A DNA stretch of 64,000 bases from Streptomyces ambofaciens ATCC 23877. Lineage in GTDB: Bacteria > Actinomycetota > Actinomycetes > Streptomycetales > Streptomycetaceae. The notes below the pieces were generated by a model. The model searched no databases and had not been told where the DNA came from. It saw nothing but the letters and a program-made list of their open reading frames with translations. How positions within the stretch are numbered: the stretch's first letter is position 1; each line of letters starts with the position of its first letter. The position numbers and the translations under genes are program-made. The DNA lies in contig NZ_CP012382.1 of the NCBI RefSeq assembly GCF_001267885.1, positions 6,745,001 to 6,809,000 of the forward strand, in the 5' to 3' direction. Below, piece by piece: positions 1-64,000 of this stretch.

Positions 1-907
1 CCACTTCGACTCGCACCCGGCCATCCAGAAGGCCACCGTACGCGTCGAGGAGCACGACCACCCGTCCACCGCGCACCTCGGCGACACCTGGGAGCGCACC
101 GACGAGTGGTACAACTACCGCACCAACCCGCGTGAGCAGGCCAAGGTCCTCGCCACCCTGGACGAGACCACCTACGACGGCGGCACCATGAAGGGCGACC
201 ACCCGATCGCCTGGTGCCAGAACTACGGCGGCGGCCGCTCCTTCTACACCGGCGGCGGCCACACCAAGGAGTCCTACGCCGACGAGGCGTTCCGTGCCCA
301 CCTGCTCGGCGGCATGCAGTACGCCACCGGACAGGTCAAGGCCGACTGCAAGCCCAGCACCGGCTACCGGGACATCTTCAACGGTGAGACCAGGGACGGC
401 TGGAAGCAGGCCGGCCCCGGCACCTTCGACGTGAAGGACGGCACGCTGGAGTCCAACGGCGGCATGGGCCTGCTCTGGTACCAGGCCAAGGAGCTGAAGT
501 CGTACTCCCTCAAGCTCGACTGGAAGATGCGGGGCGACGACAACTCCGGGATCTTCGTGGGCTTCCCCGCCTCCGACGACCCCTGGTCCGCGGTGAACAA
601 GGGCTACGAGATCCAGATCGACGCCACCGACGCGGCGGACCGCACCACGGGCTCCGTCTACTCCTTCAAGTCGGCGAACATCAAGGCCCGTGACCAGGTC
701 CTGCGGCCGCCCGGCCAGTGGAACTCCTACGAGATCAAGGTCCAGGGCGAACGCCTCCAGGTGTTCCTCAACGGAGTCAAGATCAACGACTTCACCAACA
801 AGGACCCCGAGCGGAGCCTGACCGACGGTTACATCGGCCTCCAGAACCACGGCGCCGACGACCAGGTCTCCTTCCGCAACATCCAGCTCAAGGAGCTCTC
901 CTCCTAG
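1..907 (+). CDS. ThuA domain / DUF1080 (3-keto-disaccharide hydrolase-type) secreted-enzyme C-terminus, 5' end missing
   Basis: The reading frame is open from base 2, so the gene starts upstream of the window; about 301 residues are visible. The first ~110 residues match the end of a ThuA (trehalose-utilisation) domain: FDSHPAIQ, a DEWY motif, a DHPIAW segment, a GRSFYTGGGHT segment and a YADEAFRAHLLGG segment. From residue ~120 (GYRDIFNGE) to the end it is a DUF1080 / 3-keto-disaccharide hydrolase jelly-roll (DGTLESNGGMGLLWY, DNSGIFVGFP, GYEIQID, FRNIQLKEL). Such proteins are usually exported and act on sugars or keto-glycosides; the substrate here is unknown. A hairpin terminator follows, so it is probably not co-transcribed with the next operon. 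Confidence 0.88.
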   Translation, partial: HFDSHPAIQKATVRVEEHDHPSTAHLGDTWERTDEWYNYRTNPREQAKVLATLDETTYDGGTMKGDHPIAWCQNYGGGRSFYTGGGHTKESYADEAFRAHLLGGMQYATGQVKADCKPSTGYRDIFNGETRDGWKQAGPGTFDVKDGTLESNGGMGLLWYQAKELKSYSLKLDWKMRGDDNSGIFVGFPASDDPWSAVNKGYEIQIDATDAADRTTGSVYSFKSANIKARDQVLRPPGQWNSYEIKVQGERLQVFLNGVKINDFTNKDPERSLTDGYIGLQNHGADDQVSFRNIQLKELSS

Positions 908-921
908 GGCTACCGGAACGG

Positions 922-955
922 CGGCGGGCGGAGGACGCCGGACCTCCGCCCGCCG
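922..955 (+). terminator. Hairpin terminator after the ThuA/DUF1080 gene
   Basis: A 13-bp GC-rich perfect stem (GGCGGGCGGAGG core and its complement) with an 8-nt loop lies 15 bp after the stop codon. There is no T run, as is usual in Streptomyces. Confidence 0.6.
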
Positions 956-1036
956 TCCCGCCGGGCCCGCGCCCGGCACCCCGCTCGTCCCCTCCCGGCA
1001 CTCGCACCAGGTTCGCGTACGACAAGGAGGCTGCCC

Positions 1037-2212
1037 ATGTCCGCCGAACCGTCCCTGCCCACCCCCTCCTCGGCTCCCCGTCTCGGCGTCTGGCTCATCG
1101 GGGCGCGCGGATCCGTGGCCACCACCGCCGTCGCGGGCTGCGCCGCCGTCACCGCCGGCCTCCATCCGCCGACCGGCATGGTCACCGAGACCCCGCCCTT
1201 CACGTCGAGCGGTCTGCCCTCGCTGGCGTCGCTCGTCTTCGGCGGCCACGACACCCTCGACTGCCCGCTGCCCAAGCGCGCCGAGCACCTGGCCGAGGGC
1301 GGCGTCCTGCCGCACGGCCTGCCGTCCGCCGTGCACGCCGAACTCGTCGCCGCCGACCGGGAGATCAGGCCCGGAGGCCCTCCGTCCGGGGGCACGGACG
1401 GCGGGCCGGGCCGCACCCAGGACGAGTGGATCGACGTGTTCGCCGCCGACATCCGCGACTTCGTCCACCGCCTCGGCCTCTCCGGGGCCGTCGTGGTGAA
1501 CGTCGCCTCCACCGAGCCCGCCCCCACCGACGGCACCCTGCCGCCCAGCTCCCTCTACGCGGCGGCCGCCCTGCGCGCCGGCTGCCCCTACGTCAACTTC
1601 ACCCCCTCCACCGGACTGCACCACCCGGCACTGGCCCCGCTCGCCGAGTCCTCGGGGCTCCCGTACGCGGGCCGCGACGGCAAGACCGGGCAGACCCTGC
1701 TGCGTTCCGTACTCGGCCCGATGTTCCTGCAGCGCGCCCTGACCGTGCGGGCCTGGTCCGGCACCAACCTCCTGGGGGGCGGTGACGGTGCCGCCCTCGC
1801 CGACCCCGCGGCGGCCGCCGCCAAGAACGCCGGCAAGGAACGCGTCCTCGCGGACACCCTCGGTGCCGCACCCGAGGGCGAGGTGCACATCGACGACGTG
1901 CCCGCCCTCGGCGACTGGAAGACGGCCTGGGACCACATCGCCTTCGACGGCTTCCTCGGCGCCCGCATGACCCTCCAGACCACGTGGCAGGGCTGTGACT
2001 CGGCGCTGGCCGCGCCCCTCGTCCTCGACCTGGCCCGGCTGGCCGCCCGCGCCCACGAGAGGGGCCTGTCCGGCCCGCTGCGCGAACTCGGCTTCTACTT
2101 CAAGGACCCGGTGGGGGACGGCCCGTCGGCACTGGCCGAGCAGTACGCGGAGCTCATGGGCCTCGCCGAACGGCTGCGGGACGACGCCGGCGAGCGGGGG
2201 GAGCAGCGGTGA
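1037..2212 (+). CDS. Inositol-3-phosphate synthase-family protein heading the EBO operon
   Basis: 391 aa. The N-terminal LGVWLIGARGSVATTAVAG is the glycine-rich NAD-binding segment of myo-inositol-1-phosphate synthases. Later segments (VVVNVASTEP, YVNFTPSTG, YAGRDGKTGQT, GTNLLGGGDG, and a GFLGARMTLQTTWQG stretch) follow that family. The enzyme class converts glucose-6-phosphate to inositol-3-phosphate through an NAD-bound keto intermediate. The start is ATG 1037 with AAGGAGG seven bases upstream. Its stop overlaps the GTG of the UbiA gene by 4 bp, so it is the first gene of a tightly coupled operon. Inference: other EBO clusters carry a dehydroquinate-synthase-like sugar-phosphate cyclase (EboD); this NAD-dependent cyclase may fill that slot. 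The true substrate is not established. Confidence 0.85.
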   Translation: MSAEPSLPTPSSAPRLGVWLIGARGSVATTAVAGCAAVTAGLHPPTGMVTETPPFTSSGLPSLASLVFGGHDTLDCPLPKRAEHLAEGGVLPHGLPSAVHAELVAADREIRPGGPPSGGTDGGPGRTQDEWIDVFAADIRDFVHRLGLSGAVVVNVASTEPAPTDGTLPPSSLYAAAALRAGCPYVNFTPSTGLHHPALAPLAESSGLPYAGRDGKTGQTLLRSVLGPMFLQRALTVRAWSGTNLLGGGDGAALADPAAAAAKNAGKERVLADTLGAAPEGEVHIDDVPALGDWKTAWDHIAFDGFLGARMTLQTTWQGCDSALAAPLVLDLARLAARAHERGLSGPLRELGFYFKDPVGDGPSALAEQYAELMGLAERLRDDAGERGEQR

Positions 2213-3285
2213 GCCGCACGGTCGCCGTGGCCCGGGACGCCTCCGCGCCGGCCGGCGCCGCGGGGGACGGCCCGCCCGCCGAGAACGCCGCGTCGGGCGC
2301 CGACGGAGCCCCGGCCCACGGATCCGGCCCGGCCCGCGCCCCACGCGCCGGTGCCTGGGCCGAACTGCTGCGCCTGCCCGCGCTCTTCACCGTCCCCGGC
2401 GACGCCCTCGCCGGCGCCGCCGCGGCCGGCGTCCGACCCGGGCCCCGCACCCTGCTCGCCATCGGATCCTCCCTGTGCCTGTACGAGGCCGGGATGGCCC
2501 TGAACGACTGGGCGGACCGTGCCGAGGACGCCGTGGAGCGCCCGCACCGCCCCCTGCCGTCCGGCCGTATCCGTCCGGCCGCCGCCCTCACGGCGGCCTG
2601 CGGCCTGACCGGCGCCGGCCTGGCACTCGCCGCCTGGGCCGGCCGGCCCGCCCTCGCGGTGGCCGCGCCCCTGGCGGCGACCGTCTGGGCCTACGACCTC
2701 GCGCTGAAGCACACGCCCGCCGGGCCCGCGGCCATGGCCGCCGCCCGCGGACTGGACCTGCTCCTCGGCGCCGCCGCCACCAGCGGCGGCACCCGCGCCG
2801 CACTGCCCTCCGCCGCGCTGCTCGGCAGCCACACCCTCGCGGTCACGGCCGTCTCCCGCCGGGAGACCGACGGCGGCTCGGTCCTGGCCCCGCTGGCCGC
2901 CCTCACGACGACGGCGGCGCTGACGCGGCTGGTCACGCTCCGCCGCACCCGACTCCCGGCAGGCCGGCGGGCAGCAGCCGCCCCCGGCCTGCCGGGCCCC
3001 GACCCGGCCGGACGCCCGCCCCGGGCCACCGACGCCCTCACCACCGCCCTGGCCGCCGCCTACGCGGCCACGGCCGCCCGGCCCTATGTCCACGCCGCGC
3101 TCAACCCGTCACCCCAGCTCACCCAACGCGCCGTCGGCGGCGGCATCAGGGCCACGGTCCCGCTCCAGGCGGCGCTCGCCGCCCGCTCCGGCGCGACGGC
3201 CACGTCGTTGCTGGTCGCGGCCCTGGCCCCGGCCGGCCGGCTGTTCGCGCGCAGGGCCGGCATGAGGAAGGTGAGCATCACGTGA
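2209..3285 (+). CDS. eboC: UbiA-family prenyltransferase, EboC type
   Basis: 358 aa integral membrane protein, starting at a GTG that overlaps the previous stop (GTGA). The UbiA signature is present: NDWADRAEDAVERPHRPLPSGRI contains the NDxxDxxxD Mg-diphosphate motif, and a second YDLALK motif follows about 60 residues later. About eight Ala/Leu-rich hydrophobic segments are visible. The first ~55 residues are Ala/Pro/Gly-rich and probably disordered. UbiA enzymes move a prenyl chain from a diphosphate to an acceptor in the membrane; here the acceptor is unknown but could derive from the inositol-phosphate-like product of the preceding gene. Its stop overlaps the next GTG by 4 bp. Confidence 0.88.
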   Translation: MSRTVAVARDASAPAGAAGDGPPAENAASGADGAPAHGSGPARAPRAGAWAELLRLPALFTVPGDALAGAAAAGVRPGPRTLLAIGSSLCLYEAGMALNDWADRAEDAVERPHRPLPSGRIRPAAALTAACGLTGAGLALAAWAGRPALAVAAPLAATVWAYDLALKHTPAGPAAMAAARGLDLLLGAAATSGGTRAALPSAALLGSHTLAVTAVSRRETDGGSVLAPLAALTTTAALTRLVTLRRTRLPAGRRAAAAPGLPGPDPAGRPPRATDALTTALAAAYAATAARPYVHAALNPSPQLTQRAVGGGIRATVPLQAALAARSGATATSLLVAALAPAGRLFARRAGMRKVSIT

Positions 3286-4187
3286 GCACCGGTACCCCCG
3301 CCCTCCCTCTCCGCTTCGGCTACGGCACCAACGGCCTCACCGACCTCCGCCTGGACGACGCCCTCGCCCTGCTGGCCGACCTCGGCTACGACGGCGTCGG
3401 CCTGACCCTCGACCACATGCACCTCGACCCGCTCGCCGAGGACCTCGCCGCCCGCACCCGCCGGGTCGCGCACCGCCTCGACGCGCTGGGTCTGGACGTC
3501 ACGGTCGAGACGGGCGCCCGCTACGTGCTCGACCCGCGCCGCAAACACGGTCCCTCGCTTCTCGATCCGGACCCCGACGACCGGGCGCGCCGGGCCGGCC
3601 TGCTGGTGCGGGCCGTGCGCGTCGCCGCCGACCTGGGCGCCCACGCCGTGCACTGCTTCAGCGGCATCACCCCGCCGGGCACGGACGAGGAGACCGCCTG
3701 GACACGCCTGGCCGAGGCCCTCGGCCCGGTCCTGGAGGCCGCCGAGGACACGGGCGTGCCCCTCGCGGTGGAGCCCGAACCCGGCCACCTGCTGGCCACC
3801 CTCGCCGGCTTCCACCACCTGCGCCGTCTCCTGGGCGACCCCGCACCCCTCGGTCTGACCCTGGACATCGGGCACTGCCAGTGCCTGGAGCCCCTCTCGC
3901 CGGCCGACTGCGTGCGCGAGGCCGCCCCCTGGCTGCGGCACGTGCAGATCGAGGACATGCGCCGCGGCGTCCACGAACACCTGCCCTTCGGCGACGGCGA
4001 GATCGACTTCCCGCCCGTCCTCCACGCCCTCGCCGACACCGGCTACCAGGGCCTGACCGTCGTCGAACTGCCCCGCCACTCCCACGCGGGCCCGCACTTC
4101 GCCGAAGTCTCCCTCCCGTTCCTGCGCGGGGCCGCGGCGGCGGCCCCCCTCACCAGCCGCTCGGGCGAGCCCTCCGCCACCCACTGA
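3282..4187 (+). CDS. Sugar-phosphate isomerase/epimerase-type TIM-barrel enzyme of the EBO operon
   Basis: 301 aa. I place the start at GTG 3282, overlapping the prenyltransferase stop, although the frame is open much further upstream through antisense-like sequence. The protein has xylose-isomerase-like (AP endonuclease 2) TIM-barrel features: FGYGTNGL at strand 1, VTVETGARY, HAVHCFSG, LAVEPEPGH, LTLDIGHCQC, VQIEDM and GDGEIDFPPVL. The Glu in AVEPEPGH, the Asp/His in DIGH and the Glu in QIED are the expected divalent-metal ligands. It fits an isomerase/epimerase acting on a sugar or cyclitol intermediate. A GAAGGGAG sequence and 14 bp separate it from eboA. Confidence 0.82.
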   Translation: MSTGTPALPLRFGYGTNGLTDLRLDDALALLADLGYDGVGLTLDHMHLDPLAEDLAARTRRVAHRLDALGLDVTVETGARYVLDPRRKHGPSLLDPDPDDRARRAGLLVRAVRVAADLGAHAVHCFSGITPPGTDEETAWTRLAEALGPVLEAAEDTGVPLAVEPEPGHLLATLAGFHHLRRLLGDPAPLGLTLDIGHCQCLEPLSPADCVREAAPWLRHVQIEDMRRGVHEHLPFGDGEIDFPPVLHALADTGYQGLTVVELPRHSHAGPHFAEVSLPFLRGAAAAAPLTSRSGEPSATH

Positions 4188-4201
4188 AGGGAGCCACACC
4201 C

Positions 4202-4933
4202 ATGACGCAGCCACACGCCGGGCACGTCACCCCCGAAACCCAGGGTGCGGACGGCCCCACCGTCGGACAGGACCAGGGCCCCACCCCGGCCCACGTCCCG
4301 CCCGCCGACCTGCGCGCGGCCCTCACCGCCGAGCTCGGCGGAGCCGCCCGTGCCTGGCTGGACCAGGCCCTGGACGAGGCCGCCGCCCACCCCGGCGCCC
4401 ACGGGCCCATCTCCGTGTGGGAGCTGCGCCTGGCCGAGGCCGGCCGCCGCTGCGGCCCCGCCCACGCCGACGCCGCACGCGTCCTCGTCCTGCACGCGGC
4501 CCACGCGGACACCGACGCTCTGACCCGCGTCTACTCCCAGGGCACCGCCGACGAACGCCGCGCCGTCCTGCACGCGCTGCCCCACCTGGTGCCCGGTCCC
4601 GAGGCACTGCCGCTCGTCGAGGACGCGCTGCGCACCAACGACACCCGGCTGGTCGCCGCGGCCCTCGGTCCGTACGCGGCCCGGCACCTCGACGCCCACC
4701 AGTGGCGGCACGCCGTACTGAAGTGCCTGTTCACCGGCGTGCCCCTGGACGAGGTCGCGGACCTCGCCGGACGCGCCCGCGGTGACGCCGAACTGGCCCG
4801 CATGCTCGCCGACTACGCCGCCGAACGCACGGCAGCGGGCCGCACCGTCCCCGAGGACCTGCACCGCGTCCTGGCCCTGACCGAGCCCGGGACGTCGCAC
4901 CCCCCGGCCGCCCCCCACGGCAAGGAGTCCTGA
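4202..4933 (+). CDS. eboA: EboA domain-containing protein
   Basis: 243 aa, ATG 4202 with GAAGGGAG about 8 bp upstream. The protein is almost entirely helical: after a Pro/Gly-rich N-terminus (~35 aa) come Ala/Leu-rich helices with ARAWLDQALDEA, YSQGTADERRAVLHALPHL, LVEDALRTNDTRLVAAALGPYAARHL and QWRHAVLKCLFTGVPL. This is the pattern of EboA, a protein of unknown biochemical role found only in EBO clusters. It has no signal peptide. It overlaps eboB by one base (TGATG), so the two are probably translationally coupled. EBO clusters are linked in cyanobacteria to moving a scytonemin precursor to the periplasm; the Streptomyces role is unknown. Confidence 0.85.
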   Translation: MTQPHAGHVTPETQGADGPTVGQDQGPTPAHVPPADLRAALTAELGGAARAWLDQALDEAAAHPGAHGPISVWELRLAEAGRRCGPAHADAARVLVLHAAHADTDALTRVYSQGTADERRAVLHALPHLVPGPEALPLVEDALRTNDTRLVAAALGPYAARHLDAHQWRHAVLKCLFTGVPLDEVADLAGRARGDAELARMLADYAAERTAAGRTVPEDLHRVLALTEPGTSHPPAAPHGKES

Positions 4934-5781
4934 TGCGCATCTTCGACCCCCACATCCACATGACCTCCCGCACCACCGACGACTACGAGGCCATGTACGC
5001 CGCCGGTGTCCGGGCCGTCGTCGAGCCGTCCTTCTGGCTCGGCCAGCCCCGCACCTCGCCCGCCTCCTTCCGTGACTACTTCGACGCCCTGCTGGGCTGG
5101 GAGCCCTTCCGCGCCGCCCAGTACGGCATCGCCCACCACTGCACGATCGCCCTCAATCCCAAGGAGGCCAACGACCCGCGCTGCCTGCCGGTCCTGGACG
5201 ACCTGCCCCGCTACCTCGTCAAGGACCGGGTGGTGGCGGTCGGTGAGATCGGCTACGACTCGATGACGCCGGCCGAGGACACCGCCCTGGAGCAGCAGCT
5301 CCAGCTGGCCGCCGACCACGGCCTGCCCGCCCTCGTGCACACCCCCCACCGCGACAAGCTCGCCGGCCTCCACCGCACCCTCGACGTGGTCCGGGGGTCC
5401 GCGCTGCCCCCCGACCGGGTTCTCGTCGACCACCTGAACGAGACCACCGTCAAGGCCGCCAAGGACAGCGGGGCCTGGCTCGGCTTCTCCGTCTACCCCG
5501 ACACCAAGATGGACGAAGCCCGCATGGTCGCCCTCCTCCAGGAGTACGGCCCGGAGAAGGTCCTGGTGAACTCCGCCGCCGACTGGGGGAAGAGCGACCC
5601 TCTCAAGACCCGCAAGGTCGGCGACCTGATGCTGGCCGAGGGCTTCACCGAGGACGACGTGGACCAGGTGCTGTGGCGCAACCCCGTCGCCTTCTACGGC
5701 CTCAGCGGACGCCTCGACCTGGACGTGACCTCCGCCGACGCCACCCACGAGGGCAACTCCATCCTGCGCGGCGGGGAGTGA
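4933..5781 (+). CDS. eboB: TatD-like metal-dependent hydrolase, EboB
   Basis: 282 aa. The amidohydrolase/TatD metal centre is readable: HxH at residues 7-9 (FDPHIHM), Glu in AVGEIGYDS, His in ALVHTPHRD, His in VLVDHLNET and Asp in VNSAADWGKSD. Length is typical of TatD-like hydrolases. It probably hydrolyses a phosphoester or C-N/C-O bond of the cluster's metabolite, in the cytoplasm (no signal peptide). It starts on the last base of the eboA stop and ends 3 bp before eboE, so it is in the middle of the operon. Confidence 0.88.
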   Translation: MRIFDPHIHMTSRTTDDYEAMYAAGVRAVVEPSFWLGQPRTSPASFRDYFDALLGWEPFRAAQYGIAHHCTIALNPKEANDPRCLPVLDDLPRYLVKDRVVAVGEIGYDSMTPAEDTALEQQLQLAADHGLPALVHTPHRDKLAGLHRTLDVVRGSALPPDRVLVDHLNETTVKAAKDSGAWLGFSVYPDTKMDEARMVALLQEYGPEKVLVNSAADWGKSDPLKTRKVGDLMLAEGFTEDDVDQVLWRNPVAFYGLSGRLDLDVTSADATHEGNSILRGGE

Positions 5782-5784
5782 GCC

Positions 5785-6957
5785 ATGCGCTTCCGCCATC
5801 CCGACGGGTCCACCGTCCATCTCGCCTACTGCACCAACGTGCATCCCGCCGAGACCCTCGAGGGGGTGCTGGCCCAGCTGCGGGAGCACTGCGAGCCGGT
5901 CCGGCGCAGGCTGGGCCGCGACCGGCTGGGCATCGGCCTGTGGCTGGCCCGCGACGCGGCCCACGCCCTGGTCACCGACCCCGCGGCCCTGCGCGCCCTG
6001 CGCGGCGAGCTGGAGCGGCGGGGACTGGAGGTCGTCACCCTCAACGGCTTCCCCTACGAGGGATTCGGCGCGGAGGAGGTCAAGTACCGTGTCTACACGC
6101 CGGACTGGGCCGACCCCGAGCGCCTGGAGCACACGACATCGCTGGCGCGGGTCCTGGCGGGGCTGCTGCCCGACGACGTCACCGAGGGCACCATCTCCAC
6201 GCTGCCGCTGGCCTGGCGCACCGCCTACGACGACGCTCGCGCCGAAAAGTCCCGTGCCGCGCTGGTCACCCTCGCCGAACGCCTGGACGTCCTGGAGGAG
6301 CTGACCGGCCGTTCGGTGCGCATCGGGCTGGAGCCGGAGCCGGGTTGTGTGGTGGAGCGGACCGGTGATGCGATTGCGCCGCTGATGGCGGTGGGCCATG
6401 ACCGTATCGGCGTGTGTGTCGACACCTGCCATCTGGCCACCTCCTTCGAGGACCCGGACACCGCCCTGGACGCCCTGACCGCCGCCCGCATCCCGGTCGT
6501 CAAGTCCCAGCTGTCGGCGGCCCTGCACGCCGAGCAGCCCGCCCGGCCCGAAGTCCGGCGCGCACTGGCGACGTTCGCGGAGCCGCGGTTCCTGCACCAG
6601 ACCCGCACCACTGCGTCCGGCGGTCTCCAGGGCACCGACGACCTGGATGAGGCCGTGGCCGACGGTGGGCCGCTGCCTGACAACTCGCCCTGGCGCGCCC
6701 ACTTCCACGTCCCCCTCCACGCGGCCCCGGCCCCGCCGCTGACCTCGACGACGGAGGTCCTCAAAGCCGCGCTGGCGCGCCTGGTGGGCGGCCCGCACCC
6801 CCTCACCCGGCATCTCGAGGTGGAGACCTACACCTGGCAGGCCCTCCCGCCCGAGCTGCGGCCCCGCGCCCGCGCGCAGCTCACCGACGGGATCGCCGCC
6901 GAGCTGACCCTGGCCCGCGACCTGCTGACCGACCTCGGCCTGAAGGAACTGCCATGA
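5785..6957 (+). CDS. eboE: Metabolite traffic protein EboE (xylose-isomerase-like TIM barrel)
   Basis: 390 aa, starting three bases after the eboB stop. EboE features: HLAYCTNVHPAETLEGVL at the N-terminus, LGIGLWLARDAAHAL, VVTLNGFPYEGF, IGLEPEPGC, IGVCVDTCHLATSFE, VVKSQLSAALH, FHVPLH and HLEVETYTW near the C-terminus. The Glu in LEPEPG and the Asp/His in VDTCH are likely metal ligands. The family is required in other EBO clusters for metabolite export, but its reaction is unknown. A ~90-bp patch near 6,330-6,415 uses T-ending codons (GGT, TGT, GAT, ATT) unusual for the rest of the gene. Its stop overlaps eboF by 4 bp (ATGA). Confidence 0.88.
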   Translation: MRFRHPDGSTVHLAYCTNVHPAETLEGVLAQLREHCEPVRRRLGRDRLGIGLWLARDAAHALVTDPAALRALRGELERRGLEVVTLNGFPYEGFGAEEVKYRVYTPDWADPERLEHTTSLARVLAGLLPDDVTEGTISTLPLAWRTAYDDARAEKSRAALVTLAERLDVLEELTGRSVRIGLEPEPGCVVERTGDAIAPLMAVGHDRIGVCVDTCHLATSFEDPDTALDALTAARIPVVKSQLSAALHAEQPARPEVRRALATFAEPRFLHQTRTTASGGLQGTDDLDEAVADGGPLPDNSPWRAHFHVPLHAAPAPPLTSTTEVLKAALARLVGGPHPLTRHLEVETYTWQALPPELRPRARAQLTDGIAAELTLARDLLTDLGLKELP

Positions 6958-8366
6958 CCGATCCTCTCCAGACCGATGCCGGCCGCGATGGTCGCCCGAC
7001 CCCGCTCCTCGTCCTGGACGTCGTGGGCCTCACCCCCCGCCTGCTGGACCACATGCCCCACCTCAAACAACTCGCCCAGGCCGGCTCCCGCGCCCCCCTG
7101 GGCACCGTCCTGCCCGCCGTCACCTGCGCCGCCCAGTCGACGTTTTTGACCGGCACGCACCCTGCCGAGCACGGCATCGTCGGCAACGGCTGGTACTTCC
7201 GCGAGCTCGGCGATGTCCTGCTGTGGCGCCAGCACAACGGCCTGGTCGCCGGCGACAAACTCTGGGACGCCGCCCGCCGCGCCCACCCCGGCTACACCGT
7301 CGCCAACATCTGCTGGTGGTACGCGATGGGCGCCGACACCGACTTCACCGTCACCCCCCGCCCCGTCTACTACGCCGACGGCCGCAAGGAACCCGACTGC
7401 TACACCCGGCCCCCCGCCCTGCACGACGAACTCACCGGCAAACTCGGCACCTTCCCCCTCTTCCACTTCTGGGGACCGGGCGCCGACCTCGTCTCCAGCC
7501 AGTGGATCATCGACGCCACCCGCCACATCATGGCCACCCGCCACCCCGACCTCACCCTCACCTACCTGCCCCACCTCGACTACGACCTCCAGCGCTACGG
7601 CCCCCACGACGCCCGCTCCCTGAAAGCCGCCGCCGACCTCGACGCCGCCCTCGCCCCGCTGCTGGACGACGCCCGCGCCCAGCAACGCACCGTGGTGGTG
7701 CTGTCCGAGTACGGCATCACCCCCGTCACCCGGCCCGTCGACATCAACCGCGCCCTGCGCCGGGCGGGGCTGCTGGAGGTCCACACCCAGGACGGTATGG
7801 AATACCTCGACCCGATGGCCTCCCGCGCCTTCGCCGTCGCCGACCACCAGATCGCCCACGTCTACGTCCGCCGCCCCGAAGACCTCGACGCCACCCGCGC
7901 CGCCCTGACCGGCCTGCCCGGCATCGAGCAGCTCCTGGACGACGAGGGCAAGAAGGCCCACCACCTCGACCACCCCCGCGCGGGCGAACTCGTCGCCGTC
8001 GCCGAGCCCGACGCCTGGTTCACGTACTACTACTGGCTCGACGACCGGCGTGCGCCCGACTTCGCGCAGCTCGTCGAGATCCACCGCAAACCCGGCTACG
8101 ACCCCGTCGAGCTGTTCATGGACCCCCACGACCCCTACGTCAAGGTCAAAGCCGCCGGCGCCCTGGCCCGCAAGAAACTCGGCATGCGCTACCGCATGGC
8201 CGTCGTCCCCCTGGACCCCGCACCCATCCGCGGCAGCCACGGCCGCCTCCCCGCCGGCGACGACGACGGACCACTCCTGCTGTGCTCCACCCCCCACGCC
8301 CTCGGCGACCGCGTCGCGGCCACCGAAGTGAAACAACTCCTCCTCCAGCTCGCCGGAATCGGCTGA
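6954..8366 (+). CDS. eboF: Alkaline phosphatase/nucleotide pyrophosphatase-superfamily protein EboF
   Basis: 470 aa. Type I phosphodiesterase/NPP fold: LLVLDVVGLTPRLLDHMP supplies the first metal Asp, CAAQSTFLTGTHPAEHGIVGN contains the Thr nucleophile and HG motif, YLPHLDYDLQRYGPHD supplies Asp/His ligands, VVVLSEYGI takes the place of the usual DHG strand and VADHQIAHVYV follows. A C-terminal SHGRLPAG segment completes the family. It is predicted to hydrolyse a phosphodiester or pyrophosphate. No signal peptide is visible, so it acts inside the cell. It is the last gene of the overlapping EBO operon; the ATGA overlap with eboE implies coupling. Confidence 0.88.
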   Translation: MTDPLQTDAGRDGRPTPLLVLDVVGLTPRLLDHMPHLKQLAQAGSRAPLGTVLPAVTCAAQSTFLTGTHPAEHGIVGNGWYFRELGDVLLWRQHNGLVAGDKLWDAARRAHPGYTVANICWWYAMGADTDFTVTPRPVYYADGRKEPDCYTRPPALHDELTGKLGTFPLFHFWGPGADLVSSQWIIDATRHIMATRHPDLTLTYLPHLDYDLQRYGPHDARSLKAAADLDAALAPLLDDARAQQRTVVVLSEYGITPVTRPVDINRALRRAGLLEVHTQDGMEYLDPMASRAFAVADHQIAHVYVRRPEDLDATRAALTGLPGIEQLLDDEGKKAHHLDHPRAGELVAVAEPDAWFTYYYWLDDRRAPDFAQLVEIHRKPGYDPVELFMDPHDPYVKVKAAGALARKKLGMRYRMAVVPLDPAPIRGSHGRLPAGDDDGPLLLCSTPHALGDRVAATEVKQLLLQLAGIG

Positions 8367-8429
8367 CACACCACCCCGTACGGCACCCGAGATCCAGCTA
8401 CTGAGAGTGAAACACACGGCACTGACAAC

Positions 8430-8458
8430 GGCCCGTCCGAGCCGCATCCGGGCGGGCC
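8430..8458 (+). terminator. Possible terminator of the EBO operon
   Basis: A 9-bp stem (GGCCCGTCC against GGGCGGGCC, one G-T pair) with an 11-nt loop lies 64 bp after eboF and just before the ribosome site of the next gene. It is weak, so read-through is plausible. Confidence 0.35.
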
Positions 8459-8480
8459 ACGACCCAGAAGGCAGGCACTC

Positions 8481-9689
8481 GTGACCCTGTTCTCCGATCC
8501 CTCGCGCACCGACGCCGGCACCGACCCGGCGGCCGGTGGCCCGGACGAAAGCCTGCGCCGCAGCCTCGGCGTGGACCGGCGTCGCTTCCTCAGCACCTGC
8601 ACCGCCGTGGCCGCCGGAGCCGTCGCGGCCCCCGTCTTCGGTGCCGCTCCGGCCCTCGCCCAGGACCGGGACAGAGACCACGACCACGGTCACGGCCACG
8701 GGCGCGGGCAGGTCCTCGTCCCGGCGGACAAGCGCGGCATCATCCTCTACACCGTCCGCGACGCCACCGCCCGCGACCCCCTCGCCTCCGACCTGCCCTC
8801 CGGCTTCCGCGAGGTGTTCAAGCAGCTCTCCCGCCACGGCTACCGCCAGGTCGAGTTCGCCGGCTACCGCCAGCACGCCAACGCACCCGGCGGCGCCGAC
8901 CTGGAATCCGTCCAGGGAGCGAAGCTGCTGCGCTGCTGGCTCGACGACCACGGCCTGCGCGCCCAGGGCAACCACGGCTTCATCCCGTCCTCCTGGCCGC
9001 TCACCACGGCGGACAAGGACACCTTCAAGAAGCACCTGGAGATCGCCAACATCCTCGGCATGGACCACATGGGAACCGGTGGCGACCCCACCGGCAGTTC
9101 CTACCGTGCCGACTGGGACGTGGCCGCCGACAAGTGGAACGCCCTCGGAGCGATAGCCCGCCGCGAGGGCATCAAGCTCTACACGCACAACCACGACGGG
9201 GCCTACGGCTTCCTGCTCGACGGCGGCCCGCTGGACGACCAGGGCCGCCCGACCCGCAGCTCCGGCATCCGGAAGCTGGAGTACTTCCTGAAGGTCACCG
9301 ACCCGAGGCTGGTCTGGCTGGAGATGGACATCTTCTGGGCACACGTCGCCCAGTACAAGTTCCACACCTACACCGCCCACGACGGCTCCACCCGCAAGAA
9401 CGTCTTCGACCCGGCCGGCCTGGTCGCCCGCAACAACAAGCGCTACCCGCTCTTCCACGCCAAGGACGGCGTCGTCAGCACGACCAACGGCATGGGCTAC
9501 GACATGGTGCCCTTCGGGACCGGGGTCATCGACTACACGACGTTCTTCTCACGGGTCGGAGAGCGGAACTACCACAACCCGATGATCGAGGACGACAACT
9601 CCCCGAGCGCCACTGACCCGGCGCAGTCGCTGCGGGAAGCCAAGATCAGCTACGACAACCTGGCGGCCCTGCGCAAGCGGCGCCGCTGA
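8481..9689 (+). CDS. Tat-exported sugar-phosphate isomerase/epimerase-like TIM-barrel protein
   Basis: 402 aa, GTG start with AAGGCAGG 6 bp upstream. The N-terminal region has a twin-arginine signal: VDRRRFLST followed by an Ala-rich hydrophobic stretch and an ALAQ cleavage region (~residue 60). A short His/Asp/Gly-rich linker follows. The mature part is a xylose-isomerase-like TIM barrel: GIILYTVRDA, YRQVEFAGY, GNHGFIPSSW, IKLYTHNHD, LVWLEMDIFWAH, YPLFHAKDG and FGTGVIDYTTFF. The Glu and Asp in VWLEMDIF and the His in FHAKDG resemble metal ligands. Family members act on sugars or 3-keto-glycosides outside the cytoplasm. It follows the EBO operon by 114 bp, so participation in that system is possible but unproven. 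Confidence 0.87.
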   Translation: MTLFSDPSRTDAGTDPAAGGPDESLRRSLGVDRRRFLSTCTAVAAGAVAAPVFGAAPALAQDRDRDHDHGHGHGRGQVLVPADKRGIILYTVRDATARDPLASDLPSGFREVFKQLSRHGYRQVEFAGYRQHANAPGGADLESVQGAKLLRCWLDDHGLRAQGNHGFIPSSWPLTTADKDTFKKHLEIANILGMDHMGTGGDPTGSSYRADWDVAADKWNALGAIARREGIKLYTHNHDGAYGFLLDGGPLDDQGRPTRSSGIRKLEYFLKVTDPRLVWLEMDIFWAHVAQYKFHTYTAHDGSTRKNVFDPAGLVARNNKRYPLFHAKDGVVSTTNGMGYDMVPFGTGVIDYTTFFSRVGERNYHNPMIEDDNSPSATDPAQSLREAKISYDNLAALRKRRR

Positions 9690-9729
9690 CCGGTGCACGG
9701 ACCGGAGACGAGCTTGGAGCCGTAGAGGT

Positions 9730-9765
9730 GACGGCACACCCGCCGGGCCCGGCGGGTGTGCCGTC
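9730..9765. terminator. Perfect 36-bp palindrome, bidirectional terminator
   Basis: GACGGCACACCCGCCG, then GGCC, then the exact reverse complement; the whole 36 bp is self-complementary. It lies between converging genes and overlaps the stop codon of the minus-strand DUF2254 gene, so it can end transcription from both sides. Confidence 0.75.
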
Positions 9766-11095
9766 ATCCGATGCCCTGCCGGTCCGGCGACAGGGCGAAG
9801 GCCCGGTCCGCCGCGCTCGGCGCGGTCCGTACGACGGCCTGCCGCAACAGCTCGCGGTGGCGCAGCAGCGGCTCGCGCCGCTCCGGCGGGGCGAGCAGCA
9901 ACAGGTCGTCGAGCCCGGCCAGCAAGCGCCGGGTGACCTGCGGGGCCTCCACGGCGCAGGCCCGGACCTCGGCGAACCCGAGGTCCACCAGCTCGGTCCA
10001 GCCCGGCACGGGCTGCACCAGCCGGACGGTGCCGTGTCGGTCCCGGTGCTCCACGGCGTCCAGCGGCCGCCGGGACAGGGCGGCCAGGAGCTGCACCACC
10101 CGGTCCAGTGCCTGCACGGCGGTCGTCGGATCGTTCACCGCCGGGGACAGGGCGCGCAGCCCGATGTCGGACAGCTGGCGCAACCCGAACGCCAGATCCT
10201 GGTGGAAGGTGCGCTCCACCCCCACCGCCAGGGCGTACCGCAGCACCCGGCGCGGCGGAGCCTGTCCGCCGTGCACCGCCAGGACGGGAGTGCCGGGCAC
10301 CAGGAAGTCGCCGATCCGCGGAACCAGCCGCAGGACGACCCCGTGCTTGCGGGCCACCCGCACCAGCCGGGCGGTGTGCACGTCCCGCAGCACACCGGCA
10401 CGCCCCTCGTGGGCGACCCACTCGGTCACCGGACCGGGGTCGGGCGCCCGACCGCCGTCCGCCGGCGCGGGCATCAGCGCCGCCACCCGGAAGGACTCCG
10501 CCGCGATCCGGGCGATCACATGGCTGATCCGCATCAGCCGCAGGGTCGCGTTCACGTACATCACGAACAGCAGCAGGCTGAGCGCGACCATCGCAAGGGT
10601 GAGCACCGACTGCACCAGGGGCACGGACGTGGTGTCACGGGGATCGGGGGTGCTGTCGTAACTGGTCAGGACGAGGAGGGTCAGGACGAACGTGGCGAGG
10701 AAGACGGCGAAGGTCGCCTTCGTGATCCGGCTGCGGACGAAGAGCCGCACCACCCGCGGGGTGAACTGCCCGCTCGCCATCTGCACGGCGACCAGCGAGA
10801 TGCTGAACACCACGCCGATGAACGTCATCATCGCCGAGCCGACCGCGGACACCACCGTCCTCGCGTCGTCCGCGAACCGCAGCAGCTCGGCGAGCGTCTC
10901 GTAGTCCCCGTCGTCCTGCAGCGCCCGGACGAGCGCGGCGTCCAGCTCCTGCGCCAGCAGCCAGACCACGAAGACGCTCACCATGGCCGCCGTGGGCGCG
11001 AACCAGAACGTGTCCCGCAGATGTTCCCTGAGCGGCGACAACGCCCGCGGCCGACGGCGCGGTCGCGGACCCCGGGTAACCATCCAGTCACTCAT
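9764..11095 (-). CDS. DUF2254 family membrane protein
   Basis: 443 aa, ATG at 11095. After a short basic N-terminus (RGPRPRRRPRAL) there is a hydrophobic segment (AAMVSVFVVWLLAQ), a second near the MTFIGVVFSISLVAVQMASGQFTPR motif, a third at FAVFLATFVLTLLVL, and a fourth near LALVALSLLLFVMYV. The MASGQFTPR segment and a later AFGLRQLSDIGLRALSPAVNDPTTA segment are typical of DUF2254. Function is unknown; the C-terminal half looks soluble. It stands alone, convergent with the gene before and divergent from the tRNA gene after it. Confidence 0.85.
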   Translation of the reverse strand: MSDWMVTRGPRPRRRPRALSPLREHLRDTFWFAPTAAMVSVFVVWLLAQELDAALVRALQDDGDYETLAELLRFADDARTVVSAVGSAMMTFIGVVFSISLVAVQMASGQFTPRVVRLFVRSRITKATFAVFLATFVLTLLVLTSYDSTPDPRDTTSVPLVQSVLTLAMVALSLLLFVMYVNATLRLMRISHVIARIAAESFRVAALMPAPADGGRAPDPGPVTEWVAHEGRAGVLRDVHTARLVRVARKHGVVLRLVPRIGDFLVPGTPVLAVHGGQAPPRRVLRYALAVGVERTFHQDLAFGLRQLSDIGLRALSPAVNDPTTAVQALDRVVQLLAALSRRPLDAVEHRDRHGTVRLVQPVPGWTELVDLGFAEVRACAVEAPQVTRRLLAGLDDLLLLAPPERREPLLRHRELLRQAVVRTAPSAADRAFALSPDRQGIG

Positions 11096-11159
11096 GGTCC
11101 GACCCTAGGTGCCCCGGAGCCGCCGGTCCCGGACCGCCGCTCAGGCGAAGGAAACGCAG

Positions 11160-11189
11160 GTGAAAGGCACTGCGAAAGCTTGGTATGGT
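11160..11189 (+). promoter_or_regulatory. Candidate promoter for tRNA-Leu
   Basis: GTGAAA as a -35 and TATGGT (11184-11189) as a -10, separated by 18 bp, would start transcription about 40 bp before the tRNA. The -35 matches only in part. Confidence 0.4.
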
Positions 11190-11236
11190 TGTCCATGTCG
11201 CCGCGGGGGAGCACCCCGCTCAGCGGCGGACACCTG

Positions 11237-11321
11237 GTCCGGGTGGCGGAATGGCAGACGCGCTAGCTTGAGGTGCTAGTGCCCTTTATCGGGCGTGGGG
11301 GTTCAAGTCCCCCCTCGGACA
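11237..11321 (+). tRNA. tRNA-Leu (anticodon GAG)
   Basis: 85 nt. The acceptor stem GTCCGGG pairs with CTCGGAC (one G-T pair) with discriminator A. The anticodon stem CTAGC/GCTAG holds the loop TTGAGGT with anticodon GAG, reading CUC/CUU. A long variable arm (GCCC-TTTATC-GGGC), typical of leucine tRNA, is followed by a T arm GGGGG-TTCAAGT-CCCCC. CCA is not encoded. No integrase or duplicated 3' end is visible nearby, so this copy does not mark an integrated element here. Confidence 0.95.
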
Positions 11322-11330
11322 CAAGATCAG

Positions 11331-11370
11331 GCGAGATGCCGGTCGGGAGAGATCCCGGCCGGCATCTCGC
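11331..11370 (+). terminator. Terminator of tRNA-Leu
   Basis: A stem of 18 pairs (GCGAGATGCCGG outer arm, one T-G pair, CGGGA inner arm) closed by a GAGA tetraloop, starting 9 bp after the tRNA. Confidence 0.8.
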
Positions 11371-11378
11371 GTTGCCCG

Positions 11379-11821
<443 letters not shown>

Positions 11822-13885
11822 GTGCGCACCCACGCGAACCCTCTCACCACCGTCCGCAACCTGGGCATCCTCGCCCACGTCGACGCCGGCAAGACCACCG
11901 TCACCGAGCGGATCCTCTACACCACCGGCACCACCCACAAGCGCGGCGAGGTGCACGACGGCACGACCGTCACCGACTTCGATCCGCAGGAACGCGACCG
12001 CGGCATCACCATCTTCGCCGCGGCGGTCAGCTGCTCCTGGAAGGGCCACCGGATCAACCTGATCGACACCCCGGGGCACGTCGACTTCGCCGACGAGGTC
12101 GAACGCTCGCTGCGCGTGCTGGACGGCGCGGTCGCCGTGTTCGACGCCGTCGCCGGGGTGGAACCGCAGAGCGAGTCCGTGTGGCGCCAGGCCGACCGGC
12201 ACGGCGTGCCGCGGATCGCGTTCGTCAACAAGATGGACCGGGCGGGCGCCGATCTCGACGCGGCCGTCGCCTCGATCCGTGAGCGACTGCACGCGACGCC
12301 GCTGGTCGTGCACCTGCCCATAGGCGCCGAGGACGGTTTCGCCGGCGTCGTCGACCTGGTGCGCATGCGCGCCCTGGTGTGGGCCGACGGCGTCGAGACG
12401 GCCGAGGAGGGGCCGGTGCCGGAGGCCCTGCGCGAGGAGGCGGCGCACAGGCGGCGGCTGCTGGAGGAGGCGGTGGCGGAACGCCACCCGGCCGCGCTGG
12501 AGGAGTTCTGCGACCGGGAGACGCTCGACGCGGCCACCCTCACCGCCGCACTGCGCGACCTGACCCGCGGCGGCGACGGCGTGGTGGTGCTGTGCGGCTC
12601 GGCCTACCGCAACCGCGGTGTCGAACCGCTGCTGGACGCGGTGGTGGCCTACCTGCCGTCACCGCTGGACGTACCCCCGGTACGCGGCACCCACGACGGC
12701 ACGGAACGGGAACGGCCCGCCGACCCGGCGGCGCCGATGGCGGCACTGGCGTTCAAGGTGAACGCCACCCCGACAGGACGGCTGACGTACCTGCGGCTGT
12801 ACTCGGGCACCATCGACAAGGGGGACACCGTGTGGGACGCGAGCACAGGCCGGACCGAGCGGATCGGCCGCATCCTGCGGGTACGCGCCGACCGCCACGA
12901 CCCGCTGGAACGGGCGGTCGCCGGGGACATCGTCGCCGTGGTCGGGCTGAAGTCCGCGCGCGCCGGTTCCACCCTGTGCGCACCGGACGCCCCCCTCGTC
13001 CTGGAACCCCCGGGCGTCGCCGAACCCGTCGTGCACGTGGCGGTGGAGGCACGTCGCTCCACGGACACCGGCCGACTGGCCTCCGCGCTCGCCCGGCTCA
13101 CGGAGGAGGACCCCTCCCTCGTGGTGCGGACCGACCCGGAGACCGGGCAGACCCTGCTGTCGGGCATGGGTGAACTGCACCTGGAGGTCGCGGTGGAGCG
13201 CGTCCGGCGCGAGCACGGTCTGGCGGTCGCCGTCGGCCGACCCGGTGTGGCGTACCGCGAGACGGTCGGTGAGGGCGTGTCCGGTTTCGTGTACCGGCAC
13301 GCCAAACAGGACGGCGGCGCGGGACAGTTCGCGCACGTCGTGCTGGACGTGGAGCCGTGGGGGCAGGGTACGGAGGACCGCGGTCTCGTGTTCCGCTCCG
13401 CGGTCACCGGCGGACGCGTGCCGCAGGAGTTCGTCCGGGCCGTCGAGGCCGGCTGCTGGGACGCCCTGGCCGAGGGCCCCCTCGGGGGTCACCCGGTGAC
13501 GGGGGTGCGGGTCACGCTCGTCGACGGCCAGACCCACGTCAAGGACTCCTCGGAGACGGCCTTCCGCGCCGCCGGCCGGTTCGGGCTCCGCGACGCCCTG
13601 CGCGCCTCGGCGATGGTCCTGCTGGAGCCGGTCGTGGAGGTGACGGTCACCGTGTCCGACGACGCGGTCGGCGGCGTGCTCGGCGACCTCGCCGCCCGGC
13701 GCGGCCGGGTCACCGGCTCCGAGACCCGGGCCGGCGCGGCTGTCGTGACGGCCACCGTGCCGCTGGCCGAGCTGTTCGGCTACGCCACCCGGCTGCGCAG
13801 CCGCACCCAGGGCCGCGGCACTTTCACCGCCCGGCCCACCGGCTACGCGCCGGTTCCGGCGGCGGCGCCGACGGCCGCCCGGTAG
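11822..13885 (+). CDS. fusA: Elongation factor G paralogue (second EF-G)
   Basis: 687 aa GTPase starting at GTG 11822 (GAAAGG 11 bp upstream). All G motifs are present: AHVDAGKTT (G1), RGITI (G2), DTPGHVDF (G3), NKMD (G4) and GSA near residue 260 (G5). Domain II starts near [22 protein letters not shown], domain IV near VAYRETV and [16 protein letters not shown], and domain V near [17 protein letters not shown] translocates peptidyl-tRNA on the ribosome. The main fusA normally lies in the str operon with rpsL, rpsG and tuf; this gene stands alone, so it is a paralogue. It may be a specialised EF-G2 or serve antibiotic tolerance; neither can be read from the sequence. Confidence 0.92.
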
Positions 13886-13891
13886 CACGCC

Positions 13892-13928
13892 GGGCCGGCC
13901 CCTCCCCGTGCGCGGGAGGGGCCGGCCC
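13892..13928. terminator. Bidirectional terminator between EF-G and GH55 genes
   Basis: A perfect 15-bp stem (GGGCCGGCCCCTCCC and its complement) with a 7-nt loop lies between two converging stop codons. Confidence 0.8.
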
Positions 13929-13944
13929 CGCACCAGAGCCCGGG

Positions 13945-15741
13945 TCAGGGGTACGACACGACCGTCGACGGCACGGTCGACGTCCCCGAGGTGGGGGCGC
14001 CCGTGTCGTTGATGACGCACTCGTACTGCCCGTTGCCGCCCAGCGACACGACCAGCAGGCCGTGGAAGCGCACGCCGGCCCGGTCCGGCGCGGCGAAGCC
14101 GTGGTGCTGGACGATGGACGGGTTCACGTTGTAGTAGCAGTAGCTGCCCAGGCCCCAGCCCTCGTGCTCGGTGACGTGGTCGCCGACCTTGTAGGCCGCG
14201 TAGCCCTTGACCGGGCCGTTCTGCACGGCGGCCTGGTCGGGGGCGTCGTACGCCTTCTCGTTCTGGAAGAAGATCGTGCGGCCCCGCTGGCCGTTCCACT
14301 GCACGTCGTACTTGTTGAAGTGCTCGACGAACAGTCCGGTGGCCAGCACGTCGTCGCCGTTCACGACCACGCCGTAATCGGCGCGGTTGGTCTCCCAGCC
14401 GACGCCGTCGCCGTGGTCGGCGCGCCACACCCAGGTGTGGTCGACGATGGTGTGCCGGCTGTTGACGACCATGCTGGTGGTGGCCTTGCCGGGGCCGGCG
14501 CCGCCGATCCTGATGAACACGTCCTGGACGGTCGTCGGGTTGGCCGAGTGGTCCGCGGACGCGCCCTGCGGGCCGATCTCCAGCAGCGTCGCGGAGTTGA
14601 CGGGGCCGGCGTCGACGAGGAAGCCGGCCAGTCGCACCCCGTCGACGTCGGCGACCCTCAGCGCGGTGACACCGTTGTCCGGGATCAGCGTGGCGTACCC
14701 GAGGCCCAGGACGACCGTGTCGGCCCGGTCGACGGTGAGGGTCTCGTCGAGGTGGTAGACCCCCGGCGTGAGCAGCAGGTTGAGACCCTCGTCGAGCGCC
14801 TGGTTGAGCGTGGCCGCCGGGACGCCCGGCTGGGCGACGTAGAACCGCGACAGCGGCAGCGAGGTGCCGCGCGGGGTGCCGTTGCCCCAGGAGACCCCGC
14901 GGGCGCCCGTCCGCTTCTCGGGCAGGAACACCCGGTACTCGTCCCCCTCCAGGTGCAGGAAGGGCTTCTCGCGGGAGACGGGGGTGGTGTCCAGGGTGGT
15001 GTACGGCGGGTCCGGGAAGCTCTGCGGCGGCGCGCCCTCCACGCCGGAGAACACCATGTTCCACACGGCGTTGAGCCAGCCGCCGATCGAGCTGTCCCGG
15101 GTGTACCACTGCTGCTGCGAGTACGGTCCCACCTGGCCGTCGATCCGGCTGTCGGCGATGTAGCCGCCGCTGGCCCAGCCGTAGCCGTCGGGCGCGAGGT
15201 TGAGGCTGCCGCGGACGTGCATGCGCCGGAAGGGTGCGGCCTGGGAGACCGCCCAGCGGTTGGTGCCGCTGACGGGCACCAGGGCGAGGTTCTCCGCGGA
15301 GCGCCAGAAGTTCTGCGTGGCGTTGCCGTCGAACCAGCCCGCGTCGACCGTCACGTCACCGTTGATGGTGGTGTCGTCGGGGGAGAGGCCGAGGCCCGCT
15401 ATCGAGGTGTAGAAGCCGAGTTGGGCGTTGAGTCCGTGGTACGTGCCCGGCTTGAAGAACAGGGCGTAGCGGCCGCTGCCGAACTGGGCCGACTCCTGCT
15501 GCCGGAAGATCTCGTCCAGCCTGGCCTGGATGTCCGCGGTGGACGGGTCGAAGACGATGACGTTGGGCCCGAGGTCACCACCGCCGGGAAGGGCGCGCGG
15601 GCTGGTGGGGGAGTCGGTGGAGGCGGACGCGGCACTGGTCACGGCGGACAGCAGGGGGGCCGCGGCGGCTGCTCCGAGGAGGGTGCGTCGCCGCACGCCG
15701 GAGGACTCCGACGCACCGGGGCCTGTGGGGGAAGAGGGCAT
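13945..15741 (-). CDS. Secreted right-handed beta-helix glycosidase, GH55-like beta-1,3-glucanase
   Basis: 598 aa from ATG 15741, chosen because AAGGAG lies 11 bp upstream; an earlier in-frame ATG has none. An N-terminal signal has SSGVRRRTLLGAAAAAPLLSAVTSAASA (Tat- or Sec-like). The mature protein has two beta-helix halves: DPSTADIQARLDEIF, FFKPGTYHGL, IAGLGLSPDDTTING, WAVSQAAPFRRMHVRG, VFSGVEGAPPQSFP in the first; LLLTPGVYHLDETLTVDRADTVVLGLGYATLIP, VWRADHGDGVGWETN, FVEHFNKYDVQWNGQ and a TVVSYP terminus in the second. From memory this matches bacterial GH55 exo-beta-1,3-glucanases. The shared operator with the GH81 gene at 26.8 kb supports a beta-1,3-glucan role. Catalytic residues were not assigned. 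Confidence 0.78.
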   Translation of the reverse strand: MPSSPTGPGASESSGVRRRTLLGAAAAAPLLSAVTSAASASTDSPTSPRALPGGGDLGPNVIVFDPSTADIQARLDEIFRQQESAQFGSGRYALFFKPGTYHGLNAQLGFYTSIAGLGLSPDDTTINGDVTVDAGWFDGNATQNFWRSAENLALVPVSGTNRWAVSQAAPFRRMHVRGSLNLAPDGYGWASGGYIADSRIDGQVGPYSQQQWYTRDSSIGGWLNAVWNMVFSGVEGAPPQSFPDPPYTTLDTTPVSREKPFLHLEGDEYRVFLPEKRTGARGVSWGNGTPRGTSLPLSRFYVAQPGVPAATLNQALDEGLNLLLTPGVYHLDETLTVDRADTVVLGLGYATLIPDNGVTALRVADVDGVRLAGFLVDAGPVNSATLLEIGPQGASADHSANPTTVQDVFIRIGGAGPGKATTSMVVNSRHTIVDHTWVWRADHGDGVGWETNRADYGVVVNGDDVLATGLFVEHFNKYDVQWNGQRGRTIFFQNEKAYDAPDQAAVQNGPVKGYAAYKVGDHVTEHEGWGLGSYCYYNVNPSIVQHHGFAAPDRAGVRFHGLLVVSLGGNGQYECVINDTGAPTSGTSTVPSTVVSYP

Positions 15742-15788
15742 GGGGGGCGGCTCTCCTTGTTCGGGAAGTGAACGGAGTGGGGGGGTGG

Positions 15789-15838
15789 GGGAGCGCTCTC
15801 TGGATGTGCATGTTTCATCCACGTGCACGAGGCGTCAA
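15789..15838 (-). promoter_or_regulatory. GH55 promoter with overlapping palindromic operator
   Basis: On the minus strand: -35 TTGACG (15833-15838), 17-bp spacer, -10-like AAACAT (15810-15815), then GGGAGCGCTCTC (15789-15800), one mismatch from GAGAGCGCTCTC. The palindrome starts 9 bp after the -10, where a LacI-type repressor would block initiation. The -10 is weak. Confidence 0.6.
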
Positions 15839-15951
15839 GAGTTACGGCTGTTTCTCTCGGGGTGCGTTCAACAAGTGCGCAGACGGCGGACGTTGACCTT
15901 CTGACGCATCCCTTGACACCTTCTGGCCGCGCCCCCGACACTCCCTTCTCA

Positions 15952-15963
15952 GAGAGCGCTCTC
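15952..15963. promoter_or_regulatory. Second GAGAGCGCTCTC palindrome upstream of GH55
   Basis: A perfect 12-bp palindrome about 150 bp upstream of the first operator. Paired sites suggest cooperative binding or looping. It abuts the terminator of the DUF5682 operon. Confidence 0.6.
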
Positions 15964-16006
15964 CGGTGGGGTCGGCCCCGGACGGTTCCGGGGCCGACCC
16001 CACCGG
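15963..16006 (-). terminator. Strong terminator of the DUF5682 operon
   Basis: A perfect 20-bp stem with a CGGT loop begins immediately after the minus-strand stop codon at 16007. Confidence 0.85.
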
Positions 16007-18964
16007 TCAGGCTCTCGCGAGCAGGGACTCCCACGCCTTCGCCGCGGCCGGGTGCCGGGCCGTCAGCGCGGCGCCGGGTGCCGTGGCGACGGTGGGGGAG
16101 ACGGCCTCGGTGGCCCATTCCCCGTCGCAGCCCAGAAGGCCGGCCACCGCGTCGCAGGCCGCCGGGTGCGCGGCCAGGAGCGCGGCGCCCGACAGCCCGG
16201 CCGGCGCTCCGGGGCGTGCCCACTCCCCGGCGCAGCCCAGCAGCTCCGCCACCGCGTCGCAGGCCGCCGGGTGCGCCGGCAGCAGCGCGGCACCACGGGG
16301 ACCGGACTCCTCGGCCCCCACCCGGCGGACCACGGGCGGGACGGCGGGCGTCCGCCACGGCGGCACCCACGCGTCCAGGGCGGCCAGCCGGCCCGGGAAG
16401 ATCCGCCCCGCCTCCCGGATCAGCAGCGGGGCGAGTTCCGCGGCGCCCGAGCGCATCGTGGTGATGAGCAGCGGCAGCCACGGCAGCAGCACCGCGTCCG
16501 GCAACCGCCCGAACGCGTTGGACACCGCCTCCACGACCACGTCCGCCAGCCCCGGCACGGGCTCCAGCGCGTGGACGAAGCCGCTGAGGTACCGCGGATA
16601 GGCGGGCACCACCAGCGGATTGCCCAGCAACGCGTCGCACCGCTCCCGCAGCTGGGCCCGCGACAGGGTGCCGAGCTGCACCTGCGCCGCCCACAGCAGC
16701 GCCGTCTTCGACGGCTCCTCGGGGTGCGACTGGGCGACCGCCAGCTCCAGCTGGGCCCGGTCGCACCCCAGCGACAGCGCGAGGCTCTCCATGCTGAACA
16801 GGAAGCCGAGCATCGCGGCGACCTGCCCCACCGTCGCGTCCTCGTCCCGGAACGCCGTCGGCAGCAGCGTGCAGTAGTGGGCGTAGCCGGTCTTGACGAA
16901 CGACTCGATCCAGGACGGCAGCGCCGGCTCGCTGGTCCGGTAGTACGCCAGCAGCGCGCGCACCCGGCGCAGTACCTCCGGCGCGCCGTCGACGCTGCGC
17001 TCGGTGGCGAGGACCTTCAGCGCGTGGGTGCCCAGCTCGTCGGCGAGTCGTCGGCTGCCCAGGTACAGCGTCGCGTCCTCGACCGCCGCCAGCACGGTCG
17101 CCGTCGTCGCCCGCGGCCCGTACGCGTCCCGCCGCAGCCGCTGCTCCAGGACCTGCTCGATGCTGACGCCCTCGTAGCCGAGCTCGATGAGGGCCCGCTG
17201 GTGGGTGCCGATCGCCAGGTCCCACGACTCCTGGATGGACCGCTCACCGAGCCGCCGCTCACCCATGATCGGGCGTGCCGCACCGTGCGGCATCAGCCGC
17301 CGCAGCATCCACAGCACGTCGGAACACGCCCGCAGCTCCGGCCGGGAGACCATGTCCAGCAGTGCCCGCTGCACGCCCCGCTGCTGGAGCTTGAGCCCGA
17401 GCGGCGCCAGCCGGTCGTGGACATCGCGGGCGAGCGGCGGCAGCGCCTCGTAACCGACCTGGCCGACCCGGTCGCCGCCCATCATGATCTCGACCAGGCG
17501 CCGCACGTCCCGCCGCCCGGGGACGACGTCCTTCTCGATGCAGGTGACCGCCGCGTCCTGGAAGTCGTACGGCGTCGGCTTGGCCCGGTCCCGCATCCCG
17601 GCGAGCAGGATCGACGTCTCGAAGACGGCGATGGCGTCGGCGGTCGAGGCGAGGTAACCGTTGCGTCGGGCGGCGCGCACGATGTCCACGGACCAGCCGA
17701 GCAGCTCCGCCTCGTCCAGGCCGTCCAGCACCGGCGGCCTGCGCAGGAAGCCGGACAGCCGGTCCTCGGCAGCCCCGGACCGCGGTGCCGAGACGGCCGG
17801 GGCGGCGGCCGCCCGCTTCCTCCCGGACTTCTTCGTGCCGGCCTGGCCCTCCAGCCGGAACGGCTTCACCCGGGTCCGCTTCAGGCTCTTCGCCCACTCG
17901 GTCGCCGCGATCGACACCGACCCCGGGGCGAGGCCGAACTGCGCCTCGATCGCCGCGTGGCTGGACGGGATCAGCCCGTACTGCCAGCCGGTGGCGGTAC
18001 GCGGCGAGATCGTGAACGTGTCGCTGCCGTCCACCCCGAACTCCGCCACCCGGCTGGCCGCGTGGAAGGCCCCGCACACGTACAGCGCGTCCGCCGGTTC
18101 CGTCCCGGTCGCGGCCATGTGCTCCCGCATCCGCGTCCACATGTACCGCTCGCGGTCCTCGTCCACCCGGATCCGGTCACCGTCGCCCGGGGCGAGCCGC
18201 CGGAAGAGGCTGCCGATGAGGAACATGACCTGGCGGTAGGTGTCGTGGTCGGCGGCGTCGTCACCGGTGCCGGCGCCGAGCGGTACCTCGACGTACTGGT
18301 GCCACCACTCCGACCAGTGCCGCACCTTGCCGTGGCGCAGCAGGTGCTCCTCCAGCTCGGCGAAGCGCGGACGCAGGTCGCCGATCTCGACGCCGACGGC
18401 CTCGCCGTGCAGCGCGGCCTCGGGCTCCCCGGACGCCGCGGCCCCCTCCGCGGAGGCCTCGTCGGCCGCGGCCCGACCCCTGCTGTCCCACTGGAAGACG
18501 TGGTCCGCGGACCGGTCGACGAGGACCAGCTTTACGCCCGGCGTGTCGAGCGCGTACGCGATGGCCTGGTACTCGGCGGACGCCTCGGTGATCGGCGCGA
18601 CGACCGACAGCGGCGCCCACTCGACGGGAAAGCCGTCGACGTCACCGGCGAACGCCTGGACCGCCACCGGCAGCCGGCAGTTGCGCAGCTCGGACAGCAG
18701 CGGCGCCATGTCCTCGCACAGCTCCACGTAGACGACCTTCGGCTGCTTCTCGCGCAGCCGTCGGGCCATGGCGGTCGCCGAGGCGGGGGAGTGGTGGCAG
18801 ACGGGGAAGATCTCCAGCGGCTCGCGCACCGCCCGGTCGACGTCGTCGACCAGGCCGAGGAGGATGCCCTCCAGCGCGTCCGGCCCGCCCGCGAAGGTGG
18901 CGGCGGCCTCCTGCAACTGGCCGCGCAGCGCGGCGAACGACGTGCTCTCCTGGGGACCGCTCAT
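16007..18964 (-). CDS. DUF5682 family protein (YehM-like)
   Basis: 985 aa, last gene of a five-gene minus-strand operon; its ATG overlaps the ATPase stop (ATGA). The N-terminus matches DUF5682: EIFPVCHHSPASATAMARRL, KVVYVELCEDMAPLLSEL, ALDTPGVKLVLVDRSADHVFQWD, YVCGAFHAASRV. The CHHSPAS segment, followed by an acidic strand end, resembles active-site patterns in ChaN/EreA-like folds; that is inference only. A basic linker (GTKKSGRKRAAAA) near residue 375 separates a largely helical C-terminal half. The last ~120 residues contain a repeated HPAACDAVAELLGCAGEWA-type unit, seen twice in full with related copies after it. Probably works with the adjacent MoxR ATPase and VWA protein. Confidence 0.82.
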   Translation of the reverse strand: MSGPQESTSFAALRGQLQEAAATFAGGPDALEGILLGLVDDVDRAVREPLEIFPVCHHSPASATAMARRLREKQPKVVYVELCEDMAPLLSELRNCRLPVAVQAFAGDVDGFPVEWAPLSVVAPITEASAEYQAIAYALDTPGVKLVLVDRSADHVFQWDSRGRAAADEASAEGAAASGEPEAALHGEAVGVEIGDLRPRFAELEEHLLRHGKVRHWSEWWHQYVEVPLGAGTGDDAADHDTYRQVMFLIGSLFRRLAPGDGDRIRVDEDRERYMWTRMREHMAATGTEPADALYVCGAFHAASRVAEFGVDGSDTFTISPRTATGWQYGLIPSSHAAIEAQFGLAPGSVSIAATEWAKSLKRTRVKPFRLEGQAGTKKSGRKRAAAAPAVSAPRSGAAEDRLSGFLRRPPVLDGLDEAELLGWSVDIVRAARRNGYLASTADAIAVFETSILLAGMRDRAKPTPYDFQDAAVTCIEKDVVPGRRDVRRLVEIMMGGDRVGQVGYEALPPLARDVHDRLAPLGLKLQQRGVQRALLDMVSRPELRACSDVLWMLRRLMPHGAARPIMGERRLGERSIQESWDLAIGTHQRALIELGYEGVSIEQVLEQRLRRDAYGPRATTATVLAAVEDATLYLGSRRLADELGTHALKVLATERSVDGAPEVLRRVRALLAYYRTSEPALPSWIESFVKTGYAHYCTLLPTAFRDEDATVGQVAAMLGFLFSMESLALSLGCDRAQLELAVAQSHPEEPSKTALLWAAQVQLGTLSRAQLRERCDALLGNPLVVPAYPRYLSGFVHALEPVPGLADVVVEAVSNAFGRLPDAVLLPWLPLLITTMRSGAAELAPLLIREAGRIFPGRLAALDAWVPPWRTPAVPPVVRRVGAEESGPRGAALLPAHPAACDAVAELLGCAGEWARPGAPAGLSGAALLAAHPAACDAVAGLLGCDGEWATEAVSPTVATAPGAALTARHPAAAKAWESLLARA

Positions 18965-20085
18965 GACAGCGTGGCGATCGCGTCGCGGCCGCCCTCCAGG
19001 AACTCGGGCCAGGAGCCGCCCTCCTCCTTGCTGCGCGGCTCGACGACGCCGTGCAGGTACTTGTTGAGGATCGCCAGGTCCTCGGGCTCGCGCCGGGTGA
19101 GCGAGCCGACCAGCGAGGACGCGAGGGCACGGGCCGTCAGGGCGCGCTCACCGAAGAAGTTGCTGTGCAGGACGGCGTCCTCCAGCACACCGATCTGCTC
19201 GGCGGTCGACAGGGCCGACTCGAGCTTCTCGTCGTCGCTGCCGGCCGCGGCCGCCGAGGCGCGCAGGTCGGCGAAGCTCCGCAGGAGCACGTCGAGCAGG
19301 GTCGGGGGCACGTCCAGCTCGATCGAGTGCCGGCGCAGCAGCTCCTCGGTGCGGAAGCGGACGATCTCCGCCTCGCTCTTCTTGTTCGTCACGACCGGGA
19401 TGCGGACGAAGTTGAAACGCCGCTTGAGCGCGGAGGACAGGTCGTTGACGCCCCGGTCGCGGCTGTTGGCCGTGGCGATGATGGAGAAGCCGGGTTTGGC
19501 GAAGACGATGTTCTCGTCCCCGCTCCCGCTCTCCAGCTCGGGCACGGAGATGTACTTCTCGGAGAGGATGGAGATCAGCGCGTCCTGGACGTCACTGGTC
19601 GACCGGGTCAGCTCCTCGAAGCGGCCGATGGAACCGGCCTCCATCGCGGTCATGATCGGCGAGGGGATCATCGACTCCCGCGACTGCCCCTTGGCGATGA
19701 CCATCGACACGTTCCACGAGTACTTGATGTGGTCCTCGGTGGTGCCGGCCGTGCCCTGCACCACCAGCGTGGAGTTGCGGCTGATCGCCGCCGACAGCAG
19801 CTCGGCCAGCCAGCTCTTGCCGGTGCCCGGGTCGCCGATGAGCAGCAGACCGCGGTCGGAGGCGAGGGTCACGATGGACCGCTCGACGAAGCTCCGGTCA
19901 CCGAACCACTTCTGCGAGATCTCCCGGTCCAGGCCGTCGGAGCGCTCGGAGCCGAGGATGAACAGACGGACCATCTTCGGCGACAGGCGCCACGAGAACG
20001 GCTTGGGGCTGTCGTCGATCGACTCCAGCCAGTCGAGCTCCTCCGCGTACTTGATCTCGGCGGGGGCGCGCAGCAGGTCGGACAT
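18961..20085 (-). CDS. MoxR-type AAA+ ATPase (YehL-like)
   Basis: 374 aa, ATG at 20085 with AAAGG upstream. Walker A GDPGTGKSWLAELL lies near residue 80. Other AAA+ features are GSIGRFEELTRSTSDVQDALISILSEKYISVPELESG (Walker B region and loop), a sensor-1 segment FSIIATANSRDRGVNDLSSALKRRFNFVRIP, and a C-terminal helical lid. MoxR ATPases act as chaperones with VWA-domain partners; such a partner lies immediately upstream. The gene overlaps DUF5682 by 4 bp and is separated from the VWA gene by a G-rich heptamer repeat. Confidence 0.9.
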   Translation of the reverse strand: MSDLLRAPAEIKYAEELDWLESIDDSPKPFSWRLSPKMVRLFILGSERSDGLDREISQKWFGDRSFVERSIVTLASDRGLLLIGDPGTGKSWLAELLSAAISRNSTLVVQGTAGTTEDHIKYSWNVSMVIAKGQSRESMIPSPIMTAMEAGSIGRFEELTRSTSDVQDALISILSEKYISVPELESGSGDENIVFAKPGFSIIATANSRDRGVNDLSSALKRRFNFVRIPVVTNKKSEAEIVRFRTEELLRRHSIELDVPPTLLDVLLRSFADLRASAAAAGSDDEKLESALSTAEQIGVLEDAVLHSNFFGERALTARALASSLVGSLTRREPEDLAILNKYLHGVVEPRSKEEGGSWPEFLEGGRDAIATLS

Positions 20086-20131
20086 GAGGAAGGCCTTTCC
20101 ATGCGGTGATCACAACAAGATGAGAGATGCC

Positions 20132-20194
20132 GCAGGGCGCAGGGCGCAGGGCGTTGGGCGCTGGGCGTTGGGCGCTGGGCGTTGGGCGCTCGGT
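20132..20194 (+). repeat. Heptanucleotide GGG-rich tandem repeat, potential G-quadruplex
   Basis: About nine 7-bp units (GCAGGGC, GTTGGGC, GCTGGGC variants). Eight GGG runs on the plus strand are each separated by four bases, which satisfies the G-quadruplex pattern twice over. It starts 3 bp past the VWA stop codon and lies before the ATPase start, inside the minus-strand operon; the G-rich strand is the transcription template. Confidence 0.85.
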
Positions 20195-20196
20195 GA

Positions 20197-21627
20197 TCAG
20201 GTGAGAAACGTCTTGAGTTCGTGCACGAGCTTCTTGATGTGACCCGAGATCACGGGTGTGCCCAGATCCTTGAACCGCTCCCGGAACCACGGATCGACAC
20301 TGCCCCGGCCGGAGCTGGTCACCGAGCCGACCGGGATGAACTTCGCCCCCGAGCGGTGGACGGCGGCCATGCTGTCGAACAGCTCCTGCCGGCGCCACTC
20401 GTAGAAGTCGGAGATCCACACCACGACGGTGTTGCGCGGTTCGGCGATCTTCGGCTGGGCGAGCGCCATGGCGACCGTGCCGTCGGTGCCGCCGCCGAGC
20501 TTGGTGCGCAGCAGCGTCTCGAACGGGTCGTGCGCCCAGGGCGTGAGGTCCAGCGCCTGCGTGTCGTAGGCGATCAGATGGACGTCCACCTTCGGCAGGC
20601 CCGCGAAGATGGAGGCCAGGATGGTGCAGTTGACCATCGAGTCGACCATGGAACCCGACTGGTCCACCACCACGACGAGCCGCTGCGGGGTCGTCTTGCG
20701 GCTGGTGTGCCGGTAGTAGAGACGGTCGACGTAGAGCCGCTCCTCCTCCGGACTCCAGTTGGTCAGGTTCTTCCAGATGGTGCGGTCGATGTCGAGGTTG
20801 CGGAAGACCCGCTTGGGCGGCACGGACCGGTCGAGCTCCCCGACCGTGGACTTCTCCACCTGGGTGCGCAGCACCTCGGTGACCTCGTCGACGTACCGGC
20901 GGATCAGCGCCTTGGCATTGGCCAGCGCGACACCGGAGAGGTTGTCCTTGTCGCGCAGCAGCTGCTCGATCAGGGACATGCTCGGTGTCAGCCGGGCGGC
21001 CAGCGCGGGATCGGCCAGTACCTCGCGCAACCGCATGCGCTGCACGAGGCCGGCCTCGATGGCCCCGAGCTCCGGCCCGATCTCGGGAAGGAGACGGCTG
21101 AGGTCGGGTGCGGGCCCGCCCACGCCGGTACCGGTCGGGCTGACACCGCCACCGGCCCCGCGTGCGGTGCCCCGCCCGCCCCGCAGCTCGCCGGGGCGAC
21201 AGCCGAGGGCACGCTCCAGCCACTCCGCGTCGGACTGCCAGCGCGCCAGCTGGTCGGCGGTGACGTTGCCGGGGCGGGAGGCGAAGACGTTCAGCAGCAC
21301 CTTCGACGCGAGCGCCGCGCGCCGCACCTCGGCGGCCCGGTCGCGCTCGCCGTCCTCCTCCGGCTCGGGAGTCATCAACCCGTCGAACTCGTCCGCGAGT
21401 TCGGGATGCCGCTGCACCACGGACCCGACGGACGCGTCGGGGTCCAGGAGCGCCGGGGGCAGGCCGATGTCCTCGACCACGGCGAGACTGGCCGACTCCA
21501 GTGCGGCCTGCTCCTCGGGGTCGAAGAGCCGGGCCAGCAGCCGCCAGTAGAGGACCTGCCGGCGGTTGTCGGACGCGTCGGGCTCGGGGGCGGAACCGGG
21601 ATCTTGCCCGGGGGAGTGGCCGGTCAT
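20197..21627 (-). CDS. VWA domain-containing protein (YehP-like, CoxE type)
   Basis: 476 aa from ATG 21627, which overlaps the preceding stop (ATGA). The C-terminal half holds a von Willebrand A domain with a complete MIDAS: VVVVDQSGSMVDS (DxSxS), the Thr in KLGGGTDGTV and Asp in VVWISDFYEW. The N-terminal half is helical with VLYWRLLARLFDPEEQAAL and an acidic stretch, then DRTIWKNLTNWSPEEERLYVDRLYYRHTSRK before the VWA. Mg-binding VWA proteins pair with MoxR ATPases, here the next gene downstream. It is cytoplasmic (no signal or membrane segment). A heptamer repeat follows its stop codon. Confidence 0.9.
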   Translation of the reverse strand: MTGHSPGQDPGSAPEPDASDNRRQVLYWRLLARLFDPEEQAALESASLAVVEDIGLPPALLDPDASVGSVVQRHPELADEFDGLMTPEPEEDGERDRAAEVRRAALASKVLLNVFASRPGNVTADQLARWQSDAEWLERALGCRPGELRGGRGTARGAGGGVSPTGTGVGGPAPDLSRLLPEIGPELGAIEAGLVQRMRLREVLADPALAARLTPSMSLIEQLLRDKDNLSGVALANAKALIRRYVDEVTEVLRTQVEKSTVGELDRSVPPKRVFRNLDIDRTIWKNLTNWSPEEERLYVDRLYYRHTSRKTTPQRLVVVVDQSGSMVDSMVNCTILASIFAGLPKVDVHLIAYDTQALDLTPWAHDPFETLLRTKLGGGTDGTVAMALAQPKIAEPRNTVVVWISDFYEWRRQELFDSMAAVHRSGAKFIPVGSVTSSGRGSVDPWFRERFKDLGTPVISGHIKKLVHELKTFLT

Positions 21628-23015
21628 TTCCGCAGCAGCTTTCCGGCGCGCTCGCGCAGCACGGTGACGGCGTCGGTGGCGGCCTTCTCGGCCCGGACCC
21701 CCGCCTTGTCGGTCGTCCCCCCGGCCCAGGAACCGGCGTGCACCGCGACGGCCTTCTTCCGTACCAGCCGCTCGACGGCGAGCGGCTGGAGCAGGAACTC
21801 CCCGGCGTCCCAGCGCAGCAGCCCGAGACACGCGACGGAGGAGGCCACGAACTCGGGAGTGAGCGGCCCCGCGACCGGAAGGCGGTCGGTGTCGACGGTG
21901 AGACGGCCCCCGGCCACCTCCACGACGACCCCGCCGTCCCCGTCCTCGACGCCGTACCCCTCCAGCAGCACCGGCACCGCCATCCGGGCCGGATGCCGGT
22001 CCAGGGGAGCCACGGGGGACGCGGCGGCGGTGGGCAGGGCGACCCGGGCGGTGGCGAAGGCGTCGGCGGGCTCACCCGCACGCGCGTGGGCGTCGTCCCA
22101 GACGAGGTCGCCCTCGGCGGTGACGGGCATCGCGTCGAGGTCCATGGAACGGCCCTCGCTCACGGCGGCCAGCAGCGACATGTGCGGGCGCAGCAGCTGC
22201 CACAGCCCGGCCCCGACGACCGTGTCGGGCTTCGGCGCGGACACCGAGGCCCGCACCAGCCGGGGTGTACCGCCGTCGGCGGGCTCGAACACGGCGTGCA
22301 CCTGCGCCTGCACGGCGGTGGCGTGCTCCTGGACGTCGACACCGAGCGGCAGCAGCCGCCCGGTCGCCCCGGTCACCACCGGCCCGGAATCCGCGCCCGG
22401 GAGCGTCAGCAGCAGGGCCCGCGACCACAGGTCGGCCCAGCGGCGCACCGGCACCCGCTCCAGCGTCGCCCCGGGACAGGAGGCGGCGAGCTCGGCGGCG
22501 AACCCGTCGAGCAGCGTGGCGAGCCGGCGCAGCGCGGGGTCGGGCAGCATCGCGGAGACGACCGGAGCGGCCCCGCCGACCAGTTCGTGGTCGATGCCCT
22601 GCCAGCCGGCCCGCGCCAGGTCGCACAGCCAGCTGCGCGCGGCCAGGCGCAGGTTGACGGCGTGTTCCTCACCGGTCGGCGGGACGTCGGCGGCCTCATC
22701 GGGGGGCCGGCCCACGGCCTCCTCCACCCGGGCGACGAGCGCGTCGTGCACGGAGCCGAGCAGAGCGGTGCGGGCGGCGGCGAGCGCGACGAAGTGCCCC
22801 TCGTCACCGGCCCCGGCGACCGTCTTGTCGGCGGCCTCGGCCACCCGCGAGGCCAGCGGCGAACCGGCGACGGCGTCGGCGAGCCCGGCCAGCCCCCCGG
22901 CCTGCCCGGGCTGCGGGCGCATCAGTCCGCCGACCAGCGCGGCATCGAAGCCGTCCACGGCGGCAAGGGCCTCGTCGAGGCCGTCCACGGAGTCGAGAAG
23001 CAGATCGGCACGCAT
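21624..23015 (-). CDS. Uncharacterised protein of the MoxR-VWA-SWIM operon
   Basis: 463 aa from ATG 23015, chosen because it overlaps the SWIM gene's stop (ATGA); an earlier in-frame ATG lies inside that gene. I recognise no domain. It is Ala/Leu-rich and mixed alpha/beta, without signal or membrane segments: LLLDSVDGLDEALAAVDGFDAALVGGLMRPQPG at the start, RLAARSWLCDLARAGWQGIDHELVGG in the middle, and a basic C-terminus (AVTVLRERAGKLLRK). It overlaps genes on both sides by 4 bp or less, so it is a core member of the operon and probably a structural subunit with the VWA protein. Confidence 0.75.
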   Translation of the reverse strand: MRADLLLDSVDGLDEALAAVDGFDAALVGGLMRPQPGQAGGLAGLADAVAGSPLASRVAEAADKTVAGAGDEGHFVALAAARTALLGSVHDALVARVEEAVGRPPDEAADVPPTGEEHAVNLRLAARSWLCDLARAGWQGIDHELVGGAAPVVSAMLPDPALRRLATLLDGFAAELAASCPGATLERVPVRRWADLWSRALLLTLPGADSGPVVTGATGRLLPLGVDVQEHATAVQAQVHAVFEPADGGTPRLVRASVSAPKPDTVVGAGLWQLLRPHMSLLAAVSEGRSMDLDAMPVTAEGDLVWDDAHARAGEPADAFATARVALPTAAASPVAPLDRHPARMAVPVLLEGYGVEDGDGGVVVEVAGGRLTVDTDRLPVAGPLTPEFVASSVACLGLLRWDAGEFLLQPLAVERLVRKKAVAVHAGSWAGGTTDKAGVRAEKAATDAVTVLRERAGKLLRK

Positions 23016-23554
23016 CAGGCAGCCACCGCCCTGGTCGTCGGGAACCACTGCATCTCGGGCAGCGGGGCCGTGGTGGGCGGGAGTTCGAGGTAGGCGAGGT
23101 GCCGCAGGAAGCGGCTGAACACCTGGGCCGCCGCCGCACTGTCGCCGGGCCCGGGCCGCGAGGACGTCATGGCGGAGGTGAGCGCGTGCGCGTCGGTGGG
23201 GTCCTCGGCGTCGACCTTCAGGTACCTGGCCACGCGCTCCGCCCCGTACTGGAGCACGGCCTCACCGACGAGTGCGCGTATGTGGTTGCAGAACGAGCCG
23301 TGCGCCCCACCGCAGGGACGGTTGTTGTTGGTGCTGCACGAGAACGCGTACGACCCGGCCGCGACCGAGGACACGTAGACGCGCCCGATGTCCGACCCAC
23401 TGGACACCACACCCTGCAACCGCCCGTCGGCCAGCTCGACGAACGGCACCTTGGCCAGCTTCCTCGGCCGCGCGGGCGGCACCACCCGTGCCGTGCTCGA
23501 CTTCTCCCAGACGGACAACGCACCATCTCCCATGCACACGAAGGGGGAGTTCAC
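23015..23554 (-). CDS. SWIM zinc-finger protein (YehQ-like), first gene of the operon
   Basis: 179 aa if started at GTG 23554 (GAGG four bases upstream) or 172 aa from ATG 23533, which lacks a ribosome site; the start is uncertain. A SWIM-type CxC...CxH finger is seen as FSCSTNNNRPCGGAHGSFCNHIRALV near residue 85-110 in the longer form. SWIM domains bind nucleic acid or protein partners. Upstream sequence is shared with the divergent glycosidase gene, so the operon promoter should lie in 23,555-23,760. Together with the next four genes it matches the arrangement AAA / DUF5682 / VWA / SWIM known from E. coli yehLMPQ. Confidence 0.75.
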   Translation of the reverse strand: MNSPFVCMGDGALSVWEKSSTARVVPPARPRKLAKVPFVELADGRLQGVVSSGSDIGRVYVSSVAAGSYAFSCSTNNNRPCGGAHGSFCNHIRALVGEAVLQYGAERVARYLKVDAEDPTDAHALTSAMTSSRPGPGDSAAAAQVFSRFLRHLAYLELPPTTAPLPEMQWFPTTRAVAA

Positions 23555-23763
23555 GCCACCTCGGCGGAACGAGACCGAATCTATCGGCAGGCACTGACAA
23601 CGGGCCCCGGCGACCGACGCCGCCTTGACGGCACGCCGGAACCGGTCGCTACTTGTGCAGTGGACGTTGGGCGGCTGTCCATTTCTGTGTCGGCCGAGAG
23701 CGGAGAGGATGACGCGTGTTCGTCCCCGGCCCTCGATCCCGGCCCTCGATCCAGGTGGTGCAG

Positions 23764-25401
23764 ATGAAGAAGAGACTGTGCGGTGCGGTGGCCGTCCTCG
23801 TAGTCCTGGCCACGGTGGGTGCGGCACCGGCGCAGGCCTCGCCCCCGGCGCCCGGGCCGGACCGGCACGCGCTGCCCCTGGGCCCCGCCGGCCTCCCCGA
23901 GACCCGCAACACCACGACGCTCCAGCCGGGCGTCACCCTGACCCGCATCGTGCGCGGTGACGCCGCCGATCCCGCACTGCACTGGACGGTCGAGGTCACC
24001 ATCCCGGGCGGCGGCACCTCGCCCGACCCCGACGCACCGCCCACCGTCCTCAAGGACCGGGCGAGCGCCGACGAACTGGCCGCCGAGCTGGGCCGGGACG
24101 GCTTCCGGGCCCGGGTGGAGCAGGTGACGACGCCGAGGACGGCCGACTACGCCGGCGGTGAACTCGGTTGGCGTGTCCGGGTCGGTACGTACGACTCGCA
24201 GTCCGCCGCGACGTCCGAACGCACCCGCCTGCGGACGGCCGGCCACATGGGCTCGGCCGTCCACACCGGCTGGGACGGCGCTGCCACGGACCGCGGCCCG
24301 TGGCACGTCGACGTGCTCACCATCGACCCGCGCACGTTCCGCGGCAGCCTGGGCGCGTCGTACGGTCCCGACCTGGAGGACCGGGAGACGACCAGCGCAC
24401 TCGCGACGTCGTCCGGCGCCACCGCGGCGGTCAACGGCGGCTTCTTCGTCCTCGACCCCAAGGCGGGCGCACCGGGCGACCCGGCGGGCGTGGGCGTGTA
24501 CGACGGGCGCCTTCTGAGCGAACCCGTCGCCGGCCGTCCGAGCCTCGTGGTCCACGCCGACGGCCGGCGCACGGCGGTCACGCGCCTCACCTGGCGGGGC
24601 CGGGTCACCGGCCGTGCCACCACCCTCCGGCTGAACGGGGTGAACCGTGTCCCGGGCCTGATCCGAAACTGTGGGGGCACCGGGAGCGACGCCCCCACCT
24701 CGCTCCCGCTGCATGACGTGACCTGCACCAACTCCGACGAACTGGTCGCGTTCACGCCCGAGTACGGCGGCGGCACACCACAGGGCGAGGGCCTGGAAGC
24801 CGTGCTGGACGCTCACGACAGGGTCGTGGAACTGCGTTCACCACGAGGCGGCACCCTCCCGCCCGGCGGCGGCTCCGTCCAGGCGACCGGCCGACGCGTC
24901 GCCGACCTGACCGAACTCGCGCAGGTGGGCGGCCGCCTGCGCGTCCGCACCACCCTGCTCGACGAACGAGGTCGCGATGTCACCCCCTCGCCCCGGACGG
25001 ACGTCGTGAACGCCGGGCCCGAACTCGTCCGCGACGGCCGGCTCCACGTCACCCCCGCCACCGACGGCATGGTCCACCCGGACGACCCGAGCTGGTACTA
25101 CGGCTGGGTCCACAAGCGCAACCCGCGCACGCTGGCCGGCGTGGACGCCGCCGGCCGCACCGTCCTCGTCACCGCCGACGGACGCGGCACGGGCTCCCTC
25201 GGACTCAGCATCGACGAGAGCGCCCGGGTGGCGAGGTCACTGGGACTGCGCGACGCGGTCAACCTGGACGGCGGCGGCTCGACGACCATGGTGACGCACG
25301 GCGAGGTGGTCAACACCCCGTCGGACGCCGCGGGCGAACGCCCCGTCGGCGACGCCTTGCTGATCCTTCCCCGCGGCCGCGGGAGCGGAGACGAGAACTG
25401 A
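23764..25401 (+). CDS. Secreted phosphodiester glycosidase-family protein with SPOR-like region
   Basis: 545 aa from ATG 23764 (AGGTGG 5 bp upstream), giving a Sec signal: MKKRLCGAVAVLVVLATVG ending near APAQA. Residues ~130-165 (GGELGWRVRVGTYDSQSAAT) look like a SPOR domain, which would bind peptidoglycan. The rest is a phosphodiester glycosidase (NAGPA/DUF2233) domain: ATAAVNGGFFVLDP, GVGVYDGRLLSEPV, GMVHPDDPSWYYG and the NLDGGGSTTMV signature near the C-terminus, ending with GDALLILPRG. This family removes N-acetylglucosamine or similar sugars from phosphodiesters. The substrate is unknown; a wall glycopolymer is plausible. The 3' end runs into a tandem repeat. Confidence 0.88.
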   Translation: MKKRLCGAVAVLVVLATVGAAPAQASPPAPGPDRHALPLGPAGLPETRNTTTLQPGVTLTRIVRGDAADPALHWTVEVTIPGGGTSPDPDAPPTVLKDRASADELAAELGRDGFRARVEQVTTPRTADYAGGELGWRVRVGTYDSQSAATSERTRLRTAGHMGSAVHTGWDGAATDRGPWHVDVLTIDPRTFRGSLGASYGPDLEDRETTSALATSSGATAAVNGGFFVLDPKAGAPGDPAGVGVYDGRLLSEPVAGRPSLVVHADGRRTAVTRLTWRGRVTGRATTLRLNGVNRVPGLIRNCGGTGSDAPTSLPLHDVTCTNSDELVAFTPEYGGGTPQGEGLEAVLDAHDRVVELRSPRGGTLPPGGGSVQATGRRVADLTELAQVGGRLRVRTTLLDERGRDVTPSPRTDVVNAGPELVRDGRLHVTPATDGMVHPDDPSWYYGWVHKRNPRTLAGVDAAGRTVLVTADGRGTGSLGLSIDESARVARSLGLRDAVNLDGGGSTTMVTHGEVVNTPSDAAGERPVGDALLILPRGRGSGDEN

Positions 25402-25622
25402 CGACGAGCTCCGCGGACAGCTGGGCGGAGGCGAGAACTGACGACCAGGCCCGCGGACAGTAGAGCGGAGGCGAGAAATGACGACGAGGCCCGCGGTCAT
25501 GTAGAGCGGAGGCGAGAAATGACGACGAGGCCCGCGGACAGTAGAGCCGAACCAGGAACTGACGACGAGGCCCGCCCACAGGAGAGCGGAACCAGGACCT
25601 CACGACCAGGCCCGCCGTAGAA
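25385..25622 (+). repeat. Six imperfect 40-bp tandem repeats spanning a gene end and the next intergenic region
   Basis: Units start at 25385, 25425, 25465, 25506, 25546 and 25586 (40, 40, 41, 40, 40, ~37 bp). The first contains the last codons and stop of the glycosidase gene; the others repeat GCGGAGGCGAGAA(C/A)TGACGA then (C/G)AGGCCCGC with substitutions. In units 3 and 4 the change to AAATGACG creates an ATG six bases after GGAGG, giving short frames at 25478-25504 (8 codons) and 25519-25620 (33 residues). The array nearly fills the gap before the esterase gene. Confidence 0.88.
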
Positions 25623-25669
25623 GCCCGCACCACACCGCGACGACCAGCAACCCACCCCAGGGAGCCGCC

Positions 25670-26698
25670 GTGATCGCGCACGTGCCGACCGTCCCGACCC
25701 CGCTCGGAGCCAGGATCCTCCTGGTCCTGGCCGTACTGCTGGCCACCCTTGCGCCGGCCGCCCCGGCACTGGCCGCGGGGCCGCCGGGCACCGCCCGTCC
25801 CGGCGCCGAAGTCGTGGCCGTCACCCAGGTCGCGGAGCGACAGGTCGACCTGTCGGTACGGTCGACGGCCCTGGGCGGCCGGACGGTCGAGGTCCGACTC
25901 CTCACCCCCGACGGCTGGAACCCGCACGAGCGGCGCCGACAGCACTGGCCGACCCTGTGGCTCCTGCACGGCTGCTGCGGCGACTACACGTCGTGGACGA
26001 GCATGACGGACGTGGCGGAGACCGACAGCCTGCGGGACGTGCTGGTCGTCATGCCGGAGGCCGGCTGGAACGGCTGGTACAGCGACTGGTGGAACCACGG
26101 CAAGGGCGGCGACCCGGCCTGGGAGACCTTCCACACGGTCGAGCTGCGCCGCCTCCTGGAACGCGACTGGGGCGCCGGTGGCAACCGCGTCGTCGCCGGC
26201 CTGTCGATGGGAGGCCAGGGCGCCCTCCTCTACGCCGCCCGCCACCCGGGCATGTTCCGGGCCACAGCCGCCTACTCGGGCTCCGCGCACCCACTCCTCG
26301 ACGAGGAGTCGGTCGACCGCATCATGGGTTTCTTCGCCGGCCAGGGCGACGACCCGCTCCGCGTCTGGGGCGACCCGGTCGAGCAACGCCGCGTCTGGCG
26401 GGCCCACGACCCCTTCCACCTCGCCGAGCGCCTCAGGTCGATCCCGGTGTACCTGTCCTGCGGCGACGGGACGGCGGGTCCGCTCGACCCACCGGGGAGC
26501 TCGAACGCCCTGGAGGCCGACTTCCACCGGCAGAACCAGGCGCTGGCCGCAGAGCTGAAGCGCGTGGGGGCGAGGAAGGTGACCACCCACTTCTACGGCC
26601 CGGGCACCCACGCCTGGCCGTACTGGGAGCGCGAGCTGCACGCCTCGCTCCCCATGCTGCTCGGCGCCCTCGGGGTGGAGGGCTCTCGGGGCAGGTAG
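25670..26698 (+). CDS. Secreted alpha/beta-hydrolase esterase (esterase D / antigen 85-like)
   Basis: 342 aa from GTG 25670 with AGGGAG five bases upstream. Sec signal: IAHVPTVPTPLGARILLVLAVLLATLAPAAPALA. Esterase features: TLWLLHGCCGDYTSW (oxyanion region), VVMPEAGWNGWYSDWW, the nucleophile elbow VVAGLSMGGQGALLYAARHP (Ser in GLSMG), and the catalytic His in FYGPGTHAWPYWERELHASLP. This fold includes mycolyltransferases, S-formylglutathione hydrolase and feruloyl/acetyl esterases; export favours an extracellular ester substrate. A tandem repeat fills its upstream region and a strong terminator follows. Confidence 0.88.
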   Translation: MIAHVPTVPTPLGARILLVLAVLLATLAPAAPALAAGPPGTARPGAEVVAVTQVAERQVDLSVRSTALGGRTVEVRLLTPDGWNPHERRRQHWPTLWLLHGCCGDYTSWTSMTDVAETDSLRDVLVVMPEAGWNGWYSDWWNHGKGGDPAWETFHTVELRRLLERDWGAGGNRVVAGLSMGGQGALLYAARHPGMFRATAAYSGSAHPLLDEESVDRIMGFFAGQGDDPLRVWGDPVEQRRVWRAHDPFHLAERLRSIPVYLSCGDGTAGPLDPPGSSNALEADFHRQNQALAAELKRVGARKVTTHFYGPGTHAWPYWERELHASLPMLLGALGVEGSRGR

Positions 26699-26730
26699 CT
26701 TCCGAGCTCCGCCCGAGCGCTTTTGGCATG

Positions 26731-26765
26731 CCGCAACCCGGGGAGCGGTCGTCCCCGGGTTGCGG
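26731..26765. terminator. Bidirectional terminator between esterase and GH81 genes
   Basis: A perfect 14-bp stem (CCGCAACCCGGGGA and complement) with a 7-nt loop lies between converging stop codons. Confidence 0.85.
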
Positions 26766-26784
26766 CCTGCCCGCCTACCAGGGT

Positions 26785-29562
26785 TCAGCTGTAGGGGATC
26801 ACCAGCACGGACTTGTCCGTGCCCGTCTGGAGCCTGGCGGCGCCGTTGCCGATGGCGCTCCACACCTCGAGGCGTACGGTGCCACCGTCGAGGTCGGCCG
26901 GTGTGCCCGTGGACGCCTTCAGGCCGCGTGCCTGGGTGTACTCCTCCCATCCGGTGACCGGGTCGGTCGCGAAGTAGTGGTACGTCTCGGTCCGGTCGTA
27001 GCTGCCGTCGCCGGTGAAGTCGTAGCTGACGCGGGCCTGTTGACCCAGCCCGACCGCGGTACCCGCGTCCACCTGGAGCCGGAAGGCGGTCGAGGCGCCC
27101 GGGGTGAGCGTGCCGTTGACGTCACGCACCTCGTAGACGAGGGGCTGGTAGGGGGTGCCGTCGTGGTTGGCGCCGCCGCCGGAGGCGATCGTGTCGCTGC
27201 CGGCCGTGCCCCCGGTCGCCGTGGTCAGGACGCCGCCGCCGCGCAGCTGGAAGGTGTTGCCGGTGGGCGGCTCCGGATCGGGGTCGGGGTCCGTCGAACC
27301 CGACCCGGTGCCGGTCGCGGTGGAACGGGCCGGTACGGAGAGGGTCTTGCCGTCGGAGAAGGTCACCGTGCGGGCCGTCGCTCCGTGGTTGTGGGCCGCG
27401 TAGGTCCGGGTCGTTCCCTTGGTGAAGACCGCGGAGGTGGGGATGTCCCCGGTGACGGTGGCATCCGGGGCGCCGAGGGCGTCGAGGGTGTTGATCCAGT
27501 GATAGGTGTGCGCCTTGGACTCCCCCTGCTCCGGGGTGTAGCCCGCGTGCCCCGCGTCCCACTTCGCCTTGGCCGCGCCGGGGTCGGCGAAGGACTGGAA
27601 CTCCCAGAGGATGTCGCGCCATTCGACGGCCGGGCCGCCGTTCTCCCGCTCCATCTCGGCGATGTTGCGCCGGATCGCGGCCTTCGCTCCGCCGAGGTGG
27701 AGCGATCCGCCGGTCACGGGCAGGACGTTGATGCCGTGGATCTCCTCGGGGTTGGCGGTCCACCAGGTGGAGTAGGCGGCGCCGCTGCCCCACACCATGC
27801 CGGCCGTGTCGTGGCCGAAGGAGGACGGGAAGACCTGCTCGTCGGCGTCGAACCAGTACTGGGCGATCGACTCCGACTCGGTGGTCAGGAGGAAGGTGCC
27901 GAGGTCGCGCAGTGCGGTGTCACCGGTGGCGGAACCCCACAGGACCAGGGCCGCGCTGAGGTTGGTGGACTCCGAGGAGGACTCCTGGTTGTTGCCGGCC
28001 GCGAAGCCCTGGTGACCGGAGGCCCAGCTGTGGCCCGCGTAGACGTCGAAACCGCGCAGGAAGGGGTAGGCGGTGTCGGTGCGGCTGGGGTTGGCGGTGT
28101 CCCGCACCAGCGTCTCGACCATGCCGCCCCAGGCGGAGTCGGCGGCCCAGGCCTGGTCGTACTGGGCGACGATCGCCGCCGCGTAGACGTAGTAGCCGTA
28201 GTGGAAGTGGTGGTCGTTGAGTTCGGTGTCGCTGCCGTAGGAGGCGGGGTAGCCGGTGAGGGTCTTCCAGTCCTTGTCGTAGCTGAACTCGTTCGCGCCT
28301 CCCGCCGTGAACCAGTCCTGGAGTCTGCCCTTCAACAGGCCGAGCAGCCGGTCACGGACACCTGTCTCGCCGATCTGCTCGGCCACCGGCACGAGTTGGG
28401 CGAGGCGTCCGAGGGCCTTGCCGGTCCAGTAGGTGTCGGCGGCCCCGGAGAAGGGGTCGGCGGCGTTCACGACCTCGTTGAGGTATCCGCGCAACCGGGC
28501 GGCGTCCACGCCGTTCGACTTCGGCAGCGCGGGCAGCACCGCCGACGCCTTCTGGCTGGTGGTGAAGGAGGCCGACTCCCGGACCTTCATGGTGCCGCGC
28601 GGCGAGACGTACGTGTAGGAGGTGAGGGGGTCCGTGGTGTGCAGCCACTGGTGGCGGTAGAGAGCCTGGAGCGTGCCGCGCTCGGTGCCCTCCTTCGCCT
28701 CGGTGGTGAGGGTGTAGGTGGCCCTGGAGGCGCCCGCGGAGTAGCCCCAGGTCACCTTGGAGCCCGTGACGAAGCTGTAGGCGTACTTCTTGAACGTCGC
28801 CAGCGCGCCGGTGGAGGGCAGTACGGCCACGGAGAAGTAGTCCTTGGACCCCAGACCCGCGGTGACGGTGGACCCGGCGACGTTCCAGTCGCTGCCGGTC
28901 GGGGCGAAGAGGGCGTAGTGGTGCCCGGCGACGGTGATGCCGAGCACGTTGCCCTGGTCGGCGAAGACGGTGGGTGCGCCGGCGGTGGTGACCTGGGCGT
29001 TGCCGCCGGAGCCCTTGGCGTACACGAACGGGGAACCGTGCCCGATGGTGGTGCGCAGCGTGCGGGCACCGTCGGACCAGTAGGGCGTGACCGTCCAGTC
29101 GGACCAGTCGTCGGCCTTGGTGTCGGGGGAGTTGAGGCCGGTCAGTCCGATGGTGAGGTCGCGCTTGTGGGCGTACTCGTACTGACGGCCGTCACCGACG
29201 ATCGCGGGGGACGTCGGGTAGCCGACGTCGAGCCCGCCGGCCGTGGCCTGGTAGGTGAGGGGGTGCCCGTACATGGGGGTCGAGTACGGGTTGTCCCCGT
29301 AGCGCTGGAAGGCGAGGGAGGACCACCAGTCGTTGGTGGGCACGGGCCGGTTCCGGGCGGCCGCGGTCACCTTGGGCGTGACCGGTGCTCCCGTGTTGGT
29401 GGTGGGACCCGATGTGCCGGGTGGCCGGGTGTCGGAGTAACTGCCGGAGCCTACGGGGACGGTGGCGGCGGACGCCGGCGCGGCGGCCGGGCCGAGACCG
29501 ACGACGGCGAGGGCCGAGGCCAGCAGCAGAACGGTTGCCGGTCTGGTGCGTGGGGCTGGCAT
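26785..29562 (-). CDS. Secreted GH81 endo-beta-1,3-glucanase with C-terminal CBM56-like domain
   Basis: 925 aa, ATG 29562, ribosome site GAGGTGA four bases upstream. Sec signal ends near APASA. GH81 catalytic region (~residues 60-720): VPTNDWWSSLAFQRYGDNPYSTPMYGHPL, then FSYDKDWKTLTGYPASYGSDTELNDHHFHYGYYVYAAAIV, FLRGFDVYAGHSWASGHQGFAAGNNQESSSES; the Asp of DHHFHYG and Glu of NNQESSSE are the conserved catalytic-region acids. After a GSGSTDPDPDPEPPTG linker, the last ~160 residues (FQLRGGG to SVLVIPYS) match the CBM56 beta-1,3-glucan-binding type. It degrades beta-1,3-glucans such as fungal wall glucan or laminarin outside the cell. Expression is likely controlled by the palindrome in its promoter. 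Confidence 0.92.
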   Translation of the reverse strand: MPAPRTRPATVLLLASALAVVGLGPAAAPASAATVPVGSGSYSDTRPPGTSGPTTNTGAPVTPKVTAAARNRPVPTNDWWSSLAFQRYGDNPYSTPMYGHPLTYQATAGGLDVGYPTSPAIVGDGRQYEYAHKRDLTIGLTGLNSPDTKADDWSDWTVTPYWSDGARTLRTTIGHGSPFVYAKGSGGNAQVTTAGAPTVFADQGNVLGITVAGHHYALFAPTGSDWNVAGSTVTAGLGSKDYFSVAVLPSTGALATFKKYAYSFVTGSKVTWGYSAGASRATYTLTTEAKEGTERGTLQALYRHQWLHTTDPLTSYTYVSPRGTMKVRESASFTTSQKASAVLPALPKSNGVDAARLRGYLNEVVNAADPFSGAADTYWTGKALGRLAQLVPVAEQIGETGVRDRLLGLLKGRLQDWFTAGGANEFSYDKDWKTLTGYPASYGSDTELNDHHFHYGYYVYAAAIVAQYDQAWAADSAWGGMVETLVRDTANPSRTDTAYPFLRGFDVYAGHSWASGHQGFAAGNNQESSSESTNLSAALVLWGSATGDTALRDLGTFLLTTESESIAQYWFDADEQVFPSSFGHDTAGMVWGSGAAYSTWWTANPEEIHGINVLPVTGGSLHLGGAKAAIRRNIAEMERENGGPAVEWRDILWEFQSFADPGAAKAKWDAGHAGYTPEQGESKAHTYHWINTLDALGAPDATVTGDIPTSAVFTKGTTRTYAAHNHGATARTVTFSDGKTLSVPARSTATGTGSGSTDPDPDPEPPTGNTFQLRGGGVLTTATGGTAGSDTIASGGGANHDGTPYQPLVYEVRDVNGTLTPGASTAFRLQVDAGTAVGLGQQARVSYDFTGDGSYDRTETYHYFATDPVTGWEEYTQARGLKASTGTPADLDGGTVRLEVWSAIGNGAARLQTGTDKSVLVIPYS

Positions 29563-29592
29563 GTGTCACCTCAAGTCGTGACAGGGGGAGTT

Positions 29593-29646
29593 TCTGAGAG
29601 CGCTCTCAGATGGGCGGAACGTAAAGCCCGTGCAATGCACTGTCAA
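29593..29646 (-). promoter_or_regulatory. GH81 promoter with 18-bp perfect palindromic operator
   Basis: Minus strand: -35 TTGACA (29641-29646), 17-bp spacer, -10 TACGTT (29618-29623), then TCTGAGAGCGCTCTCAGA (29593-29610), a perfect palindrome containing the same GAGAGCGCTCTC core as at the GH55 gene. The 12-bp core starts 10 bp after the -10, as at GH55 (9 bp). LacI-family repressors of Streptomyces and Thermobifida sugar genes bind palindromes with this GAGCGCTC centre. Confidence 0.75.
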
Positions 29647-29649
29647 TAG

Positions 29650-29962
29650 TCTGAACACAACGCCCCCTTGCCGTGTCTCACTGCCGTCAGGTCTTCGAGC
29701 CGCGGCCGGGGAGGGGGCGCACGACGGGGCACGGGCCGCCGGCCGGTCCGTGATGCGAAGACTGTTGAGGTGCGCTGAACGTTCGACGACGGGAGCGACG
29801 GCCCCTACGCCTGGCTGATGGCATCGACGGCGAGCGCGGTGGACGGTCGCAAGAGGGGAGAGTCGCCCAGCTGGTGAATCCGATGTGCCGCGCGCGTCAG
29901 ACGATCGACGTCCGCGGTCGTGAAGACGGACCGCAATCCGCATCGCCCGGGGAGCTACAAGA
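29650..29962. other. Intergenic region with no gene seen
   Basis: About 310 bp between the GH81 promoter and the stop of the anti-sigma-type ATPase. I see no convincing ORF, RNA gene, terminator or repeat in it. Confidence 0.5.
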
Positions 29963-30409
29963 TCAGGTCAGGCCGGGTGCGGTGCACTCCGCCCAGACCG
30001 TCTTGCCGGGGCCGCCCGAGGAACGGGGCCCGCATCCCCAGCGGTCGGCCAGAGCCTCGACGAGAAGCAACCCCCGGCCGCCGTCGCCGTCCTCCGGTAC
30101 GCCGGCGGAAAGGCGGGGGAGACGTTCCCCGCGTGTGTCGCTCACCTCGATCCGTACGGTGCCGGCCACCGGGTCGGCGGTCAGGAGCAGGTGGAAGTCA
30201 CGTCCGGCGACATGCCCGTGCCGTACGGCGTTGGCGCACAGCTCCGACGCGACGAGCGTGACGACGTCGTGCGCGTCACTGCCGTACGGGACGCCCCACG
30301 CATCGAGCCGGTGCCCGCACAGCCGCCGGGCCAGACGGGCCCCGCGCGGGGTGGAGCTGAAACACATCGTGAACTCGTGCACCGTGTGGGGTGATCGCTT
30401 TGTGGTCAT
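29963..30409 (-). CDS. HATPase_c anti-sigma-factor/regulatory ATP-binding protein
   Basis: 148 aa, ATG 30409. GHKL ATPase motifs of the RsbW/SpoIIAB type: TLVASELCANAVRHGH (N box), VRIEVSDTRGE (G1, DxxG-like variant) and GGRGLLLVEALADRWGC (G2), ending in KTVWAE. Streptomyces encodes many such small kinases, often beside HTH-DUF397 (WhiJ-type) genes; one such pair lies 4 kb away here. It probably phosphorylates or sequesters a partner regulatory protein. It is divergent from the STAND NTPase gene, with a conserved 44-bp element just upstream of its start. Confidence 0.9.
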   Translation of the reverse strand: MTTKRSPHTVHEFTMCFSSTPRGARLARRLCGHRLDAWGVPYGSDAHDVVTLVASELCANAVRHGHVAGRDFHLLLTADPVAGTVRIEVSDTRGERLPRLSAGVPEDGDGGRGLLLVEALADRWGCGPRSSGGPGKTVWAECTAPGLT

Positions 30410-30410
30410 G

Positions 30411-30454
30411 CACTCACGGTGGCGGCCCGTGGCCCAGCGTGACCAGTGGTGACG
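30411..30454 (+). promoter_or_regulatory. Copy 1 of a conserved 44-bp upstream element
   Basis: This block matches 34281-34324 at about 33 of 44 positions without gaps, including ACTC, CGGT, GTGGCC and AGCGTGA. It starts two bases upstream of the HATPase start and points toward the NTPase gene. A regulator binding site is inferred. Confidence 0.5.
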
Positions 30455-30648
30455 CGCTGACGTCTACCCTCCGTACGGGGCGGGTGCGGGCGCTGTACGA
30501 GGCGGTACTGGGTCGTGGTTCCGAGGTGGTACCGCCCAGCACTCCACCATGAGCGCGTTCCGGAACTGTCTGTCTGCTCCCAAGGCGACTTGACGCTTAT
30601 TCAGGTCGGCTGCTCTTCTGGCACCGTTGTCGACAAAGGGGGGCGCTG

Positions 30649-33300
30649 GTGAGCCAGTCGGATCTGAGGGCGTTGTTCCGCTCGAACGATCGTGAAGTCA
30701 AGGCGGTCGACTACTTCGCCGACAGGCGTGACGAGTGGGACTCGGTGGCGCGGAGCCTTGCCCACCTCGTCCCGGAAGTGCGCGCCGATGGCTTCGATGT
30801 GCAGGACCTTGAGACGCCCCGCCGCAATGTGCTGACGTTCTACGGTGTCGGCGGCATCGGCAAGTCGACGTTGTCCCGGTGCGTGGCGCAGCATCTCACC
30901 GGGGACCTGCCGGTCCAGGGACACTGGCCGCCGCTCGACGAGAGCCTCGGCCCCGTCGTGCCGGTGCGGGTGGACCTGTCGCGCGACTCGGGCGTCGATC
31001 TCGAGTCCCTGATCCTGGCCGTCCGACTGGCCGCGGCCGAGATCGGGCAGCCGATGCCGACGTTCGACCTGGCTCTCCAGCGGTACTGGGAACACAACCA
31101 TCCCGGTGAACCGCTCGAGGAGTACGTCCGTCGCCGCACCCGACTGAGCTCTCTTCCGGGAGCGCGGAACCTGTCGGCACAGATGCAGTCGGCGCTGGCG
31201 GACGTGGCGCAGGCGGTGGCGCTTCCCGGCACGGTGGGTCAGGTGGTCGGCCACGGGCTGAGGACGGTCGTCCGGGCGCTGAGAGAACGACAGCACAGGA
31301 TCCGGGCGCTCGCGGAGTGCAGTCGCTTCGCGGACCTGCTGGAGGCCACTCCCGACCAGGACGCACTCAGCTACTATCCGCACCTCCTCGCGTGGGACCT
31401 GGCGTGCCTGCCCGCCAAGCACCGGGCAACCCTGGTGGTGCTGCTGGACACGTTCGAGGACGTGGGAGACCGGGTGCACCGGGATCTGGAGCGCCTTGTC
31501 CAGCGGTTGGTGTGGTTGATGCCCAACGCCCTGTTCATCGTCACGGGCCGCAATCGCCTCCAGTGGGACGATCCGCTGCTGGAGGGCCAACTCGACTGGG
31601 CAGGGCCCGAGTGCTGGCCCCAGCTCGTCGGCGGTGCGACGCGTGAACCCCGACAGCACACCGTCGGATACTTGTCCGCGGGAGACTGCGAAACCTATCT
31701 GTCCCAGCGCCTGACACGTGACGGCCGTCCGATGATGGACGACGCGACCCGCCGACTGATCACGGCGAACTCGCACGGACTGCCGCTCTACCTCGACCTC
31801 GCGGCGATGCGCTTCCTTGATCTGTACCGCCGCTCGGGGAACGCTCCCTCCGTGCACGACTTCAACCTCGACTTCCCCGCCCTGGTCGCCCGGACCTTCC
31901 GTGACCTGCCTCCGGACGTCCGACGAGTCGTGCGGTCCGTCAGCCTCCTGGACACCTTCTCCGTGCCGCTCGCCTCGGCGGCCGCAGGCTTTGACCACGA
32001 CGCTCCGGCCCAGAGCCTGGTGGACAGGCCGTTCGTCGATCACGACCCCGGTGCGCCATGGCCCTACCGCCTGCACGCCCTGGTCCGGGACACGGTCCGC
32101 GAGGCGGACTCGACCAGCGACGACCGGTGGACCTCCGCCGACTGGCAGCGCGCTGCGCGACGCGCCTTCGTGGCCCTCGGACAGGAGGACAAGTCCCACC
32201 GCGGGCGCCTGGTGTCCGCACTCCGCCAAGGCCTCACCCTGGCCCATCAGTTCGATCTCCCGCTCGGTTGGCTCGAGGACGCAGCCTTCCAGTACGTCGA
32301 CGACTTCGTCTGGGAGCCCGTCGAGCCGCCGGCGGCTGTCCTGTCAGGGGCGTCCCCCACTCCGGCCCAAGCACTCGCCACGACCCTCTCGGCCATCGCC
32401 CAGCGCCAGCGCCGGCACCGGGGCAGCACGGCACAGCAACTCCGCGACGTCCTGCGGGCCGGAGTCCTGCCGCCGAGTCTGGACGAGCTGCCGCGCTACT
32501 TCCTGGCCGAGTGCGACCGGGACCTGGGCCACTTTCAGGAGTCGCTGAACGGCATGCAGCGCGTCGCGGAACGGGGAGGCCGCCTCGCCGCGACTGCCCG
32601 CCGGGGGCTGATCCACCTGGCCCGCCGCATCGGTGACTTCCCGCAGGCCAGGGAGGCGGCACTGCACCTGGGCACGGAAGGCCGCCAGGACCGCGTACTC
32701 GGTGACCTCTGGTGGCCTCAGGGATCCATCGCCTTGGCCTGCTCCGCCTATGCGGCCGGCCGCGATCAGGCACTGGCCACCGGGCAGGTCGGCGAAGCCG
32801 CCCTGTCGCAGGCCTGTCTCGCCTTCGCCGCGGCCTTCCAGGACCGCCCGCGCGCGGCTGAGCAGATCGCGCGGGCCGAGGACCTGCTCGCGGGCGTGTC
32901 GATCCGATGGGCCGAAACGCAGACCCTCATCGCAGCCTTGGTGAGGGACGCGGGCATCGCGCCGGACCTGCCGGAGCGCGCCGAGGCCGTGGCGGTGGAG
33001 GCCGTGGAGGCGGGACTGACCTCGTCGGTCGCCTATATTCGCTTCGCCGAATGCCTGCATGCACTCGTGAACGGCGCCCCTGAAGCGCTCGCCCGGGCCC
33101 GGGAGCGCCTGATGGAGGACTGCGTCAACGGCGTCGAGTTCGCCTACCTCGCCGAACTGACCTATCTGATGGCCGACGAGGAACCACCTTCCGACCTTCC
33201 GCGCGCAGAGTGGCTGGACAGTGTCCCTCAGGTGCGGGCACGCTGGGTCGGCCTCGTCGAGGACCGCCGACACGAGTCGGCAGCACAGCAAGGAGCCTGA
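30649..33300 (+). CDS. Large STAND-like P-loop NTPase with helical C-terminal region
   Basis: 883 aa from GTG 30649 (AAAGGGGGG six bases upstream). An N-terminal ~60-residue segment (LRALFRSNDREVKAVDYFADRRDEWDSV) precedes the NTPase. Walker A is FYGVGGIGKSTL (residues 64-75). Walker B is LVVLLDTFEDVGD near residue 265, then a sensor-like ALFIVTGRNRLQW. A GLPLYLDLA motif near residue 382 matches the GxP of STAND/NB-ARC ATPases. A winged-helix-like region and TPR-like helices (residues ~540-860) follow. There is no obvious effector domain. STAND proteins oligomerise on sensing a ligand. The next gene, a phosphotransferase, starts 5 bp after its stop, so they probably act together. Confidence 0.8.
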   Translation: MSQSDLRALFRSNDREVKAVDYFADRRDEWDSVARSLAHLVPEVRADGFDVQDLETPRRNVLTFYGVGGIGKSTLSRCVAQHLTGDLPVQGHWPPLDESLGPVVPVRVDLSRDSGVDLESLILAVRLAAAEIGQPMPTFDLALQRYWEHNHPGEPLEEYVRRRTRLSSLPGARNLSAQMQSALADVAQAVALPGTVGQVVGHGLRTVVRALRERQHRIRALAECSRFADLLEATPDQDALSYYPHLLAWDLACLPAKHRATLVVLLDTFEDVGDRVHRDLERLVQRLVWLMPNALFIVTGRNRLQWDDPLLEGQLDWAGPECWPQLVGGATREPRQHTVGYLSAGDCETYLSQRLTRDGRPMMDDATRRLITANSHGLPLYLDLAAMRFLDLYRRSGNAPSVHDFNLDFPALVARTFRDLPPDVRRVVRSVSLLDTFSVPLASAAAGFDHDAPAQSLVDRPFVDHDPGAPWPYRLHALVRDTVREADSTSDDRWTSADWQRAARRAFVALGQEDKSHRGRLVSALRQGLTLAHQFDLPLGWLEDAAFQYVDDFVWEPVEPPAAVLSGASPTPAQALATTLSAIAQRQRRHRGSTAQQLRDVLRAGVLPPSLDELPRYFLAECDRDLGHFQESLNGMQRVAERGGRLAATARRGLIHLARRIGDFPQAREAALHLGTEGRQDRVLGDLWWPQGSIALACSAYAAGRDQALATGQVGEAALSQACLAFAAAFQDRPRAAEQIARAEDLLAGVSIRWAETQTLIAALVRDAGIAPDLPERAEAVAVEAVEAGLTSSVAYIRFAECLHALVNGAPEALARARERLMEDCVNGVEFAYLAELTYLMADEEPPSDLPRAEWLDSVPQVRARWVGLVEDRRHESAAQQGA

Positions 33301-33305
33301 ACCAG

Positions 33306-34232
33306 GTGGCGCACTACACCACAGCGGACCAGATCGACCTCTCCAGCGTTGCCGACGGGTACGGACTGACGGGCGTGTCCCTCACCGTGCTCTCGGGCGG
33401 CGCCGCGAACTCCAGCTTCCGCCTCGCCTGCGACCAGGGCGAGTACGTGCTGACCTCCCTCGACAACCACGACGAGGACACCGCGAACACCCTCGCCCGC
33501 CACACCCGAGCCCTCCACCGGCTCGGCCTGCCGACCAGCGAGATCGTCCCCGCTACGGATGGATCACTCATCGTCCCAAGCGACGACCGCCTCCTCGTCC
33601 TGAAGAGGTGGATCGCCGGTACGGTCGAGCAGCCCCTGCCCCTCGCCCTCCTTCCCGAGGCCGGCAGCCTCCTCGCCCGCCTTCACGAGCTTCCGTCCGA
33701 CGCCGAAGGCCTGAACGACGTCCCCATCGGCTCCCGCCGTCTCTCCGCCGAGCACCTCGCGTCGGTCCCCGGCTTCGCGGACCACGAGTTCGCCCGGTGG
33801 CTGACGTCCCGGCTCGACCGAGTTCGTGGCGCCGAGGCCGACAGCCACCGAGCGCCCTGCCTGATCCACGGAGACCTCTTCGACGACAACGTCATCGTCC
33901 GTGACGACGGCGGCCTGTCCGTCCTGGACTGGGAGACGGTCTCCCTCGACGATCCCCTGCTCGACCTCGGCATGGCAGCCGTCGGTCTCGCCCAGGACGA
34001 GGCCGGCCTTCTGGACACCGAGCGTCTCCACGCCCTGCTCGAGGGATACGAGAAAATTCGCCCCCTCACCACGGTGGACCGCTCGATCCTCCCCCTCGAG
34101 ATCGAGCACGCGGCGCTGATCATCGCCTTCCACCGCTATCACCGCCACAACGTCCGGTTCCCGAACCCGGAGAGGGCCACGTATCACCGGGCAATGGTCC
34201 GCTTCACGGAGTCGGTCGCCGCTCGGGTTTGA
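33306..34232 (+). CDS. Aminoglycoside phosphotransferase (APH)-fold kinase paired with the NTPase
   Basis: 308 aa from GTG 33306, with AAGGAG ten bases upstream inside the NTPase gene's last codons. The kinase-like fold is clear: GGAANSSFRLACDQGEYVLTSL (N-lobe), LLVLKRWIAG, the Brenner motif CLIHGDLFDDNVIV (catalytic Asp and Asn) and LSVLDWETVSLDDPLLDLG (metal Asp). The family includes aminoglycoside kinases, homoserine kinase II and choline kinase; the substrate cannot be told from sequence. Five-base spacing to the NTPase gene implies an operon. It could be the effector of the NTPase or a small-molecule kinase. Confidence 0.85.
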   Translation: MAHYTTADQIDLSSVADGYGLTGVSLTVLSGGAANSSFRLACDQGEYVLTSLDNHDEDTANTLARHTRALHRLGLPTSEIVPATDGSLIVPSDDRLLVLKRWIAGTVEQPLPLALLPEAGSLLARLHELPSDAEGLNDVPIGSRRLSAEHLASVPGFADHEFARWLTSRLDRVRGAEADSHRAPCLIHGDLFDDNVIVRDDGGLSVLDWETVSLDDPLLDLGMAAVGLAQDEAGLLDTERLHALLEGYEKIRPLTTVDRSILPLEIEHAALIIAFHRYHRHNVRFPNPERATYHRAMVRFTESVAARV

Positions 34233-34280
34233 GGCTGCTCCTACCCCCTCACCGCGAAGGGTGACCGGCTCGCGAACCGC

Positions 34281-34324
34281 TACTCCCGGTTGCGGGCTGT
34301 GGCCTAGCGTGATCTCAGGTGAGG
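34281..34324 (+). promoter_or_regulatory. Copy 2 of the conserved 44-bp upstream element
   Basis: Same block as at 30411-30454, lying about 30-70 bp upstream of the HTH gene start and in the same orientation as that gene. It contains TAGCGT at 34305-34310, which could act as a -10, though no -35 at proper spacing is seen. Confidence 0.5.
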
Positions 34325-34353
34325 TGCGCTGGAAGAGGGGAGTGGGCAGGGCA

Positions 34354-35208
34354 GTGACCGAGGTGAACGACGAGGAAACGCCGCAGCGGCAGCAACGGCC
34401 GGAGGACGAGCCGGGGACGGGAGTGGTGACCGCCTTCGGGCGACAACTGAAGCTGCTGCGGACCCGGGCGGGACTGGAACGGGCCGAGTTCGGCAAGAGG
34501 CTCGGCTACTCGGCGGACACGGTGGCGTCGATCGAGCAGGGGAGGCGGATCCCACAGGCCCGGTTCATCGAGAAGGCGGATGAGGTGCTGGGGGCGGGTG
34601 GGGTGCTTGTGGCGCTGAAGGAGGAGGTGGGCAAGGCTCAGTATCCGGCCTTCTTCAGGGACATGGCGCGGCTAGAGGCCAGGGCCACAGCGCTGAACGT
34701 GTACGCGGTGTACGCCGTGCCGGGTTTGTTGCAGACGGAGGACTACGCCCGCGCCGTCTTCCACATGCAAAGGCCCTTGCTGGAGGACGACGTGATCGAG
34801 CAGAGGCTTGAGGCGCGCATGGTGCGGCAGGAGATCTTCTGCCGACGCCCCGCTCCCTTGATGAGCTTCGTGATCGAGGAAGCGGTGCTGCGCAGGCCTG
34901 TCGGTGGTCCAAAGGTCATGCGTGAGACGCTGGAACAGATCCTCGTCACGGGCCAGTCCAGGAACGTGGAGGTGCAGGTCATGCCGATCGACCGTGAGGA
35001 CAACGCCGCATTGGGCGGTCCCTTCTCGTTGATCGACACAGACAAAGGGCAGCGCCTCGCGTACGCGGAAGTGCAGGACCACAGCCGCCTCTATACCGAC
35101 GCCACGTACGTGCGGACGCTTGAAGCGCGCTATGGCATCCTCCGATCACAGGCGCTGACACCGAGCGAGTCAGTGGCGTTCATCGAGCAACTGATGGGAG
35201 ACACATGA
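34354..35208 (+). CDS. XRE-family HTH regulator with DUF5753 domain (Scr1/WhiJ type)
   Basis: 284 aa from GTG 34354; an alternative GTG at 34342 lies after AAGAGGGGA, so the start is uncertain by four codons. The XRE helix-turn-helix is residues ~25-80 (FGRQLKLLRTRAGLERAEFGKRLGYSADTVASIEQGRRIP). The DUF5753 domain follows (NVYAVYAVPGLLQTEDYARAV, LEARMVRQEIF, FVIEEAVLRRPVGG, VQVMPID, TYVRTLEARYGILRSQALTPSES). These proteins form pairs with DUF397 proteins, often near small HATPases, and affect development and antibiotic production in Streptomyces. It overlaps the DUF397 gene by 4 bp. Confidence 0.9.
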   Translation: MTEVNDEETPQRQQRPEDEPGTGVVTAFGRQLKLLRTRAGLERAEFGKRLGYSADTVASIEQGRRIPQARFIEKADEVLGAGGVLVALKEEVGKAQYPAFFRDMARLEARATALNVYAVYAVPGLLQTEDYARAVFHMQRPLLEDDVIEQRLEARMVRQEIFCRRPAPLMSFVIEEAVLRRPVGGPKVMRETLEQILVTGQSRNVEVQVMPIDREDNAALGGPFSLIDTDKGQRLAYAEVQDHSRLYTDATYVRTLEARYGILRSQALTPSESVAFIEQLMGDT

Positions 35209-35411
35209 GCGTGCAGCACAGCAAGGCGGCTGTGCCCGAGGCCGCTTGGGTGAAGAGCAGCTACAGCACGGGCAATGGTGGCGAGTGCATTGAGGTTGCC
35301 GCCGTCTCCGGAGCTTTCATCGTCAGGGACTCAAAGCAGCCCGCAGTGGCCAAGCTCGCCTTCGGCCCTGAAGCGTGGGACGACTTCCTGCGGATGGCTG
35401 CCGAGCGCTGA
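35205..35411 (+). CDS. DUF397 domain-containing protein
   Basis: 68 aa, ATG overlapping the HTH gene's stop. Standard DUF397: AAWVKSSYSTGNGGECIEVAAVSGAFIVRDSKQPAVAKLAFGPEAWDDFLRMA. DUF397 proteins are the small partners of WhiJ/Scr1-type HTH regulators; they have been viewed as toxin-like or as regulators of the DNA-binding partner. A terminator follows, closing this two-gene operon. Confidence 0.93.
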   Translation: MSVQHSKAAVPEAAWVKSSYSTGNGGECIEVAAVSGAFIVRDSKQPAVAKLAFGPEAWDDFLRMAAER

Positions 35412-35425
35412 ACTTGCTTCGCACG

Positions 35426-35468
35426 ACGACCGGGGCCCAATGCGCGCGTCGCACTGGGCCCCGGTCGT
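35426..35468 (+). terminator. Terminator of the HTH-DUF397 operon
   Basis: A 14-bp perfect stem (ACGACCGGGGCCCA and complement) with a 15-nt loop, 14 bp after the DUF397 stop. Confidence 0.75.
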
Positions 35469-35473
35469 GTCAG

Positions 35474-35674
35474 ATGTCGTACAGCCCTTCCTCTCGGCGG
35501 ATCATCCGCCAAGCCGCACGGCGGACGCCGCCTCTCGGCGTCCGTCGCACCGCCGACGCCGTCACCGAAGCCCTCGAGCTCGGCGGGGCCGTCGGGACTG
35601 AGGGACACGTCGTGTTCGCCTGCCTTCTCCTGAACCTCGAAGTACGCGGCGAAGAACTCGAACTTGACGGCTAA
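35474..35674 (+). CDS. Small uncharacterised protein
   Basis: 66 aa from ATG 35474. The frame opens with YSPSSRRIIRQAARRTPPLG and ends in an acidic segment LLLNLEVRGEELELDG. There is no good ribosome site, and it starts right after a terminator. G/C-ending codons dominate in its second half. Its stop touches the stop of the converging peptidase gene. I do not recognise it; it could be a remnant. Confidence 0.35.
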   Translation: MSYSPSSRRIIRQAARRTPPLGVRRTADAVTEALELGGAVGTEGHVVFACLLLNLEVRGEELELDG

Positions 35675-36678
35675 TCACTTCTTGGGCTTCCGAAGTCTGG
35701 AGGCAGAGATGCGCCTCTTGCCCATGTCGATGATCAAGCCGGCGGCCTTGAACGTGAGGTTGAGGGCGACGGTCTCGGGGACCTGTCGGCCGGGACCGAG
35801 GTGCCCGGTGATGTAGTCGCCCATCCGGACAGTCGGGTCCAGACGCTTGAGGACCATGTAGGCGATGGACTCGGCCTCGACCTCGTTACGCGCATGGTCC
35901 TCCGCGGGCCTGTGGGAGAGTCGGTCGGGCCAGGCGTCCTCAGGGCCAGGGCCCAGGTGCCCGCAGAACAGGTGGCCGAGTTCGTGGGCAAGTGTGGCGT
36001 ACCGGTCCAGCGGAGGCAGGTTCCGGTTCACCTCGATCTCGAACAACGTCGGATACTTCTCTTGCCGGTCACCAGGCCTACTCCCGGGGCGGTCGACGAA
36101 CCCGCCGGACCTGCTGCGGTACGTGCGCCCGCAGGCGCCGACGCCCCGTGGTCGACGAGAGTGAGCCGGATGCCGAGGGGGGCGAGGTTCATCCGGGTGT
36201 GATGCCAGACATCCGCAAGCTCCTTCTCGCTGACTCGGGCGATCACCGAGACCGGGGCCGTGATCGCCTTGGGCAGAGGCAGGGCCCCCGGCAGGGCTTC
36301 GGTGTCCCCGACGTCGTAGACGAGCATGTACGGTCCGCGGGGCTGGAAGATCAGCAGCGGTTGGGCACCGGGCTTGAGCACCCGCCGGTACGTCGACTCC
36401 CATTCCGAGGAAGACAGAACGTAACGCGCCCCCGGCTTCTGGATGTGGACCACCATCGCGTTGAACGGTGCGTACCGCCGACGAGCCTCACCTTGATCTT
36501 TTAGCCGCCCCAGTACCGGCGGACCGCTGTACCCCTCCGCCACCCTGTGCAAGCACAGGGCCCGTTCCCAGGCACCCGGTGTGATCAGCACCAAGGTCCC
36601 CGGGACCGAAGGGCCCATCGCAAGGGATGGGTTCCTGAGACCCGCCGGCCGCGTTGATCCGGATCGTAGCCTCCCCAT
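35675..36678 (-). pseudogene. ImmA/IrrE-type metallopeptidase gene split by a frameshift
   Basis: Two minus-strand frames together make one protein. The upstream part (36678 down to 36028) reads GPSVPGTLVLITPGAWERAL, VVHIQKPGARYVLSSSEWE, PRGPYMLVYDVGDTEALPG, ADVWHHTRMNLAPLGIRLTLVDHG. The downstream part continues in another frame with GGFVDRPGSRPGDRQEKYPTLFEIEVN, the zinc motif YATLAHELGHLFCGHLG, and NEVEAESIAYMVLKRL. The switch must lie between about 36,070 and 36,150. Start choice is open (36678 or ATG 36618). Intact members are metallopeptidases that cut HTH repressors in mobile elements and toxin-antitoxin loci. A sequencing error or programmed frameshift cannot be excluded. Confidence 0.7.
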
Positions 36679-36794
36679 GGGTCGAACTCACCGGCAGGTT
36701 GTCCGATGACGCCCGCAGCGGCTTGTCATCCTGGGGCGGCGGTCGGACGCCGCCCATACCGGTGCTCGCTGATCAGCCGGTTCCCGTTATTGCG

Positions 36795-36800
36795 TACGAT
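36795..36800 (+). promoter_or_regulatory. -10 box of a leaderless GNAT mRNA
   Basis: TACGAT ends six bases before GTG 36807, the spacing expected when transcription starts on the start codon itself. No ribosome site precedes that GTG. Confidence 0.5.
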
Positions 36801-36806
36801 GTGCAA

Positions 36807-37343
36807 GTGCGCACCACCGACTACACCATCAGGACCGCCACCCCCGCCGACCTGGACGCCGCACGAGCCGTCATGCTCGACACCGTCTACCGCGACTTCG
36901 GCACCGGGTACGTGCCCCGCTGGCACGGTGACGTCATCGACCTGGCGGGGGCCTATCTGACCCCCGAGCGGCACACCCTCCTCGTCGCCGAGGACGCGGG
37001 TGGCGAGGTCGTCGCCACCGCCGCCCTCGACTCGCGCGGCCCCGCACACCCCCCGAACCCCCGGCACGTCGCCGAGCGCTACCCGTCCGGCGTGACCGCA
37101 CAGCTGCGCCGCGTCTACGTGCGGCCCGAGCACCGGCGGCGCGGGCTGGCGCGCCGGCTCGTCGACGAGTTGCTCGCCTTCGCCGCCGCCGACGGCGGAT
37201 ACCGGGCCGTGTACCTGCACACCGACCCGGCCGTCACCGGCGCCGAACCCTTCTGGCGGTCGCTCGCCAAGGTCGTGCACGACGAGCGCGAGGACGCCGG
37301 CGGCGGGCAGGGGATCGTGCACTTCGACGTGCCGATGGCGTGA
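36807..37343 (+). CDS. GNAT family N-acetyltransferase
   Basis: 178 aa, start GTG 36807 chosen from the leaderless -10 arrangement (GTG 36801 is two codons longer). GNAT features: YTIRTATPADLDAARAVM at the N-terminus, TLLVAEDAGGEVVATAALDSRG, motif A AQLRRVYVRPEHRRRGLARRLVDELLAFAAADG with the acetyl-CoA-binding RRRGLA, and AVYLHTDP. The acceptor is unknown. The gene stands alone between the frame-shifted peptidase (divergent) and the Zur-box operon. Confidence 0.87.
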   Translation: MRTTDYTIRTATPADLDAARAVMLDTVYRDFGTGYVPRWHGDVIDLAGAYLTPERHTLLVAEDAGGEVVATAALDSRGPAHPPNPRHVAERYPSGVTAQLRRVYVRPEHRRRGLARRLVDELLAFAAADGGYRAVYLHTDPAVTGAEPFWRSLAKVVHDEREDAGGGQGIVHFDVPMA

Positions 37344-37369
37344 AGCCGATCAGCAGGGGCCCTCACGTC

Positions 37370-37386
37370 ATGGAAATGATTGTCAT
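37370..37386. promoter_or_regulatory. Zur/Fur-family-like operator
   Basis: ATGGAAATGATTGTCAT is an interrupted palindrome (ATG..AAT-G-ATT..CAT) close to the Streptomyces Zur consensus TGAAAATGATTTTCA. It lies upstream of the transporter operon, immediately before a TAGGCT (37388-37393) that could be the -10. Binding there would repress when zinc is plentiful. Confidence 0.6.
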
Positions 37387-37448
37387 GTAGGCTCCGCTCG
37401 GTGCCGTCACCCCGCCCGACCCGCTCGACGTCGATCGATCCGAGGACC

Positions 37449-38951
37449 ATGCGTTTCCACCGCCGCTCCCGGCTGCTCGCCCCGTTCCTGCTCGTGCCGC
37501 TCATATCGAGCTGCTTCGCCTCGGGCGGTGGTGACGACTCCGGCTCCGGCGACGAGGGCGAGGGTTCCCGCCTCCGCGTGGCCCTCGCCTTCCCGCCCGC
37601 CGAGAACCTCTCGCCCTACGGCGCCGACGCCACCCTCCTCAGCCGCCTCGCCGTCACCGAGGGCCTCACCGCGCTGGACGCCAACGGCTCCGCCGCCCCC
37701 GCCCTCGCCGAGTCCTGGCGCAGGGACGGGGAGAAGACCTGGGAGTTCACCCTCCGCGACGCCACCTTCCAGGACGGCGGCGAGGTCACCCCGGCCGCCG
37801 TCGCCGCCTCCCTCACCCACGCCGCCGACGCCGAGCCCGCGCCCGCCGCCCTCGCCGGTGTCACCCTCAGCGCCGAGGCCGCAGGCGAGCGGGTGGTCCG
37901 GATCACCACCGCCGAGCCCGACCCCGTGCTGCCGCTGCGGCTCTCCAGCCCGAGCCTCGCCGTCCTCTCCGCGAAGGCGTACGGGAAGAGCGGGCACGTC
38001 GACCCCGTCGGCACCGCCACCGGACCCTTCGAGCTGACCAAGGTCAACGGCGCCGGCTCGGCCTCCCTCGACCGGTTCGACGACTACTGGGGCGGACGCG
38101 CCCAGGCCTCCGGGGTCGACACCCGCTTCATCGCCGACGGCACCGCCCGCGCCAACGCCCTGCGCACCGGCGAGATCGACATCGCCGAGGCCGTTCCGGT
38201 GGCCCAGGCGGCGACGCTCGAGAAGGAGACCCGGCGCGACACCGCCACCACCCGGACCACCAGCCTGCTGCTCAACGCGGAGTCCGGGACCTTCGAGGAC
38301 GCGAAGCTGCGGGCCGCCGCCCGGGCCGCCGTCGACACCTCCGTTTTCGCCGAGGACGTGTACGAGGGGTACGCCGACCCCGCCGCCGGGATCTACGGGC
38401 CCGCCGTGACCTGGGCCGAGGGGAAGCGGACCCGGCCCGTGGGACGCGCGGCGGCCGGGAAGGCGGCCGGGGAGACCATCACCCTCGCCACCTACGACAA
38501 CCGGCCCGAGCTGCCCGAGGTGGCCCAGGTGGTCAAGCAGCAGTTGGAAAAGGCCGGCTTCGAGGTGAAGCTCACCGTGCGCGAGTACTCGCGGCTGGAG
38601 GGGGACGCGCTGGACGGGAAGTTCGACGCCTTCGTCCTCGCCCGCAACACCCTCCTCGACACCGGCGACCCCGTCGCCGTCCTCGCCGGCGACTACACCT
38701 GCGACGGCGGCTTCAACATCGCCCAGCTCTGCGACAAGGGCGTCGACTCCGCCGTGGCCGACGCCGAGAAGATCGCCGACCCCGCGAAGCGGCAGGACGC
38801 CGCCATGGCCGCCGAGGCCCGCATCCTCGGCAGCGACGCCGTCGTGCCGCTCGTCCACCAGCGGATCATCACCGGCGTCGGAAGCTCCGTACAGGGCGTG
38901 ATCCTCGACCCGTACGAGCGCACCCTCGTCGGCACCGGCACCCGGCGCTGA
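37449..38951 (+). CDS. ABC transporter solute-binding lipoprotein (SBP_bac_5, nickel/opine/peptide type)
   Basis: 500 aa from ATG 37449 (GAGGA three bases upstream, rather close). A GTG at 37401, seven bases after a TAGGCT -10-like box, is an alternative leaderless start. The signal is RFHRRSRLLAPFLLVPLISSC, with Cys in a lipobox, then a Gly/Asp/Ser linker. SBP_bac_5 features: LSPYGADATLLSRLAVTEGLTALD, PALAESWRRDGEKTWEFTLRDATFQDGGEVTPAAVAASL, VGTATGPFELTKV and LLLNAESGTFEDAKLRAAARAAVD. Length is near usual. The family binds peptides, nickel complexes or metallophores. The Zur-like box suggests zinc or a zinc-metallophore. Confidence 0.87.
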   Translation: MRFHRRSRLLAPFLLVPLISSCFASGGGDDSGSGDEGEGSRLRVALAFPPAENLSPYGADATLLSRLAVTEGLTALDANGSAAPALAESWRRDGEKTWEFTLRDATFQDGGEVTPAAVAASLTHAADAEPAPAALAGVTLSAEAAGERVVRITTAEPDPVLPLRLSSPSLAVLSAKAYGKSGHVDPVGTATGPFELTKVNGAGSASLDRFDDYWGGRAQASGVDTRFIADGTARANALRTGEIDIAEAVPVAQAATLEKETRRDTATTRTTSLLLNAESGTFEDAKLRAAARAAVDTSVFAEDVYEGYADPAAGIYGPAVTWAEGKRTRPVGRAAAGKAAGETITLATYDNRPELPEVAQVVKQQLEKAGFEVKLTVREYSRLEGDALDGKFDAFVLARNTLLDTGDPVAVLAGDYTCDGGFNIAQLCDKGVDSAVADAEKIADPAKRQDAAMAAEARILGSDAVVPLVHQRIITGVGSSVQGVILDPYERTLVGTGTRR

Positions 38952-38954
38952 ACC

Positions 38955-40748
38955 GTGCGGCAGCAGGTGGCCACCGCCGTGTGGCGGTTCGTGCTCGCGG
39001 CCGGGCTGGTGTGCGGGGTCGGCCTGCTGCCCTGGCTCAGCCACACCGACCCCGCCCACACCGTCCTCAAGGCGCGCTCCGCCGAGCGGGAACCCACGCC
39101 CGAGGTACTCGCCGGCATCCGGGCACAGCTCGGGCTCGACGGGGGCCCGGCGCACGCCCTCACCCAGTGGCTCGGTGGGCTCGCGCACGGCGACGCGGGG
39201 ACGTCGTGGATCTCCGGTACCGAGGTCCTGCCCGGCGTGCTCCGGGCGCTCGGCGCGTCCCTGCTGCTCATGGCCGTCGCGCTCGTCGTCGCCGCGCTCA
39301 CCGCCGCACTCGTCTGCGCCCGTACGCTCAGGCTGGGCGCCCGCCGGCGGCTCGGCGGGCGGCGGTCCGGCGGCACCGCCTCCGCCGTGCTCGCCTCGCT
39401 GCCCGAGTTCCTCGTCGCCTCCGTGCTGGCCACCGTCGTCGGGGTGCAGCTGGGGTGGCTGCCCGCGCTGGGATGGTACGGACTCCAGTGGACCGTGCTG
39501 CCGGCGCTCGCGCTCGGGCTGCCCGCCGGGGCCGTGATCGGTCGGCTGCTCGACGACCTGCTGCCCGGCGCGTTCGGTGAACCATGGGCCCTGGCCGCCG
39601 CCGCCCGGGGGCTGACCGGGCGGCGCATCGCACGGCAGGCGCTGCGCCGGTGTGTGCCCGCGCTGCTGCCCAACCTCGGGCTGTTCGTCGTCGGGCTGAC
39701 CGGCGGTGCCGTCGCCGTCGAGCAGGTCTTCGACATTCCCGGGCTCGGCCGCACCACCCTCCAGGCCGCCCTCGCCCAGGACCTGCCGGTCCTCCAGGCC
39801 GGCACCCTCGCCCTGGTCCTCCTCGCGGCGCTCGCGACCGGCGCCACCCGCGTCGCCGCCCGCCTGCTCACCGGTCCCGCCCTGCGCGACGGCGCCCTGT
39901 CCTCCCTGCACCGGCCCGCCCCGCCCGCCGGCGGACTGCTGCCGCTGCTCCACGGCGCCGTCCTGGCCGCCGTGGTCGGGCTCGGGCTGACCCGTGACCC
40001 GCTCGCCCTCGACACCGGGGAGAGGCTGCTCGCACCCTCCCTCGACCACCCCTTCGGTACCGACGCCCTCGGCCGCGACCTGCTCGCCCGCGTCGGCCAC
40101 GGGGCGCTGGACACCCTGCTCCTCGCCGCCGCGATCAGCGCCGCCGCGCTGCTCGCGGGGGTCCTCCTCGGACTCGTGCCCCGGGTGTCCGGGCCGCTCG
40201 TCGACACCGTCAACGCCGTACCGCCCGTGCTCGCCGCTCTCCTCGTCACGGCCGTCGCCGGCAGCGGGGCGGCCACCCCCGCGCTCGCCGTGGGGGCCGT
40301 CGCCTGGGCGCCGCTCGCCGCGCACACCTCGGCGCTGCTGCGGCAGGAACGCGCCACCCTGCACATCACGGCCACCCGGGGTCTGGGCGCCGGGCGCTGG
40401 TACCTGCTGCGCCGCGAACTGCTGCCCGCCGTGCTGCCCCCCGTCCTGCGTCACGCCCTCCTGAGGCTGCCCGGTGTCGCCCTCGCGCTCGCCTCGCTCG
40501 GCTTCCTCGGCCTGGGCGCCCAGCCGCCGTCCCCGGAGTGGGGCCTGCTCCTCGCCGAGAACCAGCCCTACGCCGAGCGCGCCCCCTGGGCCGTCCTCGC
40601 CCCGGCGGCCGTCCTCGCCCTGCTCGGCGCGCTGGCCGTCAGTGCCGCGGGCGGGCTCCGCGGCCCGCGACGCCGGTCCCGACGCACCGCCGCGCAGGCC
40701 GCCGAAGAGCCCGTCGTGACGGAGAAGGAACCGGCCGCCGCACGATGA
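38955..40748 (+). CDS. Fused double ABC permease (DppB-DppC / NikB-NikC type)
   Basis: 597 aa from GTG 38955, three bases after the binding-protein stop. Two permease units are joined. The first (residues ~1-310) carries an EAA-type loop (EPWALAAAARGLTGRRIARQALRRCVPALLPN) and the VEQVFDIPGLGRTTLQAAL signature. The second (~320-570) has HPFGTDALGRDLLARVGHG, typical of DppC/NikC N-termini, and a second loop ATRGLGAGRWYLLRRELLPAVLPPVLRHA with SLGFLGLGAQPPSPEWG. In most systems these are separate genes. No ATP-binding subunit is encoded next to it, so it must borrow one encoded elsewhere, unless it works in another way. Confidence 0.85.
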   Translation: MRQQVATAVWRFVLAAGLVCGVGLLPWLSHTDPAHTVLKARSAEREPTPEVLAGIRAQLGLDGGPAHALTQWLGGLAHGDAGTSWISGTEVLPGVLRALGASLLLMAVALVVAALTAALVCARTLRLGARRRLGGRRSGGTASAVLASLPEFLVASVLATVVGVQLGWLPALGWYGLQWTVLPALALGLPAGAVIGRLLDDLLPGAFGEPWALAAAARGLTGRRIARQALRRCVPALLPNLGLFVVGLTGGAVAVEQVFDIPGLGRTTLQAALAQDLPVLQAGTLALVLLAALATGATRVAARLLTGPALRDGALSSLHRPAPPAGGLLPLLHGAVLAAVVGLGLTRDPLALDTGERLLAPSLDHPFGTDALGRDLLARVGHGALDTLLLAAAISAAALLAGVLLGLVPRVSGPLVDTVNAVPPVLAALLVTAVAGSGAATPALAVGAVAWAPLAAHTSALLRQERATLHITATRGLGAGRWYLLRRELLPAVLPPVLRHALLRLPGVALALASLGFLGLGAQPPSPEWGLLLAENQPYAERAPWAVLAPAAVLALLGALAVSAAGGLRGPRRRSRRTAAQAAEEPVVTEKEPAAAR

Positions 40749-42007
40749 CCTCGCTGTTCACCGCCCGGACCCGAAGGGCCTCCCGGCGTGCGGCCCCGCT
40801 CCCGCCGCTGCTCCGGCTGCTGATCCTCACCCAACTGGCCTTCAACATCGGCTTCTTCGCCGTCCTCCCCTTCCTCTCCGAGCACCTGGGGCAGGGCATC
40901 GGCATGGCGGGCTGGCTGGTCGGTCTCGTGCTGGGGCTGCGGACCTTCAGCCAGCAGGGGCTGTTCGTGGTCGGCGGCGCGCTGGCCGACCGGTACGGCA
41001 TCCGGCCGGTCGTCCTCGCCGGGTGCGTGCTGCGGATCGCCGGGTTCGCGTGGCTCGGGTTCGCCGAGCGGACCTGGGCCGTCCTCGGGGCCGTGCTGCT
41101 GATCGGGTTCGCCGCCGCGCTCTTCTCGCCGGCCGTCGAGTCCGAGGTGGCCCGGCAGGCCGTCGCCTGGGAGGAGGAGAGCGGCGGCGACCGGACCCGG
41201 GTGCTCGCGCTGTTCACCGTCGCCGGGCAGGCCGGGGCCTTCGTCGGGCCGCTGCTGGGGGCGCTGCTGCTGGCCGTCGACTTCCGCACGGCGTGCCTGG
41301 CCGGCGCCGGCGTCTTCGTGCTCGTCCTCGCCGGGCACGCGTGGCTGCTGCCGCAGCACATCCCCGGGCGGGCCCGGGTCCGGGTCAGGGGCGGGGCGCG
41401 CCTGCTGCTGCGCAACCGGCGTTTCCTCGCGCTGTGCTGCGCCTACGGTGCCTATCTGCTCGCCTACAACCAGCTCTACCTCGCCCTGCCCGCCGAGGTG
41501 GAGCGCGCCGCGGGTTCCCAGGCGCCGCTGGCCTGGCTGTTCGCGCTGTCCTCGCTGCTGGTGGTGACCGCGCAGCTGCCGGTGACGCGGTGGGCGGGGG
41601 AGCGGCTGGCGCCGCGCCGGTCGATGGTGGCGGGGCTGGCGCTGATCGCGGCCGGTTTCGCCGTCGTCGCGGGCGCACGGCCCGCCGGGTGGACGGGTAC
41701 GGCCGGACTGCTGCCCGCGGCCGGGTTCGTCGTCCTGCTCACCCTCGGGCAGATGCTCGTCGCGCCCGTCGCCCGCGCCTGGGTGCCGGACCTCGCGGAG
41801 GACGGACGGCTCGGGCTGTACACGGGAGCGCTGTCCTCCGTCTCCGGGCTCATCGTGCTGGCCGGCAGCTCCGCGACCGGTCTGCTGCTGGACAGCGGGC
41901 TGCCGGCCGCCGTCCCGTGGCTGGTCCTGGCCGCCGTACCGCTGGCGGCCGTCGGCCTGCTGCCCCGGCGCCCCACCGACTCCCCGGCCGGTACGGCGAG
42001 GGCTTAA
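40745..42007 (+). CDS. MFS transporter, drug/metallophore exporter type
   Basis: 420 aa from ATG 40745, overlapping the permease stop (ATGA). About 12 hydrophobic segments. MFS signatures: LTQLAFNIGFFAVLPFLSEHL in TM1, VGGALADRYGIRPVVLAGCVLRI (motif A) and VAGQAGAFVGPLLGALLL (motif C-like). Its closest functional analogy is exporters such as CntE or EntS. Operon position behind a binding lipoprotein and permease makes a recycling pair possible: the MFS exports a metallophore and the ABC parts take back the metal complex. Substrate is inferred only. Confidence 0.85.
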   Translation: MTSLFTARTRRASRRAAPLPPLLRLLILTQLAFNIGFFAVLPFLSEHLGQGIGMAGWLVGLVLGLRTFSQQGLFVVGGALADRYGIRPVVLAGCVLRIAGFAWLGFAERTWAVLGAVLLIGFAAALFSPAVESEVARQAVAWEEESGGDRTRVLALFTVAGQAGAFVGPLLGALLLAVDFRTACLAGAGVFVLVLAGHAWLLPQHIPGRARVRVRGGARLLLRNRRFLALCCAYGAYLLAYNQLYLALPAEVERAAGSQAPLAWLFALSSLLVVTAQLPVTRWAGERLAPRRSMVAGLALIAAGFAVVAGARPAGWTGTAGLLPAAGFVVLLTLGQMLVAPVARAWVPDLAEDGRLGLYTGALSSVSGLIVLAGSSATGLLLDSGLPAAVPWLVLAAVPLAAVGLLPRRPTDSPAGTARA

Positions 42008-42095
42008 TCCCTTGCCCGGCGGGCGGCGGCCCGGTTACCTTCTCCCAGCCGTGCCGGCTTCCGGCCGGCGTCGTCCACGAGGAGGTGTGGAGCAC

Positions 42096-42188
42096 ATGCG
42101 CAGCAGTGCCCGGCGGTCGAGCCCGCGTACCGGAATCTTCCACCTCCTCATGACGGAGACACCTTGTCGCTTCGCATCACCCCGCTGA
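42096..42188 (+). CDS. Possible 30-residue leader peptide overlapping the next gene's start
   Basis: ATG 42096 has GGAG four bases upstream and a strong GAGGAGGTG (42079-42087) just before it. The frame ends in the GNAT coding region (overlap 25 bp). CACCTCCTC at 42141-42149 inside it is an exact complement of that GAGGAGGTG, so the mRNA can fold to hide the ribosome site. Not recognised as any known peptide. Confidence 0.35.
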   Translation: MRSSARRSSPRTGIFHLLMTETPCRFASPR

Positions 42189-43045
42189 CCGACCCCTCCG
42201 ACGGGCCGCGCCACCGACGTCTCGCCTGGCTGGCGTCCGACGCCGAGGGCCACCCCGTGGGATCGGCCTTCCTGCGCCTGCCCACCGACGCCGGACGGAC
42301 CCGCCTCGCCGAACTCTCCCTCCACGTCCACCCCGTGGAGCGCCGCGGGAGGGTGGGTACGCGGCTGCTCGACGCCGCCGTGGCCGCCGCCCGCGACGAC
42401 AGCAGGCGCGGTGTCGTCGCGCACACCGAGGCCGGGACGCCCGGCGACCACTTCCTGTCGGCGCGCGGCTTCCGTACCGTACTCACCCTGCGGTACGCCC
42501 GCCTGTCGCCGGCCGACGTGGACGCCGCCGCCCTCGACGAGATCGTCGAGCGCCCGCATCCCGGCTACCTGCTGACCTCGTGGGAGGGAGTCGTCCCCGA
42601 CGACCTGGCCCGGACGTTCGCCGCCTCACGACGCGCCATGGACGACATGCCCATGGACGACGCCGACCACGACACCGCGGCCTGGGACGTGGACCGGGTC
42701 CGGGCGGTGGCGAAGGCCGTCGCCGACCGCGGCGACCTTCTGCACACCGTCGTCGCCATCGACACCTCCGACGACTCGATCGCCGGGTTCACGGAACTCG
42801 TCGTCCCCGGCGACCGGACGGGCGACGCCGAGCACTACGGCACCGCCGTCCTGCCCGAGCACCGCGGGCACGGCCTGGCCCGCTGGATGAAGGCCGAGTC
42901 GATCCGCCGGGCCTGCGCCGAGCACCCGCGGCTCGGCGGTCTCGTGACCGACACCGCCGAGAGCAACACGTACATGAGGCGCGTCAACGACGACCTGGGC
43001 TACGCGCCCACGCACACGACACTCCAGTACCAGCTCGACCTGTAG
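42164..43045 (+). CDS. Tandem GNAT family N-acetyltransferase
   Basis: 293 aa; the start is TTG 42164 with GGAG six bases upstream, and no better in-frame start lies nearby. Two GNAT-like halves: residues 1-120 (SDAEGHPVGSAFLRLP, LSLHVHPVERRGRVGTRLLDAAVAAARDD, FLSARGFRTVLTLRYARL) and 140-293 (HTVVAIDTSDDSIAGFTELVV, AVLPEHRGHGLARWMKAESIRRACAEHP, TYMRRVNDDLGYAP). Both resemble acetyl-CoA-binding motif A, the second more complete. Streptomyces encodes several such double GNATs; the substrate is unknown. The overlapping leader ORF suggests translational coupling. Confidence 0.85.
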   Translation: MSLRITPLTDPSDGPRHRRLAWLASDAEGHPVGSAFLRLPTDAGRTRLAELSLHVHPVERRGRVGTRLLDAAVAAARDDSRRGVVAHTEAGTPGDHFLSARGFRTVLTLRYARLSPADVDAAALDEIVERPHPGYLLTSWEGVVPDDLARTFAASRRAMDDMPMDDADHDTAAWDVDRVRAVAKAVADRGDLLHTVVAIDTSDDSIAGFTELVVPGDRTGDAEHYGTAVLPEHRGHGLARWMKAESIRRACAEHPRLGGLVTDTAESNTYMRRVNDDLGYAPTHTTLQYQLDL

Positions 43046-43070
43046 CGAGGCGTGGCGACCTGTGGCGAGG

Positions 43071-43113
43071 CCGGACGGGCGGGCCGGGCCGGAGGCGGCC
43101 CTGTCCCGTCCGG
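43071..43113. terminator. Bidirectional hairpin between converging genes
   Basis: CCGGACGGG and its complement CCCGTCCGG form a 9-bp stem with a GC-rich 25-nt loop that may itself pair. Confidence 0.45.
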
Positions 43114-43163
43114 TCCGGCCCGCCGCGAGCCCCGCCGCTCACCGGCGGACCAACCGGGAAGCC

Positions 43164-43925
43164 TCACGGCGCGACGAGTTCCCGCAGCACCTCGGCCCGG
43201 GCGCCGCCCCGCACCCGCGAGGTCCGCCACAGCCACAGCACGTCCCGCCCGAACGACCACACCAGCAGACCCAGCGCCAGCATCACCACCCCGGCGTTCA
43301 CCGGCCCCGGCAGCAGGTCCGCACCCCCGAGCAGCAGCAGCACGCCCTGCAGCGCGGCCACCGTCTTGCGGGCCGTGCTCGGCGGCAGCGGGGCCGTCAG
43401 CCACGGCCACACGCGGGCCGCGGCGACGAACACGTACCGCATGCCGCCGATCAGCAGCACCCAGGGACCCAGGTCCATCGCGACGTACACGCTGAGCACC
43501 AGGATCAGGAACGCGTCGACCTCCATGTCGAAGCGGGCGCCCAGCGGGGAGCAGGTGCCCGTGCGGCGGGCCACCCTGCCGTCGACACCGTCCAGGAGCA
43601 GGGCCACGGCCGTCAGACCGACGAGGAGCGAGACGGGCGGTGCGCTGCGGAAGGAGTCGGCGACCAGGGCCGTCACACCGCCGACCAGCGTGGCCCTGCC
43701 GAGGGTGACCCGGTTCGCCGGGCCGAACGACGGCAGCCGGGAGCGGTGCAGGGCCCGGGAGAGCACCGCCCAGGTCGCGAACGCGAAGGCGAGGCCGGTC
43801 AGCCAGCCCGCCGTGCCCATGCCGATCGCGGTACCGAGCAGCGCCAGGACCAGGATCTGCGCTCCCGCCCCCACCGCCGTCTCCTGCTGAGCGGGCCTCG
43901 CGTCGTACGTGTCGTTCAGGGCCAC
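43164..43925 (-). CDS. CDP-alcohol phosphatidyltransferase family protein
   Basis: 253 aa from GTG 43925 (GGAGGG seven bases upstream). The complete family motif is visible: LLDGVDGRVARRTGTCSPLGARFDMEVDAFLILVL gives DG-x2-AR-x8-G-x3-D-x3-D. About six to seven membrane segments surround it. These enzymes swap CMP on a CDP-alcohol for an alcohol acceptor such as inositol-phosphate or glycerol-phosphate, at the membrane. It is divergent from the dehydrogenase that begins the GTP-cyclohydrolase-linked cluster, sharing 109 bp of upstream sequence; co-regulation is plausible, and the acceptor is unknown. Confidence 0.9.
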   Translation of the reverse strand: MALNDTYDARPAQQETAVGAGAQILVLALLGTAIGMGTAGWLTGLAFAFATWAVLSRALHRSRLPSFGPANRVTLGRATLVGGVTALVADSFRSAPPVSLLVGLTAVALLLDGVDGRVARRTGTCSPLGARFDMEVDAFLILVLSVYVAMDLGPWVLLIGGMRYVFVAAARVWPWLTAPLPPSTARKTVAALQGVLLLLGGADLLPGPVNAGVVMLALGLLVWSFGRDVLWLWRTSRVRGGARAEVLRELVAP

Positions 43926-43943
43926 CGAACACCCTCCGGCCGA

Positions 43944-43972
43944 GTGACAGAGTCGATCAAGGCCGCTACCTT
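43944..43972 (+). promoter_or_regulatory. Promoter of the dehydrogenase gene
   Basis: GTGACA (43944-43949), 17-bp spacer, TACCTT (43967-43972): a good fit to the HrdB-type consensus, 62 bp before the start codon. Confidence 0.6.
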
Positions 43973-44034
43973 GTGCGCGGCCTGTGCATCCCTCGGTACG
44001 TGGGCGGCTTCCCGATCGTTCAGGAGGACATCCG

Positions 44035-45021
44035 ATGACCCGCACCGCACGTGCGTTCTGGCTCGACTCGCCCGGCCGGGGCGTGATCCGCGACGTGGAA
44101 CTGCCCGTCCGGGGGGCGGACGAGGTGCTCGTGCGGACGCTCTTCAGCGGTGTCAGCCGGGGTACGGAGACGCTCGTCTTCCGCGGCCGGGTGCCGGAGA
44201 ACCAGTACGCGGCCATGCGCGCGCCGTTCCAGGACGGCGACTTCCCGGGGCCGGTGAAGTACGGCTACCTCAACGTGGGGGAGGTGGAGGAGGGGCCGCG
44301 GGAGCTCGTCGGCCGCACCGTCTTCTGCCTGTACCCGCACCAGACCCGGTACGTCGTGCCGGCCGCCGCCGTCACCCCGGTGCCCCCGGCCGTCCCCGCC
44401 GGTCGGGCCGTGCTCGCCGGCACCGTCGAGACCGCCGTCAACGCCCTGTGGGACGCGGCGCCCCTGGTCGGTGACCGGATCGCCGTGGTCGGCGGTGGCA
44501 TGATCGGCTGTTCCGTGGCCGCGCTGCTGGCCCGTTTCCCCGGCGTCCGCGTCCAGTTGGTCGACGCCGACCCGGACCGGGCCGGCGTCGCCGAGGCGCT
44601 CGGTGTCGGCTTCGCCCGCCCCGCCGACGCCCACGGCGACCTCGACCTCGTCGTCCACGCCAGCGCGACCGAAGCGGGCCTGGCCCGGTCACTGGAACTG
44701 CTGCGGCCCGAGGGCACCGTCCTCGAGCTGAGCTGGTACGGCGACCGGCGGGTCGCCCTCCCGCTCGGCGAGGCCTTCCACTCCCGGCGTCTGACCCTGC
44801 GCAGCAGCCAGGTCGGCACCGTCTCCCCGGCACGCGCCGCCACCCGCGGCTACGCCGACCGCCTCGCCCTCGCCCTGGACCTGCTCGCCGACCCGGCGCT
44901 GGACGCACTGGTCACCGGTGAGTCCGCCTTCACCGAACTGCCCGACGTCCTGCCGGGGTTGGCCGCCGGCGACATCCCCGCCCTGTGCCACCGGATCCGG
45001 TACGGCGGGGACGGCGACTGA
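44035..45021 (+). CDS. Medium-chain dehydrogenase-like protein lacking the usual zinc ligands
   Basis: 328 aa from ATG 44035 with AGGAGG nine bases upstream. MDR fold: the N-terminal GroES-like region has FSGVSRGTETLVFRGRVPENQY, and the Rossmann motif IAVVGGGMIGCSVAALLARFPGVRVQLVDADPDR is typical. The catalytic-zinc Cys expected near residue 40 is replaced (SGVSRGTE) and there is no structural four-Cys lobe. It resembles BchC-type dehydrogenases. It probably oxidises or reduces an alcohol/keto group on the cluster's intermediate with NAD(P). It has its own promoter and ends 161 bp before the pterin-synthase-like gene. Confidence 0.83.
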   Translation: MTRTARAFWLDSPGRGVIRDVELPVRGADEVLVRTLFSGVSRGTETLVFRGRVPENQYAAMRAPFQDGDFPGPVKYGYLNVGEVEEGPRELVGRTVFCLYPHQTRYVVPAAAVTPVPPAVPAGRAVLAGTVETAVNALWDAAPLVGDRIAVVGGGMIGCSVAALLARFPGVRVQLVDADPDRAGVAEALGVGFARPADAHGDLDLVVHASATEAGLARSLELLRPEGTVLELSWYGDRRVALPLGEAFHSRRLTLRSSQVGTVSPARAATRGYADRLALALDLLADPALDALVTGESAFTELPDVLPGLAAGDIPALCHRIRYGGDGD

Positions 45022-45054
45022 GGCGGGCCGTGCCATCGGCGCCTGACCTTGAGA

Positions 45055-46782
<1,728 letters not shown>

Positions 46783-46786
<4 letters not shown>

Positions 46787-48051
46787 GGAGGACCACGACG
46801 CCGGCCGCGGGCGCGATCCCGGCCCGGCCCGGCCCGCAGGACGCCGCCGAGGCCCGGGACGTCGTCCCCGGGCCGGTCCCGGCCGACAGCCCCGCCGGAC
46901 GGCCCGCCTCCCGGGCCGCCGGAGCGATCGTCGAGCCCTCCGCCGCCGGGCGCGCGGACGGACGGGCCGAGGACCACGCGGGCCACGCGGGCAGCGAACG
47001 TGCGGACCGCCCGGGGGGCGGGCGCGCCGACCGGCGCGGTGCCCCGGCCAGGAGCGGGCCCGCCGGCATTCCCGCGACCCGGTCCTCGGACCGTCCCGCC
47101 GAGCGGCTCGCCGACCGCCCCGGTCAGCCCGCCGCCGAGCGCGCCACCCTGCGCCTGCGCGAGACGGACGAACCGCTCGGGTCAGGTGGCCCCGAGGAGC
47201 TGCCGGAACACCCCGACGAGCCCCCGCGCTTCGCCCCCGAGTGGCTGCGGCTGCGGGAGCCCGCCGACGCCGCCGCGCGGGCGCGTGAACTGCTCGACCC
47301 GCTCCGCGTCCGCCTGGCCGACCTGCCGAGGCGGGCCGGCGGGCTGGTCGTGCACGACGTGGGCTGCGGCACCGGCTCGATGGGACGCTGGCTCGCCCCG
47401 CTGCTCGACGGCGCCCAGCACTGGGTGCTGCACGACCGCGACCCCTACCTCCTGCACTTCGCCGCCGTCGGCGCTCCGCGCTCGGCCGCCGACGGCAGCC
47501 GCGTCACGGTCGAGACGCGGCGCGGTGACCTCGCCCGCCTCACCCCGGACGCGCTGGCCGGCGCCGGGCTGGTGACGGCGTCCGCGCTGCTGGACGTGCT
47601 CACCGCCGAGGAGGTCGGCGCCCTCGCCGCCGCCTGCGCCGCGGTCGGTTGCCCCGCGCTGCTGACCCTCTCCGTCGCCGGGCGGGTCGAGCTGGCCCCC
47701 GCCCATCCCCTGGACGCGGAGATCACCGAGGCGTTCAACGACCACCAGCGGCGGACCGGCATGCTGGGCCCGGACGCCGTCACGGTGGCGGCCGAGGCCT
47801 TCGCGGCGCACGGTGCCACGGTGCGGGCGCACCCCAGCCACTGGCGGCTGGGCCCCGGCGAGTCCGCGCTCACCGCCCAGTGGCTGCGGGGCTGGGTGGG
47901 CGCGGCCGTCGAGCAGCGCCCCGAACTGGGGGAGCCGGCCGGCCGGTACCTGGACGAGCGCCTGGCCGCCTGCGCCGCCGGGGAGCTGCGCGTCACCGTG
48001 CACCACACCGACCTGCTGGCGCTGAGCCGGCCGACGGGCGGAGCCTCGTGA
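46783..48051 (+). CDS. SAM-dependent methyltransferase with long disordered N-terminus
   Basis: 422 aa from ATG 46783 (ATGA overlap). The first ~150 residues are low-complexity (Ala, Arg, Pro, Gly, Asp-rich) and probably unstructured. The methyltransferase domain starts near PEWLRLREPADAAARARELLDPL; SAM motif I is VVHDVGCGTGSMGRWLAPLL, followed by HWVLHDRDPYLLHFAA, RVTVETRRGDLARL and LVTASALLDVLTAEEV. It is a class I enzyme. The long tail is unusual and could be an artefact of a too-early start, but the overlap with the upstream stop supports it. Acceptor unknown. Confidence 0.85.
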
Positions 48052-49307
48052 GCGCACCGACGGTCCGGGTGCGGACGGGGGCCGCCCGGCCGGCGACGGC
48101 CCCCCGGGACACCGCCGCTTCCCACGACCCGATCGGCACCCCGCCCGGCCGGAGCCACGCGCTGCGCACCCGCCTGGGCACCCTCGCGGGCGTCGCCCTC
48201 CTCGTCGTCCTGCTGTGGCGCACCGGGACCGGAGTCCTCTGGGACGGGCTGCGCCGGGTGGACGGGACCGCGCTGGCGGCGGCGCTCGGCCTCGGGCTGG
48301 TCACCACCGTGCTCAGTGCCTGGCGCTGGGCCGTCGTGGCCCGGGGGCTGGGCATCCGGCTGCCCCTCGGGCCCGCCGTCGCCGACTACTACCGGGCCCT
48401 CTTCCTCAACGCCGCTCTCCCCGGCGGCGTCCTCGGCGACGTGCACCGCGCGGTACGGCACGGGCGGAGCGCCGGCGACCTGGGGAGGGGTGTGCGGGCC
48501 GTCGTCCTCGAACGGGCCGCCGGACAACTCGCGCTGCTCGGCGTCGGGGTCGCGGCGTTGCTCGTCCTGCCGTCGCCGGTACGGGACGAGGCCCGGCAGA
48601 TCGCGCCCCTCCTGGGGCCGGCCCTGCTCGGCGCGCTCGCCGTCGGGCTCGCCCTCCGCATGAACCGGGCACCCTCCCGCCGGGGGCGGGCCCTGCGGGC
48701 GACGCTCGGCGAGGCGCGTGCCGCGCTGCTGTCCCGGCGCGCCCTGCCGGGGATCGCGTTGTCGTCCGTCGCCGTCCTGGCCGGGCACCTCGCGATGTTC
48801 GTCCTCGCCGCCCGGGTGGCCGGCAGCGGCGCCTCCGTCGCCGTACTGACACCGCTGGCCGTGTTGGCGCTGCTCGCCATGGGCCTGCCCCTGAACGTCG
48901 CCGGCTGGGGGCCCCGGGAGGGCGTCACCGCCTGGGCGTTCGGAGCGGCCGGGCTGGGCGCCGACACCGGGCTGGGCGTGGCCGTGGTGTACGGGGTGCT
49001 GAGCTTCGTGGCGAGCCTGCCCGGTGTCGTCGTGCTCGTCGTCCGCCGGCACGCGGCGCCGCGCACCGGCCCCGGGTGGGCCGCCGGGGCTCCCGCGAAC
49101 GCCCCGGAGGGCGCCGTCGTACCGGGCGCGGTGCCGCACCCGGCGCCGGGCGGGCCCTACCCGTGCTCGCCCACCGCCCCGGGCCCGTCCGGTGCGGTCA
49201 GGATCGAGAAGTACGCCCCGAAGGAATCGGCGAGGCTCGCCAGCAGTTCCTTCCCCTTTTCCGCCGAACCGAGTGAAGGACGCCCGATGACACCGGAATC
49301 GGTATAG
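48048..49307 (+). CDS. Lysylphosphatidylglycerol-synthase-TM (UPF0104) family membrane protein
   Basis: 419 aa from GTG 48048 (overlaps previous stop). About eight membrane segments between residues 45 and 345, with family-typical LSAWRWAVVARGLGIRLPLGPAVADYYRALFLNAALPGGVLGDVHRAVRHG, VVLERAAGQLALL and LPLNVAGWGPREGVTAWAFGAAG. Relatives include MprF and AglD membrane parts, which flip or transfer groups on membrane lipids. The last ~50 codons overlap the 3' end of the converging creatininase gene by 151 bp; that tail is hydrophilic and probably dispensable. A role in exporting or flipping the cluster's product is inferred. Confidence 0.85.
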   Translation: MSAPTVRVRTGAARPATAPRDTAASHDPIGTPPGRSHALRTRLGTLAGVALLVVLLWRTGTGVLWDGLRRVDGTALAAALGLGLVTTVLSAWRWAVVARGLGIRLPLGPAVADYYRALFLNAALPGGVLGDVHRAVRHGRSAGDLGRGVRAVVLERAAGQLALLGVGVAALLVLPSPVRDEARQIAPLLGPALLGALAVGLALRMNRAPSRRGRALRATLGEARAALLSRRALPGIALSSVAVLAGHLAMFVLAARVAGSGASVAVLTPLAVLALLAMGLPLNVAGWGPREGVTAWAFGAAGLGADTGLGVAVVYGVLSFVASLPGVVVLVVRRHAAPRTGPGWAAGAPANAPEGAVVPGAVPHPAPGGPYPCSPTAPGPSGAVRIEKYAPKESARLASSSFPFSAEPSEGRPMTPESV

Positions 49308-49915
49308 GCGGACATTCCGAGGGAGAGCAGATGACGCCGGTCGTCCGCGACGAAATCGGCGGCCTCGAAACCAGGTCGGACGGATTCGGGATGCGTGTGC
49401 AGAAGAATGGAGGTCTCGATTTCCCCCGCGTGCATGTCGGTGAGCAGCGAGGTGGCCACACCCGCCCGCTCCCGCGCCGCCTCCCAGTCCTCCGCGGCCG
49501 GGAACAGCGCCATCCGCTCACCGCGTGCGGAGGACTCCTGAACGACGTTGCCCAGCACGTAGTTGCCGCCGTGCCCGTTGACCACCACCAGGGCGTCGAC
49601 GCCCGAGCGGCGCAACGAGTCCGCTATGTCCCGCACCACCGCGTGCAGGGTCACCGAGGAGACGCTGACGGTCCCCGGCCAGTCCGCGTGCTCGTGCGAG
49701 CAGCCGATCGTCACCGGCGGGAGCGGGTGCACCGGGTACGCGGCGGCGATCTCGCGGGCGATGGCGCAGGCGACGAGCGTGTCGGTCGCCAACGGCAGGT
49801 GCGGGCCGTGCTGCTCGTAACTCCCCACCGGCAGCACCGCGATCTGCCGGGACACCTCCAATCCCCGCCCGCGCACGTCCTCGGTCGTGTCCGTCGGCAC
49901 CAGTGAAACATCCAT
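49157..49915 (-). CDS. Creatininase-family amidohydrolase (candidate FAPy hydrolase)
   Basis: 252 aa from ATG 49915. Creatininase metal-site motifs: [24 protein letters not shown] (Glu, His, Asp), [22 protein letters not shown] (Asn, His) and [19 protein letters not shown] (His, Glu). Members include creatininase, MftE and the archaeal FAPy deformylase ArfB. The divergent neighbour 65 bp away encodes a GTP cyclohydrolase carrying the residue that makes it stop at the formylated intermediate FAPy, so this protein is the natural candidate to remove the formyl group. That assignment is inference. The 3' end overlaps the UPF0104-family gene. Confidence 0.87.
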
Positions 49916-49980
49916 TCCCGCACGGCCTTTCGTCTCGGTCGGCAAAACTGTTGAGCCATCTGTTGAGGAACGCGAGAATC

Positions 49981-50640
49981 ATGACAGAAAAAATTGGTGT
50001 ACTCGGCAAGAAAGCATCGCAGCGTACGGACGTGGAACGGGTCGTGGTGACACCGCTGCCCACCGGGTACGGAGAATTCCGGGCGTTCGGCTATTTCGAC
50101 CACGAGCGCGGGGACGAGCAGGTGGCCCTGGTCCACGGTGATCCGGGCGCCGAGGGCGTGCTCACCCGGCTGCACTCCGAGTGCCTGACGGGCGACGCCT
50201 TCGGGTCCCGGCACTGCGAGTGCGGCGACCAACTCGCCTCCGCGCTGGCGGCGGTGGCCGCCGCCGGCAGTGGTGTCGTCGTCTATCTGCGCGGTCACGA
50301 GGGGCGCGGCATCGGGCTGCTGGCCAAGCTGCGCGCGATGGCGCTGCAGGCGGAGGGCCTGGACACGGTGGAGGCGAACCTCGCCCTGGGCCTGCCGGTG
50401 GACGCCCGCGACTACGGGGTGGCCGCCCGCATCCTCGAGGACCTCGGGGTGCGCTCGGTGCGCCTGATGTCCAACAACCCGCTCAAGCGCGAGGCGTTGG
50501 TGCGGCACGGCATCCAGGTCACCGAACAGGTGCCGCTGCTGATACCGCCCTGCGAGAGCAACATCACCTACCTGCGCACCAAGCGGGAGCGCATGGACCA
50601 CGTCCTGCCCCACCTGGACGCGGTGGCGCACCTGTCCTGA
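49981..50640 (+). CDS. ribA: GTP cyclohydrolase II homologue with Met120 (FAPy-forming type)
   Basis: 219 aa from ATG 49981. RibA features: [21 protein letters not shown] supplies zinc ligands Cys68, Cys79, Cys81; [26 protein letters not shown] is the GTP-binding/catalytic loop; [24 protein letters not shown] and [13 protein letters not shown] follow. Canonical enzymes read RAYALQ; here the Tyr is Met120. Work on the three S. coelicolor paralogues showed that the one with Met120 (SCO6655) releases the formylated pyrimidine FAPy instead of completing deformylation, and that Met120Tyr restores the normal product. Hence this gene likely feeds the surrounding pathway, not riboflavin. No riboflavin genes lie nearby. 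Early codons are AT-rich. Confidence 0.93.
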
Positions 50641-50661
50641 ACCGGAAGCGCGCGGCAACCG

Positions 50662-50677
50662 CCCGGACCGGTCCGGG
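50662..50677. terminator. Palindrome between converging ribA-like and serine hydrolase genes
   Basis: CCCGGACCGGTCCGGG is a perfect 16-bp palindrome ending right at the stop codon of the minus-strand gene. Confidence 0.45.
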
Positions 50678-51907
50678 TCAGTCCGTCACGGCCTCGTGCA
50701 CGAGGTGCTTGAGGTCCCGGAAGACCGAGTGCGAGGACCTGGGACGCACCTGGGTCATGAACTGCACCGTCAGGTCACGGCCCGGGTCGACCCAGAAGGT
50801 GGTGGTCGCCACCCCGCTCCAGCCGTACGTGCCGAGCCCGGCGGGCGCCTGCGTGCGGCTCGGGTCGATCACCACCGAGACGCCGAGGCCGAAGCCGACA
50901 CCGTCGTTGCCCGGCTCGTCGTGCGCGGGGCGGCTGCCGACGGCACGCAGGTCGGCGCCGCCGGGCAGGTGGTTGCGGGTCATGAGGTCCACCGTCGCGG
51001 GGGCGAGCAGGCGTACGCCGTCGAGTTCGCCCCGGCGCCGGAGCAGTTCGGTGAAGCGGTGCACGTCGTGCGCGGAGGAGACCAGGCCGCCGCTGCCCGA
51101 CAGGAACCGGGGCCTGCCCCGCACCGGCAGCCCGGGGACGGGGGCGATGCCGCCGTCGTCCGTCTCGCCGTAGAGCTCGGCCAGTCGGCCGGCCTGCTCG
51201 TCGGTGACGTGGAAGCCGGTGTCCGTCATGCCGAGCGGTCCGAGAACCCGTCCGGCGAGGAACACGTCGAGCGGCTGTCCGGACACCACCTCCACGAGCC
51301 GTCCCAGCACGTTGCTGGCCACCGAGTAGTTCCACTGCGTGCCCGGCTCGAACTGCAGGGGCAGACCCGCGTACAGGTCGACCGTCTCGGCCAGGTCCGC
51401 ACCGGGCCGCACCGACGACTCCAGGCCCGCCGCGCGGTAGAGCGCGTCGACCGGGTGGGCGTGGTAGAAGCCGAAGGTCAGCCCGGCGGTGTGGGTCATC
51501 AGATGCCGGACCAGGACCGGTCCGGCGGCCGGCCGGGTGACGACGTCGTCCGCGGACCCCTCCACGTACACCCGGGGCTCGGCGAAGGCCGGCAGGTACC
51601 GGGCCACGGGGTCGTCCAGGGACAGCCGGCCCTCCTCCACCAGCATCAGCGCGGCCACGGACGTCACCGGCTTGGTCATGGAGTAGATCCGCCAGAGGGT
51701 GTCGGCGGTGACGGGCAGGCCGGCCGCCACGTCCCGCCGGCCGTGCACGGTCAGGTGGGCCACACGTCCGCCACGGGCGAGGGCCACCAGGAACCCGGGC
51801 AGCCGCCCCTCGTCGACCTCCCGGGCGAAGTGCTCGTCGAGCCGGTCCAGCGCCCCGGGGTCCAGCCCGGCCGCGCCGGCGTCGACCTCCTGTCGCAGCG
51901 GTGCCAT
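50678..51907 (-). CDS. Serine hydrolase, class C beta-lactamase-like
   Basis: 409 aa from ATG 51907; AGGGAGG lies eight bases upstream, which favours it over ATG 51913. Beta-lactamase/DD-peptidase fold: SxxK in TLWRIYSMTKPVTSVAALMLVEEGRLSLDDPVARYLP, Tyr motif in FEPGTQWNYSVASNVLGRLVEVVSG, and GTYGWSGVATTTFWVDP near the C-terminus in place of the KTG box. No signal peptide, so it is probably cytoplasmic and an esterase (EstB-like) more than a penicillin-binding enzyme. It stands alone; the substrate is unknown. Confidence 0.87.
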   Translation of the reverse strand: MAPLRQEVDAGAAGLDPGALDRLDEHFAREVDEGRLPGFLVALARGGRVAHLTVHGRRDVAAGLPVTADTLWRIYSMTKPVTSVAALMLVEEGRLSLDDPVARYLPAFAEPRVYVEGSADDVVTRPAAGPVLVRHLMTHTAGLTFGFYHAHPVDALYRAAGLESSVRPGADLAETVDLYAGLPLQFEPGTQWNYSVASNVLGRLVEVVSGQPLDVFLAGRVLGPLGMTDTGFHVTDEQAGRLAELYGETDDGGIAPVPGLPVRGRPRFLSGSGGLVSSAHDVHRFTELLRRRGELDGVRLLAPATVDLMTRNHLPGGADLRAVGSRPAHDEPGNDGVGFGLGVSVVIDPSRTQAPAGLGTYGWSGVATTTFWVDPGRDLTVQFMTQVRPRSSHSVFRDLKHLVHEAVTD

Positions 51908-52150
51908 CCCCATCGCCTCCCTGGTCGTTCGTCGAGGTGCGTGCGGCCTACCCCGCGCGAGCGCCTTCAGACCTCGGACCGGCACTTTCCGCCGGTGCGC
52001 GCGCCGCGACGACACGGGCGCCGGCCGGGCGACAGAAGCACGCCCCCGACGAAACGGAGCGCCACCACGGCGAGGGGCGGCCCCGACGGCACCGAGCGCC
52101 ACCACGACGGCACGGGGCACGGCCCCGAGTCACCGAGCACCGCCACGACG
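51908..52150. other. Intergenic region with degenerate GC-rich repeats
   Basis: A GAGCGCCACCACG-type motif recurs near 52057, 52094 and 52135 (37-41 bp apart). No convincing ORF. The minus-strand serine hydrolase promoter should be here, but I cannot pick clear boxes. Confidence 0.4.
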
Positions 52151-52185
52151 CGGGGCACGGCGGCGAGGCTCGCCGCCGTGCCCCG
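52151..52185 (-). terminator. Terminator of the MHS transporter gene
   Basis: A 16-bp perfect stem with a 3-nt loop, about 40 bp after the transporter stop on the minus strand. Confidence 0.75.
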
Positions 52186-52226
52186 GTGGGCCGTCTCCCC
52201 GGCCGGTGAGCGGGAGGGGGGCTGGA

Positions 52227-53585
52227 TCAGGCCGTCACGGTCTCCGGCTGTGCCGCGTCCCGGCGGGCGCGCTCGCCCAGCTCCTCCGTCGGCACCTCGT
52301 GCGTCTCGCGGGCCGAGAGCGCGGCGATCACCGGCGGTACGCACAGCGCCGCCGTGAACAGCGCCACCGCGAACCAGTCGTCACCGTCCGGCCCGGCGAT
52401 CTGCGCGGCGAAGGTCACCGCGAAGCCGGCCACCGCGAAGCCGATCTGCGTACCGATCGCCACCCCGGACAGCCGGACCCGGGTGGAGAACATCTCGCCG
52501 TAGAACGCGGGCCACACACCGTTCGCGGCGCTGTAGACGACGCCGAAGGCGATGATGCCGGTCAGGAACGTCAGCGGGTAGGACCCGGCCGAGATCGCCC
52601 ACAGGTACAGGAACATCGTCACCGCGCTGCCGACCGCGCCGACCAGGAACACCGGGCGCCTGCCGATCCGGTCGGACAGCGTCGCCCACAGCGGGATCGC
52701 GGCGAGCGCGACGAGGTTGGCGAGGGCACCCACCCACAGCATGGCGGTACGGGACATGCCGACCGAGTCGCTGGTGGCGTACGCCAGCGCCCAGACCGTG
52801 AAGATCGTGCTGACCGAGGCGATCAGCGCACCCGCGACCACCCGCAGCACGTCCGCCCAGTGGTCCCGCGCCAGCACGACCAGGGGCATCTTCTCGACCC
52901 CCTCCGTGGCGGCCTGCTGCGCGAAGGCCGGGGTCTCGTCGAGCTTGCGGCGGATGACGTAGCCGACGACGGCGACCAGGACGCTCAGCCAGAACGGCAC
53001 CCGCCAGCCCCAGGACAGCAGCTGCTCCTCGGGGAGCGCGGCCACGGGGAGGAAGACCAGGGTGGCGAGCAGTTGCCCGCCCTGGGTGCCGCTGAGGGTG
53101 AAGCTGGTGAAGAAGCCCCGCCTGCGCGGTGGCGCGTGTTCCAGGGTCATGGAGTTGGCGCTGGCCTGTTCGCCCGCCGCCGATATGCCCTGCAGGACGC
53201 GGCAGAGCACCAGCAGGACCGGCGCCAGGGTGCCGACCTGGTCGCGGGTGGGCAGGCAGCCGATGAGGAACGTCGAGACGCCCATCAGGATCAGCGTGAA
53301 CACCATGATCTTCTTGCGGCCCATGCGGTCGCCGATGTGGCCGAGGAAGAACGCGCCGACCGGGCGGGCCGCGTACGCGACACCGAACGTGGCCAGCGAC
53401 AGCAGCGTCGCGGTGGCCGGGTCGGACTCGTCGAAGAAGATCTCGGGGAAGATCAGCGCGGCGGCACTGCCGTAGATGAAGAAGTCGTAGTACTCCAGGG
53501 CGCTGCCGATCCAGGCGGCGGTCGCGGCCTTCTTCGGCTGGCCGGGCGGGGCGGCGCCCTGGGACGCGGGGGCGGGGACGGACAC
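52227..53585 (-). CDS. MHS-family MFS transporter, probably for shikimate/quinate or protocatechuate
   Basis: 452 aa from GTG 53585 with AAGGAG seven bases upstream. MHS-type MFS: AAWIGSALEYYDFFIYGSAAALIFPEIFF in TM1, FLGHIGDRMGRKKIMVFTLILMG (motif A), CRVLQGISAAGEQASANSMTLEHAP, and RRGFFTSFTLSGTQGGQLLA. This is the metabolite:H+ symporter group that includes ShiA. The adjacent TetR, shikimate dehydrogenase and dehydroshikimate dehydratase genes point to uptake of shikimate-type hydroaromatics. An operator-like palindrome lies upstream. Confidence 0.87.
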   Translation of the reverse strand: MSVPAPASQGAAPPGQPKKAATAAWIGSALEYYDFFIYGSAAALIFPEIFFDESDPATATLLSLATFGVAYAARPVGAFFLGHIGDRMGRKKIMVFTLILMGVSTFLIGCLPTRDQVGTLAPVLLVLCRVLQGISAAGEQASANSMTLEHAPPRRRGFFTSFTLSGTQGGQLLATLVFLPVAALPEEQLLSWGWRVPFWLSVLVAVVGYVIRRKLDETPAFAQQAATEGVEKMPLVVLARDHWADVLRVVAGALIASVSTIFTVWALAYATSDSVGMSRTAMLWVGALANLVALAAIPLWATLSDRIGRRPVFLVGAVGSAVTMFLYLWAISAGSYPLTFLTGIIAFGVVYSAANGVWPAFYGEMFSTRVRLSGVAIGTQIGFAVAGFAVTFAAQIAGPDGDDWFAVALFTAALCVPPVIAALSARETHEVPTEELGERARRDAAQPETVTA

Positions 53586-53650
53586 GGCGTTGCTCCTTCG
53601 GGGGACTCCACGCTAGGCGGAGTGAGCGGCGGGGAGAAGTGCCGATCGGC

Positions 53651-53672
53651 TAATTAACCCACTGGGTAGTTA
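53651..53672. promoter_or_regulatory. TetR-type operator candidate upstream of the transporter
   Basis: An AT-rich island with the perfect palindrome ACCCACTGGGT (53657-53667) inside a longer imperfect inverted repeat. It lies between the transporter start and the TetR gene end. Aligned with 54510-54531 it shares TAACnnACTGGnTnGT. Confidence 0.6.
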
Positions 53673-53747
53673 GTCGCGGTTGGGAAGGGATGTTGCGCGC
53701 ACGTTTCCCTCGTGTCAAGAGGTGCCGTCGTCCCCGCGCCGCGCCGG

Positions 53748-54413
53748 TCAGCGCGCGGCGCGCTCCGCCGTCAGGTACGCGATCACCATGTCGCCCAGCA
53801 TGGCCCGGTAGTGCTCGCGCTGGGCCGGGTCCACCAGGTCGCGGCCGAACAGGGCGCCGAAGGTGTGCCGGTTGGCGACCCGGAAGAAGCAGAACGAGCT
53901 GATCATGGCGTGCAGGTCGACGGCGTCGACGTCGGCCGTGAACAGGCCGGACCGCTGCCCCTCCTCCAGGATCCGGCGGATCACGTCGAGCGCCGGGGAG
54001 CCGATGCTGGCGAGCATCTCCGAGGAGGCGATGTGCTCGGCGTCGTGGATGTTCTCGATGCTGACCAGGCGGATGAAGTCGGGATGCCGCTCGTGGTGGT
54101 CGAAGGTGACCTCCGCGAGGCGCCGGATGGCCGCCACCGGGTCCAGGTGCTCGACGTCGAGCCGCTGCTCGGCCTCCCGGATCACGCTGTACGCCCGCTC
54201 CAGCACGGCCGTGAACAGCTGCTCCTTGCCGCCGAAGTAGTAGTAGATCATCCGCTTCGTGGTGCGGGTGCGGGCGGCGATCTCGTCGACGCGGGCCCCG
54301 TCGTAGCCGGCCCGGGCGAACTCCCGCGTGGCCACGTCGAGGATCTCGGCCTGGGTGCGGGCGGCGTCGCGGGTGCGCGCGCCGGATCGTGCCGGTTCGT
54401 CGACGCTGGTCAT
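53748..54413 (-). CDS. TetR family transcriptional regulator
   Basis: 221 aa, ATG 54413. N-terminal TetR HTH: AQAEILDVATREFARAGYDGARVDEIAARTRTTKRMIYYYFGGKEQLFTAVLERAY (residues ~22-75). The C-terminal ligand domain begins near VAAIRRLAEVTFDHHERHPDFIRLVSIEN and holds a SSFCFFRVANRHTF segment. It lies between the transporter (same strand) and the divergent shikimate dehydrogenase, with operator candidates in both intergenic regions, so it likely controls both in response to a shikimate-pathway compound. Confidence 0.9.
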   Translation of the reverse strand: MTSVDEPARSGARTRDAARTQAEILDVATREFARAGYDGARVDEIAARTRTTKRMIYYYFGGKEQLFTAVLERAYSVIREAEQRLDVEHLDPVAAIRRLAEVTFDHHERHPDFIRLVSIENIHDAEHIASSEMLASIGSPALDVIRRILEEGQRSGLFTADVDAVDLHAMISSFCFFRVANRHTFGALFGRDLVDPAQREHYRAMLGDMVIAYLTAERAAR

Positions 54414-54509
54414 CGGGATCCTTCGGCTGCGGGGCGGGAGGTGCGGGCGGGGCGTGCCGGTGATTGTAGAAGCCTCCGGCTTCCCAGACGCCCCACCCTC
54501 CTGCTATGA

Positions 54510-54531
54510 CTAACGTACTGGTTCGTACATT
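54510..54531. promoter_or_regulatory. TetR-type operator candidate upstream of the shikimate dehydrogenase
   Basis: AACGTAC and GTACATT form an imperfect inverted repeat around TGGTTC. It resembles the site at 53651-53672 and lies 40 bp upstream of the dehydrogenase start in the divergent region. Confidence 0.55.
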
Positions 54532-54570
54532 GCGCTCGGATGGAGATCCGGGCCGCTCAGGAGGTCCCCG

Positions 54571-55449
54571 GTGTCCAAGGACTCGTATCTCGTCGGGCTG
54601 ATCGGTTCCGGCATCGGCCCCTCGCTCAGCCCGGCCCTGCACGAGCGGGAGGCCGACCGGCAGGGCCTGCGCTACCTGTACCGGCTGATCGACATCGACG
54701 CCCTCGGTGTCCCGCCGGAGGCGGTGGGCGACCTGCTGCGCGCCGCCCGCGACCTGGGCTTCGACGGTCTGAACATCACCCACCCGTGCAAGCAGCTCGT
54801 CATCGGGCACCTGGACGCCCTCGCCCCCCAGGCGGAGGCGCTCGGCGCGGTCAACACCGTCGTCTTCGACGACGCCGGCCGGGCCACCGGTCACAACACC
54901 GACGTCACCGGTTTCGCCGCCTCCTTCGCCCGGGGGCTGCCCGACGCCCCGCTGGAGCGGGTCGTGCAGCTCGGGGCGGGCGGCGCGGGCGCGGCCGTCG
55001 CCCACGCCACGCTCACCCTGGGCGCCGCCCGGGTCACCGTCGTCGACGCGATGCCCGAGCGGGCCGCCGCCCTCGCCGCCGCACTGAACCGGCACTTCGG
55101 GGACGGCCGCGCCGCCCACGCCGCGCCGGACGCGCTCCCGGGGCTGCTGGCCACGGCCGACGGCATCGTGCACGCGACCCCCACCGGCATGGCCGCCCAC
55201 CCCGGGCTGCCGTTGCCCGCCGAACTGCTGCATCCCGCGCTGTGGGTCGCCGAGGTCGTCTACCGCCCGCTGGAGACCGAACTGCTGCGCACGGCCCGCG
55301 CGCTCGGCTGCGCCACCCTCGACGGCGGCGGCATGGCCGTCTTCCAGGCGGTGGACGCGTTCCGGCTGTTCACCGGGCGGGAACCCGACGCCGTGCGGAT
55401 GCTCGCCGACATCACCGACCTGGCGGGCGCCCTCGGGGCCCCGCAGTAG
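54571..55449 (+). CDS. aroE: Shikimate/quinate dehydrogenase (AroE family)
   Basis: 292 aa from GTG 54571 with AGGAGG six bases upstream. AroE features: LIGSGIGPSLSPALHEREA (SxS substrate motif), GFDGLNITHPCKQLVIGHLD (catalytic Lys in NITHPCKQ), ALGAVNTVVF, GHNTDVTGF (Asp), the NAD(P)-binding VVQLGAGGAGAAVAHAT, ATPTGM, and DGGGMAVFQAVDAFRLFTG at the end. After the Rossmann strand the text VTVVDAMPERA has an acidic residue, which fits NAD use as in catabolic QsuD-type enzymes. Context with a dehydroshikimate dehydratase and importer indicates hydroaromatic catabolism, not biosynthesis. Confidence 0.9.
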   Translation: MSKDSYLVGLIGSGIGPSLSPALHEREADRQGLRYLYRLIDIDALGVPPEAVGDLLRAARDLGFDGLNITHPCKQLVIGHLDALAPQAEALGAVNTVVFDDAGRATGHNTDVTGFAASFARGLPDAPLERVVQLGAGGAGAAVAHATLTLGAARVTVVDAMPERAAALAAALNRHFGDGRAAHAAPDALPGLLATADGIVHATPTGMAAHPGLPLPAELLHPALWVAEVVYRPLETELLRTARALGCATLDGGGMAVFQAVDAFRLFTGREPDAVRMLADITDLAGALGAPQ

Positions 55450-55464
55450 GAAAGAGGTAGCCAC

Positions 55465-57321
55465 GTGCGGACGTCCATCGCGACCGTCTCCCTCAGCGGA
55501 TCCCTCACCGAGAAGCTCACCGCCGCCTCCCTGGCCGGCTTCGACGGCGTGGAGATCTTCGAGAACGACCTGCTGGCCAGCCCCCTGACCCCGGAGGAGA
55601 TCCGGGCCCGCTGCGCCGACCTCGGCCTCACCATCGACCTCTACCAGCCCCTGCGGGACATCGAGGCGCTGCCCGAGGACGAGTTCGCCCGTGCGCTGCG
55701 CCGGGCCCGGCACAAGTTCGAGCTGATGCGCAGGCTCGGCGCGGACACCGTCCTGGTCTGCTCCAGCGTCTCCCCGTACGCGGTCGACGACGACGCCCTC
55801 GCCGCCGAGCAGCTGAGCCGGCTGGCCGGTCTGGCCGAGGAGCACGGCGTCCGCGTCGCCTACGAGGCGCTCGCCTGGGGACGGCACGTCAGTACCTACG
55901 ACCACGCCTGGCGCGTCGTCGAGGCGGCCGGGCACCCGGCGCTCGGCACCTGCCTGGACAGCTTCCACATCCTCTCGCGCGGCAGCGACCCGAAGGGCAT
56001 CGAGGACATCCCCGGGGAGAAGATCTTCTTCCTCCAGCTCGCCGACGCCCCGCTCCTCGCGATGGACGTGCTCCAGTGGAGCCGCCACTACCGCTGCTTC
56101 CCCGGTCAGGGCGGCTTCGACGTGGCGGGGCTGCTGCGGCACGTCCTGCGCGCCGGGTACCGCGGCCCGCTCTCGCTGGAGGTCTTCAACGACGTCTTCC
56201 GGCAGTCCGAGGCCGGTCCCACGGCCGTGGACGCCCGGCGCTCGCTGCTGACACTCCAGGAGACCGTCGGCCTCACCACGCCGCCCGCGCCCGCGCCGCC
56301 CACCGGGATCGCCTTCGCCGAACTGGTGACCCCGGACGCCGCACCGGTCGCGGCCGTGCTCGGCGCGCTGGGCTTCGCCCGGACCGCCCGGCACCGCGGG
56401 AAGCCCGTGGACCTGTGGCAGCGGGGGGAGGCCCGCGTCCTGGTCAACACGGGGCCGGCCGAACGCCGCGACGGCACCCGGCTGGCCGCCGTCGGCCTGG
56501 AGTCGCCCGATCCCGCCGGGGCCGCCCGCCGCGCCGAGGCCCTGCTGGCTCCGGTCCTGCCCCGCCGCCGCGCCCCCGGGGACGCCCCGCTGGAGGCCGT
56601 CGCGGCACCCGACGGCACGGAGCTCTTCTTCTGCGCCCCCCAAAGCCCCGAACCTCCCGAAGGCCCCGAAGGCTCCGAACTCCCCGGATCGCCCGACCGG
56701 CAGGCCGACTGGCGGGCCGACTTCGAGGACACCGGCACGGCCGCCGTGGACGCCGTGGACGGCGCGGCGGCCTGGCGCGTCGACCACCTCTCCCTCGCCC
56801 AGCCCTGGCACCAGTTCGACGAGGCGACCCTGTTCCACCGCGGCGTGCTCGGGCTGCGCCCGCAAGAGAGCGTCGACGTCGCCGACCCCTACGGCCTGCT
56901 GCGCTCCCGCGCCGTCACCACCGACGACGGCGCCGTCCGCATCGTGCTGACCGTGGGCGCCGCCCCCACCGACGACACCGCGCACGCCCAGCACATCGCC
57001 CTCGCCACCGACGACGTGGTCGGCGCGGCCCGCCGCTTCCGCGCCGCCGGCGGGCCGCTGCTGCCGATCCCCGCCAACTACTACGACGACCTCGCCGCCC
57101 GCTTCGAGTTCGCCGACGGCGAGCTGGAGACGTACCGGGAGCTGGGCATCCTCTACGACCGCGACGCGCACGGCACCTTCCGGCACTGCTACACGCACAC
57201 CGTCGGACGGGTCTTCTTCGAACTCGTCCAGCGGGACGGCGGCTACCGCGGCTACGGGGCGGCCAACGCGCCGGTCCGGCTGGCCGCGCAGCACGCGGTG
57301 CGCGGGTTCACTGGCGGCTGA
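55465..57321 (+). CDS. 3-dehydroshikimate dehydratase, TIM barrel fused to VOC/HPPD-like domains (QsuB/QuiC type)
   Basis: 618 aa from GTG 55465 (AAAGAGG seven bases upstream). N-terminal TIM barrel (1-270): IATVSLSGSLTEKLTAASLAGFDGVEIFENDLL, VRVAYEALAWGRHV, HPALGTCLDSFHILSRG, IFFLQLADAPLL, RGPLSLEVFNDVFRQ; the Glu, Asp, Gln and Glu are the metal ligands. The C-terminal half has two vicinal-oxygen-chelate units (from ~285 and ~440) with WRVDHLSLAQPW, HIALATDDVVGAARRF and a final GRVFFELVQRDGGYRGYGAAN similar to hydroxyphenylpyruvate dioxygenase. It turns 3-dehydroshikimate into protocatechuate. Its end overlaps the converging next gene by 14 bp. Confidence 0.9.
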   Translation: MRTSIATVSLSGSLTEKLTAASLAGFDGVEIFENDLLASPLTPEEIRARCADLGLTIDLYQPLRDIEALPEDEFARALRRARHKFELMRRLGADTVLVCSSVSPYAVDDDALAAEQLSRLAGLAEEHGVRVAYEALAWGRHVSTYDHAWRVVEAAGHPALGTCLDSFHILSRGSDPKGIEDIPGEKIFFLQLADAPLLAMDVLQWSRHYRCFPGQGGFDVAGLLRHVLRAGYRGPLSLEVFNDVFRQSEAGPTAVDARRSLLTLQETVGLTTPPAPAPPTGIAFAELVTPDAAPVAAVLGALGFARTARHRGKPVDLWQRGEARVLVNTGPAERRDGTRLAAVGLESPDPAGAARRAEALLAPVLPRRRAPGDAPLEAVAAPDGTELFFCAPQSPEPPEGPEGSELPGSPDRQADWRADFEDTGTAAVDAVDGAAAWRVDHLSLAQPWHQFDEATLFHRGVLGLRPQESVDVADPYGLLRSRAVTTDDGAVRIVLTVGAAPTDDTAHAQHIALATDDVVGAARRFRAAGGPLLPIPANYYDDLAARFEFADGELETYRELGILYDRDAHGTFRHCYTHTVGRVFFELVQRDGGYRGYGAANAPVRLAAQHAVRGFTGG

Positions 57322-58768
57322 CGGTGCGGGTCAGACCGGTGATCACCGTCGTGGCCAGGATCCAGCCGGTGATGATCAAGAGGTACGCCAGCGTCTGGTG
57401 GCCGCCCTCGGGAGCGAACGCGTTCTCCTGGCCGAAGGAGATCACCGGCAGCAGCAGGTCCAGGGTGTAGAAGACCGGGTCGAAGTCGGGTGCCTCGGCC
57501 GGCTTCAGCGGCGCCGGATGGTCCAGGCCGTACGCCACCGAGCCGATCGCGAGCAGCGACAGCAGCCAGCCGCCCGCCCGCAGCGGGCGGAAGCCGTACC
57601 CGACGGTGACGTCCTGGAGGTGTCCCCACAGGCGGCCGTACCAGGGCAGCGTGCGCCGGCGCCGCCGCTGCTTGGCCAGCTGCACCCGCCGGGCCGCGTC
57701 GTCGTCGCCGATCCGGCGGTAGGCGGCGGTCAACTGCTCGTAGGTGAAGGGCAGGTAGCTCTCGCCCAGCTCCAGCATGGGCAGCCGCCGTTCGGCGGGC
57801 TCGTGCGGGATGAGCGAGGTGTAGGTGAGGTCGTTCAGCTGCACCCGGCCCGGTACCGCCTCGGGTTCCACGAACAGCACGTCCACCTGGGCGCGGCGCA
57901 GGTTCAGGGTGCCCTCCACCTTCGGGCACTGGCGCAGCCACAGCTCGCCGATCACGGTGCTGCTCGCGCGCAGCGCGGTCCCGCCGGGGTTGGCGAGGCG
58001 GGCCATCGACAGGTCCAGCCGGCCGGGTATCCGCGCGCCGCGGAACTCCAGCCGGCCCCGGACGTCGGCCTGCCGCAGCAGGACGTCGGCCTCGGCCGCG
58101 AGCGTCTCGGCCTGCAGGGCGGTGCCGTCGGGCCGGTCGAGGACCGAGTCGGCCAGGTTGACCGTCCCGGCTACCCGTGCGCCGGTCAGCCGCACCTCGC
58201 CCCGGGCGCGCAGTCCCGGCGCCCACAGGTCGGCGCCCAGCACGGCCTGGTTCAGCTGGAGCACCGGGCCCTCGGTGTCCGGCGCGTGGATGTCCGCGCT
58301 CTCCAGGTACAGGCTTCCGGTGACCTCGGCGCCGCCGAGCCGCACCACCCCGCCGAACCGGGCCCGGGTCAGCCGCAGCACGCCCTCCACCCGGACCGCG
58401 TGGGCGGTCAGACCGGGTATCGCCGACTCGCTCAGGTTCACCTCGCGCAGCCGCGCCGCGTACAGCCTCGGCGCTTCCTCGAAGTGGCAGTGCCGCAGCC
58501 GTACGGGGTGGTCGACCGTCGCGTACTGGAGTTCCAGGGTGCCGGTGACGCGCGCGCCCGCCAGGCTGAGCGCCGCCACCTCGCCCTCCTGCCGCGGGCC
58601 GTCCAGGAGCAGCGCCCTCAGCACGCCCGCGCGTACGGTCCGTTCCGGGCCCCAGGAGCCGCCGCCCGCCGGATCCTCGTCGCCTGCCGTGCGGAAGTCC
58701 ACGTGGGTGCCCGTGGCGAACGCCCGCCAGACGCGTGCTTCGGCCGGTGTCAGGTCGTTGATCTCCAT
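57308..58768 (-). CDS. Membrane-anchored repeat (pentapeptide/beta-helix-like) protein
   Basis: 486 aa, ATG 58768. Residues ~60-330 form repeating ~20-residue beta units, such as ALSLAGARVTGTLELQYATVDHPVRLRHCHF, ADSVLDRPDGTALQAETLAAEADVLLRQADVRGRLEFRGARIPGRLDLSMARL, like a right-handed beta-helix of bactofilin/pentapeptide type. A basic strip (QLAKQRRRRRTLPW) follows, then three hydrophobic segments: PLRAGGWLLSLLAIGSVAYGL, LDLLLPVISFG and LAYLLIITGWILATTVITGLT. The soluble helix is therefore at the membrane, probably on the inside. Function unknown. Its start is 78 bp past the gnd stop on the same strand. Confidence 0.75.
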   Translation of the reverse strand: MEINDLTPAEARVWRAFATGTHVDFRTAGDEDPAGGGSWGPERTVRAGVLRALLLDGPRQEGEVAALSLAGARVTGTLELQYATVDHPVRLRHCHFEEAPRLYAARLREVNLSESAIPGLTAHAVRVEGVLRLTRARFGGVVRLGGAEVTGSLYLESADIHAPDTEGPVLQLNQAVLGADLWAPGLRARGEVRLTGARVAGTVNLADSVLDRPDGTALQAETLAAEADVLLRQADVRGRLEFRGARIPGRLDLSMARLANPGGTALRASSTVIGELWLRQCPKVEGTLNLRRAQVDVLFVEPEAVPGRVQLNDLTYTSLIPHEPAERRLPMLELGESYLPFTYEQLTAAYRRIGDDDAARRVQLAKQRRRRRTLPWYGRLWGHLQDVTVGYGFRPLRAGGWLLSLLAIGSVAYGLDHPAPLKPAEAPDFDPVFYTLDLLLPVISFGQENAFAPEGGHQTLAYLLIITGWILATTVITGLTRTVSRQ

Positions 58769-58846
58769 CAGTGAGGGACTCTGACCCGAACCGGCCGGTC
58801 ACGTCAACGCGCTTTCCGGGCGGCGGCCTGCTTCTCGGCGGGCGGC

Positions 58847-59728
58847 CTACTTCTTCGCGGCCTCCACGGCGTGGCCGCCGAACTGGTTGCGCAGCGCGGC
58901 GATCATCTTCATCTGCGGCGAGTCGTCCTGCCGGGACGCGAACCGCGCGAAGAGCGAGGCGGTGATGGCCGGGAGCGGCACGGCGTTGTCGATGGCCGCC
59001 TCGACGGTCCAGCGGCCCTCGCCGGAGTCCTCCGCGTACCCGCGCAGCCTGTCCAGGTGGTGGTCCTCGTCGAGGGCGTTGACGGCGAGGTCCAGCAGCC
59101 AGGAGCGGATCACCGTGCCCTCCTGCCAGGAGCGGAAGACCTCGCGGACGTTGTCCACGGAGTCGACCTTCTCCAGCAGCTCCCAGCCCTCGGCGTAGGC
59201 CTGCATCATGGCGTACTCGATGCCGTTGTGGACCATCTTGGAGAAGTGCCCGGCGCCGACCTTGCCGGCGTGGACGTAGCCGTAGGGGCCGTCGGGCTTG
59301 AGCGCGTCGAAGATCGGCTTGAGGTCGTCGACGACCTCCTTCTCGCCGCCGACCATCAGGGCGTAGCCGTTCTTCAGGCCCCACACACCGCCCGAGACGC
59401 CGGCGTCGACGAAGTTGATGCCGTGCTTGGCCAGCTCCTCGGCGTGCTTCTCGTCGTCCGTCCAGCGGGAGTTGCCGCCGTCGATGACGGTGTCGCCGTG
59501 CCGGAGCAGGGTCGCCAGCTGGTCGATCACGCCCTGGGTGGCGGCGCCGGCCGGCACCATCACCCAGACCGCGCGCGGCCTCTCCAGCTGCTCGACCAGG
59601 TCGACCAGGCTGTTCACGTCGGCCCGCTCGGGATTGGTGTCGTAACCGACGACGGTGTGGCCGGCGTTGCGCAGGCGCTCGCGCATGTTGCCGCCCATCT
59701 TGCCGAGACCAACAAGACCGATCTGCAT
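58847..59728 (-). CDS. gnd: 6-phosphogluconate dehydrogenase, decarboxylating (short GndA/YqeC type)
   Basis: 293 aa, ATG one base after the pgi stop. Rossmann motif IGLVGLGKMGGNM at residue 3, VIDGGNSRWTDDEKHAEEL, FVDAGVSGGVWGLKNGYALMVGG and the catalytic KMVHNGIEYAMMQAYAEG are classic. Length is that of the short (~300 aa) bacterial type. It oxidatively decarboxylates 6-phosphogluconate to ribulose-5-phosphate, making NAD(P)H. It is the last gene of a zwf-opcA-pgi-gnd operon. Confidence 0.94.
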   Translation of the reverse strand: MQIGLVGLGKMGGNMRERLRNAGHTVVGYDTNPERADVNSLVDLVEQLERPRAVWVMVPAGAATQGVIDQLATLLRHGDTVIDGGNSRWTDDEKHAEELAKHGINFVDAGVSGGVWGLKNGYALMVGGEKEVVDDLKPIFDALKPDGPYGYVHAGKVGAGHFSKMVHNGIEYAMMQAYAEGWELLEKVDSVDNVREVFRSWQEGTVIRSWLLDLAVNALDEDHHLDRLRGYAEDSGEGRWTVEAAIDNAVPLPAITASLFARFASRQDDSPQMKMIAALRNQFGGHAVEAAKK

Positions 59729-59729
59729 G

Positions 59730-61382
59730 TCAGTGCCCTTCCTTCAGTTCACGGTAGGCGGCCACCAGCGCGGCCGTGGAGGGGTCGAGGCCGGGCACGT
59801 CCGCGCCCTCGGTGAGGGCCGGCTCGACGCGCTTGGCCAGCACCTTGCCGAGCTCGACGCCCCACTGGTCGAAGGAGTCGATGTTCCAGATCGCGCCCTG
59901 GACGAACACCTTGTGCTCGTACAGCGCGATCAACTGGCCGAGGACGGAGGGGGTCAGCTCGGTGGCCAGGACGGTGGTGGTGGGGTGGTTGCCCTGGAAG
60001 GTGCGGTGCGGCACCTGCTCCTCGGGCACGCCCTCCGCGCGGACCTCCTCCGCGGTCTTGCCGAAGGCCAGTGCCTGTCCCTGGGCGAACAGGTTGGCCA
60101 TCAGCAGGTCGTGCTGGGCCTTGAGCTCGTCGCTCAACTCGGCCACGGGCCGGGCGAAGCCGATCAGGTCGGCCGGGATCAGCTTGGTGCCCTGGTGGAT
60201 CAACTGGTAGTAGGCGTGCTGTCCGTTGGTGCCCGGCGTGCCCCACACCACCGGTCCGGTCTGCCACTCGACGGGGCGTCCCTCGCGGTCCACCGACTTG
60301 CCGTTGGATTCCATGTCCAGCTGCTGGAGGTAGGCGGTGAACTTCGACAGGTAGTGGCTGTACGGCAGCACCGCGTGCGACTGGGCGCCCATGAAGTTGC
60401 CGTACCAGACGCCCAGCAGCCCGAGGATCAGCGGCGCGTTGGCCGGTGCCTCGGCGTTTCGGAAGTGCTCGTCGACGATGCGGAAGCCGTCGAGCATCTC
60501 CCGGAAGCGGTCCGGGCCGATGGCGATCATCAGGGAGAGCCCGATCGCCGAGTCGTACGAGTAACGGCCGCCGACCCAGTCCCAGAACTCGAACATGTTG
60601 GCCGTGTCGATGCCGAACCCGGCGACCTTCTCCGCGTTCGTCGACAGGGCCACGAAGTGCCGGGCGACCGCCTTCTCCTCGCCGTCCAGCCCCGCGAGCA
60701 GCCAGGACCGCGCCGAGGTCGCGTTGGTGATCGTCTCGATCGTGGTGAACGTCTTGGACGCCACGATGAACAGCGTCTCGGCCGGGTCCAGGTCCCGGAC
60801 CGCCTCGTGCAGGTCGGCGCCGTCCACGTTGGAGACGAACCGGAAGGTGAGCGAGCGGTCGGTGAAGGCCCGCAGCGCCTCGTACGCCATCGCCGGACCG
60901 AGGTCGGAGCCGCCGATGCCGATGTTGACGACGTTGCGGATGCGCCGGCCGGTGTATCCGGTCCACTCGCCGGAACGGACCCGGTCCGCGAAGGCGGCCA
61001 TCCTGTCCAGCACGGCGTGCACCTTCGGTACGACGTTCTCGCCGTCGACCTCGATCACCGCGTCCCGGGGCGCCCGCAGCGCGGTGTGCAGCACCGCCCG
61101 GTCCTCGGTGATGTTGATGCGCTCACCGCGGAACATGGCGTCCCGCAGGTCGGACACGCCCGTGGCCTCGGCGAGCTCCCGCAGCAGGGCCAGCGTGTCG
61201 TCGGTGACCAGGTTCTTGGAGTAGTCGATGCGCAGGTCGCCGACGCGCACGACGTACCGCTCGGCCCGTCCGGGGTCCTCGGCGAACAGCTGGCGCAGGT
61301 CCGGCCGCGGCAGCGCGTCCTTGCGGTGGTCCGCCAGCGCGGTCCACTCCGGCCGCTGGTCGAGCTTGGGGGTGTCAGACAT
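59730..61382 (-). CDS. pgi: Glucose-6-phosphate isomerase
   Basis: 550 aa, ATG 61382 overlapping opcA's end by 8 bp. Family signatures: [62 protein letters not shown] (first PROSITE-like pattern) and [22 protein letters not shown], with C-terminal [17 protein letters not shown] (second pattern). It interconverts glucose-6-phosphate and fructose-6-phosphate, linking the pentose-phosphate operon to glycolysis. Confidence 0.95.
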
Positions 61383-62310
61383 GGACAGGGGTCTCCTTGC
61401 CGGCCGCGCCGCGCAGGGCGATGGCGTACATCTCGTCGGCGTCGAGGCGCCTGAGCTCCTCGGCGATGAGTTCGGAGGTGGAGCGGACCTTCAGCGCGAG
61501 GGACCGCGGGGGCTGGTCGGGCAGGGTCATCGTGGCGAGCGGGCCCTCCGGGCGGTCGATGAGGATCTCGCCCGTCGCGGTGCCCAGGCGGACGGCCGTG
61601 ACGACCGGGCCGTCGGTGACCACCCGGTCGACCCGGACGTCCAGCCGGGCCTCCAGCCAGCGGGCCAGCAGCTCGGCCGCCGGGTTGTCGGCCTCGGCCT
61701 CCACGGTCGCCGAGGTCACCGGCACCCGGGCCTGGTCGAGGGCGGCGGCCAGCATGGAGCGCCACAGCGTCAGCCGGGTCCACGCGAGGTCGGTGTCGCC
61801 GGGCGCGTAGGTGCGGACCCGGCGCTCCAGGACCTCCATCGGCCGCTCGACCGCGTAGAGGTCGGTGATCCGGCGCTGGGCCAGCGCCCCCAGCGGGTCC
61901 TTCGCGGGGTCGTCCGGTGCCTCCACCGGCCACCACACGACGACCGGGGCGTCCGGCAGCAGCAGCGGCAGCACGACCGAGTCGGCGTGCTCGGACACCT
62001 CGCCGTACATGCGCAGCACGACCGTCTCGCCGGTGCCGGCCTCGGAGCCCACCCGGACCTCGGCGTCGAGGTGCGAGCGGGTGCGGTCGCGCAGGTTGCG
62101 GGCGTGCCGCTTGATGACCACCAGGGTGCGCGAGGGGTGCTCGTGCGAGGCCTCCTCGGCCGCCTTGATGGCGTCGTAGGCGTTCTCCTCGTCCGTGACG
62201 ATCACCATCGTCAGGACCATGCCCACGGCCGGGGTGCCGATGGCCCGGCGGCCCTGCACCAGCGCCTTGTTGATCTTGCTTGCCGTGGTGTCGGTCAGGT
62301 CGATCCTCAT
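61375..62310 (-). CDS. opcA: Glucose-6-phosphate dehydrogenase assembly protein OpcA
   Basis: 311 aa, ATG overlapping the zwf stop by 4 bp (ATGA). OpcA features: [60 protein letters not shown] at the N-terminus, [24 protein letters not shown] and [17 protein letters not shown]. OpcA is needed for full activity and redox control of Zwf in actinobacteria and cyanobacteria. Position next to zwf is the usual one. Confidence 0.94.
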
Positions 62311-64000
62311 GGCCTGCGCCAGCTCCGTCCGTCTCGTGCGAGCATCTCGTCGGCTTCCCGCGGTCCCCAGCCGCCGGAGGCGTACTGCGCGGGCCGCTCG
62401 TGCGTGGCCCAGTACTCCTCGATCGGGTCCAGGATCCGCCAGGACTCTTCCACTTCCTGGTGACGGGGGAACAGGTTGGCGTCGCCCAGAAGGACGTCCA
62501 GGATCAGCCGTTCGTACGCCTCCGGGCTGGACTCCGTGAAGGACTCGCCGTACGCGAAGTCCATGGACACGTCCCGGATCTCCATCGAGGTGCCCGGCAC
62601 CTTGGAGCCGAAGCGCACCGTCATGCCCTCGTCCGGCTGGACGCGGATGACGATGGCGTTCTCGCCCAGCTCCTCCGTCGCGGTGGAGTCGAAGGGGGAG
62701 TGCGGGGCCCGCTGGAAGACGACCGCGATCTCCGTCACCCGGCGGCCGAGCCGCTTGCCGGTGCGCAGGTAGAAGGGGACGCCCGCCCAGCGGCGGTTGT
62801 CGACGCCCAGCTTGATCGCGGCGTAGGTGTCGGTCGTGGAGGCCGGGTCGATGCCCTCCTCCTCCAGGTAACCGGGCACCTGCGCGCCGCCCTGCCAGCC
62901 GCCCGCGTACTGCCCGCGCACCGTGTGCCTGCCGAGGTCGTCCGGCAGCCGTACCGCCTTGAGCACCTTCAGCTTCTCGGTGAGCAGCGAGGGGGCGTCG
63001 AAGGAGGCGGGCTCCTCCATGGCGGTCAGGGCCATCAGCTGGAGCAGGTGGTTCTGGATGACGTCGCGGGCGGCGCCGATGCCGTCGTAGTAGCCGGCCC
63101 GGCCGCCGATGCCGATGTCCTCGGCCATGGTGATCTGCACGTGGTCCACGTAGGACCGGTTCCAGATCGGCTCGTACATCTGGTTGGCGAAGCGCAGCGC
63201 CAGGATGTTCTGGACGGTCTCCTTGCCCAGGTAGTGGTCGATGCGGAAGACCTGCTCCGGGTCGAAGACCTCGTGCACCAGCGCGTTCAGGTCGCGGGCG
63301 CTGTCCAGGTCGTGCCCGAAGGGCTTCTCGATGACCGCGCGGCGCCAGGAGCCGTCGGGGGCGTCGGTCAGCCCGTGCTTCTTGAGCTGCTGGACGACCT
63401 TCGGGAAGAACTTCGGCGGCACCGAGAGGTAGAAGGCGTAGTTGCCGCTGGTCCCGCGGGAGGCGTCCAGCTCCTCCACGGCCTCGCGCAGCTGGTCGAA
63501 CGCGTCGTCGTCGTCGAAGTCGCCCGGGATGAAGCGCATGCCCTCGGCCAGCTGCTGCCAGACCTCCTCGCGGAACGGCGTGCGCGCGTGCTCCTTGACG
63601 GCGTCGTGCACGACCTGGGCGAAGTCCTGGTCCTCCCAGTCCCGGCGCGCGAAGCCGACCAGGGAGAAGCCCGGCGGCAGCAGACCGCGGTTGGCCAGGT
63701 CGTACACGGCCGGCATGAGCTTGCGCCGGGACAGGTCACCGGTGACGCCGAAGATGACCAGTCCGGACGGGCCCGCGATCCGGGGGAGGCGGCGGTCCTG
63801 GGGATCGCGCAGCGGGTTGCTCCAGTCGAGCGGTGCCACGGGCGCGACGGCCTGCCCGGCCGCGCTCTCCTTCTTCGCGTCCTTCGGGACACGCGCCGTC
63901 CCGGTCTTCCTGCCGGCCCGGGCGGTCCTCGTCGTCCTCGCCGCCTTCGGTGCCTCGGCGGCCGCGGCCTGCTCGGCCTCCTCGGCGTGCAGCGGCCCCG
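62307..64000 (-). CDS. zwf: Glucose-6-phosphate dehydrogenase, frame open to the window edge
   Basis: From GTG 63839 the protein has 510 aa, the usual length, beginning near NPLRDPQDRRLPRIAGPSG. Signatures: VIFGVTGDLSRRKLMPA (NADP binding), IEKPFGHDLDSA, FRIDHYLGKETVQN (catalytic His and Lys) and ALRFANQMYEPIWN. However, the frame stays open upstream to the edge, with almost all codons ending in G or C and no ribosome site at GTG 63839. It adds about 53 Ala/Lys/Arg/Thr-rich residues, so a longer start outside the window is likely. It makes 6-phosphogluconolactone and NADPH and heads the visible operon. Confidence 0.9.
   Translation of the reverse strand, partial: GPLHAEEAEQAAAAEAPKAARTTRTARAGRKTGTARVPKDAKKESAAGQAVAPVAPLDWSNPLRDPQDRRLPRIAGPSGLVIFGVTGDLSRRKLMPAVYDLANRGLLPPGFSLVGFARRDWEDQDFAQVVHDAVKEHARTPFREEVWQQLAEGMRFIPGDFDDDDAFDQLREAVEELDASRGTSGNYAFYLSVPPKFFPKVVQQLKKHGLTDAPDGSWRRAVIEKPFGHDLDSARDLNALVHEVFDPEQVFRIDHYLGKETVQNILALRFANQMYEPIWNRSYVDHVQITMAEDIGIGGRAGYYDGIGAARDVIQNHLLQLMALTAMEEPASFDAPSLLTEKLKVLKAVRLPDDLGRHTVRGQYAGGWQGGAQVPGYLEEEGIDPASTTDTYAAIKLGVDNRRWAGVPFYLRTGKRLGRRVTEIAVVFQRAPHSPFDSTATEELGENAIVIRVQPDEGMTVRFGSKVPGTSMEIRDVSMDFAYGESFTESSPEAYERLILDVLLGDANLFPRHQEVEESWRILDPIEEYWATHERPAQYASGGWGPREADEMLARDGRSWRRP

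Follow-up and report, generated by a model that had tools for sequence, protein, structure and literature searches.

A Tyr-less GTP cyclohydrolase II and a divergent creatininase-family protein as a proposed two-enzyme route through FAPy in Streptomyces

The window analyzed here, a 64,000-nucleotide stretch of the Streptomyces ambofaciens ATCC 23877 genome, contains an eight-gene cluster of the SCO6650-SCO6655 type. A CDP-alcohol phosphatidyltransferase-like membrane protein is encoded on the minus strand (43164..44216; PF01066, 48.3 bits; 79/80 named loci); its real start is probably internal. Five plus-strand genes follow: a BchC-like/zinc-dehydrogenase-type oxidoreductase (ADH; 44038..45021; TIGR01202, 43.5 bits, under cut-off), present in 79/80 named loci and in 65/65 loci of a second actinobacterial family; a PTPS-like T-fold protein orthologous to SCO6650 (45162..45581; PF01242, 82.1 bits; PDB 3d7j, E 6e-81); a GT4-type glycosyltransferase (45578..46786; PF00534, 98.8 bits; 79/80 named loci); a SAM methyltransferase-like protein (46783..48051; PF13649, 25.7 bits against a Pfam cut-off of 27; 77/80 named loci); and an LPG_synthase_TM/flippase-like membrane protein with an approximate start (48048..49307; PF03706, 108.2 bits; 75/80 named loci). 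The 3' end of the flippase-like gene overlaps, in antisense, the gene of a creatininase-family protein (CRE; 49157..49915, minus strand), the proposed deformylase of 2-amino-5-formylamino-6-ribosylamino-pyrimidinone 5'-phosphate (FAPy, or AFRPP). CRE starts at ATG 49915; TTG 49945 is a possible alternative, and the alignment of relatives favors the ATG. A divergent intergenic region of 65 bp (49916..49980, from the gene coordinates) separates CRE from a GTP cyclohydrolase II gene (GCHII; 49981..50640, plus strand; ATG 49981, stop 50640, 219 aa), the proposed FAPy synthase. An earlier note on this DNA had pointed to a creatininase-family gene divergent from GCHII at this distance, and the coordinates and the PF02633 score of CRE (219.6 bits against a cut-off of 31.3) bear it out.

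The window GCHII passes both GCHII (RibA) profiles (PF00925, 217.6 bits against a cut-off of 23.3; TIGR00505, 216.1 against 205.85). The conserved Tyr of the canonical RAYxLQ motif is linked to the complete GCHII reaction and is thought to be necessary for its second step. Translation of 49981-50640(+) gives the motif KLRAMALQ, with Met falling exactly at residue 120, as the earlier note had read it. Tyr is likewise absent from all 140 cluster GCHIIs compared, a set that, for GCHII and CRE alike, counts at least three genomes twice (L076/L092, L077/L106, L079/L157); residue 120 is Met in 96, His in 30, Leu in 9, Gln in 4 and Asn in 1, with L258 left out of these counts. One GCHII and one CRE that were located fell below the score cut of this 140-row comparison, and the GCHII of L261, additional to it, has Leu. 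In the second family, residue 120 of most cluster GCHIIs is His, Leu, Gln or Asn, not Met. Non-cluster GCHIIs, read in sets of 15, 26 and 18, have Tyr in 59/59.

Non-cluster GCHIIs (41 sequences) share 55 invariant columns; among these, examined in 67 cluster sequences, position 120 showed the highest entropy, and only columns 120 and 80 (Asp80 to Glu, as in the window enzyme) never showed the non-cluster residue; 38 of the 55 are also invariant in cluster GCHIIs. As judged from these alignments, the constant mark of the cluster enzymes is loss of Tyr together with the fixed Asp80-to-Glu replacement, rather than Met120. Thus, Met120 as a defining feature held insofar as Tyr is always lost, and proved too narrow as to the residue that replaces it. 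C68, C79, C81, D141 and R143 are invariant in 140/140 cluster GCHIIs; carrying roles over from E. coli GCHII, we take the three cysteines to be the zinc triad and D141 and R143 to be catalytic. Cluster GCHIIs share with canonical GCHII/RibBA their fold family, their zinc site and the catalytic residues, and differ in the replacement of Tyr120 and Asp80. They sit on one side of one branch (SH-aLRT 86), fitting a single origin.

Spoonamore and colleagues (2006, Biochemistry 45:12144) reportedly described SCO6655 of Streptomyces coelicolor as a FAPy-forming GCHII, without naming a deformylating partner. By gene numbering, SCO6655 belongs to the same cluster as the window GCHII, the PTPS-like neighbor being the orthologue of SCO6650. 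The window enzyme has both the Met120 and the SCO6650-type neighborhood of the SCO6655 type; residue 120 of SCO6655 is reportedly Met as well.

The predicted model of CRE (mean pLDDT 81.4) gave 26 PDB fold matches at E <= 0.001, all creatininase or (putative) creatinine amidohydrolase. Seven metal-ligand-like residues (E34, H36, D45, H115, H162, E165 and E167) are invariant in 140/140 cluster CREs, which also sit on one side of one branch (SH-aLRT 96), fitting a single origin. The best NCBIfam profile is MftE (TIGR03964; 137.4 bits against a cut-off of 172, with 314.8 for an annotated MftE), followed by creatininase (creatinine amidohydrolase; TIGR04448, 97.5 against 235). CRE lies far under the cut-off of the archaeal FAPy deformylase ArfB (NF033501; 37.3 bits against 180).

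In 2022, BrbF (SMc02977) of Sinorhizobium meliloti was reported as a bacterial FAPy formamidase of the creatininase family (PMC9478397). The BrbF orthologue scores similarly low with ArfB (30.7 bits) and, like CRE, ranks the NCBIfam profiles in the identical order with every score under cut-off; hence the profile scores of CRE alone are uninformative. The window CRE shares 34% identity with the BrbF orthologue of S. meliloti, and in alignment A4 CRE is nearer to MftE (41%) than to BrbF (35%). Both are bacterial members of the family, and the reaction proposed for CRE is the one demonstrated for BrbF, which, in contrast to the role proposed for CRE, serves riboflavin (PMC9478397). Flanking the BrbF orthologue are genes for a MarR protein and a GTP-binding protein (the latter CobW in PMC9478397), a neighborhood absent around CRE. 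The only GCHII-like domain in the record of this orthologue is missing the zinc cysteines. We also considered whether BrbG, the missing partner of BrbF in rhizobia, is a Tyr-less GCHII; this is unsupported, as three rhizobial records each hold one PF00925 domain without zinc cysteines.

Having both genes in hand, we analyzed their distribution. In a sample of 296 genomes of the class, a divergent CRE adjoins GCHII in 16/16 Streptomyces genomes with a cluster-type GCHII, S. ambofaciens included. The Streptomyces genomes carry both genes (16) or neither (12), never one alone; the 12 were called by score, and residue 120, read in four of them, is Tyr in 4/4. Among 80 named loci, GCHII is found in 74 and CRE in the same 74, the remaining six being five contig-cut loci and L118, which is a solitary second copy of PTPS; L069 carries CRE in two pieces. 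No CRE match was detected near Tyr-type GCHII in 59 loci, with about 1.5 kb examined per side. In the second family, 51 of 67 settled clusters have both genes, 16 have neither and none has one alone; this count leaves out contig-cut L203, L208, L211, L229, L250 and L259, and includes as "both" L224 and L249, whose second partner lies just beyond the main stretch. Gene order differs between the two families while co-presence stays strict. Together with the CRE-free Tyr-type loci, co-presence across genomes rules out a chance neighborhood.

On a tree of the cluster backbone (leaving out L222), joint presence or absence switches eight times, at least six of them on well-supported branches. An independent-pairs test gave 6/6 (p 0.03); because GCHII and CRE coincide, they share one label, so the test adds only their coincidence on separate branches. 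The expectation of co-occurrence between Met120-type GCHII and the creatininase gene thus held up in both actinobacterial families, and the two genes were repeatedly lost or gained together. The 16 pair-less clusters, several of them from draft genomes, retain the core, with all six core genes in 15 and no glycosyltransferase match in L236. GCHIIs found in pair-less genomes have Tyr in 24/24, as would be expected if canonical GCHII is able to supply the same product. When these 16 clusters were searched for a replacement gene outside the core, no gene family occurred in more than 5/16, mostly one genus; this negative carries little weight because the simple ORF caller detected core families in only 6-14 of the 16. 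Jointly inherited and lost, GCHII and CRE probably act as one split enzyme.

The PTPS-like protein carries HGA in place of HGH in 168/168 loci read. Across 15 aligned rows, the motif region contains no Cys, and the PTPS/QueD profiles TIGR00039 and TIGR03367 stay under cut-off. The window protein differs from SCO6650 (PDB 3d7j, deposited as an uncharacterised protein) at 9 of 135 aligned residues, and the two show no relevant difference. In the open-licence PMC literature searched, SCO6650 is not mentioned, and of SCO6649 and SCO6651-6654 only SCO6652 appears, in a single paper. The host genome encodes a separate RibBA and GCH I. Because it has its own RibBA, and because expression of SCO6655 opposes the predicted riboflavin flux (PMC2853524), the pair would serve a purpose other than riboflavin.

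We consider it likely that GCHII and CRE jointly replace canonical GCHII, taking GTP via FAPy to 2,5-diamino-6-ribosylamino-pyrimidinone 5'-phosphate (DARPP) and feeding a non-riboflavin cluster. The Tyr-less GCHII would open the imidazole ring of GTP, release pyrophosphate and halt at FAPy, a product assigned by analogy with SCO6655. CRE, a putative metalloenzyme, would then strip the formyl group, and DARPP would enter the rest of the cluster (PTPS-like T-fold protein, dehydrogenase, GT4, methyltransferase and flippase-like protein), whose end compound is probably a glycosylated pyrimidine or pteridine. That FAPy is the CRE substrate and DARPP the cluster entry we infer; the relative BrbF, which deformylates the same compound in bacteria (PMC9478397), suggests such a role. 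Two more distant BrbF homologues, Oant_3869 and Metdi4691, failed to rescue a brbF mutant (PMC9478397); belonging to the family is therefore not enough to predict FAPy deformylation. The two-step non-riboflavin route of the earlier note is partly supported, by co-occurrence, RibBA and SCO6655 expression, with the action of CRE on FAPy its inferred part. Archaeal ArfA and ArfB split the conversion of GTP via FAPy to DARPP between two enzymes in the same way as the proposed pair. ArfA (GCH III) is unrelated to GCHII.

Joint loss is compatible with more than one order of steps, including one in which CRE takes a formylated compound further along the route. The formyl group might be retained for at least one step, with the cluster using FAPy itself (e.g., if the PTPS-like protein performs an Amadori rearrangement on it) and CRE deformylating a descendant; the joint presence and loss of the two genes are equally expected in this case, and the lost PTPS motif (HGA, 168/168) is compatible with it. 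Yet Tyr-type GCHII releases a deformylated product, so a FAPy-requiring core would be expected to fail in the 16 pair-less genomes, where only Tyr-type GCHII was found and the core survives, and we regard late deformylation as unlikely. Another option, that the pair supplies a side building block while the PTPS-like core begins from dihydroneopterin triphosphate made by GCH I and DARPP is not the core substrate, would account for the GCH I gene and for a core that can persist without the pair; it is quite improbable for a protein that lacks both the HGH motif and the catalytic Cys found in ordinary PTPS.

Still less room is left for CRE as an MftE-like peptidase or true creatininase, unrelated to FAPy, with an incidental or regulatory neighborhood. 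Its best profiles are those of MftE and then creatininase, both under cut-off, and GCHII-free CRE relatives exist; against this very improbable assignment, the proven FAPy deformylase BrbF ranks the profiles identically and co-presence with GCHII is strict in two families despite altered gene order. Moreover, no mycofactocin radical-SAM maturase MftC exceeds the TIGR03962 cut-off in the genome (best 39.7 against 265), which rules out a mycofactocin role. Decay of the cluster GCHII into a degenerate inactive paralogue, with Tyr loss as its trace, would fit the five amino acids found at residue 120 and is extremely improbable given the 140/140 invariance of C68/C79/C81, D141 and R143 and the 38/55 columns still invariant.

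Starting again from the preferred FAPy-to-DARPP route, a tentative extension, possible but rather doubtful, is a GCH-I-independent pteridine pathway in which DARPP would pass to the zinc-free SCO6650-type T-fold protein for Amadori rearrangement and ring closure to a pterin, later methylated, glycosylated and turned into an exported or membrane-linked metabolite. The T-fold protein would then perform the latter half of the reaction catalyzed by GCH I, halting GCHII at FAPy would shield the stream from riboflavin enzymes, and the metabolite would occur widely in Streptomyces and in a further actinobacterial family.

Since BrbF was published in 2022 (PMC9478397), bacterial FAPy deformylation by a creatininase fold is not new. 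What is new is the pairing of a creatininase-family deformylase, as proposed, with a Tyr-less GCHII, for which the open-licence PMC literature searched holds no precedent. If the proposal is true, a bacterial counterpart of the archaeal ArfA/ArfB split emerges, with a different first enzyme, and FAPy, the reported SCO6655 product, gains a consumer. Residues 120 and 80 would be a signature to spot such GCHIIs, and a conserved cluster found in many Streptomyces would become accessible to direct biochemistry. Such enzymes are annotated as riboflavin enzymes, e.g., SCO6655 (PMC2853524).

Near relatives of CRE (52-64% identical) lack a neighboring GCHII in 9/17 second-tier regions, mostly following a conserved gene whose helix-turn-helix match is weak at best; the fold therefore also has another use. 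Four plasmid-borne relatives were examined, leaving out H44-H47 and H49 (53-61% identical). L312 and L313 pair with a helix-turn-helix-type gene and L311 is without GCHII; on the named plasmid L314, CRE adjoins only a 36-residue GCHII stump, a decayed fragment.

The window (G000:C1:6745001-6809000, within an 8.39-Mb Streptomyces genome) contains a GTP cyclohydrolase II (GCHII) gene at 49981-50640 (+), encoding 219 aa with Met exactly at residue 120, and a creatininase-family gene (CRE) at 49157-49915 (-). The two are divergent, with 65 bp between their ATGs; coordinates and a reading of residue 120 thus confirm the arrangement described in the earlier note. Before CRE, in order of window coordinates, lie genes for a CDP-alcohol phosphatidyltransferase-like protein, a BchC-like dehydrogenase (ADH), a PTPS-like T-fold protein, a GT4 glycosyltransferase (GT), a methyltransferase-like protein (MT), and a flippase-like membrane protein. 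By its match to PDB 3d7j (E 6e-81), the T-fold protein is the SCO6650 orthologue, and SCO6655 is the number given to a GCHII in S. coelicolor in Table 2 of PMC2853524. Counting from the SCO6650 orthologue through GT, MT, flippase, CRE, and GCHII ends at SCO6655, so by gene numbering CRE should be SCO6654. The flippase-like ORF runs into the convergent CRE gene and terminates within its 3' end (antisense overlap 49157-49307), as it also does in relatives such as loci L070, L071, and L079.

Tyr120 is needed for deformylation by GCHII, and SCO6655 reportedly stops at the formylated pyrimidine FAPy (AFRPP) owing to Met120 (work of Spoonamore from 2006). The other GCHII of the same genome is a domain of RibBA (DHBP synthase plus GCHII) and has Tyr at 120. 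When three paralogues were compared across nine Streptomyces genomes, Tyr was present in 9/9 RibBA-type and 9/9 third-type GCHIIs and Met in 9/9 cluster-type GCHIIs, the only type that CRE adjoins. The third, Tyr-type group (KLDAYALQ) was seen in nine Streptomyces genomes and four genomes of a second actinobacterial family (records L347-L355 and L280-L287). Among 140 cluster GCHIIs, in which at least three genomes are present twice, residue 120 is Met in 96, His in 30, Leu in 9, Gln in 4, and Asn in 1, while Cys68, Cys79, Cys81, Asp141, and Arg143 are unchanged throughout. When the columns that do not vary in 41 non-cluster GCHIIs (55 in all) are compared in 67 cluster sequences, position 120 varies most, and only at positions 120 and 80 is the non-cluster residue never kept. 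Position 80 (codon at 50218-50220), flanked by the second and third zinc cysteines, changes from Asp to Glu in 140/140 cluster GCHIIs; Glu80 is, at the level of sequence, their second diagnostic residue. On a 107-row GCHII tree with residue 120 masked, the cluster GCHIIs form one side of one branch (SH-aLRT 86, below the 95 mark for strong support). Hence a single loss of Tyr suffices, after which residue 120 drifted (eight state changes over the whole tree). Such a pattern would be expected if the cluster GCHII were no longer called on for the step that Tyr serves.

The presence of CREATININASE alongside a Tyr-less GCHII was asked in a 296-genome sample of the class, where, at the cut-offs used, 277 genomes had a GCHII match and 137 a CRE match. 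Cluster-type GCHII occurred in 16 of the 28 Streptomyces genomes (own included) and a close CRE in the same 16, every pair being adjacent, divergent, and Met120 (16/16). The other 12 had neither by score, and the four of them in which GCHII residue 120 was read carried Tyr (4/4). A scan of named genomes with a PTPS-like alignment matched at least 597 stretches (594 confirmed). The 80 best, all from Streptomyces, were retained, and 74 of these 80 had both genes, with Met in 74/74; of the remaining six, five lay at contig ends and one was a PTPS copy standing alone. The lone gene is a second copy in L118 (Streptomyces sp. NBC_01549), with other cluster genes unmatched within 10 kb.

In the second family (f17), the PTPS marker was found in 73/250 genomes, and all 73 loci were read (8 + 65). 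Here GCHII is often at the opposite cluster end from CRE. Among the 51 GCHIIs read, 30 have His at residue 120, 9 Leu, 7 Met, 4 Gln, 1 Asn, and none Tyr; the GCHII of locus L261, outside that 51, has Leu, and residue 120 of locus L258 is also outside the count. After six loci cut by contig ends were set aside, 51 of the remaining 67 clusters had both genes and 16 neither (Fisher p 9e-16 for the association, relatedness ignored). Whole-genome searches showed that two apparent single-gene clusters carry both genes, and detected no Tyr-less GCHII or cluster-type CRE in the 16 pair-less genomes; two of these have a CRE of a non-cluster kind, and the 24 GCHIIs found in pair-less genomes all have Tyr. 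On a backbone tree of ADH, PTPS, and MT (87 rows; GCHII and CRE given one label since they coincide), pair presence changes eight times, at least six on well-supported branches, always jointly. All six core genes are retained in 15 of the 16 pair-less clusters (L236 is without a GT match), and no shared replacement gene was seen among the 16, a weak negative. Joint loss with a surviving core is expected if the pair amounts to one canonical GCHII activity, coverable by RibBA. The pairing described in the earlier note is right, and wider than first put: it holds in two families, but in the second at non-Tyr120 (M/H/L/Q/N), not Met alone.

The proposed split route from GTP through FAPy to the deformylated product, by GCHII and CRE, is well supported by comparative genomics. 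A split GCHII reaction is already known in kind, and the pair in this cluster would be a variant of it. PMC9478397 demonstrates that BrbF, a creatininase-family protein of Sinorhizobium meliloti, deformylates AFRPP for riboflavin, and states that its GTP-opening partner is still missing; the main text has neither "Streptomyces" nor "SCO6655". The passages concerned in a 2026 review (PMC13028884) restate the BrbF findings and add no GCHII partner. In three rhizobial records (L326, L327, and L328; two Sinorhizobium and one Shinella), the sole GCHII-like domain is without zinc-binding cysteines, making it unlikely, as judged from its residues, to be an ordinary GCHII; this bears on BrbF's missing partner.

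By profile and fold, CRE belongs to the creatininase superfamily. For its AlphaFold model (mean pLDDT 81.4), all 26 PDB fold matches at E <= 0.001 are creatininases or putative creatinine amidohydrolases. CRE scores under the cut-offs for the MftE, creatininase, IolN, and ArfB profiles. The S. meliloti BrbF orthologue, recognised by its MarR and GTP-binding-protein neighbours and used as positive control, ranks the profiles in identical order, so falling short of the ArfB cut-off does not speak against CRE as a FAPy deformylase. CRE is 34% identical to BrbF and, in alignment A4, 41% to an MftE and 27% to a creatininase. In a tree whose deep branches are long and unreliable, a single branch (SH-aLRT 96) sets the cluster CREs apart. 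They are nested among CREs, some plasmid-borne, that follow a conserved gene whose helix-turn-helix match is weak at best, so a single recruitment from these CREs is probable. In loci L055, L057-L060, L068, L069, L288, L312, and L313, creatininases sharing 51-64% identity with the window CRE stand directly behind the conserved gene, with weaker cases in L063, L066, and L289. The gene has a weak HTH_31 match in L068 only and is annotated "putative Sporulation-associated protein" in pTC1; some of these gene pairs are plasmid-borne, in Paenarthrobacter and Mycobacterium avium, and they make up a separate regulator-creatininase unit that is possibly mobile. On an S. coelicoflavus linear plasmid, L314:9833-10845 holds CRE together with stumps of GCHII (36 residues) and of the flippase, apparently a decayed remnant of the cluster.

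We found no published pathway for this cluster in the literature searched. Its PTPS-like protein is without the HGH motif (HGA in 168/168). The genes for GT, the methyltransferase, and the flippase-like protein point to a product that is decorated, exported, or linked to the membrane. In the second family, at least cluster L062 has an extra MFS efflux-type transporter and another methyltransferase, suggesting product export. These are an EmrB-type transporter and a Methyltransf_19 protein between GT and MT (L062:5440-8043); an ORF family that includes the Methyltransf_19 protein is present in 12 loci of the second family. Spoonamore 2006 is cited in PMC3509567. PMC2853524 reports a negative correlation (r -0.61) between SCO6655 expression and the riboflavin flux it predicts, lists another GCHII, SCO2687, in the same table, and describes the genes of that table as mostly upregulated in stationary phase; this expression pattern fits specialised metabolism. 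SCO6652 is listed in a differentiation transcriptome table within PMC3610822.

A beta-lactamase-fold serine hydrolase gene (50678-52120) adjoins GCHII and was matched in 68/80 named Streptomyces loci versus 2/65 second-family loci. Further along, at 54571-57321, a shikimate/quinate dehydrogenase-type gene is followed by a large ORF, which by its appearance we take to resemble a fused 3-dehydroshikimate dehydratase.
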